NCBI GenBank assembly: GCA_016882485.1
Contig: VGPT01000011.1
Location: 1-38,222 of the forward strand
Reading direction: 5' to 3'
DNA from: Cyanobacteria bacterium M_surface_10_m1_298
GTDB lineage: Bacteria > Cyanobacteriota > Cyanobacteriia > PCC-6307 > Cyanobiaceae
Length of the DNA stretch: 38,222 bases
The translations under genes were made by a program, and so were the position numbers. The notes beneath the pieces were generated by a model, which did not search any database, had not been told where the DNA came from, and saw only the letters and a program-made list of their open reading frames with translations. Below are positions 1 through 38,222 of the stretch, piece by piece. Numbering within the stretch: the stretch's first letter is position 1; the number at the start of each line of letters is the position of its first letter.

Positions 1-130
1 GGGTCCGGCGGACCTGACGAACTGTGACGTGACACCCATTGTTCTTTGCCGCCCTGCCCGCTTCCGGTGGCAACCGCTGCAATCGGGCTTTTAGGCTTCC
101 TTATTCCCTTGCCCGTGTGCGGCTGCCGGC
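1..130. other. Left-edge stretch without a supported gene
   Basis: No reading frame here can be assigned. All three forward frames close with stops before the DAHP synthase start, and any gene entering from the left would contribute only a few residues. The T-rich stretch around 88-105 could belong to the promoter of the next gene, but I see no convincing -35/-10 pair. Confidence 0.4.
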
Positions 131-1210
131 ATGATTCCCACCTCCGATCTCCATGTGGTGGAAACCCGGCCGCTCGTGGCGCCCACCCTCCTGCATCGAG
201 AGCTGCCCCTCTCTGAGGTGGCCGGAGCCACCGTGCGGGAATCCCGCGAACGCGTCAAAGCGATTCTTCGGGGCGACGATTCGCGCCTGCTGGTGATCGT
301 GGGCCCCTGTTCGGTGCATGACGTGGAGGCCGCCAAGGAATACGCCGCGGCGATTGCAGAGGAGCACCGGCGCTACAGGGATCAGTTGGAAGTCGTGATG
401 CGGGTGTATTTCGAGAAGCCCCGCACCACCGTGGGCTGGAAGGGCCTGATCAATGACCCCCACCTTGACGGCAGCTACGACATCAACACCGGTCTGAAGG
501 TGGCCCGCGGTCTGCTGCTGCACCTGGCGGAGATGGGCCTGCCGGCCGCGACCGAGCTGTTGGATCCGGTGGTGCCGCAATACATCGCGGATCTGATCAC
601 CTGGACCGCCATCGGAGCCCGCACCACCGAAAGCCAGACCCACCGCGAGATGGCTTCTGGCCTCTCGATGCCGATCGGCTTCAAGAACGGCACCGATGGC
701 AGTGCGATCACGGCCATCAACGCGATGGAAGCCGCGGCTCGCCCCCACCATTTCCTCGGCATCAACCAAGACGGCCAGGCCGCCATCGTGACCACCACGG
801 GTAACCCCGATGGACACCTGGTGTTGCGAGGCGGTAAGCAGGGCACCAACTTCCACGCCGAAGCAATCGAGGCGGCGGCGGCGGCCCTGGAGAAAGACGG
901 CCTGCCGGCGCGGGTGATGGTGGATTGCAGCCATGGCAACTCCAACAAGGACTACCGCCGTCAGGGCGAGGTGGCGGCCGCGGTGGCGGATCAGCTGCGC
1001 TCGGGTTCACGCCATGTGATGGGCGTGATGATCGAAAGCCATCTGGTGGCTGGCAACCAAAAGATCAGCGCGGATCGCGCTCAGCTCACCTACGGACAGA
1101 GCGTGACGGATGCCTGCATTGATCTGGCCACCACACGAGAGGTGCTGGCCCAGTTGGCCGATGCGGTGTCAGCCGCGCAGGCCAAGATCCCTGCGCCGGT
1201 GGCGGTTTAA
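131..1210 (+). CDS. aroG: 3-deoxy-7-phosphoheptulonate synthase (class I DAHP synthase)
   Basis: Condenses phosphoenolpyruvate with erythrose 4-phosphate in the first step of the shikimate pathway in the cytoplasm. The 359-aa length fits the AroF/G/H type I family. Visible family signatures are the VGPCSVHD segment near residue 57, the MRVYFEKPRTTVGWKGL block around residues 94-110 that contacts phosphoenolpyruvate, the IGARTTESQ segment in the middle, the GFKNGTDG loop, and the DCSHGNSNKD motif near the C-terminus. The ATG at 131 gives the expected N-terminus. The gene stands alone on the plus strand and is followed by a CIRCE element. Which feedback class (Phe, Tyr or Trp) it belongs to cannot be told from the sequence by eye. 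Confidence 0.95.
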   Translation: MIPTSDLHVVETRPLVAPTLLHRELPLSEVAGATVRESRERVKAILRGDDSRLLVIVGPCSVHDVEAAKEYAAAIAEEHRRYRDQLEVVMRVYFEKPRTTVGWKGLINDPHLDGSYDINTGLKVARGLLLHLAEMGLPAATELLDPVVPQYIADLITWTAIGARTTESQTHREMASGLSMPIGFKNGTDGSAITAINAMEAAARPHHFLGINQDGQAAIVTTTGNPDGHLVLRGGKQGTNFHAEAIEAAAAALEKDGLPARVMVDCSHGNSNKDYRRQGEVAAAVADQLRSGSRHVMGVMIESHLVAGNQKISADRAQLTYGQSVTDACIDLATTREVLAQLADAVSAAQAKIPAPVAV

Positions 1211-1227
1211 GAGGTTGATCGCATGAA

Positions 1228-1254
1228 TTAGCACTCGAAGATCAAGAGTGCTAA
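1228..1254. promoter_or_regulatory. CIRCE element (HrcA operator)
   Basis: A perfect match to the CIRCE consensus TTAGCACTC-N9-GAGTGCTAA. The symmetry extends outward to 16-bp arms at 1221-1236 and 1246-1261 around a 9-nt centre. CIRCE is the operator of the heat-shock repressor HrcA, normally found in front of groESL or groEL2 in cyanobacteria. Here it lies 18 nt after the DAHP synthase stop and about 90 nt before a small unknown gene on the same strand. No clear sigma-70 promoter could be picked out between it and that gene. Confidence 0.93.
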
Positions 1255-1344
1255 TTCATGCCTCCATTGCAAATTGTTTGCCCTGAGCAGACCTGCGCGA
1301 GGCTCTGAATAGGTTGTCTCTAGAGCTTGCAAGGAGGTCGATTA

Positions 1345-1680
1345 ATGGCCTATCTGCTGCAGTTTTGTGGTGTCACCGAGCCCCTTCAGTTGTTTTATCT
1401 GGAGCAAGGTGCCGCTGATGGCATCGGACCGGCCTTCGCAGGGTTTCGGCCGTTTCGGCTTGATGCAGTGCTGAGTTGGGCCCTGGAGACCGCTAGCCGG
1501 CGGCATTGGGATCCGGATCTCACCGAGCGCACCGTGATGCAGGTTTGGATGGAGCGCGCTGAAGCGATTGATCAATGGCAACAGCGCCTGCGGCAGGAGC
1601 CAGGGGATTGCCGGCTGGTCACAGGCCTCGGCACGCAACAGGATTGGGAGAGGCGCTGCGAAGCGATGCTTCTGGCTTAA
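1345..1680 (+). CDS. Unknown 111-aa protein behind a CIRCE element
   Basis: I do not recognise this family. The ATG at 1345 is chosen because a perfect Shine-Dalgarno sequence, AAGGAGGT, lies at 1331-1338, seven bases upstream. The alternative in-frame start at 1327 lies before that site. The product is soluble-looking, acidic to neutral, with several Trp residues and a predicted helical C-terminal half (EAIDQWQQRL region). There is no signal peptide or membrane segment. The CIRCE operator upstream suggests heat-shock or HrcA control; this is inference. Its stop overlaps by 4 nt the end of the convergent phytol kinase gene. Confidence 0.75.
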   Translation: MAYLLQFCGVTEPLQLFYLEQGAADGIGPAFAGFRPFRLDAVLSWALETASRRHWDPDLTERTVMQVWMERAEAIDQWQQRLRQEPGDCRLVTGLGTQQDWERRCEAMLLA

Positions 1681-2357
1681 ACGCTGCTCCAGCTGTGCCA
1701 GAGCAGGCTGCTGGCTAAAGGAACCGTGAGATTGTCGAGGCCAAACCAGCTGCACTGCTCCAGGGCTGTGGCCACGAGGGCGATGAGCAGCAAGACGGCG
1801 CTGGCTGGTGCCGCCTGCTGATGGGTGAGGGCCAACGCGCGCAGGCCGATCAGGGTGAGGAAGCTGGCGGCTGCCATGCAGGTGGTGCCGGCCACCGACT
1901 TGTTCTGCCCCAGCAGACTCCAGCGTGGTGAGTTCAGCTGCGGGCCCACCAGCCCTGCGAGGCCATCGCCGATGGCCATGACCATCACGCCGGCAGCAAC
2001 GCTGAGGGGTTGAAGCGGCCAGAACAAGGCCAGCAGGATCGTGATTGAGGCGCCGTAGGCGATCGTTCCGTAGCTGTGCCGGCCCACATCCTCTACGGCA
2101 GGGAGGAGACGGAAGCGGTGGTTCAGGGCTGTCGCCACGGTGACCAGTGCTGCTGCCGCGATGGCCCATGCCCGCCCGATGCCAAAACCCCAGGCCAAGA
2201 GAACCACCGGGCCGGTGCCGATGTGCACCACCTTGCGGCTCCACTCGCGTTGGCCGCTCCAGCGACGGCGAACCACCAGAGCCGTGCTCACCACAATGGC
2301 GAGCCAGGCGATGACAACGGCGATGCCGAGGAGCTGTTGGGCTGAGAGCAACGGCAA
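1677..2357 (-). CDS. Phytol/farnesol kinase-like membrane protein (VTE5/SEC59 family)
   Basis: A 226-aa polytopic membrane protein with about six hydrophobic segments. The REWSRKVVHIGTGP segment near residues 38-51 and the AIGDGLAGLVGP motif near residues 127-138 are typical of the CTP-dependent polyprenol kinase family, which includes phytol kinase and dolichol kinase. In cyanobacteria and chloroplasts the likely role is phosphorylation of phytol released from chlorophyll, feeding tocopherol, phylloquinone or chlorophyll resynthesis. Only 11 nt separate it from the sigma factor gene upstream on the same strand, so the two are probably cotranscribed. The exact alcohol substrate cannot be read from the sequence. 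Confidence 0.85.
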   Translation of the reverse strand: MPLLSAQQLLGIAVVIAWLAIVVSTALVVRRRWSGQREWSRKVVHIGTGPVVLLAWGFGIGRAWAIAAAALVTVATALNHRFRLLPAVEDVGRHSYGTIAYGASITILLALFWPLQPLSVAAGVMVMAIGDGLAGLVGPQLNSPRWSLLGQNKSVAGTTCMAAASFLTLIGLRALALTHQQAAPASAVLLLIALVATALEQCSWFGLDNLTVPLASSLLWHSWSSV

Positions 2358-2368
2358 CAGCTCTGGAA

Positions 2369-3409
2369 TCAGGCGGCCTGCTGGTAGTTGGTCATCAGGC
2401 GCAGCTTGAGGATCGCTTTGGACTCCAGTTGCCGCACCCGCTCGCGCGACACATTGATCTGACGGCCGATTTCAGCCAGGGTCAGCGGCTCCTGGCCGGC
2501 CAGGCCGAAGCGCAGCTCAATGATCTTGCGCTCCCTCTCATTCAGCTGAGAGAGCCAGGTGCCGAGATGTTCTTTCTGCAGGTTGCGGTCCATGGAATCC
2601 ATGGACTCATTGCTGTTCGGGTCGGCAATCAGTTCACCCAGGGTGCTCCTGTCGTCGTCGCCACGGGCGTGGGCATCGAGGGAAGCGCAGGGTGCACTTT
2701 GAGAGATCAGCTCCTCCAACTCATCCGGGGTCATGCCGAGGGCGTGAGCTAACTCCAGGCGGTTTGGTTGACGACCGAAGCGATGGGAAAGCTCGCGGGT
2801 GACGCGCCGCATCTTCGAGAGCTTTTCACTCACATGAATGGGCAGGCGAATGGTGCGTGCGCTGTTGTCGATGGCCCGGGTCATGCCCTGGCGAATCCAC
2901 CAGTAGGCATAGGTGGAGAACTTGTAACCCATGGCGGGGTCAAATTTATCGACGGCGCGCTCGAGGCCGATCGCCCCTTCCTGAACGAGGTCGAGAAGCT
3001 CGAGGCCCTGGTTCTGATACTTCTTCGCCACGCTGACCACGAGACGAAGGTTGGCGGCCATCATGCGGTCGCGGGCCCGAGTGCCCATGCGGATCTGATG
3101 CTTCTGGCGTGCGGTCAGATCTGCAGCAGGCAGTTCCTGCAGGCGCTTCATCGCCTGCACATGGTGGGCCAGTTCAATCTCCTCAGCGGGTGTGAGTAGA
3201 GGTACGCGGCCGATATTGCTCAGGTACCAGCCGATCGAATCAGCACTGAGGCGACCTCCCTGACGGGACGCCGAGGTTCGGGTCGACGATCTGTTGCTTG
3301 AAGGCCCGGAAGCAGCGGAGTTGGTTGCAGGCATGGCACCGTTTGCGAGGGCTTCGGTGGTTGCTTTACGGTGTGACTTGCCTCTGGGTGATTGCAGAGG
3401 AGAACTCAT
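2369..3409 (-). CDS. Group 2 RNA polymerase sigma factor (sigma-70 family)
   Basis: 346 aa. After a basic, Ser/Thr-rich N-terminal tail of about 55 residues come region 1.2 (DSIGWYLSNIGRVPLLT), region 2 with the core-binding and -10 recognition segment (NLRLVVSVAKKY through KFSTYAYWWIRQ), region 3 (RLPIHVSEKLSK) and region 4 with the helix-turn-helix (LTLAEIGRQINVSRERVRQLE). It lacks the long region 1.1 and acidic domain of the primary sigma, which makes it a group 2, non-essential sigma of the SigB/C/D/E type. I cannot place it in a subclass by eye. A perfect GTA-N8-TAC box 110 nt upstream suggests NtcA control. Phytol kinase follows in the same transcription unit. Confidence 0.95.
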   Translation of the reverse strand: MSSPLQSPRGKSHRKATTEALANGAMPATNSAASGPSSNRSSTRTSASRQGGRLSADSIGWYLSNIGRVPLLTPAEEIELAHHVQAMKRLQELPAADLTARQKHQIRMGTRARDRMMAANLRLVVSVAKKYQNQGLELLDLVQEGAIGLERAVDKFDPAMGYKFSTYAYWWIRQGMTRAIDNSARTIRLPIHVSEKLSKMRRVTRELSHRFGRQPNRLELAHALGMTPDELEELISQSAPCASLDAHARGDDDRSTLGELIADPNSNESMDSMDRNLQKEHLGTWLSQLNERERKIIELRFGLAGQEPLTLAEIGRQINVSRERVRQLESKAILKLRLMTNYQQAA

Positions 3410-3489
3410 GAACCGGAAAGCAGCTTGAGTTGGCCGGAATTTAGCACTTATGGGCGGTCGAGATTGCAGCGAATTGGAAGACTTGCTGC

Positions 3490-3532
3490 ATTAATTCCGT
3501 CAGGTTTTCTTCCTGTTCGTAGCGAGCGCTAC
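3490..3532 (-). promoter_or_regulatory. Putative NtcA-activated promoter of the sigma factor gene
   Basis: GTA-N8-TAC, the NtcA consensus, lies at 3519-3532 with extra symmetry (GTAGCG/CGCTAC). On the minus strand it is followed after 23 nt by ATTAAT (3490-3495), a reasonable -10 hexamer at the spacing usual for class II NtcA promoters. The sigma factor ATG is about 80 nt further on. The box overlaps the ppk stop codon. Alternatively the palindrome could be a short hairpin at the end of ppk, but no T-run follows it. Confidence 0.55.
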
Positions 3533-5673
3533 TCCCTTGTGTCAGCTGGGCTTAGGCCTTTTCTCCAGCGCTCCATCAATTCGGCTTGCACCGCAAAGTT
3601 GTCGTCGTCTGGAACACGCCGTGTGAAGCTCCCATCGCTGTGCATGTCCCAGGCGGTGCAGTTGTCAGCGAGGTAGGTGTTGATCAGCCGCACCATGCGT
3701 TGATGCAGCTCCGGATCCTCCACGGGAACAACGGCTTCCACCCGGCGATCCAGATTCCGTCCCATCCAGTCAGCGCTTCCGAGATAGACCTCGTCGTGAC
3801 CTCCATTGGCGAACCAGAAGAGCCGTGAGTGTTCCAGAAAGCGACCGATCACGCTCGAGACACGGATGTTGTCGCTCACCCCTTCGAGGCCTGGGCGAAG
3901 GCTGCACATGCCACGAATCACCAGATCAATCTGCACGCCTGCCTGGGAGGCCTCATAAAGCACCGCGATGAAGCGAGGGTCGACCAGGGCATTCATCTTC
4001 GCTTTGATCGCCGCCGGTCGCCCTGCCTTGGCGTGCTCGATCTCGCGGCGGATCAGTTCCATCATCCGCCGCCGCAGCGTCACAGGCGCGACGAGCAGCT
4101 TCCGGAATTCCTGCTGCTTCGAGAAGCCGGTGAGGTAGTTGAACAGCTCTGCCAGATCCTGCCCCAATTCGGGCCTGGCGGAGAGCAGACCCAGATCGGT
4201 GTAGAGCTGCGCCGTGCGTGAGTTGTAGTTGCCGGTGGCGATGTGGCAGTAGCTGCGCAGCCGCTCTTTTTCCTTGCGCACCACCAGGGTGATCTTGGTG
4301 TGGGTCTTCAGGCCGATCACGCCGTAGACCACATGCACACCGGAGCGCTCGAGTTGCCGTGCCCACTGGATGTTGTTGTCCTCGTCGAATCGGGCCTTGA
4401 GCTCCACGAGCACCATCACCTGCTTGCCGTTCTCGGCGGCCCGGATCAGGGCGGCGATGATCGGTGAGTCCTTGGAGACCCGGTAGAGGGTCATCTTGAT
4501 GGCGAGCACCGAGGCGTCATCGGCGGCTTGGTTGATGAACTCCTCTACGGACGTGGAGAACAGATCAAACGGGTGGTGCAGGAGAACGTCTCCCCGCCGC
4601 AGCACCGAAAAAATGCTTTCGAATTCCTCGGCCTTGATGGATCCGTCTTCCAGGAGGCTTTTCTGAGCCCGCGCGAGGCTGTCGGGGGTCCGGCCCCGGT
4701 GGGGGATGTCCTTGAGCTTGGGTAGTGGCACCGCCAGGAGGCTCATCAGGTCATCGAGGCCCAGCGGCCCGCCGATGCGATAGAGGTCTTCCGGTTCAAC
4801 GCCGGTGCCCTCCAGCAGTAGTTCCACCACGGAGTCGGGCATTTCGTCGGCGACTTCCAGGCGCACCACCTCGCCGCCCATCCGGCGTTTGCGCAGTCCC
4901 TGCTGCAGGGCCTCCATCAGATCGTCGGCTTCGAGATCGCGCAGTTCCAGGTCTGCATCGCGGGTCACCCGGAAGAAGTAGTGCCCCTCTACCTCCATGC
5001 CGGGAAAGAGCAGTTGCAGGTTGAAGGCCACCACCTGCTCCAGGGGCACCGCCGAGAACACCGGCTTCGGCTCCACGTCGCACAGTTCCACCGGCAGTTC
5101 CACAAACCGCGGAAGGTTCTTCTGGGGCACCTTCACCCGCGCGAACTGTTGTTGCCCGCTTTCGGGGTCGCGGATCAGGGCCGCGATGTTGAGACTGAGG
5201 TTGCTGATGAAGGGGAAAGGGTGCGCCGGGTCCACCGCCAGGGGGGTCAGCACCGGAAAGATGGCGCGCCTGAAGTAGTCGTTAACCCAGTCCCTCTGTT
5301 TGGGGTTGAGGTTGCGGTAGTCGATCAGGTGGACGCCCTGTTCCGCCAATTGGTGTTTGAGGTAATGCCGGTAGTGCGCCTGCTGCTGCTCCAACAGCGG
5401 GGCGAGGCCCTCCCGCACGAGGGCGAGTTGTTGGCTGGGGGTGAGTCCGTCGTCGCTGAGTTTCTGAACGCCTGCTTCCACTTGTGACTTCAGCGAAGCC
5501 ACCCGCACCATGAAAAATTCGTCGAGGTTGTTGCTGAAGATCGCGCTGAACTTTGCCTGCTCCAGCAGTGGGGTGTGTTCACTGAGGGCCTGGGCAAGCA
5601 CCCTCTGGTTGAAGGCGATCCAGCTCAGCTCCCGGTTGATGTAGAGCTCCGGCGCAACCACTGGATCAGCCAT
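3529..5673 (-). CDS. ppk: Polyphosphate kinase 1
   Basis: Reversibly transfers the ATP gamma-phosphate to inorganic polyphosphate. The 714-aa length matches the PPK1 family. The N-terminal domain begins with the characteristic YINRELSWIAFNQRVL segment. The middle carries the HHPFDLFSTSVEEF and KMTLYRVSKDSPI blocks. The SYCHIATGNYN motif contains the phosphorylatable histidine (His477 here), and a second conserved histidine sits in the FLEHSRLFWF segment. The C-terminal WMGRNLDRRVEAVVPV motif is also typical. The MFS exporter gene lies 36 nt upstream on the same strand, so cotranscription is possible. The stop codon overlaps a putative NtcA box. Confidence 0.97.
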   Translation of the reverse strand: MADPVVAPELYINRELSWIAFNQRVLAQALSEHTPLLEQAKFSAIFSNNLDEFFMVRVASLKSQVEAGVQKLSDDGLTPSQQLALVREGLAPLLEQQQAHYRHYLKHQLAEQGVHLIDYRNLNPKQRDWVNDYFRRAIFPVLTPLAVDPAHPFPFISNLSLNIAALIRDPESGQQQFARVKVPQKNLPRFVELPVELCDVEPKPVFSAVPLEQVVAFNLQLLFPGMEVEGHYFFRVTRDADLELRDLEADDLMEALQQGLRKRRMGGEVVRLEVADEMPDSVVELLLEGTGVEPEDLYRIGGPLGLDDLMSLLAVPLPKLKDIPHRGRTPDSLARAQKSLLEDGSIKAEEFESIFSVLRRGDVLLHHPFDLFSTSVEEFINQAADDASVLAIKMTLYRVSKDSPIIAALIRAAENGKQVMVLVELKARFDEDNNIQWARQLERSGVHVVYGVIGLKTHTKITLVVRKEKERLRSYCHIATGNYNSRTAQLYTDLGLLSARPELGQDLAELFNYLTGFSKQQEFRKLLVAPVTLRRRMMELIRREIEHAKAGRPAAIKAKMNALVDPRFIAVLYEASQAGVQIDLVIRGMCSLRPGLEGVSDNIRVSSVIGRFLEHSRLFWFANGGHDEVYLGSADWMGRNLDRRVEAVVPVEDPELHQRMVRLINTYLADNCTAWDMHSDGSFTRRVPDDDNFAVQAELMERWRKGLSPADTRE

Positions 5674-5684
5674 GCATGGGCCGC

Positions 5685-5719
5685 AGCCTTCTGGTCAACA
5701 ACGTAGCAATCAGAAGGCT
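5685..5719. repeat. Inverted repeat between the MFS gene and ppk
   Basis: Perfect 9-bp arms, AGCCTTCTG at 5685-5693 and CAGAAGGCT at 5711-5719, enclose a 17-nt loop. On the plus strand the second arm runs into TTTT, giving a terminator-like shape, but no plus-strand gene ends here. On the minus strand the first arm covers the MFS stop codon, so the hairpin would sit in the MFS-ppk junction and could attenuate or stabilise the transcript. Confidence 0.4.
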
Positions 5720-6954
5720 TTTTCAGCGTTGCGAGGAAGACCTCCGGCCACCAGGCTTGCCACCCCGACCAGCACGGTGATGCCAAGCCAGAACGGGCTG
5801 CGCTGCCCGATCAAGTCATAGGCCACACCAGCCAGGGGCGGACCAATAAAGCTCCCCAGGCTTTGCAGGCCCTGCAGGCTTCCCAAGGCGGCACCTTGGC
5901 CGCTGTCATCGAGGCGGCGTGACACCAGGGCCCGCAGGCAGGGCGTGACCAGACCGGTGCCCAGGGCCAGCACCGCCACGGCCGAAAACACCACGGCTTT
6001 GGCGTTGTCGCTGTTGGCCAAGGGAATCAACAGGCAGCCGGCGATCACAAAGCCCAGTCCCGCCAGGGTCAGACGCCACTCCCCGAATTGCTTGACCAGA
6101 GGCCCAATCAGCCCTCCCTGCACCACCGTGGCGACGATGCCCACCACCAGGAACGCCGTGGTCGCCAGGCCCGGTCCCCAGTTGAAGGCTTGTTTGAAAT
6201 ACAGAACCAGGACGGCTGTGAAACCGTTGAACGCCAGAAAGAACAGGAAAAAGGCGGCGCAGAGGCGGCGCACCTGAGGGTTGGTGAACACCTTCCGCAG
6301 CGCGGTGAAGGGGTTGAGGTCGCGCTTGCGTGGCATGGCGCTGCGGGCCTCGGGTGGATGGGTTTCCGGCAGCAGGGCAAGCACCAGAACCAGGTTCATC
6401 AAGGCGAACCCCGTGGCGATCCACACCGGCAGGGTCACGTTGAAGGTGGCCAGCAGTCCTCCGAAGGCAGGCCCGAGGATGAATCCAAGACCGAAGGCCA
6501 CTCCGATCAGGCCGAAGGCCTTGGCCCGGTTTTCAGGCGTCGAGATGTCGGCCAACACAGCACCGGCCGTGGCGGCTGTGCCGCCGCTCACCCCGTCGAT
6601 CAGCCGGCCGGCGAAGAGCAGGGCCAGGGGGATCAGGCTGCCGGCGGCCCATGGGATGGCCTCCCAGTTGATGCTAAGGGTGATCGCAAACAGGCCGAGC
6701 CCCAGGACTGAACCCGCCACGCAGACGGCGATCACGGGTTTGCGGCCATGCCGATCGCTGAGGGCGCCGATCAGTGGGGTGAAGGCGAACTGGGCGATGG
6801 CGTAACTGCCGGCCAGCAGGCCCAGGGTGCGCCCATTGCTGGTGAAGCTCGCCAGCAGAAAGGGCAGCAACGGAAACACGATGCTCTCTCCCAGCCGGTC
6901 ATTCAGCAGGGTGATGAAGGCGCAGAGGGAGGTGGAGGGGCGGCTCCAGCGCAT
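5710..6954 (-). CDS. MFS exporter, TCR/Tet-like
   Basis: A 414-aa protein with about twelve hydrophobic segments. The loop between segments 2 and 3 carries the major-facilitator motif A (GALSDRHGRKPV, about residues 62-73). RLIDGVSGG near residue 115 and GFILGPAFGG near residue 155 resemble motifs of the drug/H+ antiporter DHA1 and TetA-like group. It is expected to be a proton-coupled exporter in the plasma membrane, but substrate specificity cannot be inferred. It lies just upstream of ppk on the same strand. The ATG at 6954 gives a short cytoplasmic N-terminus typical of the family. Confidence 0.85.
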   Translation of the reverse strand: MRWSRPSTSLCAFITLLNDRLGESIVFPLLPFLLASFTSNGRTLGLLAGSYAIAQFAFTPLIGALSDRHGRKPVIAVCVAGSVLGLGLFAITLSINWEAIPWAAGSLIPLALLFAGRLIDGVSGGTAATAGAVLADISTPENRAKAFGLIGVAFGLGFILGPAFGGLLATFNVTLPVWIATGFALMNLVLVLALLPETHPPEARSAMPRKRDLNPFTALRKVFTNPQVRRLCAAFFLFFLAFNGFTAVLVLYFKQAFNWGPGLATTAFLVVGIVATVVQGGLIGPLVKQFGEWRLTLAGLGFVIAGCLLIPLANSDNAKAVVFSAVAVLALGTGLVTPCLRALVSRRLDDSGQGAALGSLQGLQSLGSFIGPPLAGVAYDLIGQRSPFWLGITVLVGVASLVAGGLPRNAEKAF

Positions 6955-7007
6955 GGGGATGGGACCGGCGTTGGCTTCACCATCCCACGCGGTGCACCAG
7001 CGTGTGC

Positions 7008-7157
7008 CTACTGAAGGCGACGCATCAATTGATGGAGAAGACCCAGCAGGGGTTTGGACGGAGGTTGCCCATGCTGCTGCTGTGGTTGAGGGGCGCTCAT
7101 CACCATCCCACCCACCAGGGAGAAGGAGCCGGTGCCGCTTTTCACGAGCATTGCCAT
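7008..7157 (-). CDS. Possible small protein, 49 aa
   Basis: This ORF fills the 322-nt gap between the MFS gene and moaC. It starts at ATG 7157 (GTG one codon earlier is also possible) and stops 53 nt before the MFS start on the same strand. The product begins with a short Gly/Ser-rich hydrophobic part (GTGSFSLVGGMVM), then a Gln/Pro-rich linker and a basic C-terminus (LHQLMRRLQ). There is no strong Shine-Dalgarno sequence. The amino-acid pattern looks coding, but no family is recognised. It may be a chance ORF. Confidence 0.35.
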   Translation of the reverse strand: MAMLVKSGTGSFSLVGGMVMSAPQPQQQHGQPPSKPLLGLLHQLMRRLQ

Positions 7158-7211
7158 CACCAGCGATCAGGTCAGAAACCTAGGGGTGCTGCCCTGGCCA
7201 GGCCTGTAGAG

Positions 7212-7227
7212 ACGGAATTATTTCCGT
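7212..7227. repeat. Short inverted repeat upstream of moaC
   Basis: ACGGAA and TTCCGT arms flank a TTAT loop, 50 nt before moaC; a 10-bp palindrome, CCTGGCCAGG, lies at 7193-7202. The element could be an operator or a leader hairpin for moaC, but nothing ties it to a known regulator. Confidence 0.3.
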
Positions 7228-7276
7228 TTCCAAGGCGCTGTCGTCAGGATGGGGGCTGCCATGTTGCTGTTCGGCC

Positions 7277-7768
7277 ATGAGCTCGGAGTTGCCCTCGCTC
7301 ACCCATCTCAATGCCGCCGGCGAGGTGCACATGGTGGAGGTGGGCGAGCGACCAGCCACCCGCCGCGAAGCGCGGGCGGAAGGGGCGATCGTGATGCGCC
7401 CCGAGGTGTTGGCGTTGGTGCTTGAGGGCCGTGCCCCCAAGGGCGACGTCTTAGCGGTGGCGCGGGTGGCGGCGATTCAGGCCGCCAAGCGCACGTGGGA
7501 ATTAATTCCGCTCTGCCATCCGATCGCCCTTAGTGGTGTCGAGGTGGTGATTGAGGCCTGCAGGGATGGCTCCGGGCTGCGCTTGGAGGCCAGCGCCCGC
7601 ACCACCGGCAGCACCGGGGTGGAGATGGAGGCGCTCACCGCTGTGCAGGTGGGTTTGCTCACCCTCTACGACATGCTCAAATCCGCCGACCCGGCGATGA
7701 CGATCAGCAGTGTGCGCCTGCTCAGCAAAAGCGGCGGCCGTCATGGCGAGTGGCAGCGCGATGACTGA
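7277..7768 (+). CDS. moaC: Cyclic pyranopterin monophosphate synthase MoaC
   Basis: Converts the MoaA product 3',8-cH2GTP to cyclic pyranopterin monophosphate in molybdenum cofactor synthesis. 163 aa, family-typical. The N-terminal [13 protein letters not shown] segment, [19 protein letters not shown], the [15 protein letters not shown] core with the conserved Cys-His, and the [20 protein letters not shown] block with KSGG near the end are all present. It is the first gene of a moaC-moeA unit; moeA overlaps its stop codon by 8 nt. The ATG at 7277 is favoured by the family N-terminus. Confidence 0.97.
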
Positions 7769-8996
7769 GCCCTACGGCCGCGAAGGCCTGGCGCTCGAGC
7801 AGGCCCGTGCCCAGATCCTGGAGGCGCTGCAGCCGCTGGGGCTCACGGAAACCCTGCCACTCACCCAGGCCCTCGGCCGCACCACGGCTACCCCGGTGCG
7901 CGCTGCCGCAGCGGTGCCTGGGTTTCGCGCTTCGATCATGGATGGCTACGCCATTGCCGGTGCGGACCAGCCCGAGCCAGGCCAGCAATGGAGGTTGGTC
8001 GGGCTCTCGGCCGCCGGTGCGCCCTATGGCGCGGTGCTAGCTGCCGGTGAAGCAGTGCGCATTCTCACCGGCGCGGTGGTGCCTGAGGGGAGTGAGCGGG
8101 TGCTGCCCCAGGAGCTGGTGGCGCCCGAGGGTGAGCAGCTCACCCTGGTGAAAGCCTGCGGGCCCAACGCCTGGATTCGCCAACCCACGGAGGAGGCCTC
8201 TCCCGATCAGGAGTTGGTGCCGGTGGGCCAGCGGCTGGGGGTGGCGGATCTGGGTCGCCTCGCCAGCTGCGGCGTGCAAGAGCTGGTGGTCACGCGCCGG
8301 CCGCGCCTGGGTCTGTTGATCAGTGGGGATGAATTGCTGCCGCCCGGCGTGGAGCGCGGCCCCGGCCAGATCTGGGAGAGCAATTCCGCGTTGCTCATGG
8401 CCTTGCTGCAGCGGCTGGGATATGACGTTGCCGACTGCCGTGTGGTTGTCGATCAACCGGAGCCGTTGCGTGCCGCCTTGCGGGAGTTGGCGCAGGGTTG
8501 CGATGTGGTGGTGAGCACAGGCGGCGTGTCGGCCGGCGACAGCGACTGGATTCGCCCGCTGGTAGAGGAGCTGGGCGCGGTGCGCTTTTGGAAGTTATTT
8601 CTCAAACCCGGCCGCCCCTTCGCCTGGGGGCAGGTGGCAGGGGTGCCGTTCTTTGGGCTGCCGGGTAATCCGGTGGCGGCGGCGATCACGGCGTTGCAAC
8701 TGCTGTGGCCGGCCCTGCAGCGGCTGGAGGGTGCTGAGCTGCAGTTGTTGCCCCGGCTCAAGGTGCGCCTCGAGGCACCCCTGCGCCGTGGTGCCGGCCG
8801 GCCGGAACTGGCGCGGGCGCGGCTGGCGGTGGCGGCCGATGGCGGGCTCTGGGCGCGGATCGAAGGCTCACAGGCCTCCTCGCGTATCGGCTCCCTGCAG
8901 GGTGCTGATCTACTTCTCGAGATTCCGGCGGAGCTGGGCAGCCTCGACGCTGGCACCGAGCTGAGGGCGCAGCTGTTGCGCTTGCCGGTGTTTTGA
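7761..8996 (+). CDS. moeA: Molybdopterin molybdenumtransferase MoeA
   Basis: Inserts molybdate into adenylylated molybdopterin. With the ATG at 7761 the product is 411 aa, and the overlap ATGACTGA with moaC indicates translational coupling. An in-frame ATG at 7743 would add six residues. Family features include ASIMDGYAI near residue 55, [11 protein letters not shown] near residue 98, and the MogA-like central domain with [26 protein letters not shown] and [11 protein letters not shown]. The C-terminal beta domain is complete. The gene ends 2 nt from the stop of the convergent moaE. Confidence 0.96.
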
Positions 8997-8998
8997 GA

Positions 8999-9451
8999 TC
9001 AAAGCGGCGTGTTGCCGCTCAGCCAGGTGCTGCTGCCATCGGTCCGCCACTCGCGCTTCCAGAACGGAGCGTCGTGCTTGAGGGCCTCCAGCAGCTCCTG
9101 GCAGCAGCGCTGGGCGGGTCCGCGGCGGTCGGCGCCGATGGCCACCAGCACGATCGCTTCGCCCGGGAGCACACGGCCGATGCGGTGCAGCACAAGGCAG
9201 CTGGTCACGTTGTGGCGGATGCAGCACGCCTGGGCGAGTTGTTCCAGCTGCTGCTCGGTCATGCCGGGGTAGTGCTCAAGTTCAAGGGCCTCCAGATCGC
9301 CGCCATCGGCGGCGACGCCGCGCACCCTGCCAATGAAGTGGGCTTCCGCCGCGCTTGCGGAGTGCCCTTGAGGCGTGTGCTCCTCCTGCCATCGCCTCAG
9401 CAGATCGAGCGGTTCGAAGGCGGTGCTGTGGAGAGCGATCCTCAGCTGCAT
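8999..9451 (-). CDS. moaE: Molybdopterin synthase catalytic subunit MoaE
   Basis: Large subunit of molybdopterin synthase, which with MoaD adds the two dithiolene sulfurs to cyclic pyranopterin monophosphate. The ATG at 9451 (MQLRIALHS) gives 150 aa, the normal size. The longer in-frame extension up to 9628 only overlaps moaD and is rejected. Family features are AEAHFIGRVRG, LELEHYPGMTEQQL, VLHRIGRVLPGEAIVLVAIGA, and the C-terminal LKHDAPFWKRE motif with the active-site lysines. It follows moaD by 10 nt. Confidence 0.96.
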   Translation of the reverse strand: MQLRIALHSTAFEPLDLLRRWQEEHTPQGHSASAAEAHFIGRVRGVAADGGDLEALELEHYPGMTEQQLEQLAQACCIRHNVTSCLVLHRIGRVLPGEAIVLVAIGADRRGPAQRCCQELLEALKHDAPFWKREWRTDGSSTWLSGNTPL

Positions 9452-9461
9452 CGCTTCAGCG

Positions 9462-9746
9462 TCAGCCTCCGCTGATCGGGGGCAGAAAAGCAAGCTCATC
9501 GCCCGGCTGCAGAGGGGTGTCGGCGTCGGCGAACTGATGGTTGATGGCGACGCGTATGCGTTGATCGAAAGCGCCGGGCAGCTGAAGGTTCCACCAGAGC
9601 TGACGGGGGGTGAGCTCGGCCTCGCCACCGGGGTCTACCGGCCAGTGGTGTTCAGCCCAGCCCGCTTGCTCGCGCAACCCTGCGAACAGCCGAACCTTGA
9701 TGCCTGCTTGAGCAATCTGCTGCATGGCCTCAACGCTAACCACCAT
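9462..9746 (-). CDS. moaD: Molybdopterin synthase sulfur carrier subunit MoaD
   Basis: Small ubiquitin-like sulfur carrier. The 94-aa product contains the KVRLFAGLREQAG start of the beta-grasp fold, the AINHQFADADTPLQPGDELA segment and FLPPISGG, ending in the required C-terminal Gly-Gly, which is adenylated and thiocarboxylated. Start at 9746; the Met at 9725 would bring the N-terminus closer to the usual length. It is the first gene of moaD-moaE and is divergent from moaB with only 47 nt between the two starts. Confidence 0.95.
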   Translation of the reverse strand: MVVSVEAMQQIAQAGIKVRLFAGLREQAGWAEHHWPVDPGGEAELTPRQLWWNLQLPGAFDQRIRVAINHQFADADTPLQPGDELAFLPPISGG

Positions 9747-9793
9747 GGATCCGCTCGGCTTGCGACCATGGCGCGCAGCTTGATCGGATTGGT

Positions 9794-10300
9794 TTGAGCC
9801 TCGCCATTGCCCTGCTCACCGTTTCCGACACCCGCACCCTGGCGGACGATCGCTCCGGGGATGCCCTTCAGCAGCGACTCGAGGGTGCTGGGCACAGGTT
9901 GGTGGAGCGCCGCATCGTGCCTGATCACCGTTATCAGATTCGGGCGGAGCTGAGTCGCTGGATCGCTGATCCGGAGGTGCAGGTGGTGATCAGCAGTGGA
10001 GGCACTGGGCTCACCGGGCGCGATGGCACACCGGAAGCGGTGGCGCCGTTGCTGGACAAAACGATCGAGGGGTTTGGGGAGCTGTTCCGGGTGCTCTCAT
10101 TTGAATCAATCGGCACCAGCACCCTGCAGAGCCGCTGCTTGGCTGGCGTAGCCAATGGCACGGTGATTTTTGTGCTGCCCGGATCGCTGGATGCGGTGGA
10201 AACCGCCTGGGATCGGCTGATCTCTGCTCAGCTCAACGAAGCCACGCGTCCCTGCAACCTGGTGCAGCTGCTGCCCCGTCTCACGGAGCCGGCCGGGTGA
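9794..10300 (+). CDS. moaB: Molybdopterin adenylyltransferase-like protein, MoaB/MogA family
   Basis: Expected to adenylylate molybdopterin before molybdate insertion by MoeA. 168 aa starting at TTG 9794, the only plausible start before the conserved ALLTVSDTR strand. The VVISSGGTGLTGRD motif, the ESIGTSTLQSRCLAGV segment and FVLPGSLDAVETAWD are diagnostic of the MoaB/MogA fold. The usual P-G-S/N-P ending of that last motif is PGSLDAV here, as in MoaB proteins. The HPP-family gene overlaps its stop by 4 nt (GTGA), so they are one operon. Confidence 0.92.
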   Translation: MSLAIALLTVSDTRTLADDRSGDALQQRLEGAGHRLVERRIVPDHRYQIRAELSRWIADPEVQVVISSGGTGLTGRDGTPEAVAPLLDKTIEGFGELFRVLSFESIGTSTLQSRCLAGVANGTVIFVLPGSLDAVETAWDRLISAQLNEATRPCNLVQLLPRLTEPAG

Positions 10301-10830
10301 GCCGGTTGCGTCGTCTGCATGTGGCAGCCCGGCGGGAACGTCGCCGTGGCCGGCGCTATCAGCCCCGCTTTCACCTCAACCAGATCGGCGTCACCTCCCT
10401 GGCGGCGCTCTGTGCGGTGTTTTTGCTGGGCCTGCTCTCCCTGTGGAGCGGCCAGGTGTTGATCGTGGCGCCGTTGGGTGCGTCGTGCGTGCTGCTGTTT
10501 GGCTACCCCGCCAGCCCCCTGGCCCAGCCGCGCAACATCGTGCTCGGCAATCTGCTCGGTGGTTTGGTGGGTGTGGCTTTGGTGAGCAGCGCGGGCCAGG
10601 GGCCGCTGGTTCTGGCCCTGGCCGTGGGCCTCACGATCCTGTTGGGCCAGCAGTTGCGTTGCCTGCATCCCCCCGCCGGTGGCATGGCCTTTCTGGCGGT
10701 GTATCTGAAGGTGGCCTGGGGCTTTCTGCTCTTTCCCGTGTTGAGCGGTTCGCTGCTGCTGGTGCTGTTGGCTTGGGCCTTCAGCCGCTGGGTGCCAGGC
10801 GCGTCTCCCTATCCCCAGCACTGGTTGTGA
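10297..10830 (+). CDS. HPP-family membrane protein, putative nitrite transporter
   Basis: 177 aa. A very basic N-terminal tail of about 30 residues is followed by four to five hydrophobic segments. The LHPPAGGMAFLAVY segment near residues 123-136 holds the His-Pro-Pro motif that names the family, and APLGASCVLLFGYPASPLAQPRN near residue 53 is the other conserved block. Cyanobacterial and chloroplast HPP proteins have been shown to transport nitrite, which fits a position among nitrate assimilation genes. Start GTG 10297 overlaps the moaB stop, and its own stop overlaps the start of the TauE/SafE gene in the same GTGA fashion. Confidence 0.85.
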   Translation: MSRLRRLHVAARRERRRGRRYQPRFHLNQIGVTSLAALCAVFLLGLLSLWSGQVLIVAPLGASCVLLFGYPASPLAQPRNIVLGNLLGGLVGVALVSSAGQGPLVLALAVGLTILLGQQLRCLHPPAGGMAFLAVYLKVAWGFLLFPVLSGSLLLVLLAWAFSRWVPGASPYPQHWL

Positions 10831-11570
10831 TCCTGGTCGCCGCTCTGGCGTTGGTGGCCTTCCTCTACGCCACGGTCGGCCATGCCGGTGCATCGGGTTA
10901 CATCGCTGGGTTGGCTCTGGCCGGGCTACCAGCGGAGCAGATCAAGCCGTTGGCCCTGATCCTCAACACGGTGGTCGCCAGTGTGGGTTGCTGGAATTTC
11001 CTGCGGGCGGGTCATCTCCCCTGGCGCCGCATCTGACCGGTGTACGTGCTGGCGATTCCCGCCGCCTTTCTGGGGGGCTGGCTGAATCTGCCGGCATCTT
11101 GGTTCCGGCGCGTGGTGGGGGTTGTGTTGTTGCTCTCCGCATGGCGCCTTGGGCGGAGCCTCGAGGATCCGCCTCAGCTGCGTGAGACCAAGCCGGGTGT
11201 TTTGCTCACGGCCGGTGCTGCTCTGGGTCTGCTGGCAGGGCTCACCGGAACCGGCGGAGGTGTGTTCTTGACACCACTTCTGCTGCTCTGTCGCTGGTGC
11301 AGCACCCGCCAGGCTGCGGCCGTCTCGGTGCTGTTCATCCTGTTCAACTCCCTCGCCGGACTTTGCGGTCTTTGGGCCGCTAAGCCCGCCGTTCTCTTGT
11401 CGGTGCTGCGGCCTGAGCTGGCGGCCCTGCTGCTGGTGGTGCTCCTGGCGGGTGCGATCGGCTCGCGGCTGGGGAGTCGTCACTGGCCCGTGGCCTGGAT
11501 CCGGCGAGCTTTGGCCTGCGTGCTGGTTCTGGCGTCGTTGAAGTTGCTGGGGCTAGCCGGCTCGCGTTAG
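10827..11570 (+). pseudogene. TauE/SafE-family permease interrupted by an in-frame TGA
   Basis: The frame starts at GTG 10827, coupled to the HPP gene by a GTGA overlap, and encodes a TauE/SafE (DUF81) permease: AFLYATVGHAGASGYIAG at the N-terminus, IKPLALILNTVVASVG, then IPAAFLGGWLNLPA, and the second repeat GLLAGLTGTGGGVFLTPLL. A single TGA at 11034-11036, between WRRI and PVYVLA, splits it with no change of frame. The downstream part could restart at GTG 11040, giving 176 aa. A single CGA-to-TGA change would explain this. Either the gene is a recent pseudogene, the two halves are made separately, or the base is a sequencing error. Family members move small anions such as sulfite or sulfonates. 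Confidence 0.8.
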
Positions 11571-12634
11571 CCCCCCAAATAGGCCATCTCGGCGTGGACC
11601 CCGGTAGCAGCCAGTGGCCCGCCCCGCTCTTCGCTGTAGCGATCGGAGCGCCGTTGCCACAGATCGGCGAGGGCGATTTGGAGTTCCTCAAAAGAACGAT
11701 CAGGCTGGAGCCAGGGCCGAAGGTCCACGCCACTTCCGGGTGCGGCGAACAGGCAGGCGTAGGCGAGGCCATCGGCGGTGATGCGCAGACGATTGCAATC
11801 GCCGCAAAAGGGTTCACTCACGGACGCCACCACGGCGAGCTGACCGGAGCCATCGCGGTAGCGCCAGCGATTGGCGGTTCCATGCAGCGGTCGGCCTAGC
11901 GGCTCGAGGGGCCATGGCCTGTGGATCCTCTCGAGCATTTCCGCGGCGCTCACCACATCAGACGGGCTCCAGCCGTTGCGGTTGCCCACATCCATGTATT
12001 CGATCAAGCGCAGTTCCAATCTCTGCTCGCGGCAGAGCTCTGCCAAGGGCAGCAATTGATCGTCGTTGCGGCCGCGCTGGATCACGGCATTGAGTTTCAG
12101 GGCCCCCGTCGCTGGATCGAACCCTGCGTTCCGCGCGTGCTCGATCGCGGCCAATACCGCCGCCAGGGTTCGTTCGCCGGCACGGGCATCCGCCAGGCCT
12201 GCCATGCGGGCCACGCTTGGACCATCGGCCCCATCGAGGCTCAGGGTGATCCGATCGAGGCCCGCCTGCCGCAGGGCTCGGGCGCGGCTGGCGCTGAGCA
12301 GAGTGCCGTTGCTGGTGAGGGCGATGTCGCGCAGGCCCTGTTCCCGCAGCGGTTGCACGGCTTCAAGCAGTGCCTCCAGCTCGGGATGCAGCAGTGGTTC
12401 TCCGCCGGTGAGCCGCAGGCTGTGGGCCCCGAGCGCCACCGCCGCCTGCACCACCGTCCGCCTTTGTTCGAGAGTCAGCAACCCGCCCGGCTCTTGGTCA
12501 TCGGGCAGGCAGTAGGGGCAGGCCAGATTGCAGCGGGCCGTGAGCGACAGGCGAAGCACCCCCAGTGGGCGGCCGCGCAGATCGAGTGGCTGCAGGCCGG
12601 CGCGGTGATCGACTGAGGGAGCCATGGTGTCCAC
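11567..12634 (-). CDS. moaA: GTP 3',8-cyclase MoaA
   Basis: Radical SAM enzyme for the first step of molybdenum cofactor synthesis. 355 aa. The N-terminal cluster motif CNLACPYC gives Cys35, Cys39 and Cys42, followed by LRLTGGEPLLHPEL for SAM binding. The C-terminal substrate-side 4Fe-4S cluster motif is CGDCNRLRITADGLAYAC. The tail in this family ends with two glycines, and here it ends LGG. The stop overlaps the TauE/SafE stop by 4 nt, and the start faces the FdhF/YdeP-like gene across about 80 nt. The second Met (residue 4) is an alternative start. Confidence 0.97.
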   Translation of the reverse strand: MDTMAPSVDHRAGLQPLDLRGRPLGVLRLSLTARCNLACPYCLPDDQEPGGLLTLEQRRTVVQAAVALGAHSLRLTGGEPLLHPELEALLEAVQPLREQGLRDIALTSNGTLLSASRARALRQAGLDRITLSLDGADGPSVARMAGLADARAGERTLAAVLAAIEHARNAGFDPATGALKLNAVIQRGRNDDQLLPLAELCREQRLELRLIEYMDVGNRNGWSPSDVVSAAEMLERIHRPWPLEPLGRPLHGTANRWRYRDGSGQLAVVASVSEPFCGDCNRLRITADGLAYACLFAAPGSGVDLRPWLQPDRSFEELQIALADLWQRRSDRYSEERGGPLAATGVHAEMAYLGG

Positions 12635-12716
12635 GCTATGGCTGCAGGCAGTCGTCTAGGCGTTTCCGTCTCGGTTCGTTCTGCCTACCGTGAGGGTCCC
12701 CAAGGCCCTAAAAGCC

Positions 12717-14987
12717 ATGGCGAGCGAGGAGTCTGGTCGGTCTGACCCTGCTGCCTCACCGGCTTCTGAGACGTCCACCCGCGGTGGCGGTTGGTCGGTG
12801 ATTGATGCCTGGGCCCGCGCCACCCTCTCTACGGGCGGCCCAAGGCTGTGGCAAACCTTGAACCACAAGAGCGCGTGCTTGAGTTGCGCCTGGGGCACTG
12901 GTGGCCAGAACGGCGGCTTTCGCGATGAGCTGGGCGAGCCGTTGCAGCGCTGTCTGAAGAGTGTTGAGGCGATCCAGGCTGAACTGCAACCGGCGGTCGA
13001 TCCTTCTGTTTTCGCTGGTCTCTCCGTGGCTGAGCTGCAGCAGCTCAGCTCCAGCGAATGCGACCGCCTGGGACGCCTCGATCGGCCCTTGATCCTGCGA
13101 GAAGGCACGGATCACTACGCACCGATTGGCTGGTCAGAGGTGCACGACTTAGTGGCGGAGGCTTTCCGCACGCCACCTCCCGAGCGGGTGGCGTCGTACA
13201 GCTCGGGGCGATCCTCCAATGAGGCCGCCTTTCTCCTTCAGCTGCTGCTCAGGGCTCTGGGCTCCAACAACCTGGCTGACTGCTCTGACCTGTGCCATGC
13301 CCCCTCCACTATCGGCCTGCGCCGGGTGTTTGGGAATGGCACGTCGATGGTGAATTTGGAGAGCCTGCGGCATGCCGATGGAGTGGTGCTGCTGGGCTCC
13401 AACGCGCCGGCCAACCATCCACGCTTGATGAATGAGCTGATCCGTTTGCGGCAGCGGGGCGGCACGGTGATCGTGATCAATCCCGTGCTTGAAGCAGGGT
13501 TGCTGCGGTTCGGCTCGCCAGCTTTTCCGATTCGATCGATGCTGGCTGGCGGTAGTGAGATCGCTTCGCTGTTTCTGCAGCCGATTCCCGGTTCTGACAC
13601 CGCGGTGCTGCTCGGACTTCAGAAAGCCCTGTTCGAGTGCGGCGCGATCCAACTCGATTTTGTTAAGGCTCACAGCGATGGTTGGTCCGATGTGATCGCT
13701 CAGATCGAAGCCACCAGTTGGGAGGCCATCACCTCTTGTTGTGGTCTCAGCCGTGAGGAGCTCGAATACACCGCCGCTCGCCTGCACGATTGCCGTGCCG
13801 TGGTGTTCGCCTGGGCCATGGGGATTACGCACCACGCCAATGGCACCGACAACGTTCAGGCCATCGCCAACACCGCGATGCTCACCGGCAACGTGGGCCG
13901 GATTGGTGCGGGCACGATGCCGATCCGTGGCCACTCCAACGTGCAGGGCTTTGGCTCGATGGGGGTGTCGGTGCACCTGCGCGAGCCGATGCGGATTGCG
14001 CTTGAGCAATTAGTGGGCAGGCCCCTCAGTCGAACGCCTGGTTATGACGCTCGCGCTTTGATCGAAGCGGCTGAGTGCGGTTGCGTCGACACACTGCTCT
14101 GCCTGGGCGGCAACTTCTTCGGCGCCAATCCCGACAGTGCCCAAGCCCGGCGCGCTCTCGGCCGGATCGACACGGTGGTGTACGTCGCCACAAAGCCCAA
14201 CACGGGCCACTTTCATGGACTGGCGGCGCGACAGACGCTGCTGCTCCCCGTGTTTAACCGGTTTGAGACCCCGCACCGCACCACTGTGGAATCGGGCAAC
14301 AACTGGGTGCGGTTCAACGAGGCGGGGACAACGCACCTCCGCGGAAGTGAGCTGATCAGCGAGGTCGAGTTGTTGGCCGAACTGGCCCATCGCCTGCATG
14401 GCACGCAGCCCATTGCCTGGCGACGCTTGCAGGATCCCGTGTATGTGCGTGAGTTGATCGCGCGCACCGTGCCGGGTTACGAGGCAATGGCTGGCATTGA
14501 CACCAGCAAACAGGAGTTCGAGGTGAGCGGGCGGGTGTTTCAGGAGCCGCATTTCCCAACCGCCACAGGCCGCGCTCAGCTCGCTGCTACACCGCTTCCG
14601 GATCTCGACTTGCCTGGTCCGGAGCACTTCGGTGGATTAGCGCAAGGTGAGCGTGGTCTGGTGATCAGCCTGATCACAGCTCGGAGTTATGGCCAGCACA
14701 ACACGGTTGTCTACAAGCTTGGCGATCGGGATCGGGGCATGCCCCATCGCAACACGCTGCTCATCAATCCCGAGGATTTGACCCGCACCGGCTTGGTCGC
14801 CCATCAGCGGGTCACCGTGCAGGGTGAGGCTGGATCCCTCGAACAGATTGAGTTGATCCCAGGCTCGATCCGGAGGGGTGCTGGGCTCATGTTCTATCCC
14901 GAAGCCAATGTGTTGATGCGTGGCGTTCGGGATCCACAGAGTGGAACCCCAGCGTTCAAGCGCGTGCCTGTTCTGGTGCGTGGCTGA
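12717..14987 (+). CDS. FdhF/YdeP-family molybdopterin oxidoreductase
   Basis: 756 aa from ATG 12717; a GTG at 12690 would add nine residues. It has the molybdopterin oxidoreductase fold: an N-terminal Cys motif CLSCAWG (CxxC, third Cys 22 residues later) near residues 57-82, a central MGD domain (LGSNAPANHPRLMNEL, GNVGRIGAGTMPIRGHSNVQG) and a C-terminal dinucleotide-binding domain (SLITARSYGQHNT). The likely Mo ligand is Cys193 in DLCHAPSTIGL; it is followed by His194, the Cys/Sec-His pairing of formate dehydrogenases, whereas NarB here has Cys-Met. The family is often called formate dehydrogenase-like, but its substrate is not established. It has no obvious partner subunit next to it. It sits between moaA and mobA, in the Mo-cofactor/nitrate island, and overlaps the end of the convergent mobA by 32 nt. 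Confidence 0.88.
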   Translation: MASEESGRSDPAASPASETSTRGGGWSVIDAWARATLSTGGPRLWQTLNHKSACLSCAWGTGGQNGGFRDELGEPLQRCLKSVEAIQAELQPAVDPSVFAGLSVAELQQLSSSECDRLGRLDRPLILREGTDHYAPIGWSEVHDLVAEAFRTPPPERVASYSSGRSSNEAAFLLQLLLRALGSNNLADCSDLCHAPSTIGLRRVFGNGTSMVNLESLRHADGVVLLGSNAPANHPRLMNELIRLRQRGGTVIVINPVLEAGLLRFGSPAFPIRSMLAGGSEIASLFLQPIPGSDTAVLLGLQKALFECGAIQLDFVKAHSDGWSDVIAQIEATSWEAITSCCGLSREELEYTAARLHDCRAVVFAWAMGITHHANGTDNVQAIANTAMLTGNVGRIGAGTMPIRGHSNVQGFGSMGVSVHLREPMRIALEQLVGRPLSRTPGYDARALIEAAECGCVDTLLCLGGNFFGANPDSAQARRALGRIDTVVYVATKPNTGHFHGLAARQTLLLPVFNRFETPHRTTVESGNNWVRFNEAGTTHLRGSELISEVELLAELAHRLHGTQPIAWRRLQDPVYVRELIARTVPGYEAMAGIDTSKQEFEVSGRVFQEPHFPTATGRAQLAATPLPDLDLPGPEHFGGLAQGERGLVISLITARSYGQHNTVVYKLGDRDRGMPHRNTLLINPEDLTRTGLVAHQRVTVQGEAGSLEQIELIPGSIRRGAGLMFYPEANVLMRGVRDPQSGTPAFKRVPVLVRG

Positions 14988-15567
14988 GGCCCTCAGGGAG
15001 GTTCACATTCAGGATGGTCTGGGCCTCCAGTGCGACATCGCTGGTGGGCTGTCTCTCCAGCCAGCGCTGCAGCTTCCTTTCACCAGAAGCAATGGTTACT
15101 GACAACGCCGCCCGCATCGCGCTCTCGCTGGGATAGATGCCCAGCAACGGTTGTCGGCGTTCACCATCGTGAGCCACGTGAATGCGTTGCGGAGCTGAGG
15201 CTGCGGCATCCCGAAGCTCGATCAACGTGGCTGCGTTCAGGTTGGGCATATCCACCGGGCAGAGGAGTAGCTGTTCATTGGGGTGCTGCTCCATCAGCCG
15301 ATGCAGTGCCAACAGAGGTCCCTCCCACGGCGGTGGTTCGCGGAGGGTCTCCAATTGCGGCAGCTGCAAGGCTTCAGCCAGGGCTTGATGCTGCGGCCAG
15401 CGGGTAAGAAGCGTGATCGGTGCATCCAGCTCCGCCAGCAACCGCAGGGTGCGCTCGAGCCAGGTGCCCCCGTCGGGATGCGGCAGCAGGGCTTTGTCTG
15501 TTCCCATACGCACACTGCGCCCACCGCTCAGTAGGCAGCAGCGCAGCGCTGGGCTTGGGGGGTGCAT
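14956..15567 (-). CDS. mobA: Molybdenum cofactor guanylyltransferase MobA
   Basis: Attaches GMP to molybdopterin to make MGD, the cofactor form needed by NarB and the FdhF/YdeP-like enzyme. With the ATG at 15567 the product is 203 aa. The CCLLSGGRSVRMGTDKALL segment is the nucleotide-binding loop with the conserved Arg-Met-Gly and Lys. LLLCPVDMPNL carries the metal-binding Asp, and RRQPLLGIYP is the third conserved block. The longer frame up to 15624 would run into narB and is not favoured. The start is divergent from narB by 50 nt. Confidence 0.92.
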   Translation of the reverse strand: MHPPSPALRCCLLSGGRSVRMGTDKALLPHPDGGTWLERTLRLLAELDAPITLLTRWPQHQALAEALQLPQLETLREPPPWEGPLLALHRLMEQHPNEQLLLCPVDMPNLNAATLIELRDAAASAPQRIHVAHDGERRQPLLGIYPSESAMRAALSVTIASGERKLQRWLERQPTSDVALEAQTILNVNLPEGLSHAPEQARA

Positions 15568-15577
15568 CAACCTTTTG

Positions 15578-15591
15578 GTAGCGGTTGTCAC
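15578..15591. promoter_or_regulatory. Weak NtcA-like box between mobA and narB
   Basis: GTA-N8-CAC on the plus strand, one base off GTA-N8-TAC. The hexamer TGCAAT follows after 22 nt, but it overlaps the narB ATG, so transcription would start after the chosen start codon. The box is recorded because it resembles those before nrtA and the ATP-grasp gene, yet the geometry argues against a simple class II promoter. Confidence 0.25.
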
Positions 15592-15617
15592 AGGGCGGCG
15601 CCAGGCGCCTTGGTGCA

Positions 15618-17786
15618 ATGACACCCTCGCTGGTCTGTGCCCTGATCGCTTCCGCCTCTGCTGATGCTGCCCCTGAAGCGGCGAGGGCCCAGTGCCCCTA
15701 CTGCGGAGTGGGTTGCGGGCTCGAGTTGAAGCCCCCCAGCGAGCCCAGCGATCCCCAGTGGACGGCCCGCGGTGATCGCCACCATCCCTCGTCCCTCGGG
15801 CAGGTCTGCGTGAAGGGCGCCACGGTGGGCGAAACGCTGCACCACAACCGCCTCACCACTCCGCTGTGGCGGGAGAGCCTCGATCAACCGTTCGCGCCGA
15901 TCAGCTGGGAGCGGGCCTTTGCCGTGCTGGTGGATCGCATCCGCACCACCCTGGCCAGCCAAGGTCCGCAGGGCCTGGCGATCTATGGCTCTGGGCAGTT
16001 CCTTACCGAGGACTACTACGTCGCCAACAAGCTGCTCAAAGGCGCCCTGGGTAGCAACAACTTTGATGCCAACTCTCGCCTGTGCATGAGCTCGGCGGTT
16101 GCTGGCTATGCCCGCAGCCTCGGCTCCGATGGCCCCCCTTGCTGCTACGACGATCTCGACCACGCCGATCTGGTGTTCCTGATCGGCACCAACACCGCCG
16201 ACTGCCATCCGGTGCTGTTTCAGCGGCTGCTCAAGCGCAAGCGCAAGCAGAAAGAAGCCCTGCGGCTGGTGGTGGTCGACCCCCGCGCTACGGCGACTTC
16301 CGATCCGGCGGATCTGCATCTGGCGATTCGCCCTGGCACCGATCTGGTGCTGCTTCAGGGCATTGGTCATCTGCTGCTGGAGCTGCAAGCGCTGGATGAG
16401 CGCTTCATTGCCGAGCACACCGAGGGCTTCGCTGAGCTCAGGGAGCTGTGGAAGCAGTGGACGCCGCAGCGAGTGTGTGATCTCTGCGGGATCGCCGAAG
16501 CCGACCTACGCCAACTGGCCCAGTGGTGGGCCGAGGCCTCCGGGGTGCTCAGCCTCTGGTCGATGGGCGTGAACCAGAGCAGCGAAGGCACCGCCACCGT
16601 GGCCGGGATCATCAACCTGCATCTGGCTACCGCTCAGATCGGCCGCGCCGGAGCTGGCCCCTTCTCGCTCACGGGCCAGCCCAATGCCATGGGTGGCCGG
16701 GAAGCCGGAGGCCTGGCGCAGCTGCTTCCGGGGTATCGCTTCGTGGCCAACCCTGAGCACCGCGCCGAGGTGGAACGTCACTGGGGTTTTGCACCTGGTG
16801 CGATCGCCCCGGCACCCGGCCTGGCGGTGTGGGACCAGATCGAGGCGATGGAGCGCGGAGAGCTGGGGTTGTGGTGGGTGGCTGCCACCAACCCGCTGGT
16901 GAGCATGCCGGCCCTTGATCGGGTACGCGCGGCTGCGTCCAACTGTCCTCTGGTGGTGCTCAGCGAGGCCTATGCCGGCACCGAAACCGCCGAGGTGGCC
17001 CACCTGCTGTTGCCGGCCGCCCAGTGGAGTGAAAAGAGCGGCGTGATGACGAACTCCGAGCGGCGCGTCACCCTTTGCCCCACCTTCCGTGAGCCACCCG
17101 GCCTAGCGCGACCCGATTGGGCGATCTTTGCGGAGCTGGGCCGCCGGCTCGGGTTCGAGCAGCAGTTCAGCTATGGCTCCGCCGCAGAGGTGTATACCGA
17201 GTTCACCGCGCTCACCGCCGGCCGGGTGTGTGATCTCAGCGGGCTCAGCCATGGGCTGCTGGCGGAGCATGGACCCCAGCAATGGCCATTCCCCTCCGGC
17301 AGTGAACCCGGCAGCGGCGCAGCGCGGCTCTACACCGACCATCGCTTCCCGACCGCGACCGGCAAGGCCCGCCTCTTGGCAGAGCAGCCGATGGGGCTGG
17401 CGGAACCCCCCTGCGAGCAGTATCCGTTGGTGCTCACGGTGGGTCGCTACCTGGGCCACTGGCACACCATGACCCGCACCGCCCATGTTGCGCGGGTGGC
17501 GAAGCAGCACCCGGAGGCGCTCCTGGAAGTACACCCCACCGATGCGGCGCGCCATGGCCTCACCGATGGCGCTAAGGCCGATGTGCGTTCACGCCGCGGT
17601 GTGATCACCGCACGGGTCCAAGTCAGTGATCGCATTCGCGCGGGCACCGTGTTTCTCCCCATGCATTGGGGTGCCAGTCAGGTCAACGCCTGTGAGGCCA
17701 ACCGGTTGATGCATGAGCTGGGTTGCCCCCTTTCGAAGCAGCCCGAGCTCAAGGCGGCGGCCGTGACCCTCTCCGCCACCAGCTGA
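15618..17786 (+). CDS. narB: Ferredoxin-nitrate reductase NarB
   Basis: Reduces nitrate to nitrite with electrons from reduced ferredoxin in the cytoplasm. 722 aa from ATG 15618. The N-terminal 4Fe-4S ligands are CPYCGVGC and the later VCVKG cysteine. The Mo ligand is Cys156 in SRLCMSSAVAGY. The MGD domain blocks (LIGTNTADCHPV, LWSMGVNQSSEG, GAGPFSLTGQPNAMGGREAGG) and the C-terminal domain (GRYLGHWHTMTRT, VFLPMHWG) are typical of the cyanobacterial NarB and assimilatory Nas family. The 25-residue stretch before the first cluster cysteine is longer than in several relatives, so the start is slightly uncertain. The Moco genes around it and NrtABCD make the assignment firm. Confidence 0.97.
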   Translation: MTPSLVCALIASASADAAPEAARAQCPYCGVGCGLELKPPSEPSDPQWTARGDRHHPSSLGQVCVKGATVGETLHHNRLTTPLWRESLDQPFAPISWERAFAVLVDRIRTTLASQGPQGLAIYGSGQFLTEDYYVANKLLKGALGSNNFDANSRLCMSSAVAGYARSLGSDGPPCCYDDLDHADLVFLIGTNTADCHPVLFQRLLKRKRKQKEALRLVVVDPRATATSDPADLHLAIRPGTDLVLLQGIGHLLLELQALDERFIAEHTEGFAELRELWKQWTPQRVCDLCGIAEADLRQLAQWWAEASGVLSLWSMGVNQSSEGTATVAGIINLHLATAQIGRAGAGPFSLTGQPNAMGGREAGGLAQLLPGYRFVANPEHRAEVERHWGFAPGAIAPAPGLAVWDQIEAMERGELGLWWVAATNPLVSMPALDRVRAAASNCPLVVLSEAYAGTETAEVAHLLLPAAQWSEKSGVMTNSERRVTLCPTFREPPGLARPDWAIFAELGRRLGFEQQFSYGSAAEVYTEFTALTAGRVCDLSGLSHGLLAEHGPQQWPFPSGSEPGSGAARLYTDHRFPTATGKARLLAEQPMGLAEPPCEQYPLVLTVGRYLGHWHTMTRTAHVARVAKQHPEALLEVHPTDAARHGLTDGAKADVRSRRGVITARVQVSDRIRAGTVFLPMHWGASQVNACEANRLMHELGCPLSKQPELKAAAVTLSATS

Positions 17787-17796
17787 GGGCTTGACT

Positions 17797-18381
17797 TCAG
17801 CGTCCGAGCAGCTGCGGAGAGACCCGCAGCAGAGGTTGAGGCCCAGCGTCTTGCTCCAGCAACCCCTGTTCGCGCCAGCGTGAAAACTGCCGCGTCACCG
17901 TGACCCGGGTGTGCCCGCTCAAGGCGGCCAAGTCCCCATGGGTGAGGCGCAGAGGGAGTTCATACCAGTCGCCATTGCGGCGGCCCAGTTGCTCCACCAG
18001 GAGCTGCAGTAGGGCAACAATCCGTTTCTGGGCGTCGTGGAGATTGCGAATGAACAGCAGGGCGAGGGTCCAGTCGTGAAGGCTGTGAGCACCCTCATCC
18101 GGTTGCCCGATTGAATCCTCCACCAGCTGCGCAGGGCTCAGGGCCTCAAGGTGGAGCCGGCTGTTGCGCAGCAGATCCAAGGGGAGCTGATCACCGGCCT
18201 GGAGGAAGCCAAGGATGACCGGTTGAGCCTGAAGAGCCTCTTCTTGGGGTTTGGAGGCCGATACGCGCACCAGTCCTGAACGCACAGTCAGACATTCGAG
18301 TTGCCTGACGGGCCTGGGGTCCAGCAGAACCTTGGCCCCGGGCTTCAGGCTCAGGGCCGCTGGCGCCTCAGTCGTCGTCAT
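17797..18381 (-). CDS. Crp/Fnr-family transcriptional regulator at the end of the nrt operon
   Basis: 194 aa, shorter than the global regulator NtcA (about 222 aa) and divergent from it. The N-terminal two thirds should form a cyclic-nucleotide-like sensor barrel (LKPGAKVLLDPRPVRQLECL, GLVRVSASK), joined by a long dimer helix to a winged helix (LRLTHGDLAALSGHTRVTVT, near residues 146-165). The recognition helix HTRVTVTRQFSRW resembles that of NtcA (TRVTVTR). The start overlaps nrtD by 14 nt, so it is the last gene of the nrt operon. It may be a pathway-specific regulator of nitrate genes. The ligand and targets are unknown. Confidence 0.82.
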   Translation of the reverse strand: MTTTEAPAALSLKPGAKVLLDPRPVRQLECLTVRSGLVRVSASKPQEEALQAQPVILGFLQAGDQLPLDLLRNSRLHLEALSPAQLVEDSIGQPDEGAHSLHDWTLALLFIRNLHDAQKRIVALLQLLVEQLGRRNGDWYELPLRLTHGDLAALSGHTRVTVTRQFSRWREQGLLEQDAGPQPLLRVSPQLLGR

Positions 18382-19207
18382 GGGCGTAACGGCGATAGAG
18401 GAAGTCGAGGGCGTGGTTGCGCAGCTGGCCGTAGCGCGGATCGTCCTGGATCGATTCGAAGCTGCGGGGCCGCTCGAAGGGCACCTCCATGATTTCGCCG
18501 ATGGTGGCGGAGGGACCGTTGGTCATCATCACGATCCGATCGGAGAGGAACAGGGCCTCATCAATGTCGTGGGTGATCATCAGCACGGTGGGTTTGTGCT
18601 CACGCCAGATGGCCAGCAACTCCTCCTGCAGCTCTTCTTTGGTGATCGCATCGAGGGCGCCGAAGGGTTCATCGAGCACCAGAACTTCCGGCCGCACGGC
18701 CAGGGCCCGGGCGATGGCCACCCGCTGGCGCATACCTCCTGAAATCTGGGCGGGCCGTTTGCGGCGCGCTTCGATCAAACCCACCATCTCGAGGTGATGG
18801 GTGACGGTCTGGGCGCGGGAGGCGGCGTCCAGTTCGGGCCGGGCTGCTTTCACCGCCAGATCCACGTTCTGCTCCACCGTTTTCCAGGGCAGCAGTGAGT
18901 AGTTCTGGAACACCACCATCCGGTCGGGGCCGGGGCGATCGATCGGCACATCCCGGAGGGTCACGCTGCCGCTGCTGGGTTGGAGAAAGCCCGACACCAT
19001 GTTGAGCAGGGTGCTTTTGCCGCAGCCGGAGTGGCCGATCACACAGATGAATTCACCCTGGGCCACCTCCAGGTTGATCTCCTTCAGGGCCTCAAAGGGG
19101 CCCCGTTGAGTGTGGAACACCTGCCCCACATTGTTGAAAGAGAGGTAGGGCTGGTCTCGCTGCTCGGTGGCGGTCGTCAGGGGTGCACGGGTCATGGCGC
19201 TGGTCAT
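18368..19207 (-). CDS. nrtD: Nitrate ABC transporter ATP-binding protein NrtD
   Basis: 279 aa ATPase subunit. Walker [10 protein letters not shown] near residue 58, Q-loop [11 protein letters not shown], signature [15 protein letters not shown], Walker [14 protein letters not shown] and H-loop MITHDIDEA are all intact. It lacks the extra C-terminal solute-binding domain found in NrtC. Only one base separates it from the nrtC stop. The paralogous bicarbonate transporter CmpD is very similar; the nitrate assignment rests on the surrounding nar and nir genes. Confidence 0.94.
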   Translation of the reverse strand: MTSAMTRAPLTTATEQRDQPYLSFNNVGQVFHTQRGPFEALKEINLEVAQGEFICVIGHSGCGKSTLLNMVSGFLQPSSGSVTLRDVPIDRPGPDRMVVFQNYSLLPWKTVEQNVDLAVKAARPELDAASRAQTVTHHLEMVGLIEARRKRPAQISGGMRQRVAIARALAVRPEVLVLDEPFGALDAITKEELQEELLAIWREHKPTVLMITHDIDEALFLSDRIVMMTNGPSATIGEIMEVPFERPRSFESIQDDPRYGQLRNHALDFLYRRYAHDDD

Positions 19208-19208
19208 C

Positions 19209-21215
19209 TCAATGGGCAGCGAGGGGGCGTTGGCTCGAGCCGCTGGGCAGCGGGATGCTCTCCAGAGCGGTGGCGCGGCTGTAGGGCAGTTGCTTCAGGT
19301 AATCGAGCGGGTTGTCCTGATCGAAGGCCAGGCCATCGGCGAGGGCGAAGGGTGCCCGTTCCGGCCTGAGGTCGGCAAAGCCGGCGCGCTCCAGAGCACG
19401 GCTGCAGAGGTCGCTGCGATACACATGGCTGAGCAGCTCCAAGCGATTGGAGGGGAAAGGGCTCCAGCCCCAACGGCTGAACTGGCTGAGGATCCAGCTG
19501 CCCTCTGCGCTGTTGGCCAGGTGAGCCCTGTCGCTGTGGAAGCGATTCAAGGGAAGGCGCACGCCGCTGGGTACGTCGCTGCCGAAGTCGAACTGACTCT
19601 GTAAGGCCAGAGCGGAGCCTTTGCCCAACCACTGGCTAGCGCCGAGCAGGCCCACGAGATGGTCGTGTTCGGCCGGGTCTTCGCAGAGCTGGCCACCACG
19701 CATCAGGGCGGCGCTGAGATCCAGCAGAGCGTCCTGGTGGTTCAGCGCCCAGTTCTCGTGGCAGGTGAGCACCTTTTCGGGGTGGTCACTCCAGATGTCG
19801 AGATCGGTGGCCAACAGCGTGACCAGCCCTGCTTCCAGGGCCTTGGCCACGCGGTAGCGACCGGCGATGAAGCCATCGATCTCGCCAGCCCGGAGTGTGG
19901 CCTCCATCGCCATGGGCGAGAGAGCCATTAGCTCCACATCGCGATCGGGGTCAATGCCGCCGCTGGCGAGCCAATGGCGCAGCAACAGCTCCTGCATGTT
20001 GCCTTTGTGGGCCACCGCCAGGCGCAGCCGTGTTCCGGTGCCCTTGATCTGGGCGGCCAGGCTGCCGAGATCCTGGATGCCGAGATCAGAGAAGCGACGA
20101 GCCAGGCAGAGGGCGTTGCCGCTGCGGGTCACGGTCATCGGGGTGACGGCCGGCCAGGCGCCCTGGCCTCCCAAGCCAAGGGTCAGGGCCAGGGGCGTGG
20201 TAGCGGAGGTGATCGCCACGTCGAGTTCGCCGGCCTTCAGCTGATCTTCCAGGGTTTGCCAGCGATCGAAGGCCACGGGCTTGAGCTCGAGGCCGCGTTG
20301 CTGCAGCAAGCCGCGATCCATAGCCATCGCCAAGGGGGCGATGTCGAGGCCGGGCAGGTAGCCCAGCCGCACGGTTTGCACCGCAGGGGCAGCCACCGGC
20401 ACCACGGAGGGGCGACTCTGCTTGCGCTGCTTGAGACGCCGCTGCTGTTGCAGGAAGCTGATCAACTCGCTGCGCAGGTGGTAGTAATCGGGGTGATCCA
20501 TCACGTCCAAGCGCTGGCGCGGCCGCGGCAACGGGACGTTCAGGATCTGCCCGATGCCGGCCTCCGGACCGTTGGTCAGACACACCACCCGATCGGAGAG
20601 CAGCAGCGCTTCATCCACGTCGTGGGTCACCATCACGGTGGTGACGCCCGCCTGCTGACAGATCTGCATCAGTTGCTGTTGCAGGTTGCCGCGGGTGAGG
20701 GCGTCGAGGGCGCCGAAGGGCTCATCGAGGAGCAGCAGCCGCGGGCGAATTGCCAGGGCCCGGGCGATCGCGACCCGTTGTTTCATGCCCCCGGAGAGTT
20801 CACCGGGAAACTTGTCTGCGGCAGCGCCCAGACCCACCAGCTGGATGCTCTGCTCGATGCGCTCACGGCGCTCGGCTTCGCTGGAGCCCGTCATCACGTT
20901 GTCCACCGCCAGGGCGATGTTCTGACGCACGGTCTGCCAGGGCAGCAGCGAGTAGTTCTGGAACACCACCATCCGGTCGGGCCCGGGATCGGTGACCTGA
21001 CGGCCATCCATCAAGATGCCGCCGGTGCTGGCCTGGTTGAGGCCAGCCATCAGGTTGAGCAGGGTGGATTTGCCGCAACCGGAGTGGCCGATCAGGGAGA
21101 TGAACTCACCTTCCGCGATCGTGAGGTCGATGTCCTTGAGGGCCACGTAGCGGCCGCCGTCATCCAGGGGGAACACCTGGGTGACGTCATCAACCGTGAG
21201 CAAGGGGAGGGCCAT
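19209..21215 (-). CDS. nrtC: Nitrate ABC transporter ATP-binding/regulatory protein NrtC
   Basis: 668 aa fusion typical of cyanobacterial nitrate importers. Residues about 1-255 are an ABC ATPase (Walker [10 protein letters not shown], signature [16 protein letters not shown], Walker [14 protein letters not shown]). After a basic linker near residue 262, the C-terminal domain (from [19 protein letters not shown]) resembles the solute-binding protein NrtA. In characterised systems that domain mediates inhibition of uptake when ammonium is present. It follows nrtB by 2 nt. The alternative CmpC role in bicarbonate uptake is less likely in this context. Confidence 0.95.
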
Positions 21216-21217
21216 CC

Positions 21218-22081
21218 TCAGTTGCCTCCCTTGGCGACACGGCTGCCGACATAGGCCACCAGGCGATCCAGGGCCAGGCCCACGACGCCCACATAAATGA
21301 TGGCGAGAATGATCTGGCTGGAGCTGGAATCGCCGCCGGCGTTATAGGCATCCCAGATGAAATAGCCGATACCGCCGTCGGCTTTGAGCATTTCAGCGGC
21401 CACGATCGCCAACCAGGCCAGACCCACCGAAATCCGCAGACCGGTGAAGACGTAGGGAACCGTGGCCGGGATCACGATGTTGCGGATGTAGGCGCCTTTG
21501 CGCAGCCGCAGCACCCGCGCCACGTTGGTGTAATCCTGCGGGATTTCGCGGATGCCAACGGCCGTATTGATGATGATCGGCCAGATGGCGGTTATGAAGA
21601 TCACGAAGATCGCCGAAGTATTGGCGTCTTGGAACACCATTAACGAGATCGGGAACCAGGCCAGAGGCGGCACCGTGCGCAGCACCTGAATCACCGGATC
21701 GAGGCCTTTGCCGATGAAGCGGTTCAGGCCGAGCACGCCACCAATGGCGATCCCAACCACAGCCGCCAGGCCATAGCCCAAGGCCACCCGTTGCAGCGAG
21801 ATCAGGATCTGCCAACCGAGGCCTTTGCTAGTGCCCCCGTCATCGAAGAACGGTTGGCTGATGTACGGATCCCAAGTTTCTACGATCACGTTGATCGGCC
21901 CTGGCAGCCGTGCCATGCCGAGGATCAGCGAGAGGATCTGCCAGGCGATCAGGAACCCGCCGATGCAGATCAGGTAAGGCATCAGGTTGCGCAGGCCCGG
22001 TTGCAGGCGGCCCAGTTTCGAAGGCCGTCTGGAACGGCTGCCGGGTGTGATCGCAGTCATCAGAGACGTGAATGAAGACAA
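21218..22081 (-). CDS. nrtB: Nitrate ABC transporter permease NrtB
   Basis: 287 aa inner-membrane permease of the binding-protein-dependent transport family. There are about six hydrophobic segments. The EAA-like loop lies around VARVLRLRKGAYIRNIVIPATVP (start near residue 187), followed by GLRISVGLAWLAIVAAEML, which is characteristic of the nitrate/sulfonate/taurine permeases. NrtB dimerises and couples to NrtC and NrtD. It is separated from nrtA by 91 nt, the only sizeable gap in the operon. Confidence 0.95.
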   Translation of the reverse strand: MSSFTSLMTAITPGSRSRRPSKLGRLQPGLRNLMPYLICIGGFLIAWQILSLILGMARLPGPINVIVETWDPYISQPFFDDGGTSKGLGWQILISLQRVALGYGLAAVVGIAIGGVLGLNRFIGKGLDPVIQVLRTVPPLAWFPISLMVFQDANTSAIFVIFITAIWPIIINTAVGIREIPQDYTNVARVLRLRKGAYIRNIVIPATVPYVFTGLRISVGLAWLAIVAAEMLKADGGIGYFIWDAYNAGGDSSSSQIILAIIYVGVVGLALDRLVAYVGSRVAKGGN

Positions 22082-22172
22082 GAGGACTCCACCGGCCGCT
22101 GCGGCAGCAGTCGTGGAGGAGTTGGAGTTGATCGATTGAGGCGGAGGTAGCCCGCAGGCTCCCCGGCGCGCA
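22082..22172 (-). other. nrtA-nrtB intergenic segment
   Basis: A 91-nt gap in an otherwise tightly packed operon. On the minus strand it contains a short stem (AGCC/GGGCT around 22146-22160) soon after the nrtA stop. Such a stem could stabilise the nrtA mRNA so that more binding protein than permease is made. No T-run terminator is present. Confidence 0.3.
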
Positions 22173-23477
22173 TCAGCTCAGGGCCTTGATCTTGAGGCTG
22201 TCGAGGTAGGCCTTGGGGTTCTCAGGGTCGAACACCACACCATCGAAGAAGGTTTCCTTGCCACGCGAATCGCTCGCGGGAATCGCACCCTGCTGGCCGA
22301 TGGCGGTGGCGGCTTCCTTCCAGAGGTCGGCGCGGTTCACCTTGTTCACCAGAGCATCGATGTCGGTGTTAGCCGGCAGATAGCCCCAGCGCATGTCCTC
22401 GGTCACGAACCATTTGTCGTGGCTCTTGTAGGGGAAGGAGGCGTTGCCATCCCAGAACAGCATCTTGTAGGGGCTGTTCTTCACATCACGGCCATCGCCG
22501 TAGTTCACATTGCCAGCCAGGCGCGGCTTGATGTCGGCAACGGGCGCCTTGATGTACTTGTCCTTGGAGATGATTTCGCACATCTCGTCGAGGTTGGCGG
22601 GATCCTGGCACCAGATCTGGGCTTCCTGAACGGCCATCAACATCGCCTTGGCAGCCTTGGGGTTCTTATCCACCCAATCAGCGCGCATCGAGAAGGATTT
22701 CTCGGGGTGCTTGTCCCAGAGTTCGCCGGTCTGAGCAGCGGTGTAGCCCAGCTTCTTGTTCACCAGGCGCTGGTTCCAGGGCTCACCCACGCAGAAGGTG
22801 TCCATGGTGCCGGTCTGCATGTTGGCCACCATCTGCGGCGGCGGGATCACCACCAGGTCGGCGTCCGCGTTGGGGTCGATGCCGTTGGCGGCCAGCCAGT
22901 AGCGCATCCACAGATCGTGGGTGCCGCCCGGGAAGGTGACGGCCGCCTTGAACTTCTTGCCCTGGGCCTTGCGGCCCTCCACGGCCTTCTTCAGTCCGGC
23001 GGCGTTGTCGATGGTGAGATCGGTGTCGAGGAACTCCTTCGACACCGAGATCCCCTGCCCCTGGGTGTTGAGCCGCGCCAGCGTGTACATCGGTAGCGGC
23101 TGCTTGCTCTTGGTGATCTTGCCGGCCGTGAGCAGCAGGGGCATCGGCGAGAGGATGTGGGCGCCATCGATGCCGCCCTTGGCGCTGCCGAGCTCGAGGT
23201 TGTCGCGGGTGACGGCCCAGGAGGTCTGCTTCACCACCTTCACGTCCGGCATGCCGTGCTTGGCGAACAGGCCCTTTTCCTTGGCGATGATCAGGGGAGC
23301 GCTGTCGGTGAGGGCGATGAAGCCGAGCGTGGCGCCAGCCACTTCAGGAGCTTCAGCACCGGTGGCGGCGCTTTGAGCAGGGGGTTTCTTGCTGCCACCA
23401 CAGGCAGCCAGCCACATCGCACCGGCGGCCGTGCCAGCGGTGGTGATCAGAAATTTGCGGCGCGACAGGTTGGACAT
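22173..23477 (-). CDS. nrtA: Nitrate ABC transporter substrate-binding lipoprotein NrtA
   Basis: 434 aa. The N-terminus has a twin-arginine pattern (LSRRKFLITTAG) followed by a lipobox (LAAC), so it is exported, probably by Tat, and anchored at the plasma membrane by Cys26. The mature part begins with a Pro/Ala-rich linker and then the NrtA/CmpA fold (LGFIALTDSAPLIIAKEKGLF, FPGGTHDLWMRYWLAANGID, MRADWVDKNPKAAKAML). It binds nitrate and nitrite and delivers them to NrtB. CmpA for bicarbonate is a close paralog; the nar/nir context supports nitrate. Confidence 0.95.
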   Translation of the reverse strand: MSNLSRRKFLITTAGTAAGAMWLAACGGSKKPPAQSAATGAEAPEVAGATLGFIALTDSAPLIIAKEKGLFAKHGMPDVKVVKQTSWAVTRDNLELGSAKGGIDGAHILSPMPLLLTAGKITKSKQPLPMYTLARLNTQGQGISVSKEFLDTDLTIDNAAGLKKAVEGRKAQGKKFKAAVTFPGGTHDLWMRYWLAANGIDPNADADLVVIPPPQMVANMQTGTMDTFCVGEPWNQRLVNKKLGYTAAQTGELWDKHPEKSFSMRADWVDKNPKAAKAMLMAVQEAQIWCQDPANLDEMCEIISKDKYIKAPVADIKPRLAGNVNYGDGRDVKNSPYKMLFWDGNASFPYKSHDKWFVTEDMRWGYLPANTDIDALVNKVNRADLWKEAATAIGQQGAIPASDSRGKETFFDGVVFDPENPKAYLDSLKIKALS

Positions 23478-23527
23478 GGGCGCGAAGCGTCTGGATGGAT
23501 GAACGGGTTGAACAACGCACGCCAGCC

Positions 23528-23551
23528 CTGAAGAAGGCAGGCGTTCTTCAG
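23528..23551. repeat. Inverted repeat in the nrtA leader
   Basis: Perfect 8-bp arms CTGAAGAA and TTCTTCAG with an 8-nt loop; outer AGCC/GGCT pairs can extend the stem after a 3-nt bulge. It lies about 50-75 nt upstream of the nrtA start and would form in the mRNA leader if transcription begins upstream. I do not recognise a known riboswitch. Confidence 0.4.
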
Positions 23552-23653
23552 ACGGGCTCTCAACAACGGGCCACGTTCCGGTTAATTCAGATTCGGGTTG
23601 GCGCTCAAGCTGACCAACAAACCCAAGAGATCACGCGGGTCAGACCGTCTCTG

Positions 23654-23667
23654 GTGGCCGTTGCTAC
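23654..23667 (-). promoter_or_regulatory. NtcA-like box upstream of nrtA
   Basis: On the minus strand this reads GTAGCAACGGCCAC, a GTA-N8-CAC one base off the NtcA consensus, 176 nt before the nrtA ATG. It overlaps the stop codon of the nitrate-reductase-associated gene. A poor -10 candidate (TGATCT) follows at 20 nt. An internal promoter here would let nrtABCD be expressed separately from the two genes upstream. Confidence 0.4.
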
Positions 23668-24191
23668 GAATTTGTTGATTGGGGCCCGTCTTGGTGTTCC
23701 AGCGAACCTGCATTTGGTGGCGGTTGCAGCAGCACCTCGCTGAAGGCCGCTTCCAAGTTGTGGTGGTCATGGCCCGGGCGGGCCAGTTTGCAGAGGGCGA
23801 ACCGCTCCAGTTCCGCCAGCCGCGCCCACTGCGTCACGCTCAGGCTGATCCCCCGTTGCGCTGCAGCGCGCTCCACGTCTGGAGGGAGGGCATCGGTTTG
23901 CTGCCACGGTTCTGAGAGGGCCGCCGGCAGGGGCTTGGCCTCCCCTTCAGCCATTGCAGCCGTGAGGGTCTGCAGGTGCGCCCGCAGCGTCCGAAGCGAT
24001 GGGGGGTCGTCGGGCCAGAGCACGATCTCCTCGCGCTCGGGCTGGCTCATGGCCAACCAGTGGCTGAGCTTGAGTTTCAAGCCGATCAGATCGAGCTTGC
24101 GCCGCACGCAGAGGGGAATGCAGCGCCAGCTGCCCAGGAAGTCTTGCTCAAAGGAGAAGCAATGTTGGGCTTGGGGGAGGGCGATGGCCAT
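23664..24191 (-). CDS. Nitrate reductase associated protein (Nitr_red_assoc family)
   Basis: 175 aa from ATG 24191 (MAIALPQAQ). The family is recognised from the FSFEQDFLGSWRCIPLCVRRKLDLIGLKL opening (starting near residue 11) and the LSHWLAMSQPEREEIV segment. The C-terminal part is more variable and helical. The family is repeatedly found beside assimilatory nitrate reductase genes in cyanobacteria, but its biochemical role is not known. It has Cys residues near positions 9, 23 and 27. The longer frame to 24245 overlaps the upstream gene and is not favoured. It lies 7 nt after the TrpD2-like gene and upstream of nrtA. Confidence 0.85.
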   Translation of the reverse strand: MAIALPQAQHCFSFEQDFLGSWRCIPLCVRRKLDLIGLKLKLSHWLAMSQPEREEIVLWPDDPPSLRTLRAHLQTLTAAMAEGEAKPLPAALSEPWQQTDALPPDVERAAAQRGISLSVTQWARLAELERFALCKLARPGHDHHNLEAAFSEVLLQPPPNAGSLEHQDGPQSTNS

Positions 24192-24198
24192 GGCGGGC

Positions 24199-25278
24199 TC
24201 AGGGCAGGGCCTGTCGCATCTTGTGCAACTGCTGCAGCACGGCACCGCTGTTCAGCAGGGTCTCGGCCTGTCGAATGCCCTCGGCCTGATCAGGGCAATG
24301 GCCGGCTTGCCAGAGGTAGGTGCCGGCGTTCCAGCGCAGCGGGTTGACCAGGTCCCCTTGCCCGCCCAGGGCGGCCAGGGCTTGAGCGCTCCAGCTCTCC
24401 AGGCTCTGCCAGGCGGGGTTGTCTCCGTAGCAGCCATGGTCGCGTGGGTGCAGGATCAGGCGCTCGTTGGTTTGGCCCTGGATCCGAGCGGTGACACAGG
24501 CGCGGCTGGTCGGGAGGTCGGTGCTGCCCTCCAGGCCTTTCACCGTGAACACGTTGGTTTCGCCGGCCAGGCGGAGCGCTTCCCAGGCCCGGGCTTCCGT
24601 TGGGGGATGCACAAAGCCGCTCACCAACAGGTGATCACCCTGATGGGCGGTCCAGATCAGCTCCAAGCTGGCCAGCGGCGGGCGCTTGCCGATGTCATCG
24701 CGAATCGGGATCAGAGACTCCGCTTCCTGGAAGTGATCGGGCTGGTGAATCAGGGCCAGCTTCCAGCGATCCAGGCTGGCCTGAACCCAGCTCAGGGATT
24801 TGCCCGTGAGAGGGAGCCCCAGGCTTTCAAACAGGGCGGCCGCCGTGACGCCGTATTTCACCGGCATCGGGTTGCCGCCCTGAAGCACTACTGGCACCCC
24901 CGCGGTGGCCAACACCAAGGCGGTGAGCGGATAGATCGGTGCGGTGCGGCTCCGCCCGTCGAAGGGCATGCCGAAGCACAGCGCGGGTGTGCGGCTGGTG
25001 AGCACCGGCCCGCGGCTGTTGTAGACATCCAGCATCCCGGTGAGCTCCTGGGGCTCAGGCCTGCGGATGCGATGGGCGATCAGGAAGGCACCCATCTGTG
25101 CCTCTGTGGCAGCGCCATCGAGCATCAGCTCCATGGCATCGGCGGCTTCCTCGCGCGTCAGCCCACTGCTGGTGTGCTCGCCGCTGCCCACCTTCCCGAG
25201 GTAGGTGCGGAAGCGCAGGCGAGGTTCAGACGGGGCCTCTTCCACGGGCCGCGGTTTCGTACTCGACGACGCGGTCAT
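24199..25278 (-). CDS. TrpD2-like protein (anthranilate phosphoribosyltransferase family)
   Basis: 359 aa. It has the nucleoside phosphorylase/TrpD layout: an N-terminal helical domain (SGLTREEAADAMELMLDGAATEAQMGAFL) and an alpha/beta domain with VLATAGVPVVLQGGNP in place of the glycine-rich phosphoribosyl site and NVFTVKGLEGSTDL later. It is not expected to be the tryptophan pathway enzyme: it belongs to the TrpD2/YbiB branch, which in E. coli binds nucleic acids. It heads the minus-strand unit that continues with the nitrate reductase associated gene and nrtABCD. Start taken as ATG 25278. Its role in nitrogen metabolism is unknown. Confidence 0.8.
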   Translation of the reverse strand: MTASSSTKPRPVEEAPSEPRLRFRTYLGKVGSGEHTSSGLTREEAADAMELMLDGAATEAQMGAFLIAHRIRRPEPQELTGMLDVYNSRGPVLTSRTPALCFGMPFDGRSRTAPIYPLTALVLATAGVPVVLQGGNPMPVKYGVTAAALFESLGLPLTGKSLSWVQASLDRWKLALIHQPDHFQEAESLIPIRDDIGKRPPLASLELIWTAHQGDHLLVSGFVHPPTEARAWEALRLAGETNVFTVKGLEGSTDLPTSRACVTARIQGQTNERLILHPRDHGCYGDNPAWQSLESWSAQALAALGGQGDLVNPLRWNAGTYLWQAGHCPDQAEGIRQAETLLNSGAVLQQLHKMRQALP

Positions 25279-25432
25279 CAACCACGGGCTGGATGGATGT
25301 GTGAAAAGTCTGGCTCACAGCGTTACAGCGATTGAGCCGCTAGTGATCCAGGAACAGTCGGGCCGTAGCAAGCGCTGCACAGGCTCCTGGCCAAGACCAT
25401 GAGCGTGAGCCGGCACGTTGCTGCCTTTCCCT

Positions 25433-25876
25433 GTGTCCCTCTCCTCTATCTCTGCCGCCCTGCTGGCCGCCAAGCGTGCCAAGGGTCTGAGTTTTGCGGA
25501 TCTGGAGGCGGCCCTGGGCCGCGATGAGGTGTGGATCGCCTCGCTCTTCTACGGCCAGGCCACGGCATCGCCCGAGGAAGCCGAGCATCTTGCGGGTCTG
25601 TTAGGTCTGGATGCCGAGCTGGTGGAGGGTTTGCAGCGCTACCCCACCAAGGGTGGCCTCGATCCGGTCATCCCGACCGACCCTTTGCTCTATCGCTTCT
25701 ACGAAATCCTGCAGGTCTACGGAATGGCTCTGAAGGATGTGATCCAGGAGAAATTCGGCGACGGGATCATGAGCGCCATCGATTTCAGCTTGGATGTTGA
25801 GAAGGTCTCTGACCCTGCCGGGGATCGGGTTCAGGTCACGATGTGCGGCAAGTTCCTCCCCTACAAAAAATGGTGA
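25433..25876 (+). CDS. cynS: Cyanate hydratase (cyanase)
   Basis: Decomposes cyanate with bicarbonate to ammonia and CO2. The start GTG 25433 ([14 protein letters not shown]) gives 147 aa, close to the normal cyanase length; a TTG at 25418 would add five residues. The N-terminal helical domain is followed by the catalytic domain, with catalytic residues visible as Arg88 and Glu91 in [12 protein letters not shown] and Ser114 in GIMSAIDF, at the same spacing as Arg96, Glu99 and Ser122 of E. coli CynS. The C-terminus ends [11 protein letters not shown], a family hallmark. It precedes nirA by 108 nt on the same strand. Confidence 0.97.
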
Positions 25877-25913
25877 GGCGTTGACCGGCCTGCATCAGCG
25901 AAACGCCCGTTCG

Positions 25914-25927
25914 GTAACGACCGCGAC
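25914..25927 (+). promoter_or_regulatory. Weak NtcA-like box before nirA
   Basis: GTA-N8-GAC, matching the loose GT-N10-AC form of the NtcA site, lies 57 nt upstream of the nirA ATG in the cynS-nirA gap. No convincing -10 hexamer follows at 20-24 nt. It is listed because nirA is a classic NtcA target, but the match is poor. Confidence 0.3.
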
Positions 25928-25984
25928 ACTTCAAGGTCACGGCCTTTGAGCACCCTTGGTCCTCCCTGCGCGACGGCTGCAGTC

Positions 25985-27511
25985 ATGGTTGCCACCCTCA
26001 GCAAGATCGAGCAGGCCAAGGCTGAGCTCTGCGGTTTGGAGCTGGCGCCCCGCTTGGCGGAGCTGGCTGCTGAGGGTTGGGACAACCTCGATGAAGCCAC
26101 CCTCACCATTCGCTTGAAATGGCTGGGGATCTTCTTTCGCCCGGTGACCCCCGGGCGGTTCATGGTGCGGCTGCGCTTGCCCAACGGGGTCATCAACGCC
26201 GATCAACTGCAGGTGCTCTCGGATGCGGTGGATCGCTGCGGTGAGCACGGCTCCGCCGACATCACCACCCGCCAGAACCTGCAGCTGCGTGGCCTGCTGC
26301 TGGAAGACATGGCCCCGCTGATGGCTGCCATGGAGGCAGTGGGTCTGACCAGCCGCCAATCCGGTCATGACAACCCCCGCAACCTCACCGGCAATCCCCT
26401 GGCGGGCATCGACCCTGAGGAGCTGGTGGACACCCGGCCTCTGGTGGAGGCGATTCAGCAGCGCCTCTTGGCTGCCGATGGTCCGCGCAACCTGCCCCGC
26501 AAGTTCAACATCGCCGTCGGCGGCGCCCCCGACAGCTTCCTGCTGCACAACGACCTGGCCTTCCTGCCGGCCGATCACAACGGAGTGCTCGGTTTCACCG
26601 TGATGGTGGGCGGCTTCTTCTCCGCCCAGCGCAACGAGCTGGCTATCCCCCTGGGGCTGTGGCTGCGTGCCGATCAGCTGGCCGATTACAGCCTGGCCAC
26701 CCTGCGCCACTTCGAGCGTTGTGGCAATCGTCAAGCCCGCAACAAAAGCCGCCTGATGTACCTGGTGGATGAGCTGGGGCTTGAGGGTTACCGCCAGGCG
26801 GTGCTCGAGGAGTTCAGCGCCTTGGGCGGTGAGGCCGCATCCCACGACGGTCAGCATCTGGTGAACCGGGCCCCTCGCTCCGCTCTCGGGGTGAATGCCC
26901 AAAAGCAGGAGGGGCTGAGTTGGGTGGGGCTGAGCGTGCCGGTGGGCCGGCTTGATGCAGCTTCGATGCTGGAGCTGGCACGCCTCGCCCGCCGCTATGG
27001 CAGCGGTGAGTTGCGCTTCACCGAAGCCCAGAACGTGTTGCTCGTGAATGTGCCCAACGATCGCCTAGAAGCCCTCCTGGCTGAACCGCTCTTGCAGCGC
27101 TTCAAGAGTGAACCCGGCGCCCTGATGGCCGAGGCGGTGAGCTGCACCGGCAACCGCTACTGCAGCTTTGCTCTAATCCCCACCAAAACCACGGCCCAGG
27201 CCGTGGTGGAGGAGTTGGAGCGCCGCCTCGATCTCCCCCATCCCGTTCGCAGCCACTGGACCGGTTGCCCCAATGCCTGCGGCCAGCCCTACATGGGTGA
27301 GATCGGACTCATGGGGGCGAAAGCCCGCCACGATGGCCAGATGGTGGAGGCGGTCAAGATCTTTCTTGGTGGGGATATGGGCGCCGATCCCAAGCTGGCG
27401 GAACTGCACGACAAAGGAGTCCCGTTGACCCTCCTGCCAGATGTGCTCGAGCAGTTGCTGGTGGAGCGTTTCGGTGCCCGCCCCAAAGCTGCGTCCTGCC
27501 AGGCTGGTTGA
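25985..27511 (+). CDS. nirA: Ferredoxin-nitrite reductase NirA
   Basis: Six-electron reduction of nitrite to ammonium using ferredoxin, with a coupled siroheme and 4Fe-4S centre. 508 aa from ATG 25985; the ORF extends upstream to 25946 but that part lacks family character. The cluster and siroheme-bridging cysteines are Cys387 and Cys393 (SCTGNRYC) and Cys428 and Cys432 (TGCPNACG). The siroheme-binding HGSADITTRQNLQLRG segment lies near residue 85. There is no C-terminal ferredoxin-like fusion. The CbiX fusion gene follows after 4 nt and cobA after that, so siroheme synthesis is coexpressed with its main user. Confidence 0.97.
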   Translation: MVATLSKIEQAKAELCGLELAPRLAELAAEGWDNLDEATLTIRLKWLGIFFRPVTPGRFMVRLRLPNGVINADQLQVLSDAVDRCGEHGSADITTRQNLQLRGLLLEDMAPLMAAMEAVGLTSRQSGHDNPRNLTGNPLAGIDPEELVDTRPLVEAIQQRLLAADGPRNLPRKFNIAVGGAPDSFLLHNDLAFLPADHNGVLGFTVMVGGFFSAQRNELAIPLGLWLRADQLADYSLATLRHFERCGNRQARNKSRLMYLVDELGLEGYRQAVLEEFSALGGEAASHDGQHLVNRAPRSALGVNAQKQEGLSWVGLSVPVGRLDAASMLELARLARRYGSGELRFTEAQNVLLVNVPNDRLEALLAEPLLQRFKSEPGALMAEAVSCTGNRYCSFALIPTKTTAQAVVEELERRLDLPHPVRSHWTGCPNACGQPYMGEIGLMGAKARHDGQMVEAVKIFLGGDMGADPKLAELHDKGVPLTLLPDVLEQLLVERFGARPKAASCQAG

Positions 27512-27515
27512 AGCG

Positions 27516-28895
27516 GTGATCTCTGCGCCCTTGGGGCTGAGCCAATCCACGGACCCTTGGCAGGATCTGCAGGCGCTCCGTCGCGGTCGCCTGCCCCTCG
27601 AGCCGGTTCTGGAGCAGATCCATCAAGGCCTGCTGCCGCTTTCCGCAGATGTCTTGGCGGCCCTGATGGGACGCCTGGATCGCTCTGCCGTTGAGCGGTT
27701 GCTGGATGGCCCGCTGGCTGGAGATCGTGCTCCTCTGTTGCAAGCGGCGCGCCTGGAATTCGTTGCCCTGGCCGACGATCCCCTTGTTCGGCAGGCCTGG
27801 TTGGAGCCTCTGCTGGCTCTGCCGGAGAGCGTTGCGGTGTTGGAGGTTCTTGGCCATTTTCAGGATCCGCGCGTGGCCGCGCGGCTGCGCTCGTTTGTGG
27901 CGGCGATCAACCCCACGGAGCGCCAGGACATCAACCTCCAGCGCCTGTTGCCCCTCTTGGGCCGCCAACGCCAAGCAGAAGATGCCCAGCTGTTGCTTGC
28001 CCTGGTGCAGGAGCCGGCTCCCCAGGCTTGGCGGCGTGCCGCTCTAGAGGCGGTCGCCTTAGGTCTCTCGGCCTGGCCTCAGGAGCCTCTTGCTAGCGCC
28101 ATGGCGCAGCTGGCCGCGGATCTCGATCCGTTGCTGGCCTCTGACGCGGTTGACCTCTTGAGTCGCCTCCCAGATGGGCAGCGGCACTTGCGCCAGTTGC
28201 TCCGCTGCGCCTTGGATCCGGCGGTGGCGGAGCGCCTTCGCCGCAGGCTGCAGCGTTCACCCCTGGTGCTGGTAGTGCATGGACGGCAGGGCGGTGTGAT
28301 CCCCGAGGCGCTGCTATGGCTGGCGGCCGAGCTTGAGCAACGGCGGCAATCCCCTGTATTGCTTCAGGCGCTCACGGCGGAAGCCCCGGCTGGCGATGCT
28401 CGTTTCCAGCTGGCCGCGCGCCGCGCCGGAGTGCTCACCCTGGTGCCTCTGCTGTTGCTACCCGGCGAGCATGCCCGCAGCGATGTGCCTGCCATCGCTG
28501 CGCAGTGGCGGGGCGCTGCTCCCGGTGTGGGCGTGCGGCGTCACGCCTTTCTTGGCGCTTGGCCGGCGTGGCAGCGACTGCTGGCGGGTGAGTGGTCTCG
28601 TCTGGCGGCGGGGCGGACCCTGCTCTGGCTGCACCATCCCCTCGAGGGTGGCCTTGCTCAGCGCTATCTCAGTCACCTGTCTGCGGGGGTGGGCTATCCC
28701 GGGATGGCGGTCTCCTACAGCGATCCCCAGCCCCGGCCGGCGGCGGTGCTGGCTCCCCTCACCCTGGCCCCCAATCGATTGAGTGAATCCCTCAAGATGG
28801 AGCGATTGGCACCGCCAGCTGAGGTGCTGCCTCCCCTGCTCGAACTGCCTGGCGTGCGCGACTTCCTGCTGTCTGCTCTGGAGGTCTTGCCGTGA
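27516..28895 (+). CDS. Helical-repeat/CbiX fusion, putative sirohydrochlorin chelatase
   Basis: 459 aa from GTG 27516, 4 nt after nirA. Residues about 1-245 are a Leu/Ala/Arg-rich all-helical region resembling HEAT-like repeats. The C-terminal part (from about residue 248) is a single CbiX/SirB-type chelatase domain: LVLVVHGRQGG with His255, and LVPLLLLPGEHARSDVPAIAAQW with His319, the two positions expected to hold the metal. With CobA next, it probably inserts Fe2+ into sirohydrochlorin to make siroheme for NirA. The second chelatase half found in long CbiX proteins is absent; the N-terminal helical part is unusual and shows no NAD-binding motif, so it is not the missing precorrin-2 dehydrogenase. 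Confidence 0.8.
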   Translation: MISAPLGLSQSTDPWQDLQALRRGRLPLEPVLEQIHQGLLPLSADVLAALMGRLDRSAVERLLDGPLAGDRAPLLQAARLEFVALADDPLVRQAWLEPLLALPESVAVLEVLGHFQDPRVAARLRSFVAAINPTERQDINLQRLLPLLGRQRQAEDAQLLLALVQEPAPQAWRRAALEAVALGLSAWPQEPLASAMAQLAADLDPLLASDAVDLLSRLPDGQRHLRQLLRCALDPAVAERLRRRLQRSPLVLVVHGRQGGVIPEALLWLAAELEQRRQSPVLLQALTAEAPAGDARFQLAARRAGVLTLVPLLLLPGEHARSDVPAIAAQWRGAAPGVGVRRHAFLGAWPAWQRLLAGEWSRLAAGRTLLWLHHPLEGGLAQRYLSHLSAGVGYPGMAVSYSDPQPRPAAVLAPLTLAPNRLSESLKMERLAPPAEVLPPLLELPGVRDFLLSALEVLP

Positions 28896-29674
28896 GCGGC
28901 AAGGTCTATCTCGTGGGGGCAGGCCCGGGGGATCCCGATCTGCTGACCCTGAAGGCGCATCGCCTCCTTGGGAGTTGCGATGCCCTCGTTTACGACTCCC
29001 TGGTGCCGCGGGAGGTCCTGGCCCTGGTGCCCGACACCGCCGAAAAGCATTTCGTGGGCAAGCGGCGCGGGCACCACTCCGTGCCGCAGCCGAGCACTAA
29101 CGCTGTGCTGGTGGAGATGGCCCAGCGGCATCAGTGTGTGGTGCGCCTTAAGGGCGGTGATCCCTTTTTGTTTGGCCGCGGCGGGGAAGAAGCCGCCCAT
29201 CTCGAACGCCATGGTGTGGCCCTGGAGGTGGTGCCCGGTGTCACAGCAGGTATTGCCGCCCCCGCTTACGTGGGAATCCCTGTGACCCACCGCCGTGCCG
29301 GCAGCTCCGTCACCTTTGTGACCGGCCATGAGGAGATCGACAAAGCCCGCCCCGCTGTCGACTGGCGCACCCTGGCCCGCTGCAGCGATGGCCTGGTGAT
29401 CTACATGGGGCTCCACAACCTTCCCCACATCTGTGAGGAATTGATGGCCGGTGGCTTGGCCTCCAGCACCCCTGCCGCGGCGGTGCAGCAGGGCACGGTG
29501 CGAGGCCAGCGGGCGGTGATCGCCGATTTGGCGGGTTTGGCGATGGCCGTGCGAGAGGCCGAGCTGGCTTCCCCCTCGATCGTGGTGATCGGGGAGGTGG
29601 TGAATCAGCGGGTGGTGAGTTGCGCGCCCGAGCCAGCTGCGGTGGAGATGCCGATTCCCCTCAAGCAGGACTGA
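28892..29674 (+). CDS. cobA: Uroporphyrinogen-III C-methyltransferase (SUMT)
   Basis: Methylates uroporphyrinogen III at C2 and C7 to precorrin-2 on the branch to siroheme and cobalamin. 260 aa. The VYLVGAGPGDPDLLTLKA N-terminus, VRLKGGDPFLFGRGGEEA, VPGVTAGIAAPAYVGIPVTHR and TPAAAVQQGT motifs define the SAM-binding tetrapyrrole methylase. There is no CysG-type dehydrogenase/ferrochelatase domain. The start GTG 28892 overlaps the previous stop (GTGA), so nirA, the chelatase and cobA form one operon. Confidence 0.96.
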   Translation: MSGKVYLVGAGPGDPDLLTLKAHRLLGSCDALVYDSLVPREVLALVPDTAEKHFVGKRRGHHSVPQPSTNAVLVEMAQRHQCVVRLKGGDPFLFGRGGEEAAHLERHGVALEVVPGVTAGIAAPAYVGIPVTHRRAGSSVTFVTGHEEIDKARPAVDWRTLARCSDGLVIYMGLHNLPHICEELMAGGLASSTPAAAVQQGTVRGQRAVIADLAGLAMAVREAELASPSIVVIGEVVNQRVVSCAPEPAAVEMPIPLKQD

Positions 29675-30035
29675 GGACCCGCTCCGGTCGAGCGGCTTTG
29701 CGGTTGAGGTGGAGGTGGCGCAGTCCCCAGCGTCGCTGCTGCCTCTCTTTGTGGTCAGTGATCCAGGCCTCGTCTTCGGCGCTGAGGGCCGCACGGTCAG
29801 AGGCATCAATGCCGGCGTAGAGCAGATGCATGATGCGATCGATGTCGAGTTCCAGGGCCGCCACCTCCTGCCAGAGACGCTCACTGCCTTTGCGATCAGC
29901 CCGCAGAAACTGAGCGTCCATCAGCTCCTGAACCAGCAACAGCACCAGAGCCTGTTGCTTGCGGGCGGTGAACACCGCGCTGGTGATGCCCGATCGCCAG
30001 CTTTGGTGCGTGCAGCTGCTGGAGGGTGCGGTCAT
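29661..30035 (-). CDS. Unknown helical 124-aa protein
   Basis: I do not recognise the family. The sequence is strongly alpha-helical and charged: a central amphipathic stretch (ALVLLLVQELMDAQFLRADRKGSERLWQEVAALELD) followed by HLLYAGIDASDRAALSAEDEAWITDHKE, with a basic, Arg-rich tail. No signal peptide, membrane span or cysteine motif is seen beyond Cys8. Its stop overlaps the end of cobA by 14 nt, and its start is divergent from the cupin gene. The codon use is like that of its neighbours, so it is probably a real gene of the nitrogen island. Confidence 0.7.
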   Translation of the reverse strand: MTAPSSSCTHQSWRSGITSAVFTARKQQALVLLLVQELMDAQFLRADRKGSERLWQEVAALELDIDRIMHLLYAGIDASDRAALSAEDEAWITDHKERQQRRWGLRHLHLNRKAARPERVLSPA

Positions 30036-30052
30036 GGCAGCTAGCCGTAGGT

Positions 30053-30066
30053 GTAACCAACGCTAC
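30053..30066. promoter_or_regulatory. Perfect NtcA-type box between the 124-aa gene and the cupin gene
   Basis: GTA-N8-TAC exactly (GTAACCAACGCTAC on the plus strand). It lies 113 nt upstream of the cupin start and only 18 nt before the start of the divergent gene, so activation would make sense toward the cupin. No good -10 hexamer is seen 20-24 nt downstream in that direction, so the site might instead repress the 124-aa gene by blocking its promoter. Confidence 0.45.
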
Positions 30067-30126
30067 CCATGGTTCAACCACTCGGAGAACTGGACTGTGT
30101 AACGGTCGATTGCGTAGCCGAGCGCA

Positions 30127-30147
30127 CGACGGCCGGAGTGGCCGTCG
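30127..30147. repeat. Inverted repeat upstream of the cupin gene
   Basis: Perfect 8-bp arms CGACGGCC and GGCCGTCG with a 5-nt loop, 32 nt before the cupin start at 30179. There is no T-run, so it is not an intrinsic terminator; it could be a leader hairpin or an operator. Confidence 0.4.
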
Positions 30148-30178
30148 CGGTTCAGTGGCGCGAACACTCACGCCGGCC

Positions 30179-30694
30179 ATGTCCGCCTTGTCCAGCCAGC
30201 CTGTATCGCGGTCGCCGATGTTTGAGCTGATTCCCTACGAGAAGTTCCGCGATACCCCCGCGGTTCGCTTCTTCGACATCACCGTTGCCGAATCCAACGC
30301 CCGCGACCTGGTGATCCACTCCGGGCCGGCGATTAGTCCTCCGGATGAAGAGAAAACCGGAGCCTGGCAGTTTTATCTGCACCCCCACCAGGAAGACAAC
30401 CTCCTCGCCCTGCATGGAGGCCGCACCTTTTATCTGGTGAACTTCGGCTGGAATTACCCGTATCACATTGTTCGCCTGGAAACCGGCGGCGACATCCTGC
30501 GCATCCCGCCCGGCACCTTCCACCGTTCCGTTTCGGATCCCGACGGCTCCGTGGTGCTGAACCAGTCAGTGCGTGAGGAGGGCGCCAGTGTGGTGCGCGA
30601 ATTCCGCGTCTACAACAGCCGGTTGATTCCCCGGCTGTTTGCCACCACCTTCAAGACGGCTCCCCTACCCAAACTTCACGGCGTCAGTTGGTAG
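30179..30694 (+). CDS. Cupin-like protein of unknown function
   Basis: 171 aa from ATG 30179, or 158 aa from ATG 30218 (MFELIPYEKF), where conserved-looking sequence begins. The YLHPHQEDNLLALHGGRTFYLVNF segment and the later DILRIPPGTFHRSVS match the two cupin motifs (His-x-His-x-x-Glu at HPHQED, and PPGTFH), so a beta-barrel with a metal or small-ligand site is likely. The function is unknown. The perfect NtcA-type box upstream and the location at the edge of the nitrate island hint at a nitrogen-related role. Confidence 0.78.
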   Translation: MSALSSQPVSRSPMFELIPYEKFRDTPAVRFFDITVAESNARDLVIHSGPAISPPDEEKTGAWQFYLHPHQEDNLLALHGGRTFYLVNFGWNYPYHIVRLETGGDILRIPPGTFHRSVSDPDGSVVLNQSVREEGASVVREFRVYNSRLIPRLFATTFKTAPLPKLHGVSW

Positions 30695-30862
30695 ATCCCG
30701 CTGGCTGAGGCGCTCACAGGCGGCATAGGCCGCCGGCAGGTTGGCGACCCGCTGCCAGGCCCCATCCACTTGGTCGTGGTGCACCACATAGCCGCCACCG
30801 CCATCGCGGCCGATGCGGCATCCGTCGCCGGTGAGACCGACCACATGCAGTTGTCCGCCCAT
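30665..30862 (-). CDS. Small unknown protein, 65 aa
   Basis: ATG 30862 (MGGQLHVVGL) is chosen because a purine-rich GGGGCAGGG stretch precedes it; an in-frame ATG at 30931 would add 23 residues of less protein-like sequence. The product has a short beta-type start, a glycine-rich core (CRIGRDGGGGYVVHH), and a helical WQRVANLPAAYAACERL part. I do not recognise the family. Its 3' end overlaps the end of the convergent cupin gene by 30 nt. Confidence 0.6.
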   Translation of the reverse strand: MGGQLHVVGLTGDGCRIGRDGGGGYVVHHDQVDGAWQRVANLPAAYAACERLSQRDLPTDAVKFG

Positions 30863-30991
30863 GAACCCTGCCCCGTACTGATTCGGTTTTAAGCCTGGTG
30901 ACGGGCGCGCGCTCTGTGTTGCTTTGCCCACGCAATCAAACGTGAGCCTTGGGAATAAAAGCTGAAGCGATGTTCCGATTTGCTGGGCAAT

Positions 30992-33133
30992 TCAGCGTGT
31001 CTCAAGCCGCAGATCCAGGGTGCAGTCATGCTCCCGCTCCCCTCGGAGTGCCCCTTGCGCTGCGGCGGGGGCGGGGCGCAGGTTGACTTCCCCTGTCAGG
31101 GGCTCAAAACCTCTGGACTCGCTCTCCAACTGCCAGGCGGCGAGCTGCTGAGCGCTGGAGCGCTCCAGCAGTTCCAGCTTCAGGGGCACCTGCGGAGCAA
31201 GGCAGGGATGGAGGCAGGGGAAGAGTGCTTCCTGCCGGTAGCGAACGGCCACGGGGCGCTGCGGATCGCTGGGCCAGGGAATCTCCCGCCCTTGGAGGCG
31301 CAGCAGGTAGTCCTGCCGCAGGGCCCCATTGGCGCAGATCTCAAAACGCCGCAGTGAGCTGTCGACAAAACGACTGGTGCTGCCCCCCTCCACGGGGGTG
31401 TCGCAGAGCAGGGGCCACGGTTCGAGGGCCTGACGGATCTCCAGCTCGGCTTCGCCAAGGCCCCACTGCAGCAGGCAGGGGAAGCGCCAATCCCAGATCT
31501 CTCGCAAGGGTTCAGGATCCAGCGGAAGCCCGTCAGCCTCCAGGTCGGCCAACAGCAGCTCCAGGTCTGCCCAGAGGGCTGAGGGCAGCAGCTGGCGATC
31601 GTGCAGATCGGCGCCCCAGGGCTTGAGCGCACTGGGCCGCAGCGCAGGGTTGAGCAGGCGCACCAGCAGGGCGCGAAACAGCAGAGCCACCGTGGTGCTC
31701 CAGTGGTGATGGGGCAGGGATTCCAGTGCCCGGAACTCCAGCAGCCCTTGGCAGCCCGCGGCCCAGGCGGGGTTCCAGAACTTGTCGAGGCTGATCTCAC
31801 TGCGGTGGGTGTTGCCGCTGCGGTCTGCATGCAGGTGCCGCAGGGTTTCGCCAATGGCGACCCGCTGGTCTCCGCTGGGCAGCCGTTCCAGGGTGTGGTG
31901 GGCCAGCTCCAGGTCGAGCCGCTGGGCGCTGCCCTCATCGGGTCGGGGCGCCTGGGAGGCCGGGCCGACGCTCCGGCCACTGAACAGATAGGCCAGGCTG
32001 GGGTGGTGTTGCCAGTAGCGCAGCACCCCCACCAGCCAGGCGGGGCGTTGGAAGAAGGGGTGGTGCTGCAGGTCGGCTCCCCCAAAGAGCAGATGGTTCC
32101 CGCCTCCTGTGCCTTCACTGCGCCTTCCGTTTTGCTTCCAGCTGCGCAGGCCAACGGCGGCGCCGGCCAGCTCCAGCTGTTCGATCCAGTCGGCGTACTC
32201 CTGCCAGCTGCGGCACACCGGAAGATTGATTTCCAGAACACCGGGGTCGGCGGTGAGCCCCAGCACCTGCCAGTGGCTCATGGCATCCCAGGGGAGCACC
32301 CCGCTGAGTTCTGGTTGGGGCCAGCCCTGACTCAGCTCGGCCAGGCATTGCAGCAACTGCAACAGGGGTTCGCGCTCCAGCGGGGGTAGGAACAGGGACC
32401 AGCCGCTGCTGTTCCACTCCACCGTGAGCACCTGCCGGAGTGCGCCGGTGGGGAAGTGTTCTAGGGGAAGCCGCAGCCCGGCGGGCCCGGGGGCTTCGTT
32501 GAGCATCCGCAGGTCTTGATCGAGGGGCCATGGCACGCTGAACCAGAGGCCCAGGTCACAACTCAGGGGAATGGCCCACACCTGGCCCTCGGGTTGAAGT
32601 GGGTCTCGCAGCGCCAGAGGTTCTGCTGGGCAGCCGAGGGTTCTGCAGAGCTCTCCGATCAGCTCCAACACCTGGGTCGCCGTGGGTGGTTCCGCGTCGT
32701 CTGCGCTCCCCCACGCCACCAGGGGTTTGCTTTCAGGCCCGGTGATCAGCCGCAGCGCCCAGCGGGGATTGGCCTCGCCGTCGTAGCGCTTGCCGGGGCA
32801 GTAGAGCAGGGTGCTGCCGGGCCACGCCCGCCGTTGCAGTTCTGCCGCCAGGGCTTTGGCGTAGCTGAGCTTGCTGGGGCCATCGGCTGACACCGACCAT
32901 TCGGCACCCTCGGGCTGGTCGGGCACCAGGGTCGGCTCGCCCCCCATGGTGAGCGTGATGCCGGCTTGGTGTAGTCGCTCCTCCAGGCGTGCGGCGGTCT
33001 CTTGGATGGGGGGAAACGCTGTCAAGGCGTGAGGGGCCGTGGAAGCCTCCCCGTCATGGCCGCTCTGGCGCCGGGATGGAGCACCAATCGCTACCGGATG
33101 GCGGAACTCAAGATCTCCGCACTGATTTCCCAC
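30992..33133 (-). CDS. DUF2126 putative amidoligase
   Basis: 713 aa. The protein matches the DUF2126 family, whose members are predicted amidoligases (COOH-NH2 ligases) and often form the C-terminal half of transglutaminase-like proteins. Here the domain is a separate gene. Family segments include GITLTMGGEPTLVPD near residue 58, LLYCPGKRYDGEANPRWALRL, EINLPVCRSWQEYADWIEQL, and GTGGGNHLLFGG near residue 350. The first 40 residues overlap the transglutaminase gene and may not be translated; TTG 33025 is another start. It is the last gene of the four-gene operon. Confidence 0.85.
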   Translation of the reverse strand: MGNQCGDLEFRHPVAIGAPSRRQSGHDGEASTAPHALTAFPPIQETAARLEERLHQAGITLTMGGEPTLVPDQPEGAEWSVSADGPSKLSYAKALAAELQRRAWPGSTLLYCPGKRYDGEANPRWALRLITGPESKPLVAWGSADDAEPPTATQVLELIGELCRTLGCPAEPLALRDPLQPEGQVWAIPLSCDLGLWFSVPWPLDQDLRMLNEAPGPAGLRLPLEHFPTGALRQVLTVEWNSSGWSLFLPPLEREPLLQLLQCLAELSQGWPQPELSGVLPWDAMSHWQVLGLTADPGVLEINLPVCRSWQEYADWIEQLELAGAAVGLRSWKQNGRRSEGTGGGNHLLFGGADLQHHPFFQRPAWLVGVLRYWQHHPSLAYLFSGRSVGPASQAPRPDEGSAQRLDLELAHHTLERLPSGDQRVAIGETLRHLHADRSGNTHRSEISLDKFWNPAWAAGCQGLLEFRALESLPHHHWSTTVALLFRALLVRLLNPALRPSALKPWGADLHDRQLLPSALWADLELLLADLEADGLPLDPEPLREIWDWRFPCLLQWGLGEAELEIRQALEPWPLLCDTPVEGGSTSRFVDSSLRRFEICANGALRQDYLLRLQGREIPWPSDPQRPVAVRYRQEALFPCLHPCLAPQVPLKLELLERSSAQQLAAWQLESESRGFEPLTGEVNLRPAPAAAQGALRGEREHDCTLDLRLETR

Positions 33134-33960
33134 TCCAAGCTGCTCTCCACACCAGGGGGCCCGGAAAAGGTGCCGCAGACGGCTGCCGTGAGGTCGGGTT
33201 TCGAGGAGGTCACCACCGGGATGTAGCGCTCATCCACGGCCCCCTGACCGCTGGGGTCAAAGCCGCGCCAGCCCGCACCCTGCAGATACACCTCGGCCCA
33301 AGCGTGCAGGTCGTAGCGCTCGGGTCTGGGCTCCACCAGGTGGTAGCCACTCACAAAGCGTGCCGGCAGACCGAGGCTGCGGCAGCACTCGATCATCAGC
33401 ATCGCCAGATCCCTGCAGGACCCCACCCGTTCCTTGAGGGTGCGCCCCGCCGGCCAGGCGGGTCCCACGTGCCGCTGGGTGTACTTGACCCGGTCCTGAA
33501 TGATTTCGATCAGCTGCTGGAGGAAGTTGAGGCTGCTGCCATCGCTTCCCATCAACGCTTCCTGGGCCATGTCGACTGCGGCTGCATCGTGTTGTCCGTT
33601 GGGAAGCCAGCCCTGCAGGTTGCTGAGCAGATCGGGGTTGAGTTTGCCGATCGGAATCGGAAGCTGCGCCAGTTCCATCTCGAGGCAGGCCTCGATCAAG
33701 GGAGCCGTGAAGGTCTCCACCTCACTGGTGGCCACCACCGTGAAGGCTTCGGTCTCCTGAAGGAAGCGGGCCCGGGTGATCGTGTCGCCCCCCGCAGCCA
33801 TCAGGTCACAGAGCTGGCTTGGCTCAGGAGAGATCTCCAGCTTGAAGTCGATCAGGCGCTGAAAGCCTTGGGGCCTCGGCCGCAGGCAGAAGCGGTGGGG
33901 CCCCAGGACCACCGGCTTGGTGTAGCGGTAGTCGAAGCGGTGGATTAAGCGGGCGCGCAT
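33091..33960 (-). CDS. Transglutaminase-like cysteine protease-fold protein
   Basis: 289 aa. The N-terminal region (LIHRFDYRYTKPVVLGPHRFCLRPRP) is the family domain that precedes the catalytic core. The papain-like triad is visible: Cys182 in RVGSCRDLAML, His219 in YDLHAWAEVYL and Asp235 in GFDPSGQG. Such proteins may hydrolyse or exchange peptide amides; the true substrate is unknown. No signal peptide is seen, so it is likely cytoplasmic. It overlaps the alpha-E gene by 16 nt and the DUF2126 gene by up to 43 nt. Confidence 0.92.
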   Translation of the reverse strand: MRARLIHRFDYRYTKPVVLGPHRFCLRPRPQGFQRLIDFKLEISPEPSQLCDLMAAGGDTITRARFLQETEAFTVVATSEVETFTAPLIEACLEMELAQLPIPIGKLNPDLLSNLQGWLPNGQHDAAAVDMAQEALMGSDGSSLNFLQQLIEIIQDRVKYTQRHVGPAWPAGRTLKERVGSCRDLAMLMIECCRSLGLPARFVSGYHLVEPRPERYDLHAWAEVYLQGAGWRGFDPSGQGAVDERYIPVVTSSKPDLTAAVCGTFSGPPGVESSLEWEISAEILSSAIR

Positions 33961-34982
33961 GCCAGGTCGTGACTGGTGGCGGTGACAGAGACCGAGGCCT
34001 GGGCCGCTGAGGCGGGCGAGCTGTCCTCGGGATTCACGAAACCCGGCAGAACGAAGTAGCGGGTGTGAATCAGTGCGTGCAGGTTATTGAGATCCTGCTG
34101 GAGGTCGTCGATCGCTTCATGCAATCCGTTGGCAATCAGCGCGTCGATCTTGGTGTAGCTCCAGCGAGCGAGGGTGAGGCCCACGAGGCATTCGAGTTCA
34201 GCGGGTGCCCCTGGAAGCGAACGGCCTCCCACCACCTGAAGGGTGTCGTGGATGCGCTCGAGGCAGTAGCGCACGGAGCGTGGGAACACGGGATCCAGCA
34301 GCAGGAACGCCGCCACCGCTTTCGGTGAGATCACCCCCAGTTCGGACTGACGGAACATCTGATACGCCCCGGCGCTGCGCAGCAGGGAGATCCACTGCAG
34401 TTCATCCAGCACGCCCCCCACTTCCTCCGGGCTGGGCAGCAGCAGGAAGTACTTCACATCGAGGATGCGCGTGGCTTTGTCGGCCCGCTCGATCAAACGG
34501 CCCAGCCGGCCGAAGTGCCAGGAGAGGTCACGGCTGAGGGTGGCGTCGGTGATCCCGTAAAACAGCTGGCAGCCCCGGCGGATCTCCCGCAACTGCTCCT
34601 GCGGCGGTTGATCCCAGAACCCTTCGTTTTCCAGCAGGGTCAAGTAGAGCCCGTTGATCTGCTCCCACATTTCTGTGGTGATCACATCGCGGATCTGGCG
34701 GGCGTTCTCCCGGGCCAGAGCGATGCAGTTCACGATGCTGCTGGGGTTGCCCTCAGCGCGCACCAGAAACTCCACCACCTGCTCGGGGCCTCCCCCGGGG
34801 TACAGCGCATCAAAGAGGTCGCGATCTCCGCTGGCATCGATCAGGGGTTGCCAGGGTTCAGCGCTGCCGGGCGGACAGTCGAGAGCCATCGCTTCGCTGA
34901 CCTCGACGAAGCGGGAGATGTTCTCAGCCCGCTCCACATAGCGGTTGATCCAATACAGGGAATCAGCGACGCGGCTCAGCAT
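33945..34982 (-). CDS. Alpha-E domain protein (DUF403)
   Basis: 345 aa, almost entirely alpha-helical. The MLSRVADSLYWINRYVERAENISRFVEV opening is diagnostic of the alpha-E family. Conserved Arg/Glu-containing helices follow (CIALARENARQIRDVITTEMWEQIN, HFGRLGRLIERADKATRILDVKYFLLL). The family is always linked to the circularly permuted ATP-grasp gene and is thought to work with it. The start overlaps the ATP-grasp end by 7 nt. Confidence 0.93.
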   Translation of the reverse strand: MLSRVADSLYWINRYVERAENISRFVEVSEAMALDCPPGSAEPWQPLIDASGDRDLFDALYPGGGPEQVVEFLVRAEGNPSSIVNCIALARENARQIRDVITTEMWEQINGLYLTLLENEGFWDQPPQEQLREIRRGCQLFYGITDATLSRDLSWHFGRLGRLIERADKATRILDVKYFLLLPSPEEVGGVLDELQWISLLRSAGAYQMFRQSELGVISPKAVAAFLLLDPVFPRSVRYCLERIHDTLQVVGGRSLPGAPAELECLVGLTLARWSYTKIDALIANGLHEAIDDLQQDLNNLHALIHTRYFVLPGFVNPEDSSPASAAQASVSVTATSHDLACAPA

Positions 34983-36415
34983 GGGGCTTCCTCCACGATC
35001 CAGGTGTCCTTGCAGCCGCCCCCCTGGGAGGAGTTCACCACCAGGGAGCCACGCTTCAGGGCAACGCGGGTGAGACCACCCGGCGTCACCCAGGCCTGCT
35101 TGCCCCGCAGCACATAGGGCCTCAGATCCACGTGGCAGGGATAGAGCTCACCCTCGCTCAGTGAGGGCACGGTGGAGAGCTCCAGGGTGGGTTGGGCGAT
35201 GTAATTGCGCGGGTTGGCGCGGATCTTGTCGGCGAACTCGAGGATCTCCGCCTGGCTGGCGTGGGGGCCGATCAGCATCCCGTAGCCCCCAGCTTCCGAC
35301 ACCGCTTTCACCACCAATTCGTTGAGGTGGGCCAGCACGTAGGCCTGATCATCGGGCCGTGCACAGAGATAGGTGGGCACGTTCTCGATGATCGGTTCTT
35401 CGCCGAGGTAGTAGCGCACCATCTCAGGCACGTAGGCATAAATCAGCTTGTCGTCGGCGATGCCCGTGCCCGGTGCGTTGGCGATGGCCACACGCCCCTT
35501 GGCATACACATCCATCAGTCCGCGTACCCCCAGCATCGAGTCGCTGCGGAACACGGCTGGATCAAGGAAGTCATCGTCGATGCGCCGATAGATCACGTCC
35601 ACCGGTTCCAGCCCGCTGGTGGTGCGCATCCACACCCGACCGTCTTCACAGGCGAGGTCCCTCCCCTCCACCAGGGCAATGCCCATCTGCTGCGCCAGGT
35701 AGCTGTGCTCGAAGTAGGCGCTGTTGAACACCCCGGGCGTCAGCAGAACCACCCTGGGAGATTCCGTCCAGGGGGCGAGATCCCGCAGGGTTTGCAGCAA
35801 CTGGGAGGGGTAGCTGTCGATCGGCTGCACCGTGCGCCCGCTGAACAGGCTGGGGAACATCCGTTTCATCACCCGCCGGTTCTCGAGGAAGTAGGCCACC
35901 CCGGAAGGGCAACGCAGGTTGTCCTCCAGCACGCGCCAGGTGCCCAGACCATCACGCACCAGATCCAAACCGGAGATCTGACACCACTTCCCCAGGGGGG
36001 GGCGGAAGCCCTGCAGCTGCGGGCGCCAACCCTGGGAGCTCTCCACGTCTTCCCGCGGGATCACCCCATCGCGAAGAATCGCTTGATCCCCATAGATATC
36101 AGCCAGGAAGAGATCGATGGCCTCCAGCCTTTGGGCGAGGCCTTTCTCCAATTCCTGCCATTCGCCACTGCTGATCAGCCTCGGCAGAGGGTCAAACGGA
36201 AGAATGCGCTCGCCGACGCGGCCGCCGGAGTCATTCAGCCGGAACGTGGCGCCCAGCCGCTTGAGCAGCATCCCGGCCGCGGCGTGATTGCGATTGAGTT
36301 GATCGAGGCCCAGGGCGCCCAGCGACGACAGCAGGGGTTTCAGAGCAGAACGGGGTTCTTCTCCGGCGCTGAAATATTCGTCGTAGCCCTTCTTTGGCCG
36401 GTAATCGGTAAACAT
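34976..36415 (-). CDS. Circularly permuted ATP-grasp protein (DUF404/DUF407)
   Basis: 479 aa, the usual length of the type 2 circularly permuted ATP-grasp proteins. The MFTDYRPKKGYDEYFSAG start is family-typical. ATP-grasp elements are seen in SGLDLVRDGLGTWRVLEDNLRCPSG (starting near residue 148), DVIYRRIDDDFLDP, VAIANAPGTGIADDKLIYAYVPEM and VVKAVSEAGGYGMLIGPHAS. The enzyme is predicted to make an amide or peptide bond through an acyl phosphate. It is the first gene of the operon and, from start to start, sets up the order ATP-grasp, alpha-E, transglutaminase-like, DUF2126. Confidence 0.94.
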   Translation of the reverse strand: MFTDYRPKKGYDEYFSAGEEPRSALKPLLSSLGALGLDQLNRNHAAAGMLLKRLGATFRLNDSGGRVGERILPFDPLPRLISSGEWQELEKGLAQRLEAIDLFLADIYGDQAILRDGVIPREDVESSQGWRPQLQGFRPPLGKWCQISGLDLVRDGLGTWRVLEDNLRCPSGVAYFLENRRVMKRMFPSLFSGRTVQPIDSYPSQLLQTLRDLAPWTESPRVVLLTPGVFNSAYFEHSYLAQQMGIALVEGRDLACEDGRVWMRTTSGLEPVDVIYRRIDDDFLDPAVFRSDSMLGVRGLMDVYAKGRVAIANAPGTGIADDKLIYAYVPEMVRYYLGEEPIIENVPTYLCARPDDQAYVLAHLNELVVKAVSEAGGYGMLIGPHASQAEILEFADKIRANPRNYIAQPTLELSTVPSLSEGELYPCHVDLRPYVLRGKQAWVTPGGLTRVALKRGSLVVNSSQGGGCKDTWIVEEAPC

Positions 36416-36418
36416 CGC

Positions 36419-36450
36419 CAGCTCTGCGGTGGCGTGATCATGCAGAGCTG
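36419..36450. repeat. Inverted repeat directly before the ATP-grasp start codon
   Basis: Perfect 9-bp arms CAGCTCTGC and GCAGAGCTG with a 14-nt loop. The arm nearer the gene ends 3 nt before the ATG, where a Shine-Dalgarno sequence would be expected but is not seen. In RNA the stem would cover the ribosome entry region. Confidence 0.45.
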
Positions 36451-36478
36451 TTGTGCCCCTCCAGGTGCCTGTTGCTAC
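36437..36478 (-). promoter_or_regulatory. NtcA-like box and -10 candidate for the ATP-grasp operon
   Basis: GTAGCAACAGGCAC on the minus strand (36465-36478) is GTA-N8-CAC, one base off the NtcA consensus and sharing TTCGTAGCAAC-type context with the box before nrtA. After 22 nt comes CATGAT (36437-36442), five of six bases of TATGAT, at the spacing expected of a class II NtcA promoter. Transcription would then begin about 15 nt before the ATG. The box also lies 32 nt before the plus-strand gene at 36511. Confidence 0.4.
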
Positions 36479-36510
36479 GAAAGTGAGGCTTGCTGGTGGA
36501 GCGCTCTTGG

Positions 36511-36726
36511 ATGGCTGAGTTCCCCACGTCGGAGCTCTGGGATGAGCGGGGACAGCCCCTCAATCGCCGTCGGGATCAGCGAATGAAGGTGGGCAGCGTG
36601 CTGCCGCTCCGGCCCGCCACGCTGCGCTGGGTCGAGCCCCTGGGGGATCAGCAGATGGTGGGTGTGCAGTTTGAGCAGCCCCTATCGCAACTTCCCCCCC
36701 TGGTGCCGACCGGCCCCAAGCCCTGA
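36511..36726 (+). CDS. Small unknown protein, 71 aa
   Basis: ATG 36511 (MAEFPTSELWDERGQPLNRRR) is preferred; a TTG at 36490 would add seven residues. The product is Pro-rich with a basic centre and reads like a compact beta-type domain (VLPLRPATLRWVEPLGDQQMVGVQFEQPL). I do not recognise the family. It is followed by the ABC permease 31 nt later on the same strand, so they may share a transcript. Confidence 0.65.
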   Translation: MAEFPTSELWDERGQPLNRRRDQRMKVGSVLPLRPATLRWVEPLGDQQMVGVQFEQPLSQLPPLVPTGPKP

Positions 36727-36757
36727 CGAACACGGTTGCGCCCCGCACAATGCGGAC

Positions 36758-37642
36758 ATGCTGTGGATCTGGATCGGGGCGCTGGATCAGGGCCTGGCCT
36801 ATGCGGGCCTGGCCCTTGGGATCTATCTGACCCTGCGCATCCTGCGGTTTGCCGACATCACGGTGGATGGCTCCTTTGCCCTTGGGGGCGGAGCCGCCGC
36901 GGTGCTGCTCAGCGCGCAGGTGCCTGCGCCCCTGGCTCTGCTCACCGCCGTCGTGCTCGGGGCGCTGGCGGGGATGGTGACCGGGTTGATTCACACCCGT
37001 TTGGGGGTGAATGACCTATTTGCCGGCATCCTCACCACCACCGCTCTGTATTCGATCACCCTGCGGCTGATGGGCCGCTCCAACATCCCCTTAACGGAGA
37101 CGCCGCAGGGTTTGGCCCAGCTGCCCAGCCTGGGGCTCGGCAGTGATGGCTCCTGGCTGCTGGCCCTGCTGTTGATCGTGTTGGGGCTGATCGCTGCGCT
37201 CACCCTGCTGCTGGCCACGGATTTCGGCGTGGCGCTGCGGGCTATTGGGAATAACCCCCTGATGGCACGGGCCAATGGGATCAGCACCCGCCTGGGGCTG
37301 ACCTTCGGCATCGCCCTCGGCAATGCCCTGGTGGCTCTGGCCGGGGCGCTGGTGGCGCTGTATCAGGGCTTTGCCGACGTGACCATGGGCATCGGCTCCC
37401 TCATCCTCGGTCTGGGGGCGGTGATCGTGGGTGAGTCGTTGCTGCGTCCGCGCACGATCCCCCAGGCCCTGGTGGCAGTGGTGCTGGGGTCTGTGGTGTT
37501 CCGCTTGATGATCGCCGTGGCTCTGCAGCTGGGCATGGATCCGGTCGATCTGAAGTTGGCGACCGCCCTGCTGTTGCTGGCGGCCCTGGGCCTCGGCCGG
37601 CTGCGGATCCCTGGATTGGCCTCCGGGAGCGAGCGGCGATGA
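36758..37642 (+). CDS. ABC transporter permease (COG4120-like)
   Basis: 294 aa from ATG 36758 (MLWIWIGALDQGL); the longer frame from 36662 overlaps the preceding gene. About eight hydrophobic segments. LRFADITVDGSFALGG near residue 30, the GLIHTRLGVNDLFAGILTTTALYSI block and LRAIGNNPLMARANGIS are typical of the permeases that pair with a COG1101 ATPase and a COG2984 binding protein. Related systems in other bacteria take up tryptophan, tyrosine or other small solutes. The substrate here is unknown, and no binding protein is visible in the window. The ATPase start overlaps its stop (ATGA). Confidence 0.85.
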   Translation: MLWIWIGALDQGLAYAGLALGIYLTLRILRFADITVDGSFALGGGAAAVLLSAQVPAPLALLTAVVLGALAGMVTGLIHTRLGVNDLFAGILTTTALYSITLRLMGRSNIPLTETPQGLAQLPSLGLGSDGSWLLALLLIVLGLIAALTLLLATDFGVALRAIGNNPLMARANGISTRLGLTFGIALGNALVALAGALVALYQGFADVTMGIGSLILGLGAVIVGESLLRPRTIPQALVAVVLGSVVFRLMIAVALQLGMDPVDLKLATALLLLAALGLGRLRIPGLASGSERR

Positions 37643-38222
37643 GTCTGGAGATCCGCGATCTGCAGTGGGGCTACCCCGAGCCTGGTGGGGGTTGGAAGCA
37701 GCTGTTCAACGGGTTCAACCTCACCTGCACCACTGGATCCTTTGTTGTGGTGATCGGCAGCAACGGCTCCGGAAAGTCGACGTTGCTCAACCTGATCGCG
37801 GGCAACCTGCCGGCGATCTCCGGCTCGGTGCGTCTCGAGGACCGGGAGCTGATGGGCCTCTCCGATCACCGGCGAGCCTCCCGCATCGCGCGGGTGATGC
37901 AGAACCCGCTGGATGGCACGGCGCCGGACCTCACCATGGCGGAGAACCTGCGGCTTGCGGAGTGCCGCCGCCGTCCTGGGCTGCGCTGGTCGGGTCTGCT
38001 GGGACTGCACCCGGATGACCGCGATCGCCGCCGCTATCGGGAGCTTCTTGAGGAGCTGGATCTGCCCTTCCAGGATCGCCTCGATACCCCGGTGGGTCAG
38101 TTCTCCGGGGGCCAGCGCCAGACCATCTCCCTGGTGATGGCGAGCCTGGGGGAGCCACGTTTGCTCCTGCTCGATGAGCACACCGCCGCCCTTGACCCCC
38201 GGGCTGAAGCCAAGGTGATGGC
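37639..38222 (+). CDS. ABC transporter ATP-binding protein, cut by the window end
   Basis: Only the first 194 residues are in the window. Start ATG 37639 overlaps the permease stop. Walker A IGSNGSGKST near residue 39, Q-loop VMQNPLDGTAPDLT, signature FSGGQRQTISLVMA and Walker B LLLLDEHTAALDP are intact. The QNPLDGTAPDLT segment and the DEHTAALDP motif (His where most ABC ATPases have Pro) are characteristic of the COG1101 family partner of the preceding permease. The C-terminal part lies beyond the window. Confidence 0.9.
   Translation, partial: MSLEIRDLQWGYPEPGGGWKQLFNGFNLTCTTGSFVVVIGSNGSGKSTLLNLIAGNLPAISGSVRLEDRELMGLSDHRRASRIARVMQNPLDGTAPDLTMAENLRLAECRRRPGLRWSGLLGLHPDDRDRRRYRELLEELDLPFQDRLDTPVGQFSGGQRQTISLVMASLGEPRLLLLDEHTAALDPRAEAKVM

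Follow-up and report, generated by a model that had tools for sequence, protein, structure and literature searches.

The window, a stretch of 38,222 nucleotides analysed at its full length, carries near its start a DAHP synthase gene of the aroF/aroG type (131-1210, plus strand; Pfam PF00793, E 4e-91). This gene is followed on the same strand by an open reading frame for a protein of 111 amino acids (1345-1680), which begins 6 nt past the Shine-Dalgarno sequence AAGGAGGT (1331-1338, plus strand). The DAHP synthase gene is the same-strand neighbor of the small gene in most Cyanobiaceae loci and is not found beside it in some. A membrane protein, a sigma factor, and a polyphosphate kinase are encoded downstream of the small gene, as assigned from the list of open reading frames, two Pfam hits, and the translations. 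The list of open reading frames, Pfam, and a reading of the translations agree in placing no chaperonin gene near the 111-aa gene.

The leader between aroF and the small gene contains a palindrome. A consensus scan of the window identifies it as a CIRCE element, TTAGCACTC-GAAGATCAA-GAGTGCTAA, at 1228-1254 with 0 mismatches. No other site in the window matches with 3 mismatches or fewer, and none turned up in 100 dinucleotide-shuffled versions (0 expected); the palindrome is a real CIRCE and a putative HrcA site. Its symmetry extends to 16-bp arms, GCATGAATTAGCACTC (1221-1236) and GAGTGCTAATTCATGC (1246-1261), around the 9-nt spacer, giving an extended palindrome at 1221-1261 whose outer 7 bp are unconserved beyond close relatives; only the 9-bp core of each arm is widely conserved. 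The preliminary description had claimed a mismatch-free CIRCE upstream of a small gene, symmetry running on to 16-bp arms, a perfect Shine-Dalgarno sequence, and the absence of a nearby chaperonin gene, and each of these was confirmed. A CIRCE-like half site, TTTAGCACTTA, also occurs at 3439-3449, upstream of the minus-strand sigma factor gene (2369-3409). It has no second arm and is probably a chance occurrence.

The source assembly (1.99 Mb in 145 contigs) encodes a single HrcA, on contig C29 (PF01628, E 6e-29). Two other CIRCE-like sites occur in the whole assembly at up to 3 mismatches, one on contig C103 and one on C104, both before groES-groEL. Together, groESL and the 111-aa gene make up the whole CIRCE regulon that can be detected in this lineage. 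In cyanobacteria CIRCE is known upstream of groESL and groEL2; this holds here for groESL and fails for groEL2, whose locus on contig C9 is without a CIRCE (best match 5 mismatches). The atpD-groESL stretches on contigs C103 and C104 of this genome (G000; loci L003 and L002) differ from each other, and both have a CIRCE; the duplication probably comes from contamination of the metagenome bin or from another strain in it, and not from the presence of two operons.

The pairing of CIRCE with the small gene is stable within the genus and family. The gene is present in 19 of 25 same-genus genomes, and wherever a same-genus locus extends far enough upstream, a CIRCE is present at no more than 2 mismatches to TTRGCACTC-N9-GAGTGCYAA. 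Four same-genus genomes that lack the gene (G018, G020, G022, and G024; 89-99% complete) have one strong CIRCE each, at groESL, and G024 has one further match with 2 mismatches. A profile search recovers the gene in 134 of 400 Cyanobiaceae genomes, distributed over 16 of 59 genera. CIRCE accompanies it in most of the gene-carrying genera sampled, including marine ones in which the protein is only 36-45% identical, and 51 of 56 Cyanobiaceae loci have the element at 0-2 mismatches. Exactly two CIRCEs are found, at the stringency used, in most high-quality genomes that carry the gene. The gene never occurs without hrcA among 80 genomes (37 with both, 15 with neither; Fisher p 2e-5), although genome reduction and the incompleteness of assemblies confound this association.

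The surroundings of the gene vary within the family. In most loci of the marine group g5, aroF was not found within the fetched stretch and CIRCE is kept, which assigns the operator to the small gene. Action of CIRCE on aroF is unlikely, given that aroF ends upstream of it and that some sampled loci keep the element with no aroF detected next to the gene. In genera g24 and g32 the gene follows 57-98 bp behind aroF and CIRCE is absent there; hrcA and one CIRCE are present elsewhere in the genome. In one lake metagenome genome (L007, near position 2890), the CIRCE before the gene has lost its right arm and kept its left.

The association reaches well beyond Cyanobiaceae. Of 386 cyanobacterial genomes searched with a widened profile, 103 contain a member of the family; the "unusual target" of the preliminary description is thus no oddity of one lineage and belongs to a phylum-wide family. 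In 19 of 40 loci fetched from other families, a CIRCE lies no more than 400 bp upstream of the gene, and neither groEL nor groES is encoded near these distant homologs. When the same 400-bp search is applied to all 96 loci (56 Cyanobiaceae and 40 from other families), the best CIRCE match is bimodally distributed: 70 loci have 0-2 mismatches, none has 3, and 26 have 4-8. Mapped onto the protein tree, the CIRCE label needs 7 changes against 22.9 after shuffling, in a tree with many unresolved branches and near-copies that inflate clustering; the clustering supports an association of CIRCE with the gene and gives no count of events. The absence of CIRCE from g24, g32, and about half of the distant loci indicates that HrcA control is not indispensable. 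Three distant loci (L139, L136, and L172) have two or three CIRCEs in a row before the gene, and in L139 one site is present in three copies at 57-bp intervals.

The conservation profile of the palindrome is informative about its function. An alignment of 45 non-redundant Cyanobiaceae loci gives 0.9-2.0 bits at the 18 positions of the arms, compared with 0.2-0.6 in the spacer and 0-0.6 in the flanks, and the core GCACTC/GAGTGC is nearly fixed at 1.5-2.0 bits per column. Conserved arms around an unconserved spacer, between unconserved flanks, are the pattern of a protein operator. Such constraint over many genera makes it exceedingly improbable that the site is a relic, whether a trace of some earlier groE locus or an inherited remnant with no effect on regulation. 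Only the lack of a chaperonin gene nearby favors a relic, and CIRCE is also retained in different gene neighborhoods throughout the phylum. A lost groE locus had been named beforehand as the finding that would speak against a regulon member; it is rejected, as groESL has a site of its own at another place in the genome and some marine relatives keep the small-gene CIRCE where no adjacent aroF was found.

A second alternative holds that the palindrome works mainly as an RNA hairpin, either terminating aroF transcription or structuring the leader of the small gene. The palindrome does lie close behind the aroF stop codon, a transcript across it would fold strongly (-54.9 kcal/mol, z -4.9), and some marine loci flank it with A-rich and T-rich stretches. 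However, a terminator scan of the plus strand does not call the palindrome, which is followed here by CTCCATTGC and no T-tract. The near fixation of GCACTC/GAGTGC is likewise at odds with RNA pairing, which allows compensatory changes, and loci with no aroF found upstream of the gene have the palindrome all the same. As its letters also match the HrcA consensus exactly, a primarily RNA-level function is very unlikely, and the hairpin may have a minor RNA effect beside its probable role as an HrcA operator.

Conservation of CIRCE with the gene in relatives, the check by which the proposal was to be judged, was found in the genus, in most gene-carrying genera of the family, and in many distant cyanobacteria, and hrcA is present. 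The 111-aa gene is very probably an undescribed member of the HrcA regulon, as first suggested, and not a groE relic.

The layout downstream of CIRCE suggests how the gene might be transcribed. A second conserved dyad of the TGTTC-N5-GAACA type, here in the degenerate form TGTTTGCCCTGAGCA (1275-1289), would be an activator site near -40. It precedes a putative -10 hexamer, TAGGTT (1310-1315, plus strand), which would place the transcription start near 1322, about 23 nt ahead of the ATG; the assignment draws on the conservation of the TAN3T columns and the fixed 21-nt spacing. The combination GTTC-N5-GAAC-N21-TAN3T occurs downstream of CIRCE in 44 of 54 loci, and the dyad has a mean best score of 11.4 of 14, compared with 7.7 +/- 0.12 in shuffled leaders. 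A class II activator layout, with a dyad near -40 and about 20-24 nt between it and TAN3T, is established for CRP/NtcA-type promoters, and the second dyad shares this layout. Its consensus, GTTC-N5-GAAC (TGT-N9-ACA), departs from GTA-N8-TAC, the canonical half sites of NtcA, and does not establish NtcA as the regulator. Two same-genus genomes have the GTTC-N5-GAAC dyad in two further settings (loci L183, L189, L182, and L190): ahead of an amt-like ammonium transporter gene, and in a divergent region of genes without known function.

Relative to the predicted start, the center of CIRCE in Cyanobiaceae falls only at -80 to -83, -92 to -94, or -102 to -105. These three positions are about one helical turn apart, in loci that are related and among which independent shifts are few. 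The Cyanobiaceae CIRCE would accordingly lie upstream of the promoter, unlike the groESL CIRCE, which is placed at the start site; all starts compared in these genomes are predicted ones. The groESL leaders of this genus have a -35/-10 pair (TTG..., CATA..) that abuts CIRCE, an arrangement that agrees with the mapped groES start of Synechocystis within the CIRCE loop (PMC2662882). Nostocaceae-type loci of the small gene have a -10-like TAATAAT about 24 nt upstream of CIRCE, which suggests the classical layout with CIRCE just downstream of the -10 element.

Each of these three parallels, the abutting groESL pair, the Synechocystis start, and the Nostocaceae-type TAATAAT, can be read in favor of ordinary CIRCE control in Cyanobiaceae as well, from a promoter upstream of CIRCE in the usual geometry and with GTTC-N5-GAAC/TAN3T as a separate second promoter. 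The Cyanobiaceae leaders nevertheless show no conserved -10 or -35 element upstream of the small-gene CIRCE (0-0.4 bit per column), yet a conserved promoter downstream. Ordinary control is possible and deserves weight, and it is the less likely arrangement; an operator upstream of the dyad promoter is preferred.

The protein itself offers few clues. The 111-aa sequence has nothing in Pfam at E<=1 and no match of its own in NCBIfam, in keeping with its initial description as a member of no recognized family, and searches of the wider family against Pfam, NCBIfam, PHROGs, and PDB sequences gave nothing significant. A lone Pfam match (E 2.5e-4) in 1 of 57 family members was taken as chance, the others being without it. 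Similarity to Cpn10 or Cpn60 is absent, there being no Pfam match of any kind, and the sequence contains no recognizable chaperone motif. Several tryptophans are invariant in the family. The only cysteines of the 111-aa protein are Cys 8, 90, and 105, and a CxxC pair is absent. Searches of plasmids and phages found no copies of the gene.

Structure prediction is of limited help. Two AlphaFold models are poor (mean pLDDT 66 and 61) and suggest, with low confidence, a mixed fold of strands and helices. Foldseek searches with the predicted models returned nothing below E 3. The best rows of the aligner, a likeness to chorismate mutase and isochorismate-pyruvate lyase (Z 3.5), lie within the noise for helical pairs, so no link to the neighboring DAHP synthase was drawn from them. 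In a complete same-genus genome (G017, locus L026), an in-frame deletion of about 27 codons removes much of the long central helix, and CIRCE is intact.

The proposed control follows the established HrcA mechanism, in which HrcA is active with the help of GroEL and is released when stress titrates GroEL (summarized in PMC7760821). In unstressed cells, HrcA kept active with the help of GroEL would occupy CIRCE and repress the 111-aa gene. Proteotoxic stress, such as heat or strong light, would titrate GroEL, HrcA would leave the operator, and the gene would be expressed with groESL. In Cyanobiaceae, HrcA would control the promoter with the activator-like dyad from sites on one face of the helix, at roughly -81, -93, or -104, and would then presumably work otherwise than by occupying the start; repression from -81 might proceed by anti-activation at the dyad, by looping, or through a missed upstream promoter. 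That the palindrome is a functional HrcA operator with the 111-aa ORF as its regulated gene, taken with the whole explanation by stress derepression, is given a probability of roughly 70%.

Shared control suggests that the 111-aa protein is made with the GroESL folding machine in stress, and the best guess from the genomic evidence is a stress-derepressed proteostasis protein co-expressed with GroESL. By analogy, it most likely serves proteostasis beside GroES and GroEL, a role proposed from the two-unit regulon with groESL and from the precedent of Ruc in Mycobacterium tuberculosis. HrcA might instead bind the operator of a protein unrelated to folding, for example one related to nitrogen or light, with CIRCE giving only stress induction. 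The resemblance of the second dyad to a class II activator site, its recurrence before the amt-like gene, and the missing chaperone motif are consistent with such a role, but groESL is the only other CIRCE-controlled unit found in these genomes. A non-folding function is thus a plausible minority view, and proteostasis is the favored one. A bolder proposal combines two parts: that the phylum-wide family of about 110 aa, under joint control with groESL, is an undescribed partner or modulator of the chaperonin (or of HrcA), and that the Cyanobiaceae operator has shifted to class-I-activator-like positions next to an activator site, from which HrcA acts through anti-activation, looping, or activation instead of occluding the start. 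As a whole this combination is speculative and rather doubtful.

HrcA regulons usually consist of the chaperonins themselves, and a conserved extra member points to an unknown component of the cyanobacterial protein-folding stress response. An operator whose position steps by helical turns from relative to relative further offers a chance to test HrcA action other than start-site blocking. CIRCE and HrcA are known, and the 111-aa gene is filed as an apparently new regulon member with respect to the searchable literature; the full-text literature on HrcA, CIRCE, and cyanobacteria, a scope outside which most subscription papers fall, names only groESL and groEL2 as targets. The position of the operator in Cyanobiaceae is a possible new variation.

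Among known systems, the closest is the control of groESL and groEL2 by HrcA and CIRCE in Synechocystis and Nostoc (reviewed in PMC7760821). The operator, TTAGCACTC-N9-GAGTGCTAA, is the same, and the genome encodes a repressor of the same family. The target differs, being an unnamed small protein and not a chaperonin; moreover, the Cyanobiaceae operator appears to lie upstream of the predicted promoter, and groEL2 in this genome is without a CIRCE. Cyanobacterial groESL is also described as controlled by a K-box together with CIRCE, as cited in PMC5381637 and PMC8400943. To the extent of those citations, the small gene likewise combines CIRCE with a second conserved cis element, which here is the GTTC-N5-GAAC dyad at a fixed spacing from TAN3T.

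A more distant system bears on function. Ruc (Rv0991c) of M. tuberculosis is an HrcA-controlled, small, redox-regulated chaperone that was formerly of unknown function (PMC7448276). Its gene is the only HrcA target of that species besides Hsp60/Hsp10 and is under a second, positive control by SigH (PMC7448276). Ruc and the 111-aa protein are both small and linked to HrcA, here through CIRCE, and the SigH control of ruc would have a counterpart in the putative activator site of the 111-aa gene. Ruc has an N-terminal four-cysteine zinc ribbon with two CxxC pairs (PMC7448276); the 111-aa protein has no such pairs and is therefore not a Ruc homolog. Because the odd HrcA target of M. tuberculosis proved to be a new chaperone (PMC7448276), the 111-aa gene is a testable candidate for another.
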